38,804 nt of DNA. It comes from a virus. Under the pieces are notes generated by a model, which saw nothing but the letters and a program-made list of their open reading frames with translations, was not told where the DNA came from and ran no database searches. Both the position numbers and the translations under genes were made by a program. Location of the stretch: positions 1-38,804 of the IMG/VR virus record IMGVR_UViG_3300032397_003225. One strand, given 5' to 3'. Below, in pieces: positions 1-38,804 of the stretch; within the stretch, counting starts at the first letter, position 1, and each line of letters opens with the position of its first letter.

Positions 1-13
1 CCCTGAGATCTCT

Positions 14-1564
14 GTGCAGCCAATGGCTCCCACTCTGCTCGCCGAGCCAACCAGTGCGGTAGCATCGTGTGCAGAAGTGGCGGCCTACGGGACTCCAGAA
101 TCGGCCTACGGGACTCCGGAGGCAGCATTGCTCACCGAGTTGATCTTGGGATCGGGAGAGGATGCGGTCGATGTCGAGGCCGTGCTGGACAGCATTCCGG
201 GCATGGTCGGTGGGCCGTCGGTGGGAGGTTTCTCCTGGCACACTCTCGAGCTCCCGATGCACTGCTGGCGTAAGGCATACTACAACCTCGTCATGGGTCT
301 GCGTGCGAAGGGGCGACAGCTCGCCCTGGACTTCGGCTCCACCTATCATGCCTGCTGGGCCCTGTGGTACAACAGTGGCGGCCAGCGTCGGTATGATGAG
401 CCCTGCGACGCCCTACGTCAGGCTGGAGCGCCGAAGCTGGCCGGCCTTGTCCAGCGACTGGTCTACACCGAGCTCTGCAAGTACGCCGTCGAGGAGGCCT
501 CGGAGTGGGACATCCGCGGTGTCGAGACGAATGCTGTGTTCTGGGGTGAGCCGGAGCGGATCAATGGCAAGCTCGTCTACGTGCCCAACAGCTGCAGGCA
601 CGACATGCTGCTGGCGAAGAGAGCGCCAGGGGCGCCATGTGCTCCTCCAGGACCGGTGGCTTCTGGCATTCTTATTGTCGACAGAAAAACTGCAAGCGCC
701 CTCACCTATGATCTTTCAAAGGGATATGGTTCTGACGGACAATTTCTAATGAATGCTTTGGTTTACACACGGTCGGATGAGGAGAAGGTCTTCGGGCCAT
801 TCGTCGGCATGGTCTTCTCCGTCGCTGTCAAGCACAAGGAGCCAGCTCCGGAGAAGAGCTACTTCCGCGTCGAGACCACGGTGGACGAGGTCGCTCTGGC
901 TGAGTTCTACCGTGACTGCGTCAGGCCATACTCCATCGAGCTCTACCGTCGGCTCTCCATGCCGGAATACAGAAACGATCCGACCAAGTGGCCACGCAAT
1001 CGTGCATCGTGCGTCGGTCGTTGGGGTTGCTGTACATACTTCGACATCTGCGACGGAGGCGAGAGCATCATCGACCTGCTGTTCCGTGTCGACAAGAAGG
1101 GCATCTTCGATCTGGAGAAGCTGGCCCCGCCGCCGGCAGAGATGAAACGGGCAGCGGCTGCGGCAGATCCAAAGAAGCAGGTGTCAGCCGTGGCAAGGAA
1201 GGACCGATCCGAGCAACGTAAACATCACAGTGCCAGCCTCATGTCCGCTCTGTGCACCGCCCTACTTGGCCTGGAGCACTTCAATCCAAAGCGCTTCCTC
1301 ATCGTGAATCACACAAAGGCCAGTGTGCTCAAACAACTGTTCGAAGTGTTGAAGGGGATGTGGCCACTCGAGACCGCATTTCAGATGATGGGGGCTGATG
1401 GCGAAAGCTTCAACATCGCTGTCGTCGAGCGTGGTCTCTCTTGGACCATGCCGATCGATGGCAAGAAAGATATGCCGAAGGGGAAGATCAGCTGGAAGGC
1501 CGTGGCTGAGTCCATCTGCAAAGACTGGTGGAGCCTAGACAACCTCGACCCCAGAGGCAAATGA
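14..1564 (+). CDS. PD-(D/E)XK nuclease, RecB/Cas4-like with Fe-S cluster
   Basis: Probable DNA exonuclease of the PD-(D/E)XK superfamily. Visible in order: Cys84 in a CWRKAYY context, the FGSTYH motif (His112), an Asp in RHDML (about 197), the catalytic D-x-K in IVDRKTAS (223-225), Gln243 in GQFLMNAL, then a cluster at Cys333, Cys339/340 and Cys346. One N-terminal Cys plus three C-terminal Cys is the arrangement of the 4Fe-4S cluster of Cas4, AddB and RecB-type nucleases. Residues after about 360 form an extra domain I do not recognise. The gene overlaps the next by the ATGA junction at 1561, so it is probably co-translated with a UvrD-like helicase, as in AddAB/RecBCD-type resection. The GTG at 14 is uncertain: the frame is open to the window edge, and an ATG at 23 is possible. 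A Cas4 role is less likely because its partner is a helicase and no cas1/cas2 is present. Confidence 0.8.
   Translation: MQPMAPTLLAEPTSAVASCAEVAAYGTPESAYGTPEAALLTELILGSGEDAVDVEAVLDSIPGMVGGPSVGGFSWHTLELPMHCWRKAYYNLVMGLRAKGRQLALDFGSTYHACWALWYNSGGQRRYDEPCDALRQAGAPKLAGLVQRLVYTELCKYAVEEASEWDIRGVETNAVFWGEPERINGKLVYVPNSCRHDMLLAKRAPGAPCAPPGPVASGILIVDRKTASALTYDLSKGYGSDGQFLMNALVYTRSDEEKVFGPFVGMVFSVAVKHKEPAPEKSYFRVETTVDEVALAEFYRDCVRPYSIELYRRLSMPEYRNDPTKWPRNRASCVGRWGCCTYFDICDGGESIIDLLFRVDKKGIFDLEKLAPPPAEMKRAAAAADPKKQVSAVARKDRSEQRKHHSASLMSALCTALLGLEHFNPKRFLIVNHTKASVLKQLFEVLKGMWPLETAFQMMGADGESFNIAVVERGLSWTMPIDGKKDMPKGKISWKAVAESICKDWWSLDNLDPRGK
82..123 (+). repeat. 21-bp tandem duplication inside the nuclease gene
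   Basis: Two consecutive 21-bp units (82-102 and 103-123) encode AYGTPES and AYGTPEA near the N-terminus of the nuclease. They differ in only a few bases, so this looks like a recent in-frame duplication in a non-conserved leader segment. Confidence 0.8.
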
Positions 1565-4086
1565 GCTACAGTCCGAAATTGCAAGCCCTGCTCGATTCGC
1601 TGAATCAGTATCAAATTGCAGCGGTGAACGTCGGCCCAGGCTTGGCTTGTGTATCCGGGGTACCAGGATCAGGCAAATCACGAGTGATTACAGCACGTAT
1701 CGCACGTATGGCCGATGACGGATTGGACCCCCAGTATGTCCTGGCCATGACGTTCACACGTTCGGCAGCGGAGGTGATGAACTCCCGACTGAAGACTCTC
1801 GGCATCGAGTCGGCGCGGGTCGGTACGATTCACTCCGTCTGTCGACAGATCGTGGCAGCCGAGACGGACCTGATGTCCCATGGCACCGTCGATGAGAAAG
1901 ACAAACTGAAGCTCGAGACGAAGAAGCTCCTCGCCGAGTACCGGAAGAACCGGTCGCTACCGCAATGGGGTGTCGACCTCGAGGGAGTACTGCGCTATAT
2001 CGATGACTGCAAGGCCACCGGCTTGTGTCACGTGAGTGGCGATCCTTTTCTGTTGAATGACATCGCTGACCAACACCTGTTATCACGTGCACAACTCTGG
2101 TCCCAGACGGCTGGCGTGTCGCCCAAACTGCTGGTCAACCTCTTTGTGGATCTCGAACGCAAACGCGATGGGATGAATCTCTACTCATTTGATGACATGC
2201 TGCTTTGGTCCTGGATGAAACTCATTTCCGACCCAGAGGCTCGACTACGATGGCGTCAACGTTGGGCTGTTGTTATTGTTGATGAATCGCAAGATAGTCA
2301 TCCTATTCAATGGGATGTAGCTCGATTGCTCGTCGGTCTCGATTCGTGCATCTCCTGTGTGAAAACATTATCGACGGCGCCCGTGACAGACAACGGCTTG
2401 CACAACCTGATGGTAGCCGGGGATGCATCACAATGCCACCCGCCCGGCACACTCGTTCTCGGGGGACGTCTCTTGCCCACACCGATCGAAGATTTGACCG
2501 AGGAGAGCATAGTGATGGGTTGGAGCCAAGCCAGTAGATGCTGCGCACAGCCTCGTTTCATGCGCATCTCACGGCGAGGCTACAGAGGCAGATTGCTAAG
2601 TGTCCATGCTGCCGACAGGATCGTGCGTGTCACACCGAATCACAAGTTCATCACAATGGATGCCTCCAGTGGCGAATTGGTTGAGCTACTGGCAGATGAG
2701 CTTGTGCCACAGCAAACATTTGTGCCATTACCGGAAGGTGCCAACAACTGGACACCGGTCACTGGTGTAGAATGGGAATGGTACGTCGGCCCAGTGTATT
2801 CTCTGGATGTAGAATATGATCATGCCTACGTGGCAGATGGTATTGTAGTCCTCAATTCAATCTACAAGTGGCGATCGGCTGAGCCAACCTTGTTCGTCGA
2901 TTTTTCCAAGAATCCAGATGTGCAATCACTCGTGCTGCCATTGAACTACCGGTCGAATCAAACCATATGCTCGGTGTCGACTGGGATCGTCCGTGGCAAG
3001 CCGTGGCACATCGCCGGAGACATCATCTCGACACGGCAAATACTCCACCCGGATGCCATCAAGATCAAGGAATATGAAACGGTGGAGATGGAGGCGGAGG
3101 ACGTCGTCCGTCAGTGCCGGGAGCTCGGAGTCGAGAATGGGCTTCGCTCAAGTGTCGTGCTGTCGAGGCTGAAGGTGGGTCTTGATCTGGTGGAGATCGC
3201 CTGCATTCGCCAGCGTGTGCCTTACATCAAGATGGCCTCGGGATCCTTCTTCGAGTCGAAGGAGGTTCGAGACATCCTTGGCTACCTGCGGGTGGCAGCG
3301 AACTACGATCCGGATGGTTCCTGGATGCGGCACATCATCAACAAGCCCTTCCGTTTCATCGGACTGCCCACCATTGCCAAGGCCACGGCCATGGCCGAGG
3401 CGCGAAACATGGCCCTGCTGGACTGCCTGTGCGAAGTGTCTGACGAGCTCCACTTCAGACAGCGGAAGGCTGTGCGTGAGCTGGCTCAGCTACTGCAGGA
3501 CATGAACGCCCTCTCCGTGAAGGCTGATGCCCACGAGCTGGCCGTCTCCCAGGCGACACCCATGCCAGTTGCGAACCCACTCGAGTACACGTCGGCCCCC
3601 GAGAAGATGATCGGCATGGTGCTAGACCGGACAGGCTACGTGGAGGAGCTACGCCGCGAGGAAGGCCTCCTCGGCATGGACGAGTCCCGAGTAGCCGCCC
3701 TGGCTGCCTTGAAGCGCATGGCGAGCCTATTCAGCACTGCAGCACCGTTCCTGGCCTACGTGGACGCCCTCACGGTGGCCGTCCAGGAGGCCAAGCGAGC
3801 TGGCCTGCGGTTGAAGGAAGGCACGACGAAGGACGCTCTGACACTAAGTACAATACACAGAATAAAGGGCATGGAGGCTAACAATATTTTTCTTGTTGAT
3901 GTAGCTCAAGGACGTTTCCCCTGTGCGAAGTCAACCGATCCGGATGAGGAGCTTCGTCTGCTCTATGTGGCAGTGACCCGAGCAGCCGACTTCTGTCAGG
4001 TGTCCTACGCTTCCGGTAGCAATGGGATCAAATCCTCGCACATTTCTCTCCTGGAGAGAGAACTGAAGATGGTCGTCAGGACATAG
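1561..4086 (+). CDS. UvrD/PcrA-like SF1A DNA helicase (intein-containing precursor)
   Basis: Superfamily 1A 3'-5' DNA helicase. Motifs in order: Q motif LNQYQIAAV; Walker A GVPGSGKS; Ia AMTFTRSAAEV; Ic GTIHSVC; Walker B VIVDESQD; motif III GDASQ joined to SIYKWR once the intein is removed; motif IV NYRSNQ; motif V STIHRIKGMEANNIFLVD; motif VI LYVAVTRAAD. The precursor is 841 aa; after removal of the 141-aa intein the helicase is about 700 aa, normal for UvrD/Rep. The ATG at 1561 overlaps the TGA of the upstream nuclease, giving translational coupling; an in-frame start at 1528 would lie inside that gene and is less likely. The helicase-nuclease pair probably resects or unwinds DNA during phage replication or recombination. 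Confidence 0.93.
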   Translation: MSYSPKLQALLDSLNQYQIAAVNVGPGLACVSGVPGSGKSRVITARIARMADDGLDPQYVLAMTFTRSAAEVMNSRLKTLGIESARVGTIHSVCRQIVAAETDLMSHGTVDEKDKLKLETKKLLAEYRKNRSLPQWGVDLEGVLRYIDDCKATGLCHVSGDPFLLNDIADQHLLSRAQLWSQTAGVSPKLLVNLFVDLERKRDGMNLYSFDDMLLWSWMKLISDPEARLRWRQRWAVVIVDESQDSHPIQWDVARLLVGLDSCISCVKTLSTAPVTDNGLHNLMVAGDASQCHPPGTLVLGGRLLPTPIEDLTEESIVMGWSQASRCCAQPRFMRISRRGYRGRLLSVHAADRIVRVTPNHKFITMDASSGELVELLADELVPQQTFVPLPEGANNWTPVTGVEWEWYVGPVYSLDVEYDHAYVADGIVVLNSIYKWRSAEPTLFVDFSKNPDVQSLVLPLNYRSNQTICSVSTGIVRGKPWHIAGDIISTRQILHPDAIKIKEYETVEMEAEDVVRQCRELGVENGLRSSVVLSRLKVGLDLVEIACIRQRVPYIKMASGSFFESKEVRDILGYLRVAANYDPDGSWMRHIINKPFRFIGLPTIAKATAMAEARNMALLDCLCEVSDELHFRQRKAVRELAQLLQDMNALSVKADAHELAVSQATPMPVANPLEYTSAPEKMIGMVLDRTGYVEELRREEGLLGMDESRVAALAALKRMASLFSTAAPFLAYVDALTVAVQEAKRAGLRLKEGTTKDALTLSTIHRIKGMEANNIFLVDVAQGRFPCAKSTDPDEELRLLYVAVTRAADFCQVSYASGSNGIKSSHISLLERELKMVVRT
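2434..2856 (+). other. Mini-intein in helicase motif III
   Basis: In-frame protein-splicing element of 141 aa (residues 292-432 of the precursor). It starts with Cys (CHPPGTLVL, block A), has a block B TPNH motif (VRVTPNHKFI), block F (VYSLDVEYDHAYV) and ends in Asn, followed by Ser+1. It splits GDASQ from SIYKWR, the invariant motif III of UvrD helicases, so unspliced protein should be inactive. There is no room for a homing endonuclease and no LAGLIDADG motif. The residue before the terminal Asn is Leu rather than the usual His. Confidence 0.92.
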
Positions 4087-4088
4087 TT

Positions 4089-4310
4089 ATGGACGAAAGT
4101 CTGCATAAATTAAATGACAGAGTGAGGGCAAAGAAGGCCTTACGTTCCAAAAACTACCTTTTTGAAAATCCAAAAATGGAGTCTACTATCTACGCAAGTT
4201 TAATCGACTTTCTCCCAATTTGGAAGTATCGTGCCAACTCTCTTTTGGAACGTACTAAATATCTGTTTTCTTTGAAATACACTCCTTTAAATATCATTGA
4301 TTCCATGTAA
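4089..4310 (+). CDS. Small hypothetical protein in AT-rich segment
   Basis: A 73-aa frame starting three bases after the helicase stop, with an AGGA at 4077-4080 as a possible ribosome binding site. The protein is Lys/Leu-rich and has no motif I recognise. The base composition is visibly more AT-rich than the flanking genes, and the frame contains both arms of a 12-bp inverted repeat, so the segment may instead be a non-coding or foreign insert. Coding status is uncertain. Confidence 0.4.
   Translation: MDESLHKLNDRVRAKKALRSKNYLFENPKMESTIYASLIDFLPIWKYRANSLLERTKYLFSLKYTPLNIIDSM
4141..4254. repeat. 12-bp perfect inverted repeat, 90 bp apart
   Basis: TACGTTCCAAAA at 4141-4152 is the exact reverse complement of TTTTGGAACGTA at 4243-4254. 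It lies in the AT-rich stretch between the helicase and the CRISPR module. It could be an RNA stem, a protein-binding pair or the remnant of an inserted element. Confidence 0.7.
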
Positions 4311-4345
4311 TGTGTGTTTGACCCTGTATAAGAAGGATGGAGCAT

Positions 4346-4507
4346 ATGGCAAACAAAAAACGGCTGGTCGAAGCCGGTGTATCCACAACATCGAGTAGTC
4401 ATATCTTGATCCTCGGGCACAGCGAGGAGACGAGCCTCACGGGCCCGGCGAGACAGAAGAGGGTGAGGGAGGTTTTCGGACTCTCGAGCGAGGCCGTTGA
4501 GGGATAG
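4346..4507 (+). CDS. Small hypothetical protein (53 aa)
   Basis: Short open frame beginning MANKKRLVEAG and ending GLSSEAVEG, with GGAG at 4339-4342 just before the ATG. An alternative in-frame ATG lies at 4337. The frame ends two bases before the next start (4509), the tight spacing seen across this genome. No family recognised; supported only by the open frame, ribosome binding site and spacing. Confidence 0.45.
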   Translation: MANKKRLVEAGVSTTSSSHILILGHSEETSLTGPARQKRVREVFGLSSEAVEG

Positions 4508-4508
4508 A

Positions 4509-4769
4509 ATGTCTAAAACCGATCGCCACCCGGAAACACGTCCCGATCCTCCTCCTCCTCCTTCTCCTCCGCTGGTGAGTACTGCTGGTCAAGGACCGTA
4601 TCGCGGGTTGGAGGGGGAGACCTTCTCCTGTGAGTGGCAAGACATCGACCGTGGCTGCATCCGCCTGCGAGTCTACGGGGGTTGGCTGGTCCGGTACTCT
4701 GGCTACAACGCAGGTGGTCTGTGCTTTGTTCAAGATCACGACGGTCGCTGGGTTCTACGGGAGGATTGA
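4509..4769 (+). CDS. Small hypothetical phage protein (86 aa)
   Basis: Starts at ATG 4509 behind GAGGGATAGA; a TTG at 4497 is a weaker alternative. The N-terminus is a charged, proline-rich stretch (six consecutive Pro with Ser breaks, residues about 13-24). The C-terminal half (FSCEWQDID...LRVYGGWLVRYSG...GLCFVQDHDGRWVL) resembles a compact beta-rich fold found in small phage proteins of unknown function. It precedes the structured intergenic region and the cas12m gene on the same strand. I cannot assign a function, and nothing ties it to CRISPR beyond position. Confidence 0.6.
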   Translation: MSKTDRHPETRPDPPPPPSPPLVSTAGQGPYRGLEGETFSCEWQDIDRGCIRLRVYGGWLVRYSGYNAGGLCFVQDHDGRWVLRED

Positions 4770-4920
4770 GGCGCCTACCTACAGGATCCTCACCGTCGAC
4801 GGGAGATCGCCGACAGGCGATCCGACAAGGCACGGGGGAAGCTCAGGGCGCTCCGCACACCTTCTTGCGCATGCGGGCAGGAAGGTTCGGACTCCAAGAT
4901 GACAACAGAGGACAGGTAAT
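4770..4920 (+). other. Non-coding stretch with two hairpins upstream of cas12m
   Basis: No convincing gene. It holds a perfect 7-bp stem with a 4-nt loop (GATCGCC 4805-4811, GGCGATC 4816-4822) and a second stem (ACCTTC 4859-4864, GAAGGT 4881-4886). AGAGGA at 4907-4912 serves as the ribosome binding site for cas12m. No anti-repeat matching the CRISPR repeat was seen, so it is not an obvious tracrRNA. The stems could form a leader that controls cas12m expression. Confidence 0.5.
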
Positions 4921-6816
4921 ATGGAACACAAGGTTTACAAGTACGGCCTGCATCCACCCACAGAGGGGGTGGAATTGGTTCTGCAACAGATGATGCTTGC
5001 CCATCGCTACCAGAACGAGCTCATTGCGATCGAATGCACCAGACGTGCTGCGGTGCGTGAGGTGTACAACACCTACCCGACCATCATCCCCTTGCAAGAG
5101 GAGATCAAACCGCTCGTGGCACGACTCAGTGAGGCCGGGAACACCATCAAGGCGCAACGGCAGCAGGACAAGGCCAACTCGGAAACGAATGAGCAGAAAG
5201 AACTGGTCAAGCAATTGAAGGCTGAGCTGAAGCCCCTTCGAGCACAGCTGAAGGAAGCAAGTCAAGCCTTGAAGAAGGACGTGGTAGCTCAAGCCAAGTT
5301 TGCTGCAGCCGAAGCGCTTTGCAAGCAGCAGCGGAAACTCGCTCGTGACAGTTGTGGGGTCTTCTGGGGCAGCTCTGCGATAAAGGTGGCTGCAGTGGAC
5401 GCTGCACGGGACGCCACCTGGCTATGGCGTGATGGCGAGCCCAATGACCCACACTTCAAGCGCTGGGAAGGTTATGGTTCAGTCGCCGTGCAGCTGCAGC
5501 ATGGATTATCAGTGGAAGACTTGCTTGCCGGCAAGGACCAGAGAGCACGGCTTGTCACAACAGAGCCACCTCCCGTTATCGTTCAGGACAGGCCAGGTCG
5601 TGGACCACGACCTGTTCTGAAGGATGACAGCAAACGGACAAAGAGGCGCCAACGGTACACGTTGTGGCTGCGTGTCAGCTCGGAAGGCCGCGCGCCCATC
5701 TGGGCGAAGTGGCACTGTCTCATGCATCGGTCGTTGCCAGAGGGTGCAGAGGTGACCTGGGCGAAGGTCATCAAGGAGCGCCTGGCTGGCAAAGACAGGT
5801 GGTCGCTGCATCTGACATTGCGAATCCCAGATTCAGAAACCGTCCAAGGTCATCCTTTCTGGGATGACGTCGAGTCCGTCAGCAAGAAGCAGAAGCCGAC
5901 TGGTGTTGTAGCACTTGATCTCGGATGGCGACGGGTGGATGCTGGTCTCCGGGCTGCATATGCAATCGGAGATGATGGCACGCATTATGAGTTGATCCTT
6001 GGCCCGGAGATTGAGAAACGGCTGGATAGAATCGATGGTAAAGACGGACTCGAATCTATTCGCAAGAAGAACTTCAATGCGATGCAAGAATGGCTCGTCG
6101 CCTGGATGGCAGGCAATCCGGTGCCTGACAGTATCAAGGAGAGAGCGAAGACCTTGGCCAAGTGGGAATCACAGGCCAGACTCGCTGCGCTCACGTTGCT
6201 ATGGCGTGACAATCGTTTCGACGGAGATGACGAGGTGTTCACCAGGTTGGAGGAATGGCGAAAGCAAGACAAGCATCTATGGTCGTGGGAAACTCATTTG
6301 CGCGATAAGGTATTGCGAAGACGAAAGCATCAATACCGGGAGTTCGCAGCCAAGCTTGCAAAGATATATGGCACGCTCATACTTGAGAATCTGGATCTGC
6401 GAGATTTCCAGAAGCGTGAAAAAACCAAGGATGGTAAGAAGACCGCAAAACCACCGAGAACGCAACAGAAGACGGTTTCACCCAGCGAGCTACGGCTGTG
6501 CCTGCTGAATGCCTTCTCCTCCAATTGTGGCCTGGCAGCATGGGTTGAGCCGGCCAATACAACCCTGACGTGTCATGCCTGCGGCCTAGTAGAGAAATGG
6601 GATACGGCGAAGGAACTGATTCATACCTGCTCCGGTTGCAAGACCCTATGGGACCAGGATGCCAACGCATGCCAGAACTTCTTGCACATGTTTTGCAAGT
6701 GGTGCGATGGCAGCCTGACAGTGGAATTGATAAGGGTCGAAGACTTCAGGGTTAAGGAGCTTCAAGAATCCAAGTGGGCAAAGCTTAATCGGAACCGCTC
6801 GAAAGACGATGGCTAA
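4921..6816 (+). CDS. cas12m: Cas12m CRISPR effector (type V-M, formerly V-U1/C2c4)
   Basis: A compact 631-aa RNA-guided DNA-binding effector with its CRISPR array immediately downstream. The N-terminal recognition part (LAHRYQNEL at about 26-34, a long coiled coil at about 55-140, then RWEGYGSVAVQLQ at 181-193) and the whole-length layout match Cas12m as I recall it from Mycolicibacterium, about 600 aa. RuvC-I is GVVALDLGWR (Asp333), RuvC-II is LILENLDL (Glu489), the zinc ribbon is Cys551/554/570/573, and RuvC-III is DQDANACQNF (Asp580). Studied Cas12m proteins bind DNA and repress transcription without cutting, which is tied to a degenerate RuvC site; here all three acidic residues appear present. 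No adaptation genes adjoin it. Assignment to V-M rather than another small Cas12 rests on remembered similarity, so the subtype is less certain than the Cas12 call. Confidence 0.88.
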   Translation: MEHKVYKYGLHPPTEGVELVLQQMMLAHRYQNELIAIECTRRAAVREVYNTYPTIIPLQEEIKPLVARLSEAGNTIKAQRQQDKANSETNEQKELVKQLKAELKPLRAQLKEASQALKKDVVAQAKFAAAEALCKQQRKLARDSCGVFWGSSAIKVAAVDAARDATWLWRDGEPNDPHFKRWEGYGSVAVQLQHGLSVEDLLAGKDQRARLVTTEPPPVIVQDRPGRGPRPVLKDDSKRTKRRQRYTLWLRVSSEGRAPIWAKWHCLMHRSLPEGAEVTWAKVIKERLAGKDRWSLHLTLRIPDSETVQGHPFWDDVESVSKKQKPTGVVALDLGWRRVDAGLRAAYAIGDDGTHYELILGPEIEKRLDRIDGKDGLESIRKKNFNAMQEWLVAWMAGNPVPDSIKERAKTLAKWESQARLAALTLLWRDNRFDGDDEVFTRLEEWRKQDKHLWSWETHLRDKVLRRRKHQYREFAAKLAKIYGTLILENLDLRDFQKREKTKDGKKTAKPPRTQQKTVSPSELRLCLLNAFSSNCGLAAWVEPANTTLTCHACGLVEKWDTAKELIHTCSGCKTLWDQDANACQNFLHMFCKWCDGSLTVELIRVEDFRVKELQESKWAKLNRNRSKDDG

Positions 6817-6848
6817 GTGGATGAAATCATTGCGTGACAGCTCAAAGA

Positions 6849-7511
6849 GAAACAACGCCCGTGCAGAGGCAGTGTATCTGCAACGACCTCCCTGCAGGCG
6901 CCACATGGCATCCCCAGCCCAGAAACAACGCCCGTGCAGAGGTAGTGTATCTGCAACCTGGAGGAGCGAGACAGAAACAACGCCCGTGCAGAGGCAGTGT
7001 ATCTGCAACGCTTGGACAATCGCACGTGCGGAATGCGCCGAAAGTGAAGAAACAACGCCCGTGCAGAGGCAACGTATTTGCAACCCACCCCGACGACAGC
7101 AACGTCAGCACCAGCGCAGTGGAAACAACGCCCGTGCAGAGGTAGTGTATCTGCAACCTGGAGGAGGTCGATAGGTATCGATATACCCTTGGGAAACAAC
7201 GCCCGTGTAGAGGCAGTGTATCTGCAACTGGTAGTCTGGTGGTGCCTGTGCTAGGCGGTCACAGTTGAAACAACGCCCGTGCAGAGGCAGTGTATCTGCA
7301 ACTGGCAGGACCGTATCCTCGGGCAGAGCAGGACAACCGTCAGAAACAACGCCCGTGCAGAGGCAGTGTATCTGCAACCGCCACTATCCCTTGCTGCCTC
7401 GGGTCAAGGCCAATAGGGAAACAACGCCCGTGCAGAGGCAGTGTAGCTGCAATGCTGTCCAGCAGCTCCACAACCGGGGCCGCGAGTACGGAAACAACGC
7501 CCGTGCAGAGG
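6849..7511 (+). CRISPR. CRISPR array: 9 full repeats, 1 truncated repeat, 9 spacers
   Basis: Thirty-six-base repeats start at 6849, 6922, 6974, 7049, 7122, 7193, 7267, 7343 and 7418; a terminal repeat at 7491-7511 keeps only the first 21 bases. Each begins GAAACAACGCCCGTG and most end TATCTGCAAC. Spacers are 37, 16, 39, 37, 35, 38, 40, 39 and 37 nt. The 3' part folds as GCAGA/TCTGC around a 9-nt loop, next to the spacer as in other type V crRNAs, which fits transcription on the plus strand. Repeats 4 (TTTGC) and 6 (GTAGA) keep the stem by G-U wobble. Repeat 9 (TAGCTGCAAT) and the cut terminal repeat show decay at the distal end. Only 32 bp separate the cas12m stop from the first repeat, so it is probably transcribed with cas12m. 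Confidence 0.98.
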
Positions 7512-7649
7512 AAACACGAGATTTGCCAATGCTATATGCATAAACATCACTCGCCCACCCTCCGGCCCTCAGGCTACATTCAGTCCAGTTCATAAGTCAA
7601 TAGAAAAGACTCCACCAGGCAGCAAAAACACTTGATGTGGAAAGAAGCC

Positions 7650-7711
7650 CTCTACGAGACGCGAAGGGGGCACCAGTCCGGCGAAGGCGTGTCCCGCACC
7701 TTCTCGTAGAG
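7650..7711 (-). terminator. Possible hairpin at the end of the minus-strand gene
   Basis: CTCTACGAGA (7650-7659) is the exact reverse complement of TCTCGTAGAG (7702-7711), with a 42-nt loop. On the minus strand the stem overlaps the stop codon of the 183-aa gene and is followed by CTTCTTTCC. It could end the minus-strand transcript facing the CRISPR array, but the long loop and short pyrimidine run make it weak. The 140 bp from 7512 to 7651 otherwise hold nothing recognised. Confidence 0.25.
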
Positions 7712-8203
7712 CAAGCGGTGCGCTTCCTCGAATGCGAGCTTGCCATTTGGAAAGAGCTCACGGCGAACGGTGGCGATCGGCATGGTTCTGAGCTGTCCGT
7801 CATGATGACAGCGTAGAGCATACATGCCGTAGTCATCGCTCACAACGCTGTGTGCACATGAGCCGCATGAGCTCGGGAGCGGGCCGAGTGAGATGGTTAC
7901 ACCGCAGGTCGGGGTGGGAGTTGGGTCTTTCCCATTCGCTGTGTCATGGCATGAGCTGATCTGTTCTCTGCCAATCTCCGCCAGTTTTCTCGCCAGTGCA
8001 GACGCCGGCAGCTTTGCAAAGCCGTGCGTCGTCTCCAAGAGCCCCCTCGCTCGCTCGAAAACCCCAGCTACTTCCAGGTCGATGAGAGCCGGTATGAGAG
8101 TGTTGAAGAGGATACGAGCCTCTTCCTGCCCAGGTGGGTTAGTACTGTCGAGCCATTCGGAAACGGCTGACAGGTTCGAGACCTGTAGGCGCCTCGGATT
8201 CAT
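7652..8203 (-). CDS. Hypothetical protein with C-terminal Cys/His cluster (183 aa)
   Basis: Family not recognised. The N-terminal two-thirds look helical (EEARILFNTLIPALIDLEVAGVFERARGLLE). The C-terminus carries CGSCAHS (about 113-119), then RCHHDG and finally DWCPL, a spacing typical of a small metal-binding module in phage proteins. It is the last gene of a three-gene minus-strand run headed by a RepA-fold ATPase and converges on the CRISPR array. The ATG at 8203 has only a weak GGGCGAG upstream. It may assist the ATPase, but only gene order suggests so. Confidence 0.65.
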   Translation of the reverse strand: MNPRRLQVSNLSAVSEWLDSTNPPGQEEARILFNTLIPALIDLEVAGVFERARGLLETTHGFAKLPASALARKLAEIGREQISSCHDTANGKDPTPTPTCGVTISLGPLPSSCGSCAHSVVSDDYGMYALRCHHDGQLRTMPIATVRRELFPNGKLAFEEAHRLLYEKVRDTPSPDWCPLRVS

Positions 8204-8227
8204 CTACTCGCCCATCTGCTTGCCCAT

Positions 8228-8476
8228 CTACTCGCCTGCGGCGCGTTTGGCTCGCTGCCACTGTGGTGTCTCATGATGCGAGTGGTAGATCTCGAGGAGC
8301 CTGCTGGCCAGCAGGAGCCCTCTGAGTTTCACCGGGAGGCAAGCTTCAACGCTGATAGGAATTCCTGGTACGAGTAGTCTAAGACGGTGCAGGAAGTTTT
8401 CACAGAACTGCCTGAACTCCGGATCCCTCTTCAGTTCCAGTTGGGCAAAGTTCACCGTCGATTGGTGGGTCAGCAA
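8228..8476 (-). CDS. Small hypothetical protein (82 aa)
   Basis: An open frame with protein-like composition (LELKRDPEFRQFCENFLHRLRLL, then LRGLLLASRLLEIYHSHHETP) lying between the ATPase and the Cys-cluster gene on the same strand. It contains no internal ATG; the listed start is TTG at 8476 inside the 3' end of the ATPase gene (77-bp overlap), and a GTG at 8455 is an alternative. The stop is 24 bp before the next start. No family recognised; start uncertain. Confidence 0.5.
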   Translation of the reverse strand: MLTHQSTVNFAQLELKRDPEFRQFCENFLHRLRLLVPGIPISVEACLPVKLRGLLLASRLLEIYHSHHETPQWQRAKRAAGE

Positions 8477-9614
8477 GGTCTGCCCCCGATGGCTCCACGT
8501 TGATCATGTCGTACTGGCGGAGCTCACTTTCCTCATACTTTACCATAATTGCAGCCGCGTCAACAATACTTAGTGGCACCAGCGGTCGCCATGCGGGCAC
8601 CTTCTTGCTACGCGAACCGTCTGTTCCAAAAGCACGTTTAACTTCGCCATCTTTCACGATCATCCCCTCCTTCTCTAGATCCGCGAGCGCCTCCACGATT
8701 CTTTCCTGACGCACTCCAATCATCTCCGCCAGCATCAGGTTCGTCATCGGCTGATCAGAAGAGCGAAGCGCTGAATAGAGCTTGCTTTTGAAATACCCTC
8801 TGACAACGGCCGAGGCGTCCTTTCCATCGAAATACACAAAGGTTGTATGATTCAGTGCCTTGTCTATGATTGGCACCGCCGAGAACATGTGCCCCTTCGG
8901 TCCATTCCGCTGCTTCAAACTCTCCAGTGTTATGATCTCCGTTGGCTCCGGCAGGCCGAGCTTCTTCTTGCTCAGCTTGACATGAAGCACTGCATCCGCC
9001 CACCCGTACCAAGCAGAGCTTCCACGCAGCGATGCACGATTGCTCTTGCTGTTCTTGTCCCCCCCTGGCACTTTCGTCTGATGATGAATGATGAGGAACG
9101 CGCACTTGTACTCGTCGATCAGTCTGTCGACGGTGCGTCGAAGTGCCTTCGTCTCCTTACTGGAGTTCTCATCTCCCGAGAAGAAACTGTCGAGGGGATC
9201 TAACACCACCAGCATTGGTTTGTGCTTCTTGATCAACCCTTCGAGCTCGATGATATCGGTCGCATCGTCGAGGCCGAACGGTTGCTGACATATGTAGAGA
9301 GGCATGTCGAAGGGATTGACTCCATGTGCTCTGATGTGCGATAGCAGTCGGTCCCTATTGTCAAAGATAGATCCCTCCGTCGAATTCAGAAAGACCGGTC
9401 CATGCTGCAGCACGTCTATCTGTCGCAACAGGCGCCCACCAGATGCAATCGCAACGCATAAGTCAAATGATATTGCAGACTTGTAACTGCCGCCTTCGCC
9501 GAACAGGAAGATGCGATTGCACTTCTGCATCATGTCCTTCACGATCCAACGGTTTGGATCTTCCTGCAGTGACAGCAGTTCGCGTGCAGAATATACTTGA
9601 TGTTTTCTCGCCAT
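8400..9614 (-). CDS. RepA/RadA-fold ATPase (AAA_25-like), putative replicative helicase
   Basis: A 404-aa RecA-fold P-loop ATPase resembling the hexameric RSF1010 RepA type helicases found in plasmids and phages. Walker A is GEGGSYKS (39-46), Walker B is MLVVLDPLDSFF, followed by the sensor-like FLIIHHQTKV and an arginine-rich RASLRGSSAWYGWADAV segment. The C-terminal third holds a winged-helix-like part (MTNLMLAEMIGVRQERIVEALADLEKEGMIVKDGEV), typical of these proteins. The ATG at 9614 is preferred over the in-frame start at 9653 because AGAGGGG lies directly before it. It is transcribed divergently from the SNF2-type helicase and likely acts at the replication fork or origin. Confidence 0.85.
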   Translation of the reverse strand: MARKHQVYSARELLSLQEDPNRWIVKDMMQKCNRIFLFGEGGSYKSAISFDLCVAIASGGRLLRQIDVLQHGPVFLNSTEGSIFDNRDRLLSHIRAHGVNPFDMPLYICQQPFGLDDATDIIELEGLIKKHKPMLVVLDPLDSFFSGDENSSKETKALRRTVDRLIDEYKCAFLIIHHQTKVPGGDKNSKSNRASLRGSSAWYGWADAVLHVKLSKKKLGLPEPTEIITLESLKQRNGPKGHMFSAVPIIDKALNHTTFVYFDGKDASAVVRGYFKSKLYSALRSSDQPMTNLMLAEMIGVRQERIVEALADLEKEGMIVKDGEVKRAFGTDGSRSKKVPAWRPLVPLSIVDAAAIMVKYEESELRQYDMINVEPSGADLADPPIDGELCPTGTEEGSGVQAVL

Positions 9615-9837
9615 AACCCCTCTTTGACTTTCACCCACTTGAGCATACCCCAATCAGTTTTGTCAAGCACGACGTGAAATCCTTATTGATGCTCGACATG
9701 TCCGTGGTAGGAATTCGTGCGAGTAGAATTCACACCGGATGCACATGGCTATTTCCTGTTGAGCGTCTGCTGACTTGCACGAAAGCACGTTTTACTTCTT
9801 GACTGCCTCCTTGTCGAGCTGATAGGACTGGCAACCG
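9615..9837. promoter_or_regulatory. Divergent intergenic region between two replication genes
   Basis: This 223-bp gap should carry both divergent promoters. Candidates are weak: on the plus strand TTGACT (9799-9804), 18 bp, then TAGGAC, with AGGA at 9824-9827 as ribosome binding site for the helicase; on the minus strand a TTGACA followed by TATGCT at only 13 bp. No gene is seen. The position between two replication ATPases also makes it a candidate origin, but I see no iterons. Confidence 0.35.
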
Positions 9838-12693
9838 ATGCGCCCCATCCCTCCCGACGCTCTCGAGGGTTCAATTGTATCGTGCCCAACAAAGTGGCGG
9901 GGGCGATGGAAGCTCGAGCACTGTCCATCGCAGACACAATTCGAGCTGCTGAAGCAGCATCCGGGCGTGGTGCCGGGGCAAAGCAAGAACCCCGAGGATT
10001 GCGGCTGGTTCGTGCCGCAATCATTGATCGACTCCGGTCGATATCCCGCCAATCTTGAAGACTTTCCCCCAGAACCAAACAACATCACACCATCTGGCCT
10101 TGTACTCAGAGACTATGAAACTCGTGCCGTCACCTTCTGCAGACAGGTTACATTGTATCGCGAAGGCTGCATCGTCGCCGCCGATCCCGGTTTAGGAAAA
10201 GAACAGCCAATTAGCACACCTGTGCTGACACCGACTGGTTATAGACCGATTGGAGATATGGCACCTGGTGATCTAGTCATTGGAGCCAGTGGGCGTCCAA
10301 CCGTGGTGCGAGCTGTTTTCCCACAGGGCGTGAAACCGATTTACGAACTCGTATTCAGCGATGGCGCCACCGCTGCGTGTGGATTAGACCATCTGTGGGC
10401 AGTTCAAACGCTGAACGATCGCAAGCGAGGGCACGCCTTTCGCATCATGTCTTTGCGAGCGTTCAAGGATGACCTGACTCGCGGACGCGGTTTGAAACAA
10501 AGCTGGTATTTCGTACCGTTGACACAGCCTATAGTGTATTCGGATCGCACGGATGAATTGCCTATCGATCCTTACCTGTTAGGAGTGCTTCTCGGTGATG
10601 GCGGCTTCAGAGGGACCGATGTGACTCTGAGCAATCCGGAAAGCGACATTGTGCAACATGTTCGATCGGCGTGCGCCGGGTACGGAATACATCTTGGTCC
10701 GGGTTCCGATTCAATTTCGTATAGATTATCTGGAGTATCCGGAAGTCCTAATACCGTCAAACGTGCCATTGAATCCCTTGGTCTGTGGGGCTTGTATTCA
10801 GAGGAAAAGTTTGTTCCATCCATGTACCTCTTGGCGAGTCCACAAGCGCGCCTGGAGGTGCTACGTGGGCTAATGGATACCGATGGGACAATCACGCCAG
10901 ATGGGCACACATTGCAGTTCGGCACGAGTTCGCCACGGCTTTGCGCCGATGCGACGAACCTGATACGTAGCCTAGGAGGCATAGCCCGTGTGAGCGACCG
11001 TATACCGCATTTTTCATACCGGGGGGAGTACAGAACGGGACTGCGTGCATATGTGGTATCGATGAGAATGCCATCTGGACTCGTTCCTTTTTCTTCGGAA
11101 AAGCATCACGCGAAATGGATTCCAAATAGCAAGTATCAGCCATCCAGGGCAATACGATCAGTGGAACCGCATGGAGAAGAAGAGTGCGTGTGCATTAACG
11201 TCTCAGCCCCTGACGGGTTGTATGTGACAGACAACTTTGTAGTGACGCATAATTCTATGATATCATTGCATTCTTTACACCTGGATGGGTATTTGAACAG
11301 ACCGGGATTGGTCATCGGGCCGAACATCGCCAAGGGTGTTTGGTGCGACAAGGATTCTGATGCCTTCAGGCATTATGGTCTGACCATCCTTCCACTGGAA
11401 AAGGTGAAAGGCCTTGACGTTGATGTGTTGAGCAGACATACAACGTTCTTCATTCATCACGAACTGCTCGATGCATGGCAGGGTTGGATATTCGCAAAGT
11501 TGTCTCCCACCTGGCTCATTATAGATGAAATACACCTGCTGGCCAATCGAAAAGCACAGCGCTCGAATGCTGGCATGCAGATCACCCTGGCCGCCAGTAT
11601 TGAACGACGATATGGATTGACTGGCACCCCAATACCAAACGAGCGTCTGGAGTTGTGGCATCAACTAGCCATGGTCCAACCACGACAATGGTCCGCAACC
11701 TCGTTTTCCTTTGGTGTTCGCTACTGTAACGGCCACAGGACCGAGGTTGAGGCTGGAGGAGTCGGCGGCCACTGGGTTTTCGACGGTGAATCCAACGACA
11801 TGGAGCTCAAGGCCAGATTAGCTGGAACATTCCTTCGATTCACCACGGAGGAAGTGCAACATGAGCTTCCGCCGATGGAGCGACATGTTGTTGAAGCGGT
11901 ATGCCATGATGAGGCCTTGCAAGAGGAGTACTCCTTTGCCCAACGAGACATAGTCAAGTACCTGCGCCATCGCAACAAGAACGTCGAAGAGGAAACTGAG
12001 ACTATTTCCATCGGTGGTACGACCATCAAGCTGAAGAAGGTCGAACGCAAACCAAAAGCAGTGAGGTTGGTTTGCATCTCCACGCTGATCGGCTTGCTGT
12101 CGAAGATGAAACAGGAGCCAGCACTACAGGCTGTGGATGAGATCATGCACCACCACAATAGGTTGGTGGTCTTCACGCTTCGCGTCGCAACGGCGGAGTG
12201 GATTTTCAACAGCTTGGCTGACCGACTGGCTGCTGGTCAGACCGTCGGTGGCAAGTGTCCAGATCTATTCGGCCCGGTGCACGGCGAGATGCACATGGAC
12301 GAGCGGAAGGCATTGGCAGCCAATTTTGCAGAGGCGCAGAGCGGGATCTACATCGCCACGATGGGCTCGGCTGGAACTTCCATCAACTCGTTGTCCACGG
12401 CCTCATCCGCGTTGCTGGTCGACCTGCACTGGAACACGGCCATCCTCCGTCAGGCAGAGAAGCGAGTGCATCGTGATGGCTCCAGGGCTTCGCACGTTGA
12501 CATCTACTACCTCGTGCTACGTGGCACGGTGGACGATCTGTTCATGGAGAAGTTGCGCGAGAAGGCAGAGCGCGCTGTGAGCCTCGCCGAACGTGACACA
12601 TCAGGCGTGTCGCTGGTGCGAGATCTGTCGCCGGCCAATTCAGGTCCGGTTGACGTTGACCTACTCTGCGAACGCCTGATGGACATGGATTGA
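9838..12693 (+). CDS. SNF2/DEAD-like SF2 helicase (intein-containing precursor)
   Basis: Superfamily 2 helicase of the SNF2-like phage type. The N-terminus (about 1-100) is a divergent region; Walker A is AADPGLGK joined to SMISLHSL after splicing. Then WLIIDEIHLLANR (DEIH, motif II), YGLTGTPIPNERLELWHQL (motif III), VVFTLRVATAEWIF (motif IV), and ALLVDLHWNTAILRQAEKRVHRDGS (motifs V-VI). The precursor is 951 aa; the mature helicase is about 600 aa after removal of the 351-aa intein. ATG 9838 is preceded by AGGA ten bases upstream. It heads the long plus-strand replication run and probably remodels or unwinds DNA during replication or recombination. Confidence 0.9.
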   Translation: MRPIPPDALEGSIVSCPTKWRGRWKLEHCPSQTQFELLKQHPGVVPGQSKNPEDCGWFVPQSLIDSGRYPANLEDFPPEPNNITPSGLVLRDYETRAVTFCRQVTLYREGCIVAADPGLGKEQPISTPVLTPTGYRPIGDMAPGDLVIGASGRPTVVRAVFPQGVKPIYELVFSDGATAACGLDHLWAVQTLNDRKRGHAFRIMSLRAFKDDLTRGRGLKQSWYFVPLTQPIVYSDRTDELPIDPYLLGVLLGDGGFRGTDVTLSNPESDIVQHVRSACAGYGIHLGPGSDSISYRLSGVSGSPNTVKRAIESLGLWGLYSEEKFVPSMYLLASPQARLEVLRGLMDTDGTITPDGHTLQFGTSSPRLCADATNLIRSLGGIARVSDRIPHFSYRGEYRTGLRAYVVSMRMPSGLVPFSSEKHHAKWIPNSKYQPSRAIRSVEPHGEEECVCINVSAPDGLYVTDNFVVTHNSMISLHSLHLDGYLNRPGLVIGPNIAKGVWCDKDSDAFRHYGLTILPLEKVKGLDVDVLSRHTTFFIHHELLDAWQGWIFAKLSPTWLIIDEIHLLANRKAQRSNAGMQITLAASIERRYGLTGTPIPNERLELWHQLAMVQPRQWSATSFSFGVRYCNGHRTEVEAGGVGGHWVFDGESNDMELKARLAGTFLRFTTEEVQHELPPMERHVVEAVCHDEALQEEYSFAQRDIVKYLRHRNKNVEEETETISIGGTTIKLKKVERKPKAVRLVCISTLIGLLSKMKQEPALQAVDEIMHHHNRLVVFTLRVATAEWIFNSLADRLAAGQTVGGKCPDLFGPVHGEMHMDERKALAANFAEAQSGIYIATMGSAGTSINSLSTASSALLVDLHWNTAILRQAEKRVHRDGSRASHVDIYYLVLRGTVDDLFMEKLREKAERAVSLAERDTSGVSLVRDLSPANSGPVDVDLLCERLMDMD
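10201..11253 (+). other. Class 3 intein with LAGLIDADG endonuclease in Walker A
   Basis: A 351-aa intein (residues 122-472 of the precursor). It begins with Glu (EQPISTPVLTPTG), not Cys or Ser, and shows the class 3 triplet: Trp187 in DHLWAV (block B), Cys452 in CINV (block F) and Thr470 in VVTHN (block G), followed by Ser+1. That Ser completes the GLGK-S Walker A, so the helicase cannot bind ATP properly before splicing. Two LAGLIDADG motifs, LLGVLLGDGG (about 246-255) and LRGLMDTDG (about 342-350), both keep their Asp, so the homing endonuclease may be active. Confidence 0.92.
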
Positions 12694-12726
12694 GTGTTAT
12701 GTGTGACATTCGTGGGCCACCTTGAG

Positions 12727-12755
12727 TTGAAACTGGCGTAGTAGCACTGTAGACA
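12727..12755 (+). promoter_or_regulatory. Candidate sigma70-like promoter before the Sak4-like gene
   Basis: TTGAAA (12727-12732), 17 bp, TAGACA (12750-12755). It lies in the only sizeable gap within the plus-strand replication run, just upstream of the Sak4/SSB/polymerase genes. The -10 match is modest. Confidence 0.35.
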
Positions 12756-12791
12756 ATAGCGTCAATCCAATAACCCAACTGGAGCTGAGCA

Positions 12792-12812
12792 TGTTGCATC
12801 TGCAACAGGAGG
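12792..12812 (+). promoter_or_regulatory. Hairpin abutting a strong Shine-Dalgarno
   Basis: TGTTGCATCTGCAACA (12792-12807) forms a 6-bp stem around ATCT and is followed without gap by GGAGG (12808-12812), the ribosome binding site of the gene starting at 12819. The stem could tune access to the ribosome binding site. Confidence 0.5.
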
Positions 12813-12818
12813 TATTCT

Positions 12819-13673
12819 ATGGCCATGCAGCCCCAGATCTACAATGACCCAGATTTGCATGTGCCAGGAGAACGTCAGAGTCAGGGAGTGACAGTCTTCC
12901 TGTTCGGCGCGGTTGGCACATGGAAGACGACATGGGCTGGTCAGTGGCCAAAACCGATCTTCCTGAGTGTTGGCGTGGAAGGCGGGGACGACGCACTGGC
13001 ACAACTTCCGGCGCTCTACGGGCTACCGGTCCCGAGAGTGTACAGCATCACTTCACCAAAGATGATGGTGGAGAAGGTGAAACAGATCGCTCGCGACCAC
13101 CAGGCAATGGATGTCAACACGGTCGTCGTCGATTCGATCACGTATTACGTGGACATGTGGGTTGCAGCGCTGATGAGCGGACGCTATGCAGACCCCAAGA
13201 TTCGGGAGAAGATCGAGAAGGCAGGTGGAGAAGCCACGAATCTGACGATGCGCGACTGGGGCCTGTTGGCCATGCACATCAGAGATCTGGCGATGATGCT
13301 CCACAAGACACCGCTCAACATCATCTGGACGTCACTCGAAAAGGAGATGAAAGAACAAAACGACGAAATGGGTAAAAGCAGAGTGGTAGCAGTAGAACCG
13401 TACATCAGGGGCGAGTCGTACATCAAACTGCCAGGCCTGTGCAAGATGATCATCCATGCGTACAAGGAGCTGCGTCCGGATCCGAATGTCCCGGGGCGTA
13501 TGCTCGCGCATCCGATCTATTACACGTCGCCCAACTATCTGACGAAGATAGTGCGGCACAAGTACGGCAACGCGTTTCCCGAGGGAAGGCTCATCGATCC
13601 ACAATGGGGCGATGTTCCAACTTTCAGTGCAATCTGGAACAGCATCGGTCGGTTCGTCTATGTCACACAGTGA
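12819..13673 (+). CDS. Sak4-like RecA-fold phage ATPase (single-strand annealing type)
   Basis: A 284-aa P-loop ATPase of the AAA_24/Sak4 group used by phages in recombination with an SSB partner. Walker A is GAVGTWKT (30-37), with the Thr-Trp-Lys variant common in this group; Walker B is NTVVVDSIT (about 100); PLNIIWTSLEKE is the sensor-like strand. The ribosome binding site GGAGG and 6-bp spacing fix the start at 12819. It sits 37 bp before an SSB-like gene, the usual Sak4-SSB pairing. It probably promotes annealing or strand exchange during phage replication. Confidence 0.85.
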   Translation: MAMQPQIYNDPDLHVPGERQSQGVTVFLFGAVGTWKTTWAGQWPKPIFLSVGVEGGDDALAQLPALYGLPVPRVYSITSPKMMVEKVKQIARDHQAMDVNTVVVDSITYYVDMWVAALMSGRYADPKIREKIEKAGGEATNLTMRDWGLLAMHIRDLAMMLHKTPLNIIWTSLEKEMKEQNDEMGKSRVVAVEPYIRGESYIKLPGLCKMIIHAYKELRPDPNVPGRMLAHPIYYTSPNYLTKIVRHKYGNAFPEGRLIDPQWGDVPTFSAIWNSIGRFVYVTQ

Positions 13674-13710
13674 GCTCCGACCACAACCAGCAGTAAAACA
13701 GGAGAGAAGC

Positions 13711-14499
13711 ATGTCCGAAGAGTATCTGCCTATCAATCTGATGAACGTCACGGCGGCATCAAGTGGCTTCGACTATCCGAACGGGAAGTACCTGTTCGAG
13801 GTCATCGACTCGGAGGTCAAGACCAACACGGACGGCGAAGGCAAGCGCCTGGTGACAGACAACGTCATCCTCATGGGCCCTGGTGCCGGCAACACGCAGT
13901 TCCAGAATCAGAAGATGCCCGGCAGCTACCAGCTGTCAGACAAAGGGGCGCAGTTCTTGAAGCGCTTCTTCCTCGTGTGCGGTATCACCGAGGAGTTCAT
14001 TCAGGCCAACGGTGGGAATGTCAACAAAGAGTGGTTGAAGAAGCGCCAGTTCGTGGGTACCATCGGTAAGAACAAGGAGGGCTACTGTAACATCAACAAC
14101 GAGAGGCCGGCCTCGGAATGGAACAAGCTTGAGGTGCCCAGGACCGCCGCACCGACGGCGTCTGGTCCACCTTCGAGCCTGTTGCAGCCCAACCCGGCAG
14201 CACAGATGCCCACACCGATGTCCTACGTGCAGCCACCGATGATGATGCAACCGCCGATGCAGCAGCAACAGATGATGCAGCAGCCGCCGATGCCACAGCA
14301 GATGCAGCAGATGCAGCAGCCGCAGTACGCTCAGCAGCAGATGCAGCAGCCGCAGTACGTGCAGCAGCAACCGCAGCCGCAATATGCTCAACCCAGCATG
14401 CCAGCGCCGCAGGCCTTGCCGACGCCGCAGATGCCCCCACAGCAGATGGGTGTATTCCCGGCTCCGGTACCTCCTCCGGGTAGCGTTGGACAGAGGTAG
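13711..14499 (+). CDS. SSB-like protein (DUF669-type) with Gln/Met/Pro-rich tail
   Basis: A 262-aa protein. The N-terminal 140 residues (FDYPNGKYLFEVIDSEVKTNTDGEGKRL) match the beta-rich fold of phage DUF669/single-stranded-DNA-binding proteins encoded beside Sak4 ATPases. From about 160 onward it is low complexity, dominated by Gln, Met and Pro (repeats of MQQPQY), resembling a disordered phase-separating tail. AGGAGAGAAGC before ATG 13711 sets the start; the longer frame from 13612 would overlap the Sak4-like gene. The role is probably protection of ssDNA and recruitment of partners through the tail. Confidence 0.75.
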   Translation: MSEEYLPINLMNVTAASSGFDYPNGKYLFEVIDSEVKTNTDGEGKRLVTDNVILMGPGAGNTQFQNQKMPGSYQLSDKGAQFLKRFFLVCGITEEFIQANGGNVNKEWLKKRQFVGTIGKNKEGYCNINNERPASEWNKLEVPRTAAPTASGPPSSLLQPNPAAQMPTPMSYVQPPMMMQPPMQQQQMMQQPPMPQQMQQMQQPQYAQQQMQQPQYVQQQPQPQYAQPSMPAPQALPTPQMPPQQMGVFPAPVPPPGSVGQR

Positions 14500-14592
14500 A
14501 CACTCGAAACCAAAGTGGGCGGCTTGGGCAAACATGGGGCGCATCAACCCTACCGGTTCAAGCCGCCTGCTTTATCTTCACGGACAGAAAAA

Positions 14593-14847
14593 ATGGCAGA
14601 CCTAGAAGTGAAATGCAGTGATTGTGAAGAAGTATTCGTCGTGACAGATGGCGAGCAACAGTTCCTCCGTGAGACATTCGGTGAAACGTTCTCGGCACCA
14701 AAACGTTGCAAGGCATGTCGGCAAAAACGCAAGGCGGCGAAAGGACAGCCAAGAGAGCAAGTACAGCAAGAACCACCACGGCCGTCAGAGGTGGGTAATA
14801 CACGGAGAGAAGGAAAAGGGCGCAAGCGGCAGCGTAGGGATGAATAG
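14593..14847 (+). CDS. Zinc-ribbon protein (zf-trcl-like, 84 aa)
   Basis: The N-terminal half has the pattern CSDCEEVFVVTDGEQQFL followed by PKRCKACRQKRKA, the four-Cys zinc ribbon of the 'probable zinc-ribbon' family, which keeps the same GEQ and P-RC-x-x-CR residues. The C-terminus is basic and disordered. The start at 14593 is an ATG after an A-rich run; a longer in-frame start at 14515 is less likely. The stop overlaps the GTG start of the next gene (TAGTG). Probably a nucleic-acid-binding accessory of the replication run. Confidence 0.8.
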   Translation: MADLEVKCSDCEEVFVVTDGEQQFLRETFGETFSAPKRCKACRQKRKAAKGQPREQVQQEPPRPSEVGNTRREGKGRKRQRRDE

Positions 14848-15392
14848 TGCTCGGAGATGGTGGATATTATCACGGTCTGCTATCACAGCCGGACTGCGAG
14901 AATTGCCCCCTGCGTTATGACATAAAAGTAATGCCGGATGGGCCTATTCCAGCTCGTATAGCTTTTGTGGGAGAAGAACCTGGACTGACCGAACTCAGAG
15001 AAGGAAGAGGTTTTGTAGGCCAGTCTGGCCAGCTGCTTTGGTACATGGCTTCAGAGGTGGGCATCACTCGTGATATGGTATGGGTTTCCAACGCAGCGAT
15101 TTGCCAGGCTAGAAAAATAAAGCTGCTCAACAAGGCTGAATTGCCTTTATTGAAAGTCAAGGCTGCGGCTGCTCAGTGCTGTAGAAGACGGTTACTGGAA
15201 GAACTGGCAATAGTAAATCCTACAGTGGTTGTGCCACTCGGCAATTGGGCGTTGTGGGCCATATCGGATATCCCCAATGCTCGTATCTACGCATACCGTG
15301 GGTCGAGGATGGAAATAAATTTGCGAGAACAGGCGTGGAAAATAGCCATGGGTTTGGCTAGGGCTCCCATGCGACATGTGAAGGAAGAGTAG
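14847..15392 (+). CDS. Uracil-DNA glycosylase, family 4-like with Fe-S cluster
   Basis: A 181-aa glycosylase-like protein. It shows CENCPL (Cys17, Cys20), the catalytic GEEPGLTE segment (about 42-49), the GRGFVGQSGQLL uracil-pocket motif, SNAAIC and AQCC supplying the further Fe-S Cys, and VVPLGNWAL. The usual last motif of the family, HP-x-A-x-LLR, is not in this frame; VIPVVHPAALLRGG appears at the very start of the next gene. The GTG at 14847 overlaps the upstream stop, and the stop overlaps the GTG of the polymerase gene. It would remove uracil or a related base from DNA, or act as a polymerase partner. Whether it works alone without its last motif is open. Confidence 0.8.
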   Translation: MLGDGGYYHGLLSQPDCENCPLRYDIKVMPDGPIPARIAFVGEEPGLTELREGRGFVGQSGQLLWYMASEVGITRDMVWVSNAAICQARKIKLLNKAELPLLKVKAAAAQCCRRRLLEELAIVNPTVVVPLGNWALWAISDIPNARIYAYRGSRMEINLREQAWKIAMGLARAPMRHVKEE

Positions 15393-18300
15393 TGACCTAC
15401 GTCATTCCTGTGGTTCATCCTGCGGCATTGTTGAGAGGTGGTCATCCCATCTCCGACATCATACGCATGGACTTGGCCAAGGCTCTACGTCTGACAGCAG
15501 AGGCTCCACGTCAGCGAGAGAACCTGGTGATAGTGCACCCATCAAATCCGTTGGGTCTGACCCAAGTGGTGCGTATCGCACTGGCCTGGCTTGAACGCTG
15601 GCAGGACATGGGTGTCACGACGGCTGTTGATGTTGAGACGTCTTCACTGAACTTCTTCGCCTGTAAGCTCTATTCCATCGCGCTATCCGGAGAGGATGGT
15701 TGTGACACAGCAATTGCATTCACTTTGATGGACAAGAGAACATTGCCCTGGGACGCCGAGGTTGCAATGGTGACTGCAACCCGGGCACTGTTGGCGAATC
15801 CACGAGTGTCCAAACTCTTTCACAATGCACCATATGACTTTGCCGTGCTGCACCAGAAGAATATGCCTGTCATCGGTCCAATCGAGGACACACAGGCCTA
15901 CGCGCACCTACGTCAGTGCGACATACCAAAAGACTTGGGTTTCATTGGCCAGACATTCCTGGATGTAGAGCCATGGAAGCTCAACCATGAAGGGAAGAAG
16001 CAAGCCTTCACGACTGATGCCATAGAGCTTCTTATCTACAACGCCAAGGATGCACTGAACACGATGAAACTGCGGCGGCCATTGCTTGAATCACTGGCCG
16101 GCCGCGGTTGCACACCAGCACTCCTTGAGTTTCAGAATGGCATGGCCCGGCTGGCTGCGCGCATGGAGCTCACAGGATTGCCGATCAACTTCGAGAAGCG
16201 TCGGGCGATGGGCAAGAAGCTTCTGGTGAAGCTTGAGGAGCTACGTGGACGCATGTGCTCCTATCTTAGCTGGCCTGATTTCAATCCGATGAACAAGAAC
16301 CATGCGGTTCGCGCATTGTACGACAGGAAGTACTTAGGACTGATGCCAACTGCATGGACTCCCAAGACTAAGCAACCAAGTACCAAGTATGAACACATCA
16401 TCGATCACATGGAGAATCCATTTGTAAAGTCATTCATAGACTATGTGGAGAATCATCACGTGCATGCAACACAATATCGAGAAGAACCAGAACACAAAGG
16501 AGATCCAAAAGCTGGTGCTTACACTAGAGCCGTACAGTTGGATGGACGACTGCATTATAAATGCAATCCAACTGGACAAAAAGGCTCTAGAGTCTCAACC
16601 GAACCCAATTGCTTATCGGCCGATACGGAATTGCTCACAGAATTTGGATGGTTGACATTCCCTGAGGCAGAAAACAGGAATGCATTGGCCATACAATACA
16701 ATCCATCGACTGCGCAATCTGAGATCTCCAGCAGCACGCAGTATGTGCAGGGCGAGACTATGGAATGGATAGATGTGAAGACAGAGGCATTAACACTTCG
16801 CATGACGCCGAATCACAGAGTATTATTGCGACACAACCGCAAGGTGGACTACGCCCAGCAGCGTGTGGAGCGCACGGTCTGTGCCAATGACTTGCTAGGG
16901 GTAGTCCATGCTGGCAGCTCCATACCAAGTCGTGCCAGCAGTGGATTTGCTGGTGATGGTCTACAAATACCACCGGAGTATGTGTCCGTGATGTGCGCCT
17001 GCCAAGCTGATGGCTGGCTTCGCAAATATGGCAATGGAGAGGCCTGGGCTTTCTATTTATCTAAAATCAATAAAATAGAACGATTGGCTGCCGCATTGAC
17101 TTCCTGTGGGGAAGAAGCGAGTTGGTATTCCACTTCACTAGGACGAAAGAAACGAATCGGAGGACGTAAGCCAGAGACAGCGTTCTATATCAGGGACTGC
17201 AAGCTCAAGTTATGGATCGATGAGCATTTGAAACCGAATAAAGAATTTGGACCCTGGTTGCTGCAATGGAGTACGGAATCACTGAAAAATTTCGTGAGTG
17301 AGGTTGGCCAATGGGATGGCAGAGCAAGTAGTGGAGACGAATATTCCACAACTAGCAAATGCAACGCCGACTGGGTGCAGGCTGCAGCCGTAATAAGTGG
17401 TGCCAAGGCAGGATCCGTGTATACATTCTTTGGCAACAAATCAAAATCTCCATGTTATCAAATAACATCTGGTTGGCCAAAATGCGAAATGGGCTTCGCC
17501 AGAAAACACGTAACGTCCACCACGCTGGAGCATGCTGAGCCAACATTTTGCGTCACAGTGCCAAGTGGCTATATCTTTGTCAGAAGGAATGGAAGAGCTT
17601 GCATTACTGGAAATTGTCAGAATCAAAGGGTCGCAGACAGAGAGTTCTTCGAGGCCCCTGAAGGCAGGGTTTTTATAGGCAGTGACAAGGCGGCTCTAGA
17701 GCTTAGATTGGCCGCATGTATGGCTGGTGTTAGAGAACTACTGGACGAAATGGCAAAACCATCTGGCGACCCGCACAGATTGGCCGCCATTAACATCTAC
17801 GGAGATGCGTTTCTGGCGAAGACGAAGGAAGAACAGAAGAGGCTGCGCGATGCAGTGAAGACCACTGTCTACGCTTCATTGTATAGAGCGGGTGTCAAGA
17901 CAGTGCATAAATCAATACGCAAGAAGAAGTTTCTGGATACCGCCCTGCGTGCAGCTCTGACACTGGAGGCTGTAGGACACATTTATCACAGTTTTTTTGG
18001 CAAATACGTGGAAATACCGATTTGGCATGATTTCAACTATGAGGTGGCACAACACCAGGGATACGTAGAGACACCGCCGTTCGGCAGACGTCGTTATTTT
18101 CCAGTGCAGCCACCTCCATATACTGAAGTAAGTAACTGGATAATTCAAACTGCCGGTTCTGATATAGTTGGATATCAAATGATCCAAATACAGGAAGAGC
18201 TAGACCATAGATTTCATGGAGACGCCAGCATTATTCTGCATGGACACGATGCACTCTACATAGAGTGTGCCGAAATGCATGCAGAGACGGTGAAGAAAAT

Positions 18301-18403
18301 AGTGGAGAACATATTCGGCCACTACATTCTGGATGGACCGGCTGGTAAAGTAGATTTAACAGCTGACTGTAAGATAGCAAAAAATCTAAAGGAAGCCAAG
18401 TGA
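15392..18403 (+). CDS. Family A DNA polymerase with 3'-5' exonuclease (intein-containing precursor)
   Basis: Phage replicative DNA polymerase of the Pol I family. The first 35 residues carry a UDG-like end (VIPVVHPAALLRGG). The exonuclease domain follows: VDVETSS (Exo I), FHNAPYDF (Exo II), YNAKDALNTM (Exo III). Polymerase motifs: RVSTEPN joined to CQNQRV, motif A GSDKAALELR, motif B KTTVYASLYRAG, motif C LHGHDALYIE. The precursor is 1003 aa; the mature protein is about 668 aa after removal of a 335-aa intein, the size of a compact phage PolA without a 5' nuclease. GTG 15392 follows GAAGGAAGA and overlaps the UDG stop, so the two are translationally coupled. Confidence 0.93.
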   Translation: MTYVIPVVHPAALLRGGHPISDIIRMDLAKALRLTAEAPRQRENLVIVHPSNPLGLTQVVRIALAWLERWQDMGVTTAVDVETSSLNFFACKLYSIALSGEDGCDTAIAFTLMDKRTLPWDAEVAMVTATRALLANPRVSKLFHNAPYDFAVLHQKNMPVIGPIEDTQAYAHLRQCDIPKDLGFIGQTFLDVEPWKLNHEGKKQAFTTDAIELLIYNAKDALNTMKLRRPLLESLAGRGCTPALLEFQNGMARLAARMELTGLPINFEKRRAMGKKLLVKLEELRGRMCSYLSWPDFNPMNKNHAVRALYDRKYLGLMPTAWTPKTKQPSTKYEHIIDHMENPFVKSFIDYVENHHVHATQYREEPEHKGDPKAGAYTRAVQLDGRLHYKCNPTGQKGSRVSTEPNCLSADTELLTEFGWLTFPEAENRNALAIQYNPSTAQSEISSSTQYVQGETMEWIDVKTEALTLRMTPNHRVLLRHNRKVDYAQQRVERTVCANDLLGVVHAGSSIPSRASSGFAGDGLQIPPEYVSVMCACQADGWLRKYGNGEAWAFYLSKINKIERLAAALTSCGEEASWYSTSLGRKKRIGGRKPETAFYIRDCKLKLWIDEHLKPNKEFGPWLLQWSTESLKNFVSEVGQWDGRASSGDEYSTTSKCNADWVQAAAVISGAKAGSVYTFFGNKSKSPCYQITSGWPKCEMGFARKHVTSTTLEHAEPTFCVTVPSGYIFVRRNGRACITGNCQNQRVADREFFEAPEGRVFIGSDKAALELRLAACMAGVRELLDEMAKPSGDPHRLAAINIYGDAFLAKTKEEQKRLRDAVKTTVYASLYRAGVKTVHKSIRKKKFLDTALRAALTLEAVGHIYHSFFGKYVEIPIWHDFNYEVAQHQGYVETPPFGRRRYFPVQPPPYTEVSNWIIQTAGSDIVGYQMIQIQEELDHRFHGDASIILHGHDALYIECAEMHAETVKKIVENIFGHYILDGPAGKVDLTADCKIAKNLKEAK
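16610..17614 (+). other. Intein with LAGLIDADG-like domain in the DNA polymerase
   Basis: A 335-aa intein (residues 407-741). It starts with Cys (CLSADTELLTEFGW), has block B RMTPNHRVL, block F TFCVTVPSGYIFV and ends ACITGN before Cys+1, which becomes part of the PN-C-QN polymerase motif. The residue before the terminal Asn is Gly, not His. The centre holds a degenerate LAGLIDADG pair, VMCACQADGWL and EVGQWDGRA, with Asp kept in both, in the style of homing endonucleases in phage polymerase inteins. Confidence 0.92.
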
Positions 18404-18420
18404 AAAACAAGGGAGATAAA

Positions 18421-19218
18421 ATGCCAGGATTAGTTGTGCATGGAAAAGTGGTGCAAATACCAGGACTGAACATCAATAACTATAAAGATCATCCAGGCCT
18501 GTTGTTGAAGATGGGTGAGGACATGCGTCTTCGCAATACACGATGGGTTCGTGGCATCGTGTTGCACACAACAAAGGGCGAATGGCCACAGAAAGTATCG
18601 GAGGGACTCGGACCTAACACGAATGTTGAAGACAGAATTGCAAGGTTGTGGTCTACGGACCACCGACAGGCTGGAGCGCATCTATCTGTGGACTGGGATG
18701 GCTCCATTGGCTGCCACTGCGATCTTCGCCTACACGCCGCCTACCATGCTGGTGCGGTGAATGAGTACACCATTGGGATCGAAATGTATCAGGGGCCGAA
18801 GCCAGAGAATGCGCTCTACGAGAAGCAACTGGATGTCACCGTGAAGCTGGTCAACGAGCTGACGAGGCTGTTCGGCATCCAACGACAGGTACCGAACCTC
18901 CGACTCACGGGCGTGGTACCACGTCTGGCTGCAGGCGGAAAGGATTTCTGTGGGGTCTATGGACACCGCAACGTCACCACAGACAGGGGACGTGGAGATC
19001 CAGGAGATCACATCTTCACCCGGCTGTTGGAGGCTGGATACGAACAATGGGACATCGTCTCCGGGGAAGACTTGGCCATCTGGCGGCAACGACAGGCCGA
19101 ATTGCTGGAGGTGGCACCAGAGAGTTGTGATGGAATACCTGGACCGCAGACCGTCGACGCACTACGGTTTGTCAACTACACCGACGGCCTTTGGGTGGCC
19201 GTCAAGGAGAAGGAGTGA
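18421..19218 (+). CDS. N-acetylmuramoyl-L-alanine amidase endolysin
   Basis: A 265-aa peptidoglycan amidase of the Amidase_2/PGRP fold. Zinc and catalytic residues are visible: His49 in GIVLHTTKG, His109 in AYHAGAVN, the NEYTIGIEMYQ strand, and His182 in YGHRNVTTDRGRGDPG. The C-terminus (DLAIWRQRQAELL...DGIPGPQTVDAL) matches a peptidoglycan-binding repeat. No signal peptide, so export would need a holin. GGGAGATAAA before ATG 18421 decides the start over the GTG at 18400 that overlaps the polymerase stop. It begins the lysis-like part of the plus-strand run and would cut the host cell wall at the end of infection. Confidence 0.9.
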   Translation: MPGLVVHGKVVQIPGLNINNYKDHPGLLLKMGEDMRLRNTRWVRGIVLHTTKGEWPQKVSEGLGPNTNVEDRIARLWSTDHRQAGAHLSVDWDGSIGCHCDLRLHAAYHAGAVNEYTIGIEMYQGPKPENALYEKQLDVTVKLVNELTRLFGIQRQVPNLRLTGVVPRLAAGGKDFCGVYGHRNVTTDRGRGDPGDHIFTRLLEAGYEQWDIVSGEDLAIWRQRQAELLEVAPESCDGIPGPQTVDALRFVNYTDGLWVAVKEKE

Positions 19219-19223
19219 ATCTC

Positions 19224-19532
19224 ATGCCAACCGTCGACAAGGCACCAAAAATTGTGAAGGAAGAGTTCCGCTGGCTGCTGGAGCTGAAGGACGGGCAACG
19301 CGTTTGGGCTGCTCTGACACCGTCTGGCTTCACCACGGACCACAGTTTCACGGCAGCCGAGCTCGACACGGTAAAGGCACTCGTGTTGGACAAGTTCGCA
19401 CTGTCCGTCGCCGGCTTCTTGAATGCCATGCGCGAGGCAAAAGCTGTGGTTGAGGCAACTGCAAACAAGACCGAACAGTTCAAGGAGACGTCACATGAGC
19501 TGGATGGACAAGAAGGACAGCCTACAGGCTGA
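19224..19532 (+). CDS. Hypothetical protein (102 aa) after the endolysin
   Basis: Soluble, mostly helical protein with a possible coiled coil (ELDTVKALVLDKFALSVAGFLNAMREAKAVVEATANKTEQF). No family recognised. AAGGAG is well placed before ATG 19224, five bases after the endolysin stop, and the 3' end overlaps the next gene by 38 bp. Its place between the endolysin and an HExxH membrane protein hints at a lysis or cell-envelope role, but this is position only. Confidence 0.7.
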   Translation: MPTVDKAPKIVKEEFRWLLELKDGQRVWAALTPSGFTTDHSFTAAELDTVKALVLDKFALSVAGFLNAMREAKAVVEATANKTEQFKETSHELDGQEGQPTG

Positions 19533-20082
19533 GCTGAGAGAGATTGACCCGGGTGTGGTCCTGATGAGCAAGGACGCCCCTTTTTGGCGTATGATGGGCT
19601 GGCTGGCGGCTCCTTTCACTGGCCGTGCAGGGTTTCGCAATGATTTTGCAACCTCCATCGGCACTCTTCAGGGCTATCCAACCGCCTGGGGTGAGAACAC
19701 CGTGCGCAAGGTCGGTGTGCATGAGACCCGGCACACGCGTCAGCAGCGCATCTGTGGTTGGTTCATACCCGTCCTGGGCTGGTTGCCCTGGATAGCCCCC
19801 TGGGTTGGTCTTCCCCTCTTTTTTCTCATCTGGGGCCTGTTGCCATTCCCCATCTTCTTCGCTTGGGGACGATACAGATTGGAGCTCGATGCGACAGCAG
19901 CCAGCTGGAAGAATGAGTTGCAGCACGGCACATCTGTTGTCTATGTTCAGGCTCGCGTCAAGGGTTGGGCTGGCACCATCAGCTCCAGGGCGTATGGCTG
20001 GTCGATACCACGGCGATGGGCAGAATGGGGCGCCGTACGCAAGTTCAACCAGTTGGTCCGACAAATATCAAGTGGGAGTTAG
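19495..20082 (+). CDS. Membrane protein with HExxH zinc-protease-like motif (195 aa)
   Basis: HETRHTRQQ (about residues 76-84) fits HExxH, followed by a long hydrophobic stretch (GWFIPVLGWLPWIAPWVGLPLFFLIWGLLPFPIFFAWGRY) forming one or two membrane passes, then YRLELDATA, where Glu could be the third zinc ligand of a gluzincin-like site. AAGGAGACGTCAC precedes ATG 19495. It follows the endolysin and may act in lysis, or process or hold proteins at the inner membrane. Catalysis is inferred from the motif only, since short HExxH strings occur by chance. Confidence 0.65.
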   Translation: MSWMDKKDSLQAELREIDPGVVLMSKDAPFWRMMGWLAAPFTGRAGFRNDFATSIGTLQGYPTAWGENTVRKVGVHETRHTRQQRICGWFIPVLGWLPWIAPWVGLPLFFLIWGLLPFPIFFAWGRYRLELDATAASWKNELQHGTSVVYVQARVKGWAGTISSRAYGWSIPRRWAEWGAVRKFNQLVRQISSGS

Positions 20083-20084
20083 AC

Positions 20085-20714
20085 ATGAGTCCATTTCAAG
20101 GTTTCATACCGCATAGGGTAGATCTGTTTGATAGGGCAATGAATAGCTTTCACTCCACGCTCACTGCTATTGGCAGTTACAAAAGCGCCATCACCAGCGC
20201 CATACAGAATCCTGGCGTGCTGGTTGACGACGCCGTTCTGCAAACTCTGTACGGTGAGTACTTGAAATGCCGTGGTGCACTTCTTATGGCTTTCCAGGGT
20301 GACATCCCATTCATGGATCAGCTATTCTCCGAGATCATGGCAGCAATCCAGACTACACAGGATCAAGAACCGCCGAGCGAACCAGTGCATCTTGGCGCCG
20401 AACTGTTTCAAGTGAATGATCCCGAAGAGAGAGAAGGAAAGAAAAGCAGGCCAAGCCCGACATCAAGACTGAACTACGACGGGATCAGCAATGCGGATTG
20501 CCTGGATGCGTTGCAGACCATTGACGAAACGCTCGATCTGCTTCCAACTTTACCGGATGCAGCTGCAGATTTCGCGGATAGTGTAGAACAGAAACTGACC
20601 AGCATGCGCGAAGGCATCATTGGCAAAGGACGGGCCACTGAAAAACAAATAATAGCCATAGAGAACATGCAACGTGGAGCTCTGAAGTGGACCGATCACA
20701 ATGAGTATGATTGA
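20085..20714 (+). CDS. Hypothetical protein (209 aa)
   Basis: No family recognised. Helical N-terminal half (FDRAMNSFHSTLTAIGSYKSAI, then LKCRGALLMAFQGDIPFMDQLFSEIMAAIQ), a charged linker (EEREGKKSRPSPTSR), and a second helical part ending in GALKWTDHNEYD. GTGGGAGTTAGAC lies before ATG 20085, two bases after the upstream stop. It is followed within a few bases by a DinG-type helicase, so it may be a helicase accessory; this is inferred from order only. Confidence 0.7.
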   Translation: MSPFQGFIPHRVDLFDRAMNSFHSTLTAIGSYKSAITSAIQNPGVLVDDAVLQTLYGEYLKCRGALLMAFQGDIPFMDQLFSEIMAAIQTTQDQEPPSEPVHLGAELFQVNDPEEREGKKSRPSPTSRLNYDGISNADCLDALQTIDETLDLLPTLPDAAADFADSVEQKLTSMREGIIGKGRATEKQIIAIENMQRGALKWTDHNEYD

Positions 20715-20719
20715 GCGCT

Positions 20720-22717
20720 ATGCCGACTAATCGCTACGACCATTACATAGATCAAATATTGGCTCCGGGAGGCCTGCTCGAGCGCTCTATGCGAGGGTAT
20801 GAGGCCAGGCCTGGTCAGTTGCGTCTGGCACATGAGATAGACATCGCCATGTGCTTCGGAGAGCACATTATTGCAGAAGCTGAATGCGGTACGGGAAAGA
20901 CTGCTGCTTACGGTGTACCAGCGATTGCACACGCCTGTTGCAACAAAATGCGTTGTGCGATTGTGACGGCGAACATTCAGCTTCAGGAGCAGTTGGTCAA
21001 GAAGGACCTTCCATTGCTTCATCGCATACTGCCGTTCAAGTTCGAATTCGCTCTACTCAAAGGCCGCAACAACTACGCGTGCCGAGACAGGTTCTGGCAG
21101 GGACAGACCGATGACTCCTTTGCCAAGATCAGAATGCATCTCGACGGAAGACAGCAACTGGATGCGGCGTTGGAGTGGATGCAAACGAGCTCCACCGGGG
21201 ATAAATCCGAGTTGAGTCCGGAACCGGCGTTTGAGGTATGGAGCGCAATATCCACAGACAGCGACGAATGCAAGAGAAATCGTTGCACGTACAAGGACGA
21301 ATGCTTTGCAAACGCTGCCAGGAACACGGCGCTACGGTCGCACATCATAGTGACCAACTACCACACTTTGTTCTCCTACATGAGACGGGATGACAATCCT
21401 CTGATGCTGCCGCATATGGTCCTCGATGAGGCACACGAAGTGGCCAGGATAGCCAGAGATTTTATGGGTTTCAAGTTCACGCAGTACTCCATCGGAAAGG
21501 TAACACGATGGCTGCAAGAACTCGGGAAGAGAGGTCTACCGTTGCGTGGTAGTTTGGAAGCAGCGAACACTGCATTCTTCGCGGCAAGTGGCAGAATGTT
21601 GGGTCAACTGAAACGAGAGGCTGCCAGGAGAAAGAAAGGTAGCGATTGCCGACTGACTGTGCCCAATTGGACCAAAGATCATCTACCTCTGATGGCCATA
21701 CTGTCTGAATGCAAACAACTGGCTGCAGATCGCTTCAGCAGTCCTGATGCTGACCCGGCTTCCAGAATAGATGCCGAGCAGGCATTCAACAAGATTTCAG
21801 AAATACTGAAACAGCTGCACGGAGGCGTGGAACTGAATGACAATAACTCTGTATACTGGCTCGAGGAGACAGGCAAGCGCAAGAATGTTGCACTACAGGC
21901 CAAGCTGATAGACGTCAGTGCAATCCTACACGAGAGACTATTCAGGGCTACGCGGTCGATAACGCTTTCGTCAGCCACTCTCAGCGTTGACAAATCGTTC
22001 TCCTTCATCCAGCGAGAGCTCGGTGTGCCAGAGAATGCCAAGCAGTGCATCGTCACAAGTCCTTTCAATTTATACGAGCAGTCTCTGTTCGTCGTGCCGC
22101 CAGACTCTCCTTTGCCGCAAGATGAACGTCGATTTCAACAGGCCACGGCTGATGCTATAGAGCATGTCGCAACGGCTTGCGGAGGTCGCACACTTGGCCT
22201 TTTCACTTCCAACAAGAATCTGAGAGCTGTACGCGATCTACTGATCGCCAGGAATCTGCCTTACAGACTACTGGCACAGGACGGAGAGCTATCCCGAGCG
22301 GAGCTCTATCAGATCTTCAAGAGTGATGAGTCATCCATCTTGCTTGGTGTTGCCTCGTTCTGGACCGGCGTGGATGTACCGGGCGAAGCGCTCGTTGGCC
22401 TGGTGATCGATAAGCTACCATTCCCCAACCTCAACGATCCTTTCATCGATGCACTGGAAGAGAAGTGGAAGAAGGCAGCATTCAATCGTTACAGTCTGCC
22501 ACACACCATTATCACATTGAAACAAGGCATTGGTCGATTGATCAGACGCAAGGACGACTACGGCGTGGTTGTACTGGTTGACAGTCGTGTGCTGCAGAAG
22601 AGATACGGCGTAATAGTGACACGCTCTCTTCCACCAATGCGTAGCACACCGCACATGACTGACATCGTTCCATTCATTGAGAAGCACAGAGCAGCGCGAG
22701 CGGCGCGGAGTGCGTAA
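20720..22717 (+). CDS. DinG/XPD-type SF2 DNA helicase
   Basis: A 665-aa helicase of the Rad3/XPD/DinG group. Walker A is AECGTGKT (54-61), TANIQLQEQL is motif Ia, and MVLDEAHE is the DEAH box. Between them lie Cys residues in NYACRDR, KRNRC and YKDEC that fit the Fe-S cluster of this group. Motif V/VI is TLKQGIGRLIRRKDDYGVVVLVDSR. It would unwind 5'-3', acting on damaged, R-loop or recombination intermediates. ATG 20720 lies six bases after the upstream stop; a TTG at 20711 is possible. The length is close to bacterial DinG. Confidence 0.9.
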   Translation: MPTNRYDHYIDQILAPGGLLERSMRGYEARPGQLRLAHEIDIAMCFGEHIIAEAECGTGKTAAYGVPAIAHACCNKMRCAIVTANIQLQEQLVKKDLPLLHRILPFKFEFALLKGRNNYACRDRFWQGQTDDSFAKIRMHLDGRQQLDAALEWMQTSSTGDKSELSPEPAFEVWSAISTDSDECKRNRCTYKDECFANAARNTALRSHIIVTNYHTLFSYMRRDDNPLMLPHMVLDEAHEVARIARDFMGFKFTQYSIGKVTRWLQELGKRGLPLRGSLEAANTAFFAASGRMLGQLKREAARRKKGSDCRLTVPNWTKDHLPLMAILSECKQLAADRFSSPDADPASRIDAEQAFNKISEILKQLHGGVELNDNNSVYWLEETGKRKNVALQAKLIDVSAILHERLFRATRSITLSSATLSVDKSFSFIQRELGVPENAKQCIVTSPFNLYEQSLFVVPPDSPLPQDERRFQQATADAIEHVATACGGRTLGLFTSNKNLRAVRDLLIARNLPYRLLAQDGELSRAELYQIFKSDESSILLGVASFWTGVDVPGEALVGLVIDKLPFPNLNDPFIDALEEKWKKAAFNRYSLPHTIITLKQGIGRLIRRKDDYGVVVLVDSRVLQKRYGVIVTRSLPPMRSTPHMTDIVPFIEKHRAARAARSA

Positions 22718-23336
22718 GAAGTTGGCTGACGCTGCACAGAGAGCCAATTCCTGGCTACTGGCCTACAAAGACCTGGTGCTGGGCCTGGATTTGCCTTGGG
22801 CTGAACCGAATTGGACCACCAGCGACTTCGGAGAAGTGGTTCTGGAATGGTGGTTCGACACACGGAAGGCCACGCTTTACGTTTCTGGAAAGTCAATCGA
22901 GTATCTCTGCTCGGACGACAGCTGGATGGACGATGGAGCGGTTCGAGATATGTTGCACATGCTCGACATCTGGCGCTGGCTTCTTGGCGCACGTTGCAAA
23001 CGTCTACCGGCCATGACAGCACTGGACAAGTTCGAAGAGCTCGGAACCAACTGGGGCGGTTATACCACCCCCCGTGCGGCTTTACTTGCAGCAGCACGAG
23101 ACGTCCTGCGAACATCAACGGGTGCCTTCACCCCAGATCCTGAGGTCACTCTGGAAGTCGACGGTGACATACAACTGATCTGGAAGAATGGCGCACGTGA
23201 GTTAGGAGTACGCATTACGGACGAGCTTCTCGTGCTCTTCTGGAAGGCGACCGGCCTCATCTCCGAAAACGGTACTTTGCCGAGGGATGCCAGCAAGGAG
23301 ATCAAAGAGCTCCTCGACTGGCTACTCGATGGATGA
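22710..23336 (+). CDS. Hypothetical protein with NWGGY motif (208 aa)
   Basis: The C-terminal half (FEELGTNWGGYTTPRAALLAAARDVL, then PEVTLEVDGDIQLIWKNGARELGVRI) fits a widespread family of unknown function with an NW-x-GY motif and a DG-x-I-x-L-x-W strand. The start is unclear: GTG 22710 overlaps the helicase stop; TTG 22677 and TTG 22722 are alternatives with no better ribosome binding site. The stop overlaps the next ATG (ATGA). Role unknown. Confidence 0.65.
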   Translation: MRKKLADAAQRANSWLLAYKDLVLGLDLPWAEPNWTTSDFGEVVLEWWFDTRKATLYVSGKSIEYLCSDDSWMDDGAVRDMLHMLDIWRWLLGARCKRLPAMTALDKFEELGTNWGGYTTPRAALLAAARDVLRTSTGAFTPDPEVTLEVDGDIQLIWKNGARELGVRITDELLVLFWKATGLISENGTLPRDASKEIKELLDWLLDG

Positions 23337-23536
23337 ATCAGATGACAACACCTGGGCACTACAAGAAGAAACACCGCTGTCTCTGCAGGTACTGCAACGA
23401 AGAGTTCTTTGCCTGCTCGCCAAAAGCGGTGAAGTGCGAGAAGGAGCGATGCCATTCGGAAGCCAAGCGCCTAGAACGCAAGCGCAAGCGTGCGCAATTG
23501 ACCATCACAGCACAAACAGCGGAGGAGCAAGAGTGA
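23333..23536 (+). CDS. Small basic zinc-finger-like protein (67 aa)
   Basis: Contains CLCRYCNEEFFAC and KCEKERCH, a four-Cys/His cluster close to a zinc ribbon, then a highly basic helix (KRLERKRKRAQL). ATG 23333 overlaps the upstream TGA, and the stop overlaps the next GTG, so it is coupled on both sides. Probably nucleic-acid binding. Confidence 0.75.
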   Translation: MNQMTTPGHYKKKHRCLCRYCNEEFFACSPKAVKCEKERCHSEAKRLERKRKRAQLTITAQTAEEQE

Positions 23537-23991
23537 CAGTCTGGTTGACCGAGGCAGATCGCCAAGCCTACATGAAAGCCCTTGATACAACCGTGGCGGA
23601 TCTCGACATCGTGGACTACCTCAAGATACTCAACGGTATCGATGGCGTATGCACTGTCTCATCGTGTCTAGGCTGGCATGCCAATGGAGAAGGACGTGTC
23701 AACTTCGACGTGGGCTTTGTCATCCTGCATCTGTCCGAGCAGAAGGGCAGACTTCTCGAGCGAGCAGCAGACGATCTATCTAGCTTCTGTGAGGGTCTCG
23801 CCATGGGCATGGAAAAGGAGTGGCTCTACAGCCCACACAACAGACCTGAGGCCCCTTGCATCGAGTGCCAGCCGGTCGAATGCCGAGGCAAGTGCCAACC
23901 GGTTGTCTGGCACACGGTCAAGTTCAGCGGCCGCGTCTGCCTGGGATGCCTCAGGGCTCTGTGCAATCTGCTGATGGGAATGTCGGCCTGA
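23533..23991 (+). CDS. Cys-rich hypothetical protein (152 aa)
   Basis: The N-terminal half contains LKILNGIDGVCTVSSCLGWHANGEG, like the SC-x-G-H sequences of small phage proteins of unknown function. The C-terminal half has nine Cys or so (CIECQPVECRGKCQPV, then VCLGCLRALC), probably a metal site. GGAGGAGCAAGA before GTG 23533 is a strong ribosome binding site and settles the start; a longer frame from 23287 would overlap two genes. It is the last gene of the long plus-strand run. Confidence 0.75.
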   Translation: MTVWLTEADRQAYMKALDTTVADLDIVDYLKILNGIDGVCTVSSCLGWHANGEGRVNFDVGFVILHLSEQKGRLLERAADDLSSFCEGLAMGMEKEWLYSPHNRPEAPCIECQPVECRGKCQPVVWHTVKFSGRVCLGCLRALCNLLMGMSA

Positions 23992-24001
23992 CGCTTTTTT
24001 C

Positions 24002-24049
24002 TTGACAGACTCCTTCTTGTTGGCATAAAATACGGGTGGTTGGGTGGGT
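24002..24049 (+). promoter_or_regulatory. Promoter P1 with G-run start region
   Basis: TTGACA (24002-24007), 18 bp, TAAAAT (24026-24031), an almost perfect sigma70-type promoter. It is followed by a G-rich tract (GGGTGGTTGGGTGGGT, 24034-24049) at the likely transcription start and then GAGGTTTGTATG. The same arrangement recurs at about 29.1 kb and, inverted, at about 25.0 kb. A T6 run (CTTTTTTC) lies just before the -35. Confidence 0.85.
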
Positions 24050-24059
24050 ATGAGGTTTG

Positions 24060-24532
24060 TATGGGTATGCTTTTTATTGGTATATCAATCACTTGCGAGT
24101 AGACAACACAGGCACCAGAGCGAACTACGGCACGGTCGAACCCGTCTATTCTGTCTGGTGCACCTCGTGGACATCGAGCCAAGACAACTCCACGACGTGG
24201 TGCAGCATCTCGAATGAGTTGACGACCGATGTGACGAACACGACGTTCGCCATGGCCTGGGAGTCCTACACATCTACGTGTTTCTGTGCTGGCAAACTAC
24301 AACCGGATGAACGTGAGAAGCGCGCTCAGGCACGACAGCAAGCTCCAGCACCATTGCTTCATTGCTGGCTTGAGACATTGCCGGCACGAAGGCATCGTAT
24401 TCGCGACGAGAGGGCGCCGAACAGATGGGGGCGACAGCTGAAGTACGGAACGGCGAATGGACTACGGCCTGTTCCGATGCTGTGCTAAGCTGCTCTCTCA
24501 GATCGCTGTACGTGTGAATCAAGGAGTTCGTC
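24060..24532 (+). ncRNA. Long untranslated leader or structured RNA after P1 (tentative)
   Basis: About 470 bp between P1 and the next convincing gene. No frame looks like a real protein; a 143-aa frame here starts with TTG and has no ribosome binding site or family resemblance. A bulged hairpin lies at 24160-24203 (GCACC/GGTGC and TCGTGG/CCACGA with a 3-nt bulge). It may be a small RNA or a regulatory leader for the 78-aa gene. A tiny ATG frame near 24061 ends after 13 codons. Confidence 0.3.
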
Positions 24533-24769
24533 ATGAAACATGAACCGAGTCGTGTAAAATCCTGTCCCGATTGCGACGGTGAAAATGAAGACTGCCCGAC
24601 CTGCGAAGGCTGCGGAGAGGTCTACTACTTCACGGCCGATGAGCTTGTAGAGATAGACACCCGTCTGAAAGCTTTCGAGGGCGGCAGGCTCACTGGGGAG
24701 CAGAGCAAGCGATTCGTCTCGTTTGCATTGAAAGCAATCGCGTTGCGCCCAACGCCTACTTCCTGGTAG
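24533..24769 (+). CDS. Small zinc-finger protein, DnaJ-type CxxC repeats (78 aa)
   Basis: CPDCDGENEDCPTCEGCGEVYYF near the N-terminus gives closely spaced Cys pairs like half of a DnaJ-type zinc finger; the rest is a short helical part. AAGGAGTTCGTC precedes ATG 24533. It overlaps by 14 bp, tail to tail, with a minus-strand gene. Likely expressed from P1. Function unknown. Confidence 0.75.
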   Translation: MKHEPSRVKSCPDCDGENEDCPTCEGCGEVYYFTADELVEIDTRLKAFEGGRLTGEQSKRFVSFALKAIALRPTPTSW

Positions 24770-24962
24770 GAATCCTTCGATCGAACGACTCGACCGTGCG
24801 CCCGTAGAGCTGCAGCAGCTGGGTGTACAGGATGTCGAAGTCGGCCTTGTACTCTTCAATCTGGGTGAGATCGAGCGGAGCGTTGTTCCTCAGGGGCAAC
24901 ATGAAGCGGTCGAGCCCGTCTTTTATCTCTGACCAATCAACCAGCAACTCCTCTGTTCGCAT
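24756..24962 (-). CDS. Small hypothetical protein (68 aa)
   Basis: Begins MRTEELLVDWSEIKDGLDRF; acidic and helical with no recognised family. AGGAGA lies ten bases before ATG 24962, which is preferred over an in-frame start at 25031 that would translate the promoter and G-run leader upstream. Driven by promoter P3 on the minus strand; converges with the zinc-finger gene. Confidence 0.7.
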   Translation of the reverse strand: MRTEELLVDWSEIKDGLDRFMLPLRNNAPLDLTQIEEYKADFDILYTQLLQLYGRTVESFDRRIPTRK

Positions 24963-25011
24963 GTTATCAATTTCTCCTGTTGATTCCTCTTCCTGCCCCC
25001 CATACAAACTG

Positions 25012-25063
25012 CCTCCCGCCCAACCCGACATTCAGTTTATCCTGACATTATGCTACAAGTCAA
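25012..25063 (-). promoter_or_regulatory. Promoter P3 with G-run start region (minus strand)
   Basis: On the minus strand: TTGACT (25063-25058), 18 bp, TAAACT (25039-25034), then GGGTTGGGCGGGAGG and GTTTGTATGG. Spacing, G-run and GTTTGTATG match P1 and P2, though the -35 and -10 each differ by one base. It would transcribe the 68-aa gene. Confidence 0.75.
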
Positions 25064-25110
25064 CACTAATCCTATGTATTGATCCGATCTGTCCTAAGTT
25101 ATTGTTTCAA

Positions 25111-26628
25111 CTAGCCAATGACGGACATACGGGCGGAGATGCCTTCTCCTGAATGCCACCCATCGTCTTCCTCGGCAACCTCGCTGTAGCGAAGCACGCG
25201 AATCGCATATGCAAAAGCGTCACCGAGGTCCTTGTCTCCACTGGCAGTGAAGGACAGCAGCTGACTGATGAGATCTCCACGTCGTGCGACGTCAGGGTTG
25301 CTGCGAGGGTCGAGGTTCGGATTGAAGAAGATGAGCTTGGACTCGAAGGCCGGCAGGGTGGCCATGAGTCGGAGCTCTTTGCTTTGATTGCCTGGGCGCA
25401 CGGGGAAAATGGGCAATGGCACCTCTGATCGTTCCATCAAGTACTCACGCAGTGCGCGTTGGTAACCTGTTTCCTCGATGGCAATCATGTCCGGACGCCA
25501 ACGGCGTGCCTCGGCGATGATGGCCTGTCCCTGTTCGGTGAATCCGAGCTTGTTGTGCCAGGCGTCGGCGATGAAGGAGAAGTTACGCTCGCGGTCGTGC
25601 AACACGGTGACACAGGCGAAGTAGGATGATTGACGCTTGTCGGTGATGGCCAAGTCGTAGGCCTGAACGCAGTACAGTCGGCGTGGGTCTCCCAGGAGAT
25701 CTGCATCATAGAATTGAATGTGCTCCGACTTAACAATGGCCATGGAGGCAGAGATCGCCTTGCAGCGATACGCCCTATCGTACTCCATGGGCCCCACTTC
25801 TCTACGCAGACTCATTAGAGCTTGCCGATGCCATCGACCGGGCCATAGTGGAAGATATGGGTCTTCGTCGGTGCCTACAGCATAGATGTAGGACTTCCAT
25901 TCAGGATTGACTCTCAATGATGCGATAACATCTTCGGAGTGATGAGGTGTGCCTATCGATATAGCTACACCATCCTCTTCCAGCATAGGCAATACTTCAG
26001 CGTAAACTTTCTTCTTGATTGATTCTCTAAATTGAGGATAGACTAGTGCTGTTCTGAAGTCAGAAATATCGTCGAGTAGAACCATATCTGCCCTACCGCC
26101 TTCGACCGAACTCATGATGCCGGAGGCTTCGAGTGAGGGATCCTTCGATTGTACACTACGTGAAATTTGTATGGAGCTCTTGTGCCAAATCCCTTTATGG
26201 GCTGGAATGAGGTCTGGGAATACAAGTCTGACTAGTTTGTTTGTCTTTATCATGTCTGATATTAGAGACAGCCTCTCGCGTGCCTTTTCATCTGACTGAG
26301 TGAATAGCTTGATTCTTATGTTAGGATTTGTTCCCAGTTTCCAGATTAGAAATGCGAGTGCGACCGAGGTTTTGGCGTGCGATTTGGCTGCCTCGATTTG
26401 CACACGTCTATACTTCTGGAAATGTGCCAACCATTCACGATGGAATGGTTCCAGTTTGATACGCTTGCCTTGCGTGGTGCGCCAGATGAATTCCATGAAG
26501 GCTGCAGGGTCTTTCCGAGCGGCCAAGATCTGTGTCTTCAACCTGGCCGCCGAGGCCAGCATCATTCTGGCTCGGGCTGCCTCCTTCTGCTCGCCTTCCG
26601 GCATCGGGTGTTTCTTGCCACCGGGCAT
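25111..26628 (-). CDS. terL: Terminase large subunit
   Basis: A 505-aa DNA-packaging motor. The ATPase domain has a Walker A-like EAAKSHAKTSVAL (about 79-91) and Walker B MVLLDDIS. The nuclease domain shows Asp in AYDLAITDKR (about 324), Glu in IAIEETGYQ (about 373) and Asp in GDKDLGDAFAYA (about 470), the RNase H-like triad. It cuts concatemeric DNA and pumps it into the capsid. AAGGAG sits about ten bases before ATG 26628. Upstream on the same strand is a likely small subunit. The length is typical. Confidence 0.93.
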   Translation of the reverse strand: MPGGKKHPMPEGEQKEAARARMMLASAARLKTQILAARKDPAAFMEFIWRTTQGKRIKLEPFHREWLAHFQKYRRVQIEAAKSHAKTSVALAFLIWKLGTNPNIRIKLFTQSDEKARERLSLISDMIKTNKLVRLVFPDLIPAHKGIWHKSSIQISRSVQSKDPSLEASGIMSSVEGGRADMVLLDDISDFRTALVYPQFRESIKKKVYAEVLPMLEEDGVAISIGTPHHSEDVIASLRVNPEWKSYIYAVGTDEDPYLPLWPGRWHRQALMSLRREVGPMEYDRAYRCKAISASMAIVKSEHIQFYDADLLGDPRRLYCVQAYDLAITDKRQSSYFACVTVLHDRERNFSFIADAWHNKLGFTEQGQAIIAEARRWRPDMIAIEETGYQRALREYLMERSEVPLPIFPVRPGNQSKELRLMATLPAFESKLIFFNPNLDPRSNPDVARRGDLISQLLSFTASGDKDLGDAFAYAIRVLRYSEVAEEDDGWHSGEGISARMSVIG

Positions 26629-26663
26629 AGGAACTAGACTCCTTTTTCCGTAGCAACCATGGC

Positions 26664-27653
26664 TTAGACTCCTGCTGCCAGTTCGAGCTCGTCCTCGTCT
26701 ATATCCTCCAGCTCATCCATTGTTTCCTCTGGAGAGAACGCGCCATCCGATGGAAATCCGATGTCCGATTGCTCAAAGCCTGCTTCGGATGGTATGGAGT
26801 CGACGAGTGTTGAATTCACATCAATCACACCACTGGATATGGCCTCAATCACAGCATCTGTCAGGTCGCTCTCCAAGTCACTCTTGGCATCTGTTGGCTC
26901 TGAAACTTCTGCATCTGCCAGTGCGTGGTCTTCTGCAACACTGGTGCCCACGGCCTCCACGACACGGCGTCGTTGGTCGAGGATGCGATCTGGGAGCTCA
27001 CCCGAGCCAGCCATTGCTTCCAGCTCTTCATTGCTGCAGCGCTCGAGCAAGATACCGATCTCGATACCGAGGATGTTCTCGGGCCGACCCATCTGCATTT
27101 GTTCAATCTTCATGGCCTTCTCGACAACGGTGGTGGAACTTTCCAGTGACCTGATGATCTGGTAGATGAGCTTCGGAGAAATTTCTGGCATCTCGAAGTC
27201 GTCGGCTTCTAGCTTCTCGATGACCTTGGCCGCATACATCTGAGACATCTTCGCCGACTGCAGCGCGGACTTCATCGAGATCCGTGCTGCCATGGCCTCC
27301 TCCGCTGCCTGACGGGCCGCCTCGCCCTTCGTAACCGCTGCCTCCTCCCAGGAGTCACGGAAGACGGCCATCTCCTTGTGCACGGTCGAGCCAGTCACCA
27401 TGAGCTCGATGAAGGGAGGCAAGCTCTGGTTCGGCCAGCCAAGCATCACCGCACGCCTGGCAATACGCTTTCCAACGCCTCCTGCAGCCATCACCGTTGC
27501 AATCGTGGGGCGTTCTCGATAGGCCGCAAGCATCTTGTCCCATGTGGCACGATCCACGCCGTAGTTGCGCAGATTCACCATGACAGCTTTCACGGTCGTG
27601 GCACTCTTGGCACGCTTCACGGTCGTGACGCTCTTGGCACGCTTCACGCTCAT
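26664..27653 (-). CDS. Putative terminase small subunit-like protein (329 aa)
   Basis: Lies 35 bp upstream of terL on the same strand. Residues about 45-80 (YRERPTIATVMAAGGVGKRIARRAVMLGWP) look like a helix-turn-helix of the kind terminase small subunits use. The central part is helical (EEAMAARISMKSALQSAKMSQMYAAKVIEKLE) and the last 100 residues are strongly acidic. The N-terminus has a 9-aa tandem repeat (VKRAKSVTT, VKRAKSATT). ATG 27653 follows GGAG by eight bases and lies downstream of a good minus-strand promoter, which rules out a start at 27719. The terminase role is inferred from position and the HTH, not strong identity. Confidence 0.6.
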   Translation of the reverse strand: MSVKRAKSVTTVKRAKSATTVKAVMVNLRNYGVDRATWDKMLAAYRERPTIATVMAAGGVGKRIARRAVMLGWPNQSLPPFIELMVTGSTVHKEMAVFRDSWEEAAVTKGEAARQAAEEAMAARISMKSALQSAKMSQMYAAKVIEKLEADDFEMPEISPKLIYQIIRSLESSTTVVEKAMKIEQMQMGRPENILGIEIGILLERCSNEELEAMAGSGELPDRILDQRRRVVEAVGTSVAEDHALADAEVSEPTDAKSDLESDLTDAVIEAISSGVIDVNSTLVDSIPSEAGFEQSDIGFPSDGAFSPEETMDELEDIDEDELELAAGV

Positions 27654-27676
27654 CTCAAGCTCTCCATGTTTTTCCG

Positions 27677-27705
27677 ATAGTAGCAGGCATATGTGCCACT
27701 TACAA
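27677..27705 (-). promoter_or_regulatory. Minus-strand promoter for the terminase genes
   Basis: On the minus strand: TTGTAA (27705-27700), 17 bp, TACTAT (27682-27677), about 24 bp before ATG 27653. A good sigma70-type match placed to drive the putative small subunit and terL. Confidence 0.6.
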
Positions 27706-27731
27706 GCACACTTTGGCACTTTGTGACATCA

Positions 27732-27761
27732 CTGACACGGTTTTGCTTGCAAAGCTAAAAG
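27732..27761 (+). promoter_or_regulatory. Plus-strand promoter for the HTH gene run
   Basis: CTGACA (27732-27737), 18 bp, TAAAAG (27756-27761). It shares the 18-bp spacing and TAAAA core of P1 and P2 but lacks the G-run. It faces the gene at 27812 and is divergent from the terminase promoter. Confidence 0.5.
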
Positions 27762-27811
27762 TTCGATGGTAGTAGAAATAAGGAACACCTGATGACAAGG
27801 AGCAACATCCA

Positions 27812-28153
27812 GTGTCACCAGTGGACATGAGCTTGGTCAAATCGACGCCGAGATCGAAGCAGAAGCATCACAGGTCCGGGACGAAGCGTGCTCGGCTCCA
27901 GTCTCGACTGACCCAGACCATGCGCGTGCGTGGGTACATGATGGTGTGCGAGGTAGCAGAAAAGATTGGAATTCATCACATAACAGTCTACCGATGGATC
28001 CACGATGGTAAGATCAAAGCCAAGGATTTCTCAGGGGCCTACTACGTCGACTGGTTGTCTGTCATGGACTACCTCGGCGACGTGGCCGAGATTCTGGGTT
28101 TACACCCAGACGAACCTACAAGAGACATCGAGGCCGGCAATGTTGAAGGATGA
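27812..28153 (+). CDS. Excisionase/MerR-like helix-turn-helix protein (113 aa)
   Basis: The C-terminal half (GYMMVCEVAEKIGIHHITVYRWIHDGKIKAKDFSGAYYVDWLSVMDYL) is a winged helix-turn-helix of the MerR/excisionase (HTH_17) type; the N-terminus is basic. AAGGAG at 27798-27803 fits the GTG start at 27812; an in-frame ATG at 27827 is possible. It is divergent from the terminase operon, so it could regulate that promoter or be an architectural DNA-binding factor. No integrase is seen beside it. Confidence 0.75.
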   Translation: MSPVDMSLVKSTPRSKQKHHRSGTKRARLQSRLTQTMRVRGYMMVCEVAEKIGIHHITVYRWIHDGKIKAKDFSGAYYVDWLSVMDYLGDVAEILGLHPDEPTRDIEAGNVEG

Positions 28154-28388
28154 GATGCAATCGAAGTTGGCCAGAGTATTTCGTGCTATATACGCACTGC
28201 TGCTGGGAGCGATCGGACTTGTCTTCATCGTGATTTTCTTGACTGCGCTCATCTGGCCTCTGGCCTTGTACGTTACAGAGCAGCACATCGGCTTCCTTCG
28301 ACTGTCCGCTGTCGTTCTCGTCGCTCTGATCCTGCAGTTGCCAACCCTTGCAGTTCTCAGTGCGAAGAAGAAAGGCCAACCGTTATGA
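28140..28388 (+). CDS. Small two-pass membrane protein (82 aa), holin-like
   Basis: Two hydrophobic segments (IYALLLGAIGLVFIVIFLTALIWPLALYV and LSAVVLVALILQLPTLAVL) with a basic C-terminal end (SAKKKGQPL). Size and topology fit a class II holin, but small membrane proteins of other function look the same. GAGG lies before ATG 28140, which overlaps the HTH gene by 14 bp; its stop overlaps the next gene (ATGA). It is far from the endolysin, which weakens the holin reading. Confidence 0.6.
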   Translation: MLKDEMQSKLARVFRAIYALLLGAIGLVFIVIFLTALIWPLALYVTEQHIGFLRLSAVVLVALILQLPTLAVLSAKKKGQPL

Positions 28389-28663
28389 CCTATCGCTACG
28401 AGCTCCCCGCTGTCGAGCGTATACTCGAACGAATCAGGGCGCTGTCTGTTCCGGACCTGCTCAAGTTCATCGTCGATGCCTGTTGCTCGATTGTTCCTTC
28501 CACCGAGGCAGCGAATGCACAGGACATCTGGGCTGAGTGGAAGGAACGCTCGCTATGGGAAAAGCAGGCGGTGCTCTTCGGCCTGACGCTGGACATGGCC
28601 AGGATCGTCAGCGGTTGCGCCAAGACTCTTGCTGAGCAGGCGAGAGTTGAAGAGACTCTCTGA
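28385..28663 (+). CDS. Small hypothetical protein (92 aa)
   Basis: Helical, starting MTYRYELPAVERILERIRAL; no family recognised. The ATG overlaps the upstream stop (ATGA) and the stop overlaps the next start (TGATG), so it is tightly coupled in a four-gene run. Confidence 0.65.
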   Translation: MTYRYELPAVERILERIRALSVPDLLKFIVDACCSIVPSTEAANAQDIWAEWKERSLWEKQAVLFGLTLDMARIVSGCAKTLAEQARVEETL

Positions 28664-29010
28664 TGCCTGATGAGTTGCTTGAGTATCTGAGTGCCATCGT
28701 CTCGGATCGACGCAATGGACAGGACGTGCAGCGTCTCGCCGCCCGTCTGCTGGCCAGCTGGCGAGCGGGCCTTGTTCTGCCTCCGAGCAGTCTGAGAGAG
28801 CTGCGTCGAATACTGGAGCGTCCTGTCCCCTGTTCCAGACTGCAGAGCGATGGCTCGTGCCTCTGGCTGCGCAAATACGCTAACGTCGAGGGTCTCCCAC
28901 TGCCAGAGGCTGGCAAACGCGCCTTTTGCCATCGTCAGCTCAACGGTACAGAAGCTCAGCGCTACGACCAGTGCAACGGTTTCAGCAAGCGACTCGCCTC
29001 GAAGGAATAG
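28663..29010 (+). CDS. Small hypothetical protein (115 aa)
   Basis: Starts MPDELLEYLSAIVSDRRNGQDVQRLAARLLASWRAG; Arg-rich and helical in the first half, with three Cys later (PVPCSRLQSDGSC, then AFCHRQ). No family recognised. The ATG overlaps the previous TGA; the run ends here at a possible terminator followed by promoter P2. Confidence 0.6.
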   Translation: MPDELLEYLSAIVSDRRNGQDVQRLAARLLASWRAGLVLPPSSLRELRRILERPVPCSRLQSDGSCLWLRKYANVEGLPLPEAGKRAFCHRQLNGTEAQRYDQCNGFSKRLASKE

Positions 29011-29051
29011 ACACCATCCATCATCGGCCTGGCGAATCGGTGTCGATTTTT
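29010..29051 (+). terminator. Possible rho-independent terminator
   Basis: GACACC (29010-29015) pairs with GGTGTC (29039-29044), followed by GATTTTT. It overlaps the stop of the upstream gene and sits directly before P2. The loop is 23 nt, so strength is uncertain. Confidence 0.45.
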
Positions 29052-29052
29052 C

Positions 29053-29100
29053 TTGACAGTTCACTCCGGCATAATGTAAAATATGGGTGGTTTGGGTGGG
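29053..29100 (+). promoter_or_regulatory. Promoter P2 with G-run start region
   Basis: TTGACA (29053-29058), 18 bp, TAAAAT (29077-29082), then GGGTGGTTTGGGTGGG (29085-29100) and AAGGTTTGTATG. It is nearly the same as P1 from the T-run upstream to the TATGCTTTT downstream, although the 18-bp spacers differ. Confidence 0.85.
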
Positions 29101-29158
29101 TTAAGGTTTGTATGCATATGCTTTTCTACTGAAGAACCCGCAATTATTGGATATTTGC

Positions 29159-29383
29159 ATGGACAAGAATCCACCGAAGAGAGTCACCTGTGCGCACTGC
29201 CGCAGGCGCAGGCGTGCGAAGTTCATGGAATGGCACGAAACGATATCGGTGTGGCAGTGCAGAGACTTCTGCGAGTGCGACGATCACCGTGGGGCCGAGC
29301 GGCCCCTACAATTTGGCGGGCTCGACGGATTCGGCGGACTTGGCAGGCTCAGTGGGTTCGGTTGGATCAAAGGTTTCAACTGA
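29159..29383 (+). CDS. Small basic zinc-finger-like protein (74 aa)
   Basis: The N-terminal part VTCAHCRRRRRAKFMEWHE followed by CRDFCECDDH gives a Cys/His cluster on a basic background; the C-terminus is Gly/Phe-rich. It begins about 60 bp after the G-run of P2. No good ribosome binding site precedes ATG 29159. The last 78 bp overlap the 3' end of a minus-strand membrane gene, so one of the two ends may be shorter in reality. Confidence 0.55.
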   Translation: MDKNPPKRVTCAHCRRRRRAKFMEWHETISVWQCRDFCECDDHRGAERPLQFGGLDGFGGLGRLSGFGWIKGFN

Positions 29384-29854
29384 CGGCTTGACTGCTTCCG
29401 TTTTGCTGGAATCAGGTTCTGCCTTGGCCAGCACTGCCGGGTATTCCCCGGTCTTGGCTTTCACCTTCTCGATGACCTTTTTGTGCAGCTCCAGGAGCTC
29501 CATCGGGTCGTCGGGCAGCGTGACGCCTGCGACTACCTCCAGGCGCTTCTTGAACACCGTGTAGGCGAACAGCGAGAGCAGGCCGCAGACCACGCCGAGG
29601 ATGAGCCTTCCGGCGATGTGCTGGTTCGAGTCGGTCAACCAGTTCGGGATGAAGCTGGCCAGTGCGCCAAGCACAGGGTTCAGCGGCGTGAGCACGAAGG
29701 CCTTGAACCAGCTCTTGTCCATGAGCCTGCCGAGCGGTGAGAACCTGACCCCCATGGCTTTCAGAGTCGTCACGGCTGCCATGATGGCCAAACACGTGGC
29801 GAGGAACTGCCAGCGCAGGAAGACGTCTGTCAGGTCGATGACTTGTTGTTTCAT
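29306..29854 (-). CDS. Membrane protein (182 aa), possible holin-like or envelope protein
   Basis: Three hydrophobic stretches: LATCLAIMAAVTTLKAM, AFVLTPLNPVLGALASFI and LILGVVCGLLSLFAYTVF. After about residue 105 comes a charged tail ending in a Pro/Glu/Ala repeat (DPTEPTEPAKSAESVEPAK). AGGAG lies seven bases before ATG 29854. It pairs with the upstream HExxH membrane gene, and both follow the tail fibre gene on the same strand, a common site for phage lysis genes. No family match is certain. Confidence 0.7.
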   Translation of the reverse strand: MKQQVIDLTDVFLRWQFLATCLAIMAAVTTLKAMGVRFSPLGRLMDKSWFKAFVLTPLNPVLGALASFIPNWLTDSNQHIAGRLILGVVCGLLSLFAYTVFKKRLEVVAGVTLPDDPMELLELHKKVIEKVKAKTGEYPAVLAKAEPDSSKTEAVKPSVETFDPTEPTEPAKSAESVEPAKL

Positions 29855-29856
29855 GT

Positions 29857-30462
29857 TTATGCTCCTAGTCCTACTTTCTGGAACATCACGTGGTGCGCTG
29901 CTTCATTCATGGGCCAACCGCACTTGTCCAGAACATGATGACTGACCTCATGTCGGAATATGGACTTGACGTACCCAGGGTCGTTGGGCAGCATACCCAC
30001 GGCGAACATGGACCCCCAGCTGTAGCCTCTCACCGTGCGGCCTAACGTGCCCAATCTCTCCTGATCCAGGAAGAGCCCTGTTAGTCCGGATATAGATTTC
30101 GTCACTTCCGCCATTGATGGCACTACCGGCCTGTCATCTCTGATGAGTGACACAGAGATCCAGAAGCTGATCAATTCTTCTGTCCATTGCTCAATCGTGG
30201 CCTTTCCCTGCTTGTTGTTCAATTTGCCTAGCACGATTGAGATATTGTGCTTGGTGATGAAGTCTATCTTGGTTGCCTTGCATCTGATCCAATACCATGC
30301 TGGTATGCCCAACAGGAACACAGCACCCGTGGCTGCTGAAACCCATCTGCCCGGTCCGCTAGCCGTGATGGCAGCAATCAGGCACAGTGTGAAAGCACCT
30401 GCACAGATGCCTATTGGTGCTAGCAAGTCCAGTGGTTGGAAGAGTTTTCTGCTGTATGGCAT
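29857..30462 (-). CDS. Membrane-anchored HExxH metallopeptidase-like protein (201 aa)
   Basis: Two N-terminal membrane segments (LLAPIGICAGAFTLCLIAAITASG and WVSAATGAVFLLGIPAWYWI), then a soluble part with HEVSHHVLDKC near the C-terminus (about residues 178-188) and NEAAHH soon after, fitting a zincin site with a downstream Glu. AGGAG nine bases before ATG 30462 chooses this start over longer frames that would run back into the hairpin upstream. It is the second HExxH membrane protein in the window. A role in lysis or envelope processing is inferred. Confidence 0.65.
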   Translation of the reverse strand: MPYSRKLFQPLDLLAPIGICAGAFTLCLIAAITASGPGRWVSAATGAVFLLGIPAWYWIRCKATKIDFITKHNISIVLGKLNNKQGKATIEQWTEELISFWISVSLIRDDRPVVPSMAEVTKSISGLTGLFLDQERLGTLGRTVRGYSWGSMFAVGMLPNDPGYVKSIFRHEVSHHVLDKCGWPMNEAAHHVMFQKVGLGA

Positions 30463-30498
30463 GAGTTGTATCTCCTGTTCAGCTACCAACAGAATAAA

Positions 30499-30556
30499 GC
30501 TCCACTCCTCGAGCTCAATGACGACGGCACTGCAAGGGCCAATCGAGGAGTGGAGC
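30499..30556 (-). terminator. 14-bp perfect inverted repeat after the tail fibre gene
   Basis: GCTCCACTCCTCGA (30499-30512) is the exact reverse complement of TCGAGGAGTGGAGC (30543-30556), with a 30-nt loop. It begins two bases after the stop of the 1033-aa minus-strand gene and is followed on that strand by TTTATTCTG. It probably ends or stabilises the tail transcript. Confidence 0.5.
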
Positions 30557-30558
30557 AA

Positions 30559-33500
30559 TCACGGTTGTGTTACTCTGAAGAAGTCAAAGCTGGCCCCAAC
30601 TTCAATCCCAGCTCCGCCGTTTGTATTTGCATGCCAAAATAGACCAAATCTGGAGGGAGTGTATCCGATGGTGTGCGCACCGCGCTTAAGCCAGACTATT
30701 CCATCAGAACTGCAACTAAAAACTAGTTTAGGTGTTGCACTGACATACTGCATTTTCAGATACGTAACATTGTCGTAGCACGGTGTCAGTAGTTGATCAT
30801 ATGTTTGTGCTCCACCAACAAGATAGTGCAGCTCAGTTGTGCGATATTGCCCAGGACTAGCATGACCTGTCTTCCAGTCATCCAAGTTGCTGTTTGTTCC
30901 GTCATCGACGAACATGCCAAAAAAGTTGTAATCTGAAATGACTTGAACAGTGACTTTTGTCGTAATGGTCCAATCTCCGCCCGGAACAGATTGGGAGATA
31001 CAGTGCCAGTCATTGGCTTGATCGCGTGGACTAGAGTCTTGGATAATGCGTGCCCAGATTTTGCCATAGGCAAGACCCCATTCCTCTGAGTATATGCCAC
31101 TCGTAGCACTGGGCTGTCCGGCCCTGATCCAGGTCCACTTGGCATCGAGGCTCTTACCATTACTACTGAACTCATCATCCTTAGCATTGGCTGTCACTGG
31201 TGAGTCATCTGGACTGTTTGGAAGCCCAGCAACGGCAGTCAAATTGAAACCGATACGCTGATCGTGTACAGGACAAACAGCGGTGCCAACTACCGATGTA
31301 CCATTGGTGTCATACGTCTTAAAGTAGCCCTTGAGAGTATACGTTTTGGCCGTCAGGACGACCGAGGAAAGTAGTGTGTGATCACCCACGATGGAAGAGT
31401 CGACGCGCACCGCCCAGTGATTGTCTGTGTCGCCACCAATAGTAAGTTCACCTGATAGACCTTCATCCACTACAAACTTCACACGCGCTCCACCTGCACC
31501 TCTTCGCCCCCAGAATATTCCACAGAATTCTACGTCGTATGTTCCAGCAATTGGTACCACAAGACTAGACGAGCCTGACGCAGGAAAGAATTGAACGTAT
31601 CCCGCTCCAGAATCGATGGTCGTGGCTGGTTGAGCCGCCGTGACATACACACTGGCACCCCCACCACCTCCACCTCCGCCACCGGCCGGAGTTGCCCATG
31701 CTCCAGAGCCGTCTAGGAAGTGAGTAGTGATTCCATCCAACTTAGGAAGCAGGCCATGACGGCTGACGGAAGCATTAAGATCTGTATTATCGTCCGGAGT
31801 AGCAAGGTCATCCAGCTTGGTGTTGCCGACGAGGACAGTGTTTGCACTGGAGCCATAGGCCACCTCCTCCCAGGCATTGTTGGCGGCATTACGCTTCAGG
31901 AAGCCATTGACGGAGTTCGATGGAAGTGGATCGTCGTTAAGGCCAACTACAGTGGGTGCAGTAGCTGTGCCTCCCAGGTCATTGGTGAGTTGCACTATGC
32001 CCGGCACGGTGCCAGATGCAAATGAGACCCACGAATCTAAATGGCTGAAAGCATCTGCCACTGGTATGGCACCGGGGCCTGGTGTGCCCGTGGCAACTAG
32101 GTCATCGCCTCCAGGCAAGTGTGACGAAGCATGATGCAGCGGCCATCGATCGTCGGACAGCCGTCCATCATTGCCAACGCAAGCGTTAGTCCCTCCAGTG
32201 CCATATGTAGTCAAGCCCTTGACAGAGGCACCGGCATCGGAAATCCATGCATCCAGTTTGCCCGAGCCATCAGCCTTTGCAATGGCGTTCGCCGCAGGTG
32301 TGGCTGTGGAAACCTCGTCATCCCCCAAGTGTTTGTGTGTGTCCTTGTGATGCAACGGCCAGCGATCATCATCCAGTCTGGGATCGTTGCCAGCACAGAC
32401 GGTGTTGGCCTGCTCTCCACTGGCGTATCCGACTTCCTCCCAGGCGTTGTTGCTCACGTTGCGCTTGAGGAAGCCGCTTCCGATATGCGTCGGCAATGGA
32501 TCATTGCTGAGCCCGACGACTGTCGGCTCGAGAGCGGTACCAGACAGATCATTCGTCAGACGAAGCTTGCCCTTGACCGTCGCCGTGGCATCAGAGACCC
32601 ACTCATCGAGCTTGGCGTATGGATCTGCCTTGGGGATTGCATTGGCCGTTGGCGTGACGGTGGAAACCTCGTCTGTGCCAAGATGCTGATGCGTGAAGTT
32701 GTGCTCAAGAGGAAAGCGATCATTGTAGAGTCGATAATTGTCACCAGAGCAGAGCTCGCCAGGGTCGCTGCCGAATACTGGGGCGAGCTGCATCTGCTCG
32801 TTGGCACCCGGATTTAAAGTGGTCTTCGATAACCCAGTAGCGACCACGAGCTTGTCGTTCAACACAGAGGCTGCGGTGTCGGCCGTGGTTATCTTGACAG
32901 TTGCACCACTGGACACGTCCTGCAGTCTTGGATCGTTGCCTTCACAAACGGTGCCAGCTACAGTTCCGTATTGAAGTGCGAGTTGCAGCTTTGCGTCACC
33001 GGTCGGGGCGACAACTGTCTTCAGTACACCACCGGTGACTTCTACCTTGCTGTCGAGCTCGGCAGGCGTCGTGTCAGTGCTCATTACACGGACGACGCCG
33101 AAGTTTCCGTCGGCCAGTCTGGGATCGTTTCCGGCACAGATTGTTCCAGCTGCACTGCCAAAGACAAGCGAGAGCTGCAGCTTCTCATCTCCACCTGGAG
33201 TCAAGACCTCCTTCTCCATACCAGTGGTGACAAGAACCTTCTCATCTAAAGTAGATGGAGTGGTGTCCTCCGTGGTAACCTGCACACCGCCGAACCTGGA
33301 ATCATTACCAGCGCAGACCGTTCCAGTCGTGGTGCCAAAGGCCAGCGATAGTTGCAGTTTTTCGTTGCCGCCAGGACTCAAGGTAGTCTTGGTCATACCA
33401 GTAGTGACCAACAACTTCTCGTTGAGTGTTCCGGTGTCGTCATCACTTGAAGTGACAAGGACCTCCCCAGCTACTTCTCCGATGGCAGTGAGCAGACCGT

Positions 33501-33660
33501 CCATGACACCGGGGACAACATAGGCTTGCCCGGTGTCCTGTGTCTCATTCTCAACTTCTATGCGATAACCAGGTGTACCGATGGCTGCACGAAGCTGTGC
33601 ATCACCGGAGGTGTCGGCGTAGTTCTCCAGCGCGGTCTTGATCTTCTCTTTGGTACTCAT
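30559..33660 (-). CDS. Tail fibre-like protein with two repeat families (1033 aa)
   Basis: Probable receptor-binding or tail fibre protein. Residues about 66-310 hold four copies of a module of about 60 aa (VTTGMEKEVLTPGGDEKLQLSL ending in CAGNDPRL). Three copies of a second, longer module follow (RWPLHHKDTHKHLGDDEVSTATP ... WVSDATATVKG). A run of nine Gly at about 656-664 links to a beta-rich domain, and the last 200 residues (DDEFSSNGKSLDAKWTWIRAG ...) resemble a concanavalin-like (DUF1349-type) carbohydrate-binding domain. The start lies two bases after the upstream stop, with no clear ribosome binding site, so it is probably coupled. Such repeats recombine easily and can change host range. 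Confidence 0.8.
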   Translation of the reverse strand: MSTKEKIKTALENYADTSGDAQLRAAIGTPGYRIEVENETQDTGQAYVVPGVMDGLLTAIGEVAGEVLVTSSDDDTGTLNEKLLVTTGMTKTTLSPGGNEKLQLSLAFGTTTGTVCAGNDSRFGGVQVTTEDTTPSTLDEKVLVTTGMEKEVLTPGGDEKLQLSLVFGSAAGTICAGNDPRLADGNFGVVRVMSTDTTPAELDSKVEVTGGVLKTVVAPTGDAKLQLALQYGTVAGTVCEGNDPRLQDVSSGATVKITTADTAASVLNDKLVVATGLSKTTLNPGANEQMQLAPVFGSDPGELCSGDNYRLYNDRFPLEHNFTHQHLGTDEVSTVTPTANAIPKADPYAKLDEWVSDATATVKGKLRLTNDLSGTALEPTVVGLSNDPLPTHIGSGFLKRNVSNNAWEEVGYASGEQANTVCAGNDPRLDDDRWPLHHKDTHKHLGDDEVSTATPAANAIAKADGSGKLDAWISDAGASVKGLTTYGTGGTNACVGNDGRLSDDRWPLHHASSHLPGGDDLVATGTPGPGAIPVADAFSHLDSWVSFASGTVPGIVQLTNDLGGTATAPTVVGLNDDPLPSNSVNGFLKRNAANNAWEEVAYGSSANTVLVGNTKLDDLATPDDNTDLNASVSRHGLLPKLDGITTHFLDGSGAWATPAGGGGGGGGGASVYVTAAQPATTIDSGAGYVQFFPASGSSSLVVPIAGTYDVEFCGIFWGRRGAGGARVKFVVDEGLSGELTIGGDTDNHWAVRVDSSIVGDHTLLSSVVLTAKTYTLKGYFKTYDTNGTSVVGTAVCPVHDQRIGFNLTAVAGLPNSPDDSPVTANAKDDEFSSNGKSLDAKWTWIRAGQPSATSGIYSEEWGLAYGKIWARIIQDSSPRDQANDWHCISQSVPGGDWTITTKVTVQVISDYNFFGMFVDDGTNSNLDDWKTGHASPGQYRTTELHYLVGGAQTYDQLLTPCYDNVTYLKMQYVSATPKLVFSCSSDGIVWLKRGAHTIGYTPSRFGLFWHANTNGGAGIEVGASFDFFRVTQP

Positions 33661-33662
33661 GT

Positions 33663-33941
33663 TTACTTATGCTTAGCGCCTGGTGGCTTGCGCCAGACGG
33701 TTGTTTGGCCTTTGTGCTCCAGAGGTTTATGCGGTGGATGGGCGCAATATGCTACAAGTCTGCCATCCACGGTGAAGCTTAAAGACCTGACAGGCGGAAA
33801 TTCGCTGTGCTGTTTCAATACTTCCATGGCGTGCTTGCGAATCTCTTCATGACTCACGCCAACGGCTAACAATGTCAGATTCTGCTTCACCTGCTTGCCA
33901 TCCGGACCATCGACATGGACTTCTATCTGCATTGTTTTCAT
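33663..33941 (-). CDS. Small hypothetical protein (92 aa) between tail genes
   Basis: Starts MKTMQIEVHVDGPDGKQVKQNLTLLAVGVSHEEIRKHAMEVL; an alpha-beta mix ending in a basic proline-rich tail. AGGA lies seven bases before ATG 33941. It sits between two fibre genes with gaps of nine and two bases, so it is likely a tail assembly or fibre accessory; no family recognised. Confidence 0.7.
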   Translation of the reverse strand: MKTMQIEVHVDGPDGKQVKQNLTLLAVGVSHEEIRKHAMEVLKQHSEFPPVRSLSFTVDGRLVAYCAHPPHKPLEHKGQTTVWRKPPGAKHK

Positions 33942-33950
33942 GTTGGAGTC

Positions 33951-36731
33951 CTATGGCGACACCAGTTGTGCCGTGGCGCAGGAGCTGATTGACACCTTGT
34001 GAATACCCAAAACTGGACCACTGTTAACAGAAGATATAGTAATGAATGGCTGCACAGTGGCAGCAGCAGGAAAGCTCGATGTGGCGTCACGAGTGGCTTG
34101 ACCCACCAGAGCACCATTGCCTCGCACGTCGTAGAAGAACTTGTTTCTGGCCAGCATAACTACTCTGCAGACATACAAGGTGTCGAGCACTGGACTATCA
34201 CTGTTCAGTATATCTCTGGTCCACAGTCCACCGTCTTCCCAATACTCACCAACTATTTCCTTGTTGCCGACACCGGTTAGAGTTAACATCAATCTGCGCT
34301 GAGGTTCACCAACATGCGTTTTGAATCCGAATTGAACCAATGCGTGATCGTTGAAAGAGCCCAAAGAATGATTGCAGTAGAACGAGAACATGAAAGCTGG
34401 CAAATCACTGGCCAACATGTTTGCCGCTGTTGCCATATTCAAGTACTTATCGCCAGTCATCATGTCGACGGCTGTGACTTCCGTGTGGTTATACCCGCTG
34501 TTGGAATATAGAGAAAACGGGGCCGTGCGCGTTTCTACATAGAACGGGCGGCATACAACATTTATTTCTGCATTGCTGAGCGGAGACGCACTACTACACA
34601 ACCAGTCACTCTCGTAAACTCCGCGTGGATTGGAAACAAGTCCGAAAGAGTCTGTGCAGCATCCATTTTGGCCCGTCGAGATGCCTGACTCGTAGCGTTG
34701 ATACCTGTCCAAATGCAGCCTGCGTACACTGCTATGATTGACATACGTTGGGTCCAATATCAGGATGTCTGTATCTGTAGCTGGTTCCACCGTCGTTCCG
34801 TAGAGTCTTGGAATATTTCCATACGCCGTGGCGACCAGTGCACCACCTGTGATGACATCGGAGAATGTGGCTGTCGTGCCTTTGATTGTACCGGTGAAGA
34901 TGTCTTGCCAGTGCATGGTATCTGATCCGAGATCATACGTGTCATGCGTGATTGGGATCAGATTGGATTTCACCGATTCACCAACTGTCAGATCTCCTGT
35001 GAGCGTGGCATCGTGACAATTTACTGCTACAGCAGCTACACTAACATAGGCATCTACAGTCTGCGCAGTTATACCATTTATGTTGAGAACGTTGGCAAAT
35101 AGTGTGTCCCAGCGCAATGAGGGTGAGCCAATGCTGTATGCGACGTTTGCATTTGGAACTAAATCAGACTTTACATAACGACCCACCGTTAGATCGTTGG
35201 TTAGGATGGCACTAGCACCCTTAAGATCTGTGGTGGCCTCGACATATGTACCAGCCGTTATACTACCGGTGGTGCTGATACTGGTAGCATTGATGTCCGT
35301 GACATGCACACTACCAACGAAGATTTCGCGCCAGACCCTGCCGGATGCACCGAGGTCGAAGGTGGCTGTTTCCAATGGCACCAAGTGGCTGTTGACCCCC
35401 ATGTCCACACCTGTGCCAACAGTGAGGGCGTCTGCTTCCACCAAACCAGTGTCCACATATGGAGTTTCAACACTGGCTGATTCAACAACTCCAGATACGA
35501 TAACTGTTGCACCGCGGAATGCCGAGGCGAATACGAAGTCCCAGCGAGCCGCATCGGCTCCCAGATCATAGGTGTTACCCACGGTGGGCACCAGGTTGGA
35601 TTTGACACCGCCCTTCACTGTAATGTCACGCAGTAGCGCATCCCATGAAAGACTCGCTGTACCGAATGCGGTGCCATTGACAGCTGGCGACAACACTCCG
35701 GCAATGCTGTTGTCGCCGCCACGAAAGACACGGCCGTTGACAGCATTCATGATGGCAGTGAGCTGCGCCTGCAGCGTGGTGGATGTGAAGGAGAGAGGAG
35801 CGGCTTGCGTCGGCGTCTGCAGTGTACCGGTCTGGGCAATGGAGCCAATGCAACTCGTTCCGCCGACCGTGGTCTTCTTGGATAAGTCCGCCACGATGCC
35901 ATCAAGACCGGCCTTGACGGTTGTTGCTCCGCCAACATTCCCACCATGGCCATCGGCCCATACCGCTGTACTAGGATAGAGAATGTTCACGGCGGTGTGT
36001 TGATCGCTACCACCGGAAGCATGAGCGTTGTACATCGTAAGGAGGTCTTCGATTGCCTCACGGGTGGTTAATGCAACAATGGTCTTGTGGGGGGTGGCGG
36101 AGCAGGTGACACGGAAGAAGACTTCTTTTCGGTCTTGATCGTGACCGATGTAGACAGAGGAGCCCGTTACATTCTTGATTTGCACATCGGTGATAAGCAG
36201 TTTACCGTCTTCACGGACTGGCTTGTCGGCAACAAGTAGAGATCCAATTGTCTTCTCGATGCCCATGGATACGTAGAAATGGAATGACTCGGCTCGACTG
36301 AAGTAGACCAGGTTGTCGTAGCCATCGTAGCGTTGATCTGAGAGCAGGCGATCGTAGACAGCGAAGATGGTAACCCAGCGCTCCTTGCCAACGGCAGGTT
36401 TCGTATCTACACCGCCCGTGGGCACTCCACCCTGGCCAATGGCTGTAGTGCCGGTGCTCGTCGGTGTCACGGTGAGACTTGCACCCGTGCACACACGATG
36501 TCCACTGTCATCATAGGCTGCGCCATCGGTGATGGAAATATTCAAGCCTGTCGTATGCGTAGCATCCCAGCCCCAGAAGATGCCTCCATACTCGGCTTCA
36601 TTCGCTGGGTCTCGGCATAGGCCCGTGTCGAACATCATTTGCCAGTCGGATGTTTCTAGCGCACCGAATGAATTGTCGAGTTCATTCTCTAGTACTAAAT
36701 GTTCGTAATACCAATCCCAGCGATTCGCCAT
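33951..36731 (-). CDS. Tail fibre/baseplate-associated protein (926 aa)
   Basis: The N-terminus (about 1-210) has the character of phage baseplate or fibre attachment domains (ISITDGAAYDDSGHRV, SADPT-like beta segments). The middle (about 340-640) repeats a module of about 85 aa built on YDLGADAARWDFVFAS ... DLTVGESVKSNLIP. The C-terminus is beta-rich and resembles a lectin-like or jelly-roll part (YESGISTGQNGCCTDSFGLVSNPRG). It lies downstream of the gpI-like gene and probably binds it at the tail tip. AGG stands before ATG 36731. The exact receptor or partner cannot be told. Confidence 0.78.
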   Translation of the reverse strand: MANRWDWYYEHLVLENELDNSFGALETSDWQMMFDTGLCRDPANEAEYGGIFWGWDATHTTGLNISITDGAAYDDSGHRVCTGASLTVTPTSTGTTAIGQGGVPTGGVDTKPAVGKERWVTIFAVYDRLLSDQRYDGYDNLVYFSRAESFHFYVSMGIEKTIGSLLVADKPVREDGKLLITDVQIKNVTGSSVYIGHDQDRKEVFFRVTCSATPHKTIVALTTREAIEDLLTMYNAHASGGSDQHTAVNILYPSTAVWADGHGGNVGGATTVKAGLDGIVADLSKKTTVGGTSCIGSIAQTGTLQTPTQAAPLSFTSTTLQAQLTAIMNAVNGRVFRGGDNSIAGVLSPAVNGTAFGTASLSWDALLRDITVKGGVKSNLVPTVGNTYDLGADAARWDFVFASAFRGATVIVSGVVESASVETPYVDTGLVEADALTVGTGVDMGVNSHLVPLETATFDLGASGRVWREIFVGSVHVTDINATSISTTGSITAGTYVEATTDLKGASAILTNDLTVGRYVKSDLVPNANVAYSIGSPSLRWDTLFANVLNINGITAQTVDAYVSVAAVAVNCHDATLTGDLTVGESVKSNLIPITHDTYDLGSDTMHWQDIFTGTIKGTTATFSDVITGGALVATAYGNIPRLYGTTVEPATDTDILILDPTYVNHSSVRRLHLDRYQRYESGISTGQNGCCTDSFGLVSNPRGVYESDWLCSSASPLSNAEINVVCRPFYVETRTAPFSLYSNSGYNHTEVTAVDMMTGDKYLNMATAANMLASDLPAFMFSFYCNHSLGSFNDHALVQFGFKTHVGEPQRRLMLTLTGVGNKEIVGEYWEDGGLWTRDILNSDSPVLDTLYVCRVVMLARNKFFYDVRGNGALVGQATRDATSSFPAAATVQPFITISSVNSGPVLGIHKVSISSCATAQLVSP

Positions 36732-36740
36732 GTGTTTTAC

Positions 36741-38804
36741 CTATACTTGTCTGAAGCCGATGAAATGGGTGTGCGCCGGGCGCATGAAATCGACGATCTG
36801 GGTGATGACACCCTTTTCATCATTGGTGAGTGCGACAGAATATTCGATCCAGAACGAGTAGCGCACGAATGAGAATGAGGGGCCAAGATATGTGTTGCGC
36901 CCGAGGTAGCTCTTGCCGAGTTTCCAGATGTGCGATGGGATTTCCCATGGTACGACGTCGACTGTTTTGCCAGTGAAGAAGGCCACGGCATTCTCGATGC
37001 CGATGTCAGTTCCACGCTGCTTGTACATTGGCACCAGCAACGGAATCAAGTCGCGCTTCTTCTGCGTGGTGAGTCCGCCAACGAACTTCAGCTGGTTGCC
37101 GAGGTGTTCAAGGAAAACGTCGACGACGGCATCTGGCGTAGCCACCGGGTCGAGGATTGAACCGAACCGGTCGACATCGGCCAGCATCACCTGAGTCACT
37201 TCGTTGAGACAGCGGATGAAGCGCTCCAGATCGCGCGAAGCGTCCTCGTCGCGGTTCATCTGTGGGATCATCTCCCACAGGTCAAATTCACGCCCGGGAA
37301 CGGATGCAGGCTGCCACGAGGTGAATGGGAACGTGGAGCCGATCTCATTGCCGGCCGAGTCCTGCACCTGCACGATCTCCAGTAGGTAGTCGGCATTCGG
37401 CGTCAGGTCGTCGATGAAGTTGATGACGGCGAAGCGAGTGATGCGCTCATAGTATGGAATCGTCAGCGGGTCAGCCTCGGACACAGTCTTGACGATTGGA
37501 GAGTAGATCGGCAGGAGCGCTGGTGCAGCTGGGAAGACGGGAACAAGACGATAGGGGCTGACAACCAAGGTTGGAGCAGTCTCGGTTAGCATGTCAGCTG
37601 GGGTCTCATCGACGAGCGAACCGTCGACCCGGACCAGTGAGGCAGACAGACGCTCCAAGATCTGGAAGTTGCCATTGTTCACGGCGTTGCGGGCACCGTG
37701 CGAACCGATGAACAGGCTGACCTCGTCGCTGACGAAGTTGGCCACTGGGGCCTCAATCACGTTGTACTTGTAGGTTCCACCACCCATGGCATAGCGTGCA
37801 TAGTATGCTATCCTGCCAGAGACGTCTCTGGCATACAGGACAGAGTACGGACTCGAGCTGTCCTGTAGCATGTCCTCCGAGAACTCGAGGCGGAGCTTTC
37901 GTGGAGACCAGGAGATGATCTCTTCCAGATGTGGCTGGAGCCAGTCTTCAACGACGAACTCGTGCTTGGCCTCCGTCGTATAGCCACCAGTCCGGTTGGC
38001 CTGAATGCGTACCTGGATCCGGTTCTCTGAGATGAAGTCTGTCGCATGGGAGAGTGCGACGCTCCACACGTCGGGCGTCGAAGCACCCGGTGAGCAAGTC
38101 TTCGCCTGTGAGACAGACCAGCCAGTGGCCAGGAAGACCGTGCTGCCGTCGTTGCCCTGGTAGACGAGCTCGGAGTTGCCATTCAGCCACGCCCAGACGT
38201 TTAAGTCGGTGAAACCCGGAGTCGCGGCTGCACTGAAGACAGAGAAAGAGATGACTTCATCCTTCCTGGCTTCATAGAAAGTGGACTCAGCGACGTAGGG
38301 AGTGGTGAGATCGGTGTCTATAATCGGAAATCCGAGGTTCGCTGTGTCGGTCACAATTCTGATGCTGCTGCCAACTGGACGACACAGCTTGTCGGCGATC
38401 GGGTTCACCGGCATGAGTCGTACATGCTCGCTGTCGAGTGTACGACCGGCGAAGAGGTATGGGATGGCACGTGAGTTGATTTGTGCGGCGAGCTTGACAG
38501 CCGTGATCACTGGATCTGGAAACTCTGCCTCGGTGAATGTGATCGTGTGAGTGCTGGCTGCCGCGTACACGCCGCCATTCCAACCGCCCATGAAGTCATG
38601 GCCGGACTCATCCTGCCACGGTTCCTGGGAAAGCACGACGTCGGTCGTGCTGAGGATGGATTCGATGACGTAGTCGAAATTGTTGATGCCATCCGTCGCT
38701 GCTGCAACACGAATGATGCGCCCGACATCGATTGCAGTAAAGGCTCCATTTACAAGATGAATGGTTCTGGAGACTCGTGTAATCGTGTCACTGGCCGTAC
38801 CAGT
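36741..38804 (-). CDS. Phage tail protein, gpI-like C-terminus (partial at window edge)
   Basis: The frame is open to the window's right edge, so the true start is outside; the GTG at 38636 is only an internal possibility, and the residues upstream of it (TIHLVNGAFTAIDVGRIIRVAAATDGINNFDYVIESI) read as ordinary protein. The last 200 residues (FLEHLGNQLKFVGGLTTQKKRDLIPLLVPMYKQRGTDIGIENAVAFFTGKTVDVV) match the P2 gpI-like tail protein family that connects baseplate to fibres. The upstream part is beta-rich and Ig-like. It begins the tail run that continues through the two fibre genes. Confidence 0.82.
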   Translation of the reverse strand, partial: TGTASDTITRVSRTIHLVNGAFTAIDVGRIIRVAAATDGINNFDYVIESILSTTDVVLSQEPWQDESGHDFMGGWNGGVYAAASTHTITFTEAEFPDPVITAVKLAAQINSRAIPYLFAGRTLDSEHVRLMPVNPIADKLCRPVGSSIRIVTDTANLGFPIIDTDLTTPYVAESTFYEARKDEVISFSVFSAAATPGFTDLNVWAWLNGNSELVYQGNDGSTVFLATGWSVSQAKTCSPGASTPDVWSVALSHATDFISENRIQVRIQANRTGGYTTEAKHEFVVEDWLQPHLEEIISWSPRKLRLEFSEDMLQDSSSPYSVLYARDVSGRIAYYARYAMGGGTYKYNVIEAPVANFVSDEVSLFIGSHGARNAVNNGNFQILERLSASLVRVDGSLVDETPADMLTETAPTLVVSPYRLVPVFPAAPALLPIYSPIVKTVSEADPLTIPYYERITRFAVINFIDDLTPNADYLLEIVQVQDSAGNEIGSTFPFTSWQPASVPGREFDLWEMIPQMNRDEDASRDLERFIRCLNEVTQVMLADVDRFGSILDPVATPDAVVDVFLEHLGNQLKFVGGLTTQKKRDLIPLLVPMYKQRGTDIGIENAVAFFTGKTVDVVPWEIPSHIWKLGKSYLGRNTYLGPSFSFVRYSFWIEYSVALTNDEKGVITQIVDFMRPAHTHFIGFRQV

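Follow-up and report, generated by a model that had tools for sequence, protein, structure and literature searches.

A class 3 intein with a LAGLIDADG endonuclease domain in the Walker A motif of a viral SNF2-family ATPase

Class 3 inteins are defined by a Trp at position B:12, a Cys at F:4 and a Thr at G:5 (the WCT triplet), combined with the lack of an N-terminal nucleophile (PMC3196547), and inteins in general have a documented propensity for P-loop ATPases (PMC5050341). DnaBi1 of Mycobacterium smegmatis (Msm) is a class 3 P-loop intein in which the P-loop Ser serves as the +1 residue and the block F Cys is required, the C118A variant being inactive (PMC6195587). MchDnaB1 is a class 3 intein of solved structure, for which Trp67, His65, Cys124 and Thr143 have been named (PMC7664689). 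The Snf2 intein of Deinococcus radiodurans (Dra) is likewise class 3, according to later papers that cite the original description (Brace et al., 2010, cited in PMC3196547 and PMC5222942), the title of which refers to a block F branched intermediate.

The window analysed here is a virus record of 38,804 bases, taken at its full length. On its plus strand, as are the exteins, the three inteins with their features and the Cas12-type gene located below, an open reading frame of 951 aa (9838..12693) encodes the precursor of an SNF2-family ATPase, with Pfam matches to SNF2-rel_dom (7.1e-11), LAGLIDADG_3 (2.6e-5) and Helicase_C (6.1e-5). A class 3 intein of 351 aa (E1 to N351, precursor E122-N472; 10201..11253), recognized by its ends, class residues and fold, sits between the Lys and the Ser of Walker A (DPGLGK/EQPIST...VVTHN/SMISLHSL, slashes marking the junctions). 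The N-extein (residues 1-121; 9838..10200) ends in DPGLGK, and the C-extein (residues 473-951; 11254..12693) begins with Ser473, the +1 residue; in intein numbering, precursor Cys452 is C331, Thr470 is T349 and residue 1 is Glu. Once the intein is removed, the joined exteins match SNF2-rel_dom (PF00176) over profile positions 1-288 of 290 (6.4e-13) and Helicase_C (PF00271) at 2.8e-5. The presence of both an SNF2-related domain, motif I included, and Helicase_C places the host protein in the SNF2 family. The coordinates and residue numbers of an earlier, sequence-only reading proved exact on translation, and its assignment of Ser473 as the +1 residue of the P-loop holds. That splicing would switch the helicase on, as was also proposed, is a sound inference.

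Both ends of the intein can be read directly from a syntenic relative, IMG/VR record IMGVR_UViG_3300043174_000147 (111,280 bases; locus L019, hereafter G001), which carries the same SNF2 gene without the insert. The relative was the single syntenic match when viral contigs were scanned using PolA as query; scans of the same collection that started from the precursor, or from its exteins once joined, found no relative. Its SNF2 protein is ~70% identical to that of the window, and the stretches of G001 that correspond to precursor residues 1-121 (62769-63134) and 473-950 (63135-64571) have zero bases between them. The P-loop accordingly reads DPGLGK-TVISLHSL in the relative, with Thr in place of the +1 Ser, versus DPGLGK/intein/SMISLHSL in the window. 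The two share a gene order comprising a PD-(D/E)XK-like gene, UvrD ... an AAA protein (8400-9653), SNF2, a Sak4-like gene, PolA and a DinG-like helicase, together with part of the structural genes; protein identities are 72% for the terminase-like protein, 72-74% for PolA and 78% for the Sak4-like protein. Empty insertion alleles, which the sequence-only reading had proposed to look for in related helicases, are thus represented by at least this one, and its contiguous flanks confirm the location in Walker A. The intein boundaries thus rest on observation rather than assumption, which makes Glu truly residue 1. A nucleophile at residue 1 after reannotation, one of the findings that the sequence-only reading had named as its own refutation, is excluded by the exact intein-free allele. 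For an ordinary class 1 intein whose ends had been misplaced, no supporting point was found; residue 1 is Glu, and the position of each end is set to the base by the intein-free allele, so that this explanation is already refuted and retains practically no probability. The agreement between reading frame, intein ends and class residues is far beyond chance.

The class residues were compared across 172 homologues drawn from phages, plasmids, viral contigs and genomes. Block B contains His64-Leu-Trp66 (precursor H185 and W187; 10390..10398), with the Trp of the triplet; block F contains Cys331 (11191..11193), the predicted splicing nucleophile; and block G comprises Thr349-His350-Asn351 (11245..11253), i.e., the Thr of the triplet and the terminal His-Asn, after which Ser473 follows as +1. 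H64, C331, T349, H350 and N351 are invariant (172/172) and W66 occurs in 169/172. In a smaller alignment of 12 phage and plasmid homologues, 35-42% identical to the intein of the window, W66, H64, C331 and T349 are present in 12/12; the nearest intein is ~46% identical. Alignment with MchDnaB1 pairs W66, H64, C331 and T349 with Trp67, His65, Cys124 and Thr143; the stretch with C331 and T349 is not significant by itself and is supported by the structural match described below. With no Cys, Ser or Thr at residue 1 and the WCT triplet formed by W66, C331 and T349, the class 3 identity is secure, as the sequence-only reading had held in assigning the triplet with Cys452. That reading had also called the splicing route uncommon, which holds for inteins generally but not for phage P-loop ATPases, given that 773 phage records match the intein.

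Splicing might nevertheless start elsewhere, either by direct attack of Ser+1, as in class 2, or from Cys450 (intein C329) instead of Cys452. Residue 1 is a non-nucleophile, as in class 2, and Cys450 lies only two residues from Cys452. However, the WCT triplet is complete, and Cys450 was rejected as its Cys, since position 329 is Cys in only 34/172 homologues, as opposed to 172/172 for C331. A start other than at Cys452 is therefore very unlikely. Residue 1 itself varies among the homologues, being Ala in 124 and Glu in the copy of the window and four others. Some class 3 homologues have a Cys (L159, 2498-3574) or a Ser at position 1 in addition to the block F Cys and the Thr.

The same survey ties the family strongly to the codon preceding the P-loop Ser/Thr. 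The intein comes after GK in 127/172 homologues, mostly at the end of a P-loop and many of them in SNF2-like helicases, and after GR in 35/172, nearly all in the PhoH-type context MRGR/T; Thr occupies the +1 position in 158 homologues, compared with 11 that have Ser and 3 that have Cys. Hosts include helicases, primase-helicases, PhoH-like and RecG-like proteins and secretion ATPases. In the homologue tree, 32 rows, that of the window included, have exteins resembling its SNF2 protein, and the PhoH and the RecG-like group each fall on a single side of a well-supported branch, while SNF2-hosted inteins are scattered. That SNF2 P-loops were invaded independently was considered, but host labels are incomplete and no number of invasions is claimed.

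An AlphaFold2 model of the intein, built on 37 sequences, has a pLDDT of 94.1 and a pTM of 0.92. By structural alignment with VIA-align, it matches PI-SceI (PDB 1lwt) from end to end (Z 27.5, rmsd 3.5 Å, 338 residues) and, in the splicing domain, the class 3 DnaB intein of Msm (6bs8_C; Z 19.6, rmsd 1.6 Å, 123 residues), and so the predicted model has the HINT splicing fold. Within residues 116-313 it matches the LAGLIDADG enzyme I-Tsp061I (2dch; Z 14.8, rmsd 3.4 Å, 172 residues). This region (10546..11139), also matched by Pfam LAGLIDADG_3, is the approximate extent of the endonuclease domain, for which the evidence consists of two motifs with Asp plus the endonuclease fold of the predicted model. 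The catalytic residues are D133 in LGVLLGDGG (10597-10599), kept in 170/172 homologues, and D228 in LRGLMDTDG (10882-10884), kept in 172/172; the viral and genome scan patterns were built from endonuclease motifs, D228 among them, and excluded the splicing residues, so that the conservation of the motifs across the 172 partly reflects how the homologues were chosen. Both Asp residues are intact, in agreement with the sequence-only reading, and homing endonuclease activity may be inferred.

Taken together, the locus almost certainly contains a full-length class 3 intein, with HINT and LAGLIDADG endonuclease domains, inserted between the Lys and Ser of Walker A of a phage SNF2-family ATPase. An intein of class 3 descent that no longer splices or no longer cuts DNA, within a decaying pseudogene or as an immobile element, is an unlikely alternative reading of the same sequence. 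Glu1 and the absent block B Asp (the position held by the DxxH Asp in Msm DnaBi1 is here Gly, at residue 61) do depart from the commonest pattern, and a class 3 intein pseudogene, Arth_1007, has been published (PMC3196547). Against such a loss, the frame is open through the whole precursor (9838-12693), every invariant splicing residue is in place, as are the two LAGLIDADG Asp residues, the predicted fold is complete and confident, and the SNF2 and Helicase_C domains are intact in the exteins.

For a functional class 3 intein, the splicing chemistry, the inactivity of the precursor and homing can be proposed from studied homologues. Cys452 (block F), helped by His185 (block B) and Thr470, would attack the Lys121-Glu122 bond and take up the N-extein, which would then move to Ser473. 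Cyclization of Asn472 would release the intein, and an O-N shift would yield ...DPGLGKSMISL..., with a complete P-loop; the ATPase is expected to be inactive before splicing. The endonuclease would be expected to cut intein-free P-loop alleles, leading to the intein being copied in. Third-position GC is 0.499 in the intein versus 0.630 in the exteins (permutation p ~1e-4), in line with a separate origin. A co-conversion footprint was considered but is not claimed: within 8 codons of the site, both third-position GC and the codons shared with the relative are low, few windows having values as small (10/583 and 11/569), but at 10, 12 or 15 codons the effect is no longer clear.

The window contains two other insertions of this kind. 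A UvrD-like helicase carries an intein of 141 aa without endonuclease (2434-2856; GDASQ/CHPPG...VVLN/SIYKW), which has Cys1 and a terminal Asn and matches intein models. PolA carries a probable intein of 335 aa (16610-17614; TEPN/CLSAD...CITGN/CQNQR), also with Cys1 and a terminal Asn, which matches the intein N-terminal model weakly; LAGLIDADG-like stretches (QADG and QWDG) occur in this insert. G001 is empty at both the UvrD (GDPSQ/SIYRW) and the PolA site (SEPN/VQNQR), and none of the three inteins of the window matched anywhere in that relative. All three lie in enzymes that replicate or repair DNA, and all are missing from a close relative; they might jointly gate viral replication post-translationally, with splicing of the SNF2 precursor made redox-sensitive by Cys450-X-Cys452, although we consider this combined proposal decidedly improbable. 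Redox-sensitive splicing has been shown for Msm DnaBi1, there with a different Cys partner.

The window also encodes a Cas12-type effector of 631 aa (4921-6816; PADLOC Cas12f 3e-105, Cas12u1 1e-104), followed by a CRISPR array (6849-7526) with 10 repeats, of which nine are 36 nt long (GAAACAACGCCCGTGCAGAGGCAGTGTATCTGCAAC) and the final one has a degenerate 3' end. The locus resembles a type V-U1 (Cas12m-like) system carried by a virus, a candidate subtype. The sole phage-record match to the effector is in Virus Rctr197k (32% identity), whose gene likewise lies beside an annotated CRISPR array; the whole array had no match among phage records. The Cas12 gene was not detected in G001, and the spacers had no convincing match in G001 or the other loci compared. 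The locus is perhaps the most interesting item of the window and merits separate study.

Among known systems, the SNF2 intein is like M. smegmatis DnaBi1 (DnaB-b site, PDB 6bs8) in its class 3 WCT triplet and P-loop site, and its splicing fold is the same as those of 6bs8 and MchDnaB1 (PDB 6rix/6riy; Z 18-20, rmsd 1.6-2.2 Å). DnaBi1 and MchDnaB1 are, however, mini-inteins without endonuclease hosted by DnaB, whereas that of the window has an endonuclease and an SNF2 host; DnaBi1 further has Ala1 and block B DxxH, in contrast to Glu1 and a Gly at the first DxxH position. PI-SceI, the yeast VMA intein and a class 1 intein, has the same splicing plus LAGLIDADG architecture at ~20% identity. The Dra Snf2 intein is likewise class 3 in an SNF2-family protein, from a bacterial genome, a likeness drawn from its published description. 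Further phage and bacterial P-loop class 3 inteins (for example L002, L003, L005, L096, L105 and L110) are inserted at the identical point and have both the class 3 and the LAGLIDADG Asp residues, but are mostly in other host ATPases and mostly have Ala1 and Thr+1. The arrangement of a class 3 intein at an ATP-binding loop is thus already well known and common in phages. The gain is modest, namely one fully bounded class 3 intein with a seemingly intact endonuclease, plus an allele from a relative that lacks the intein at this codon, which together make a ready pair for a homing or splicing assay.
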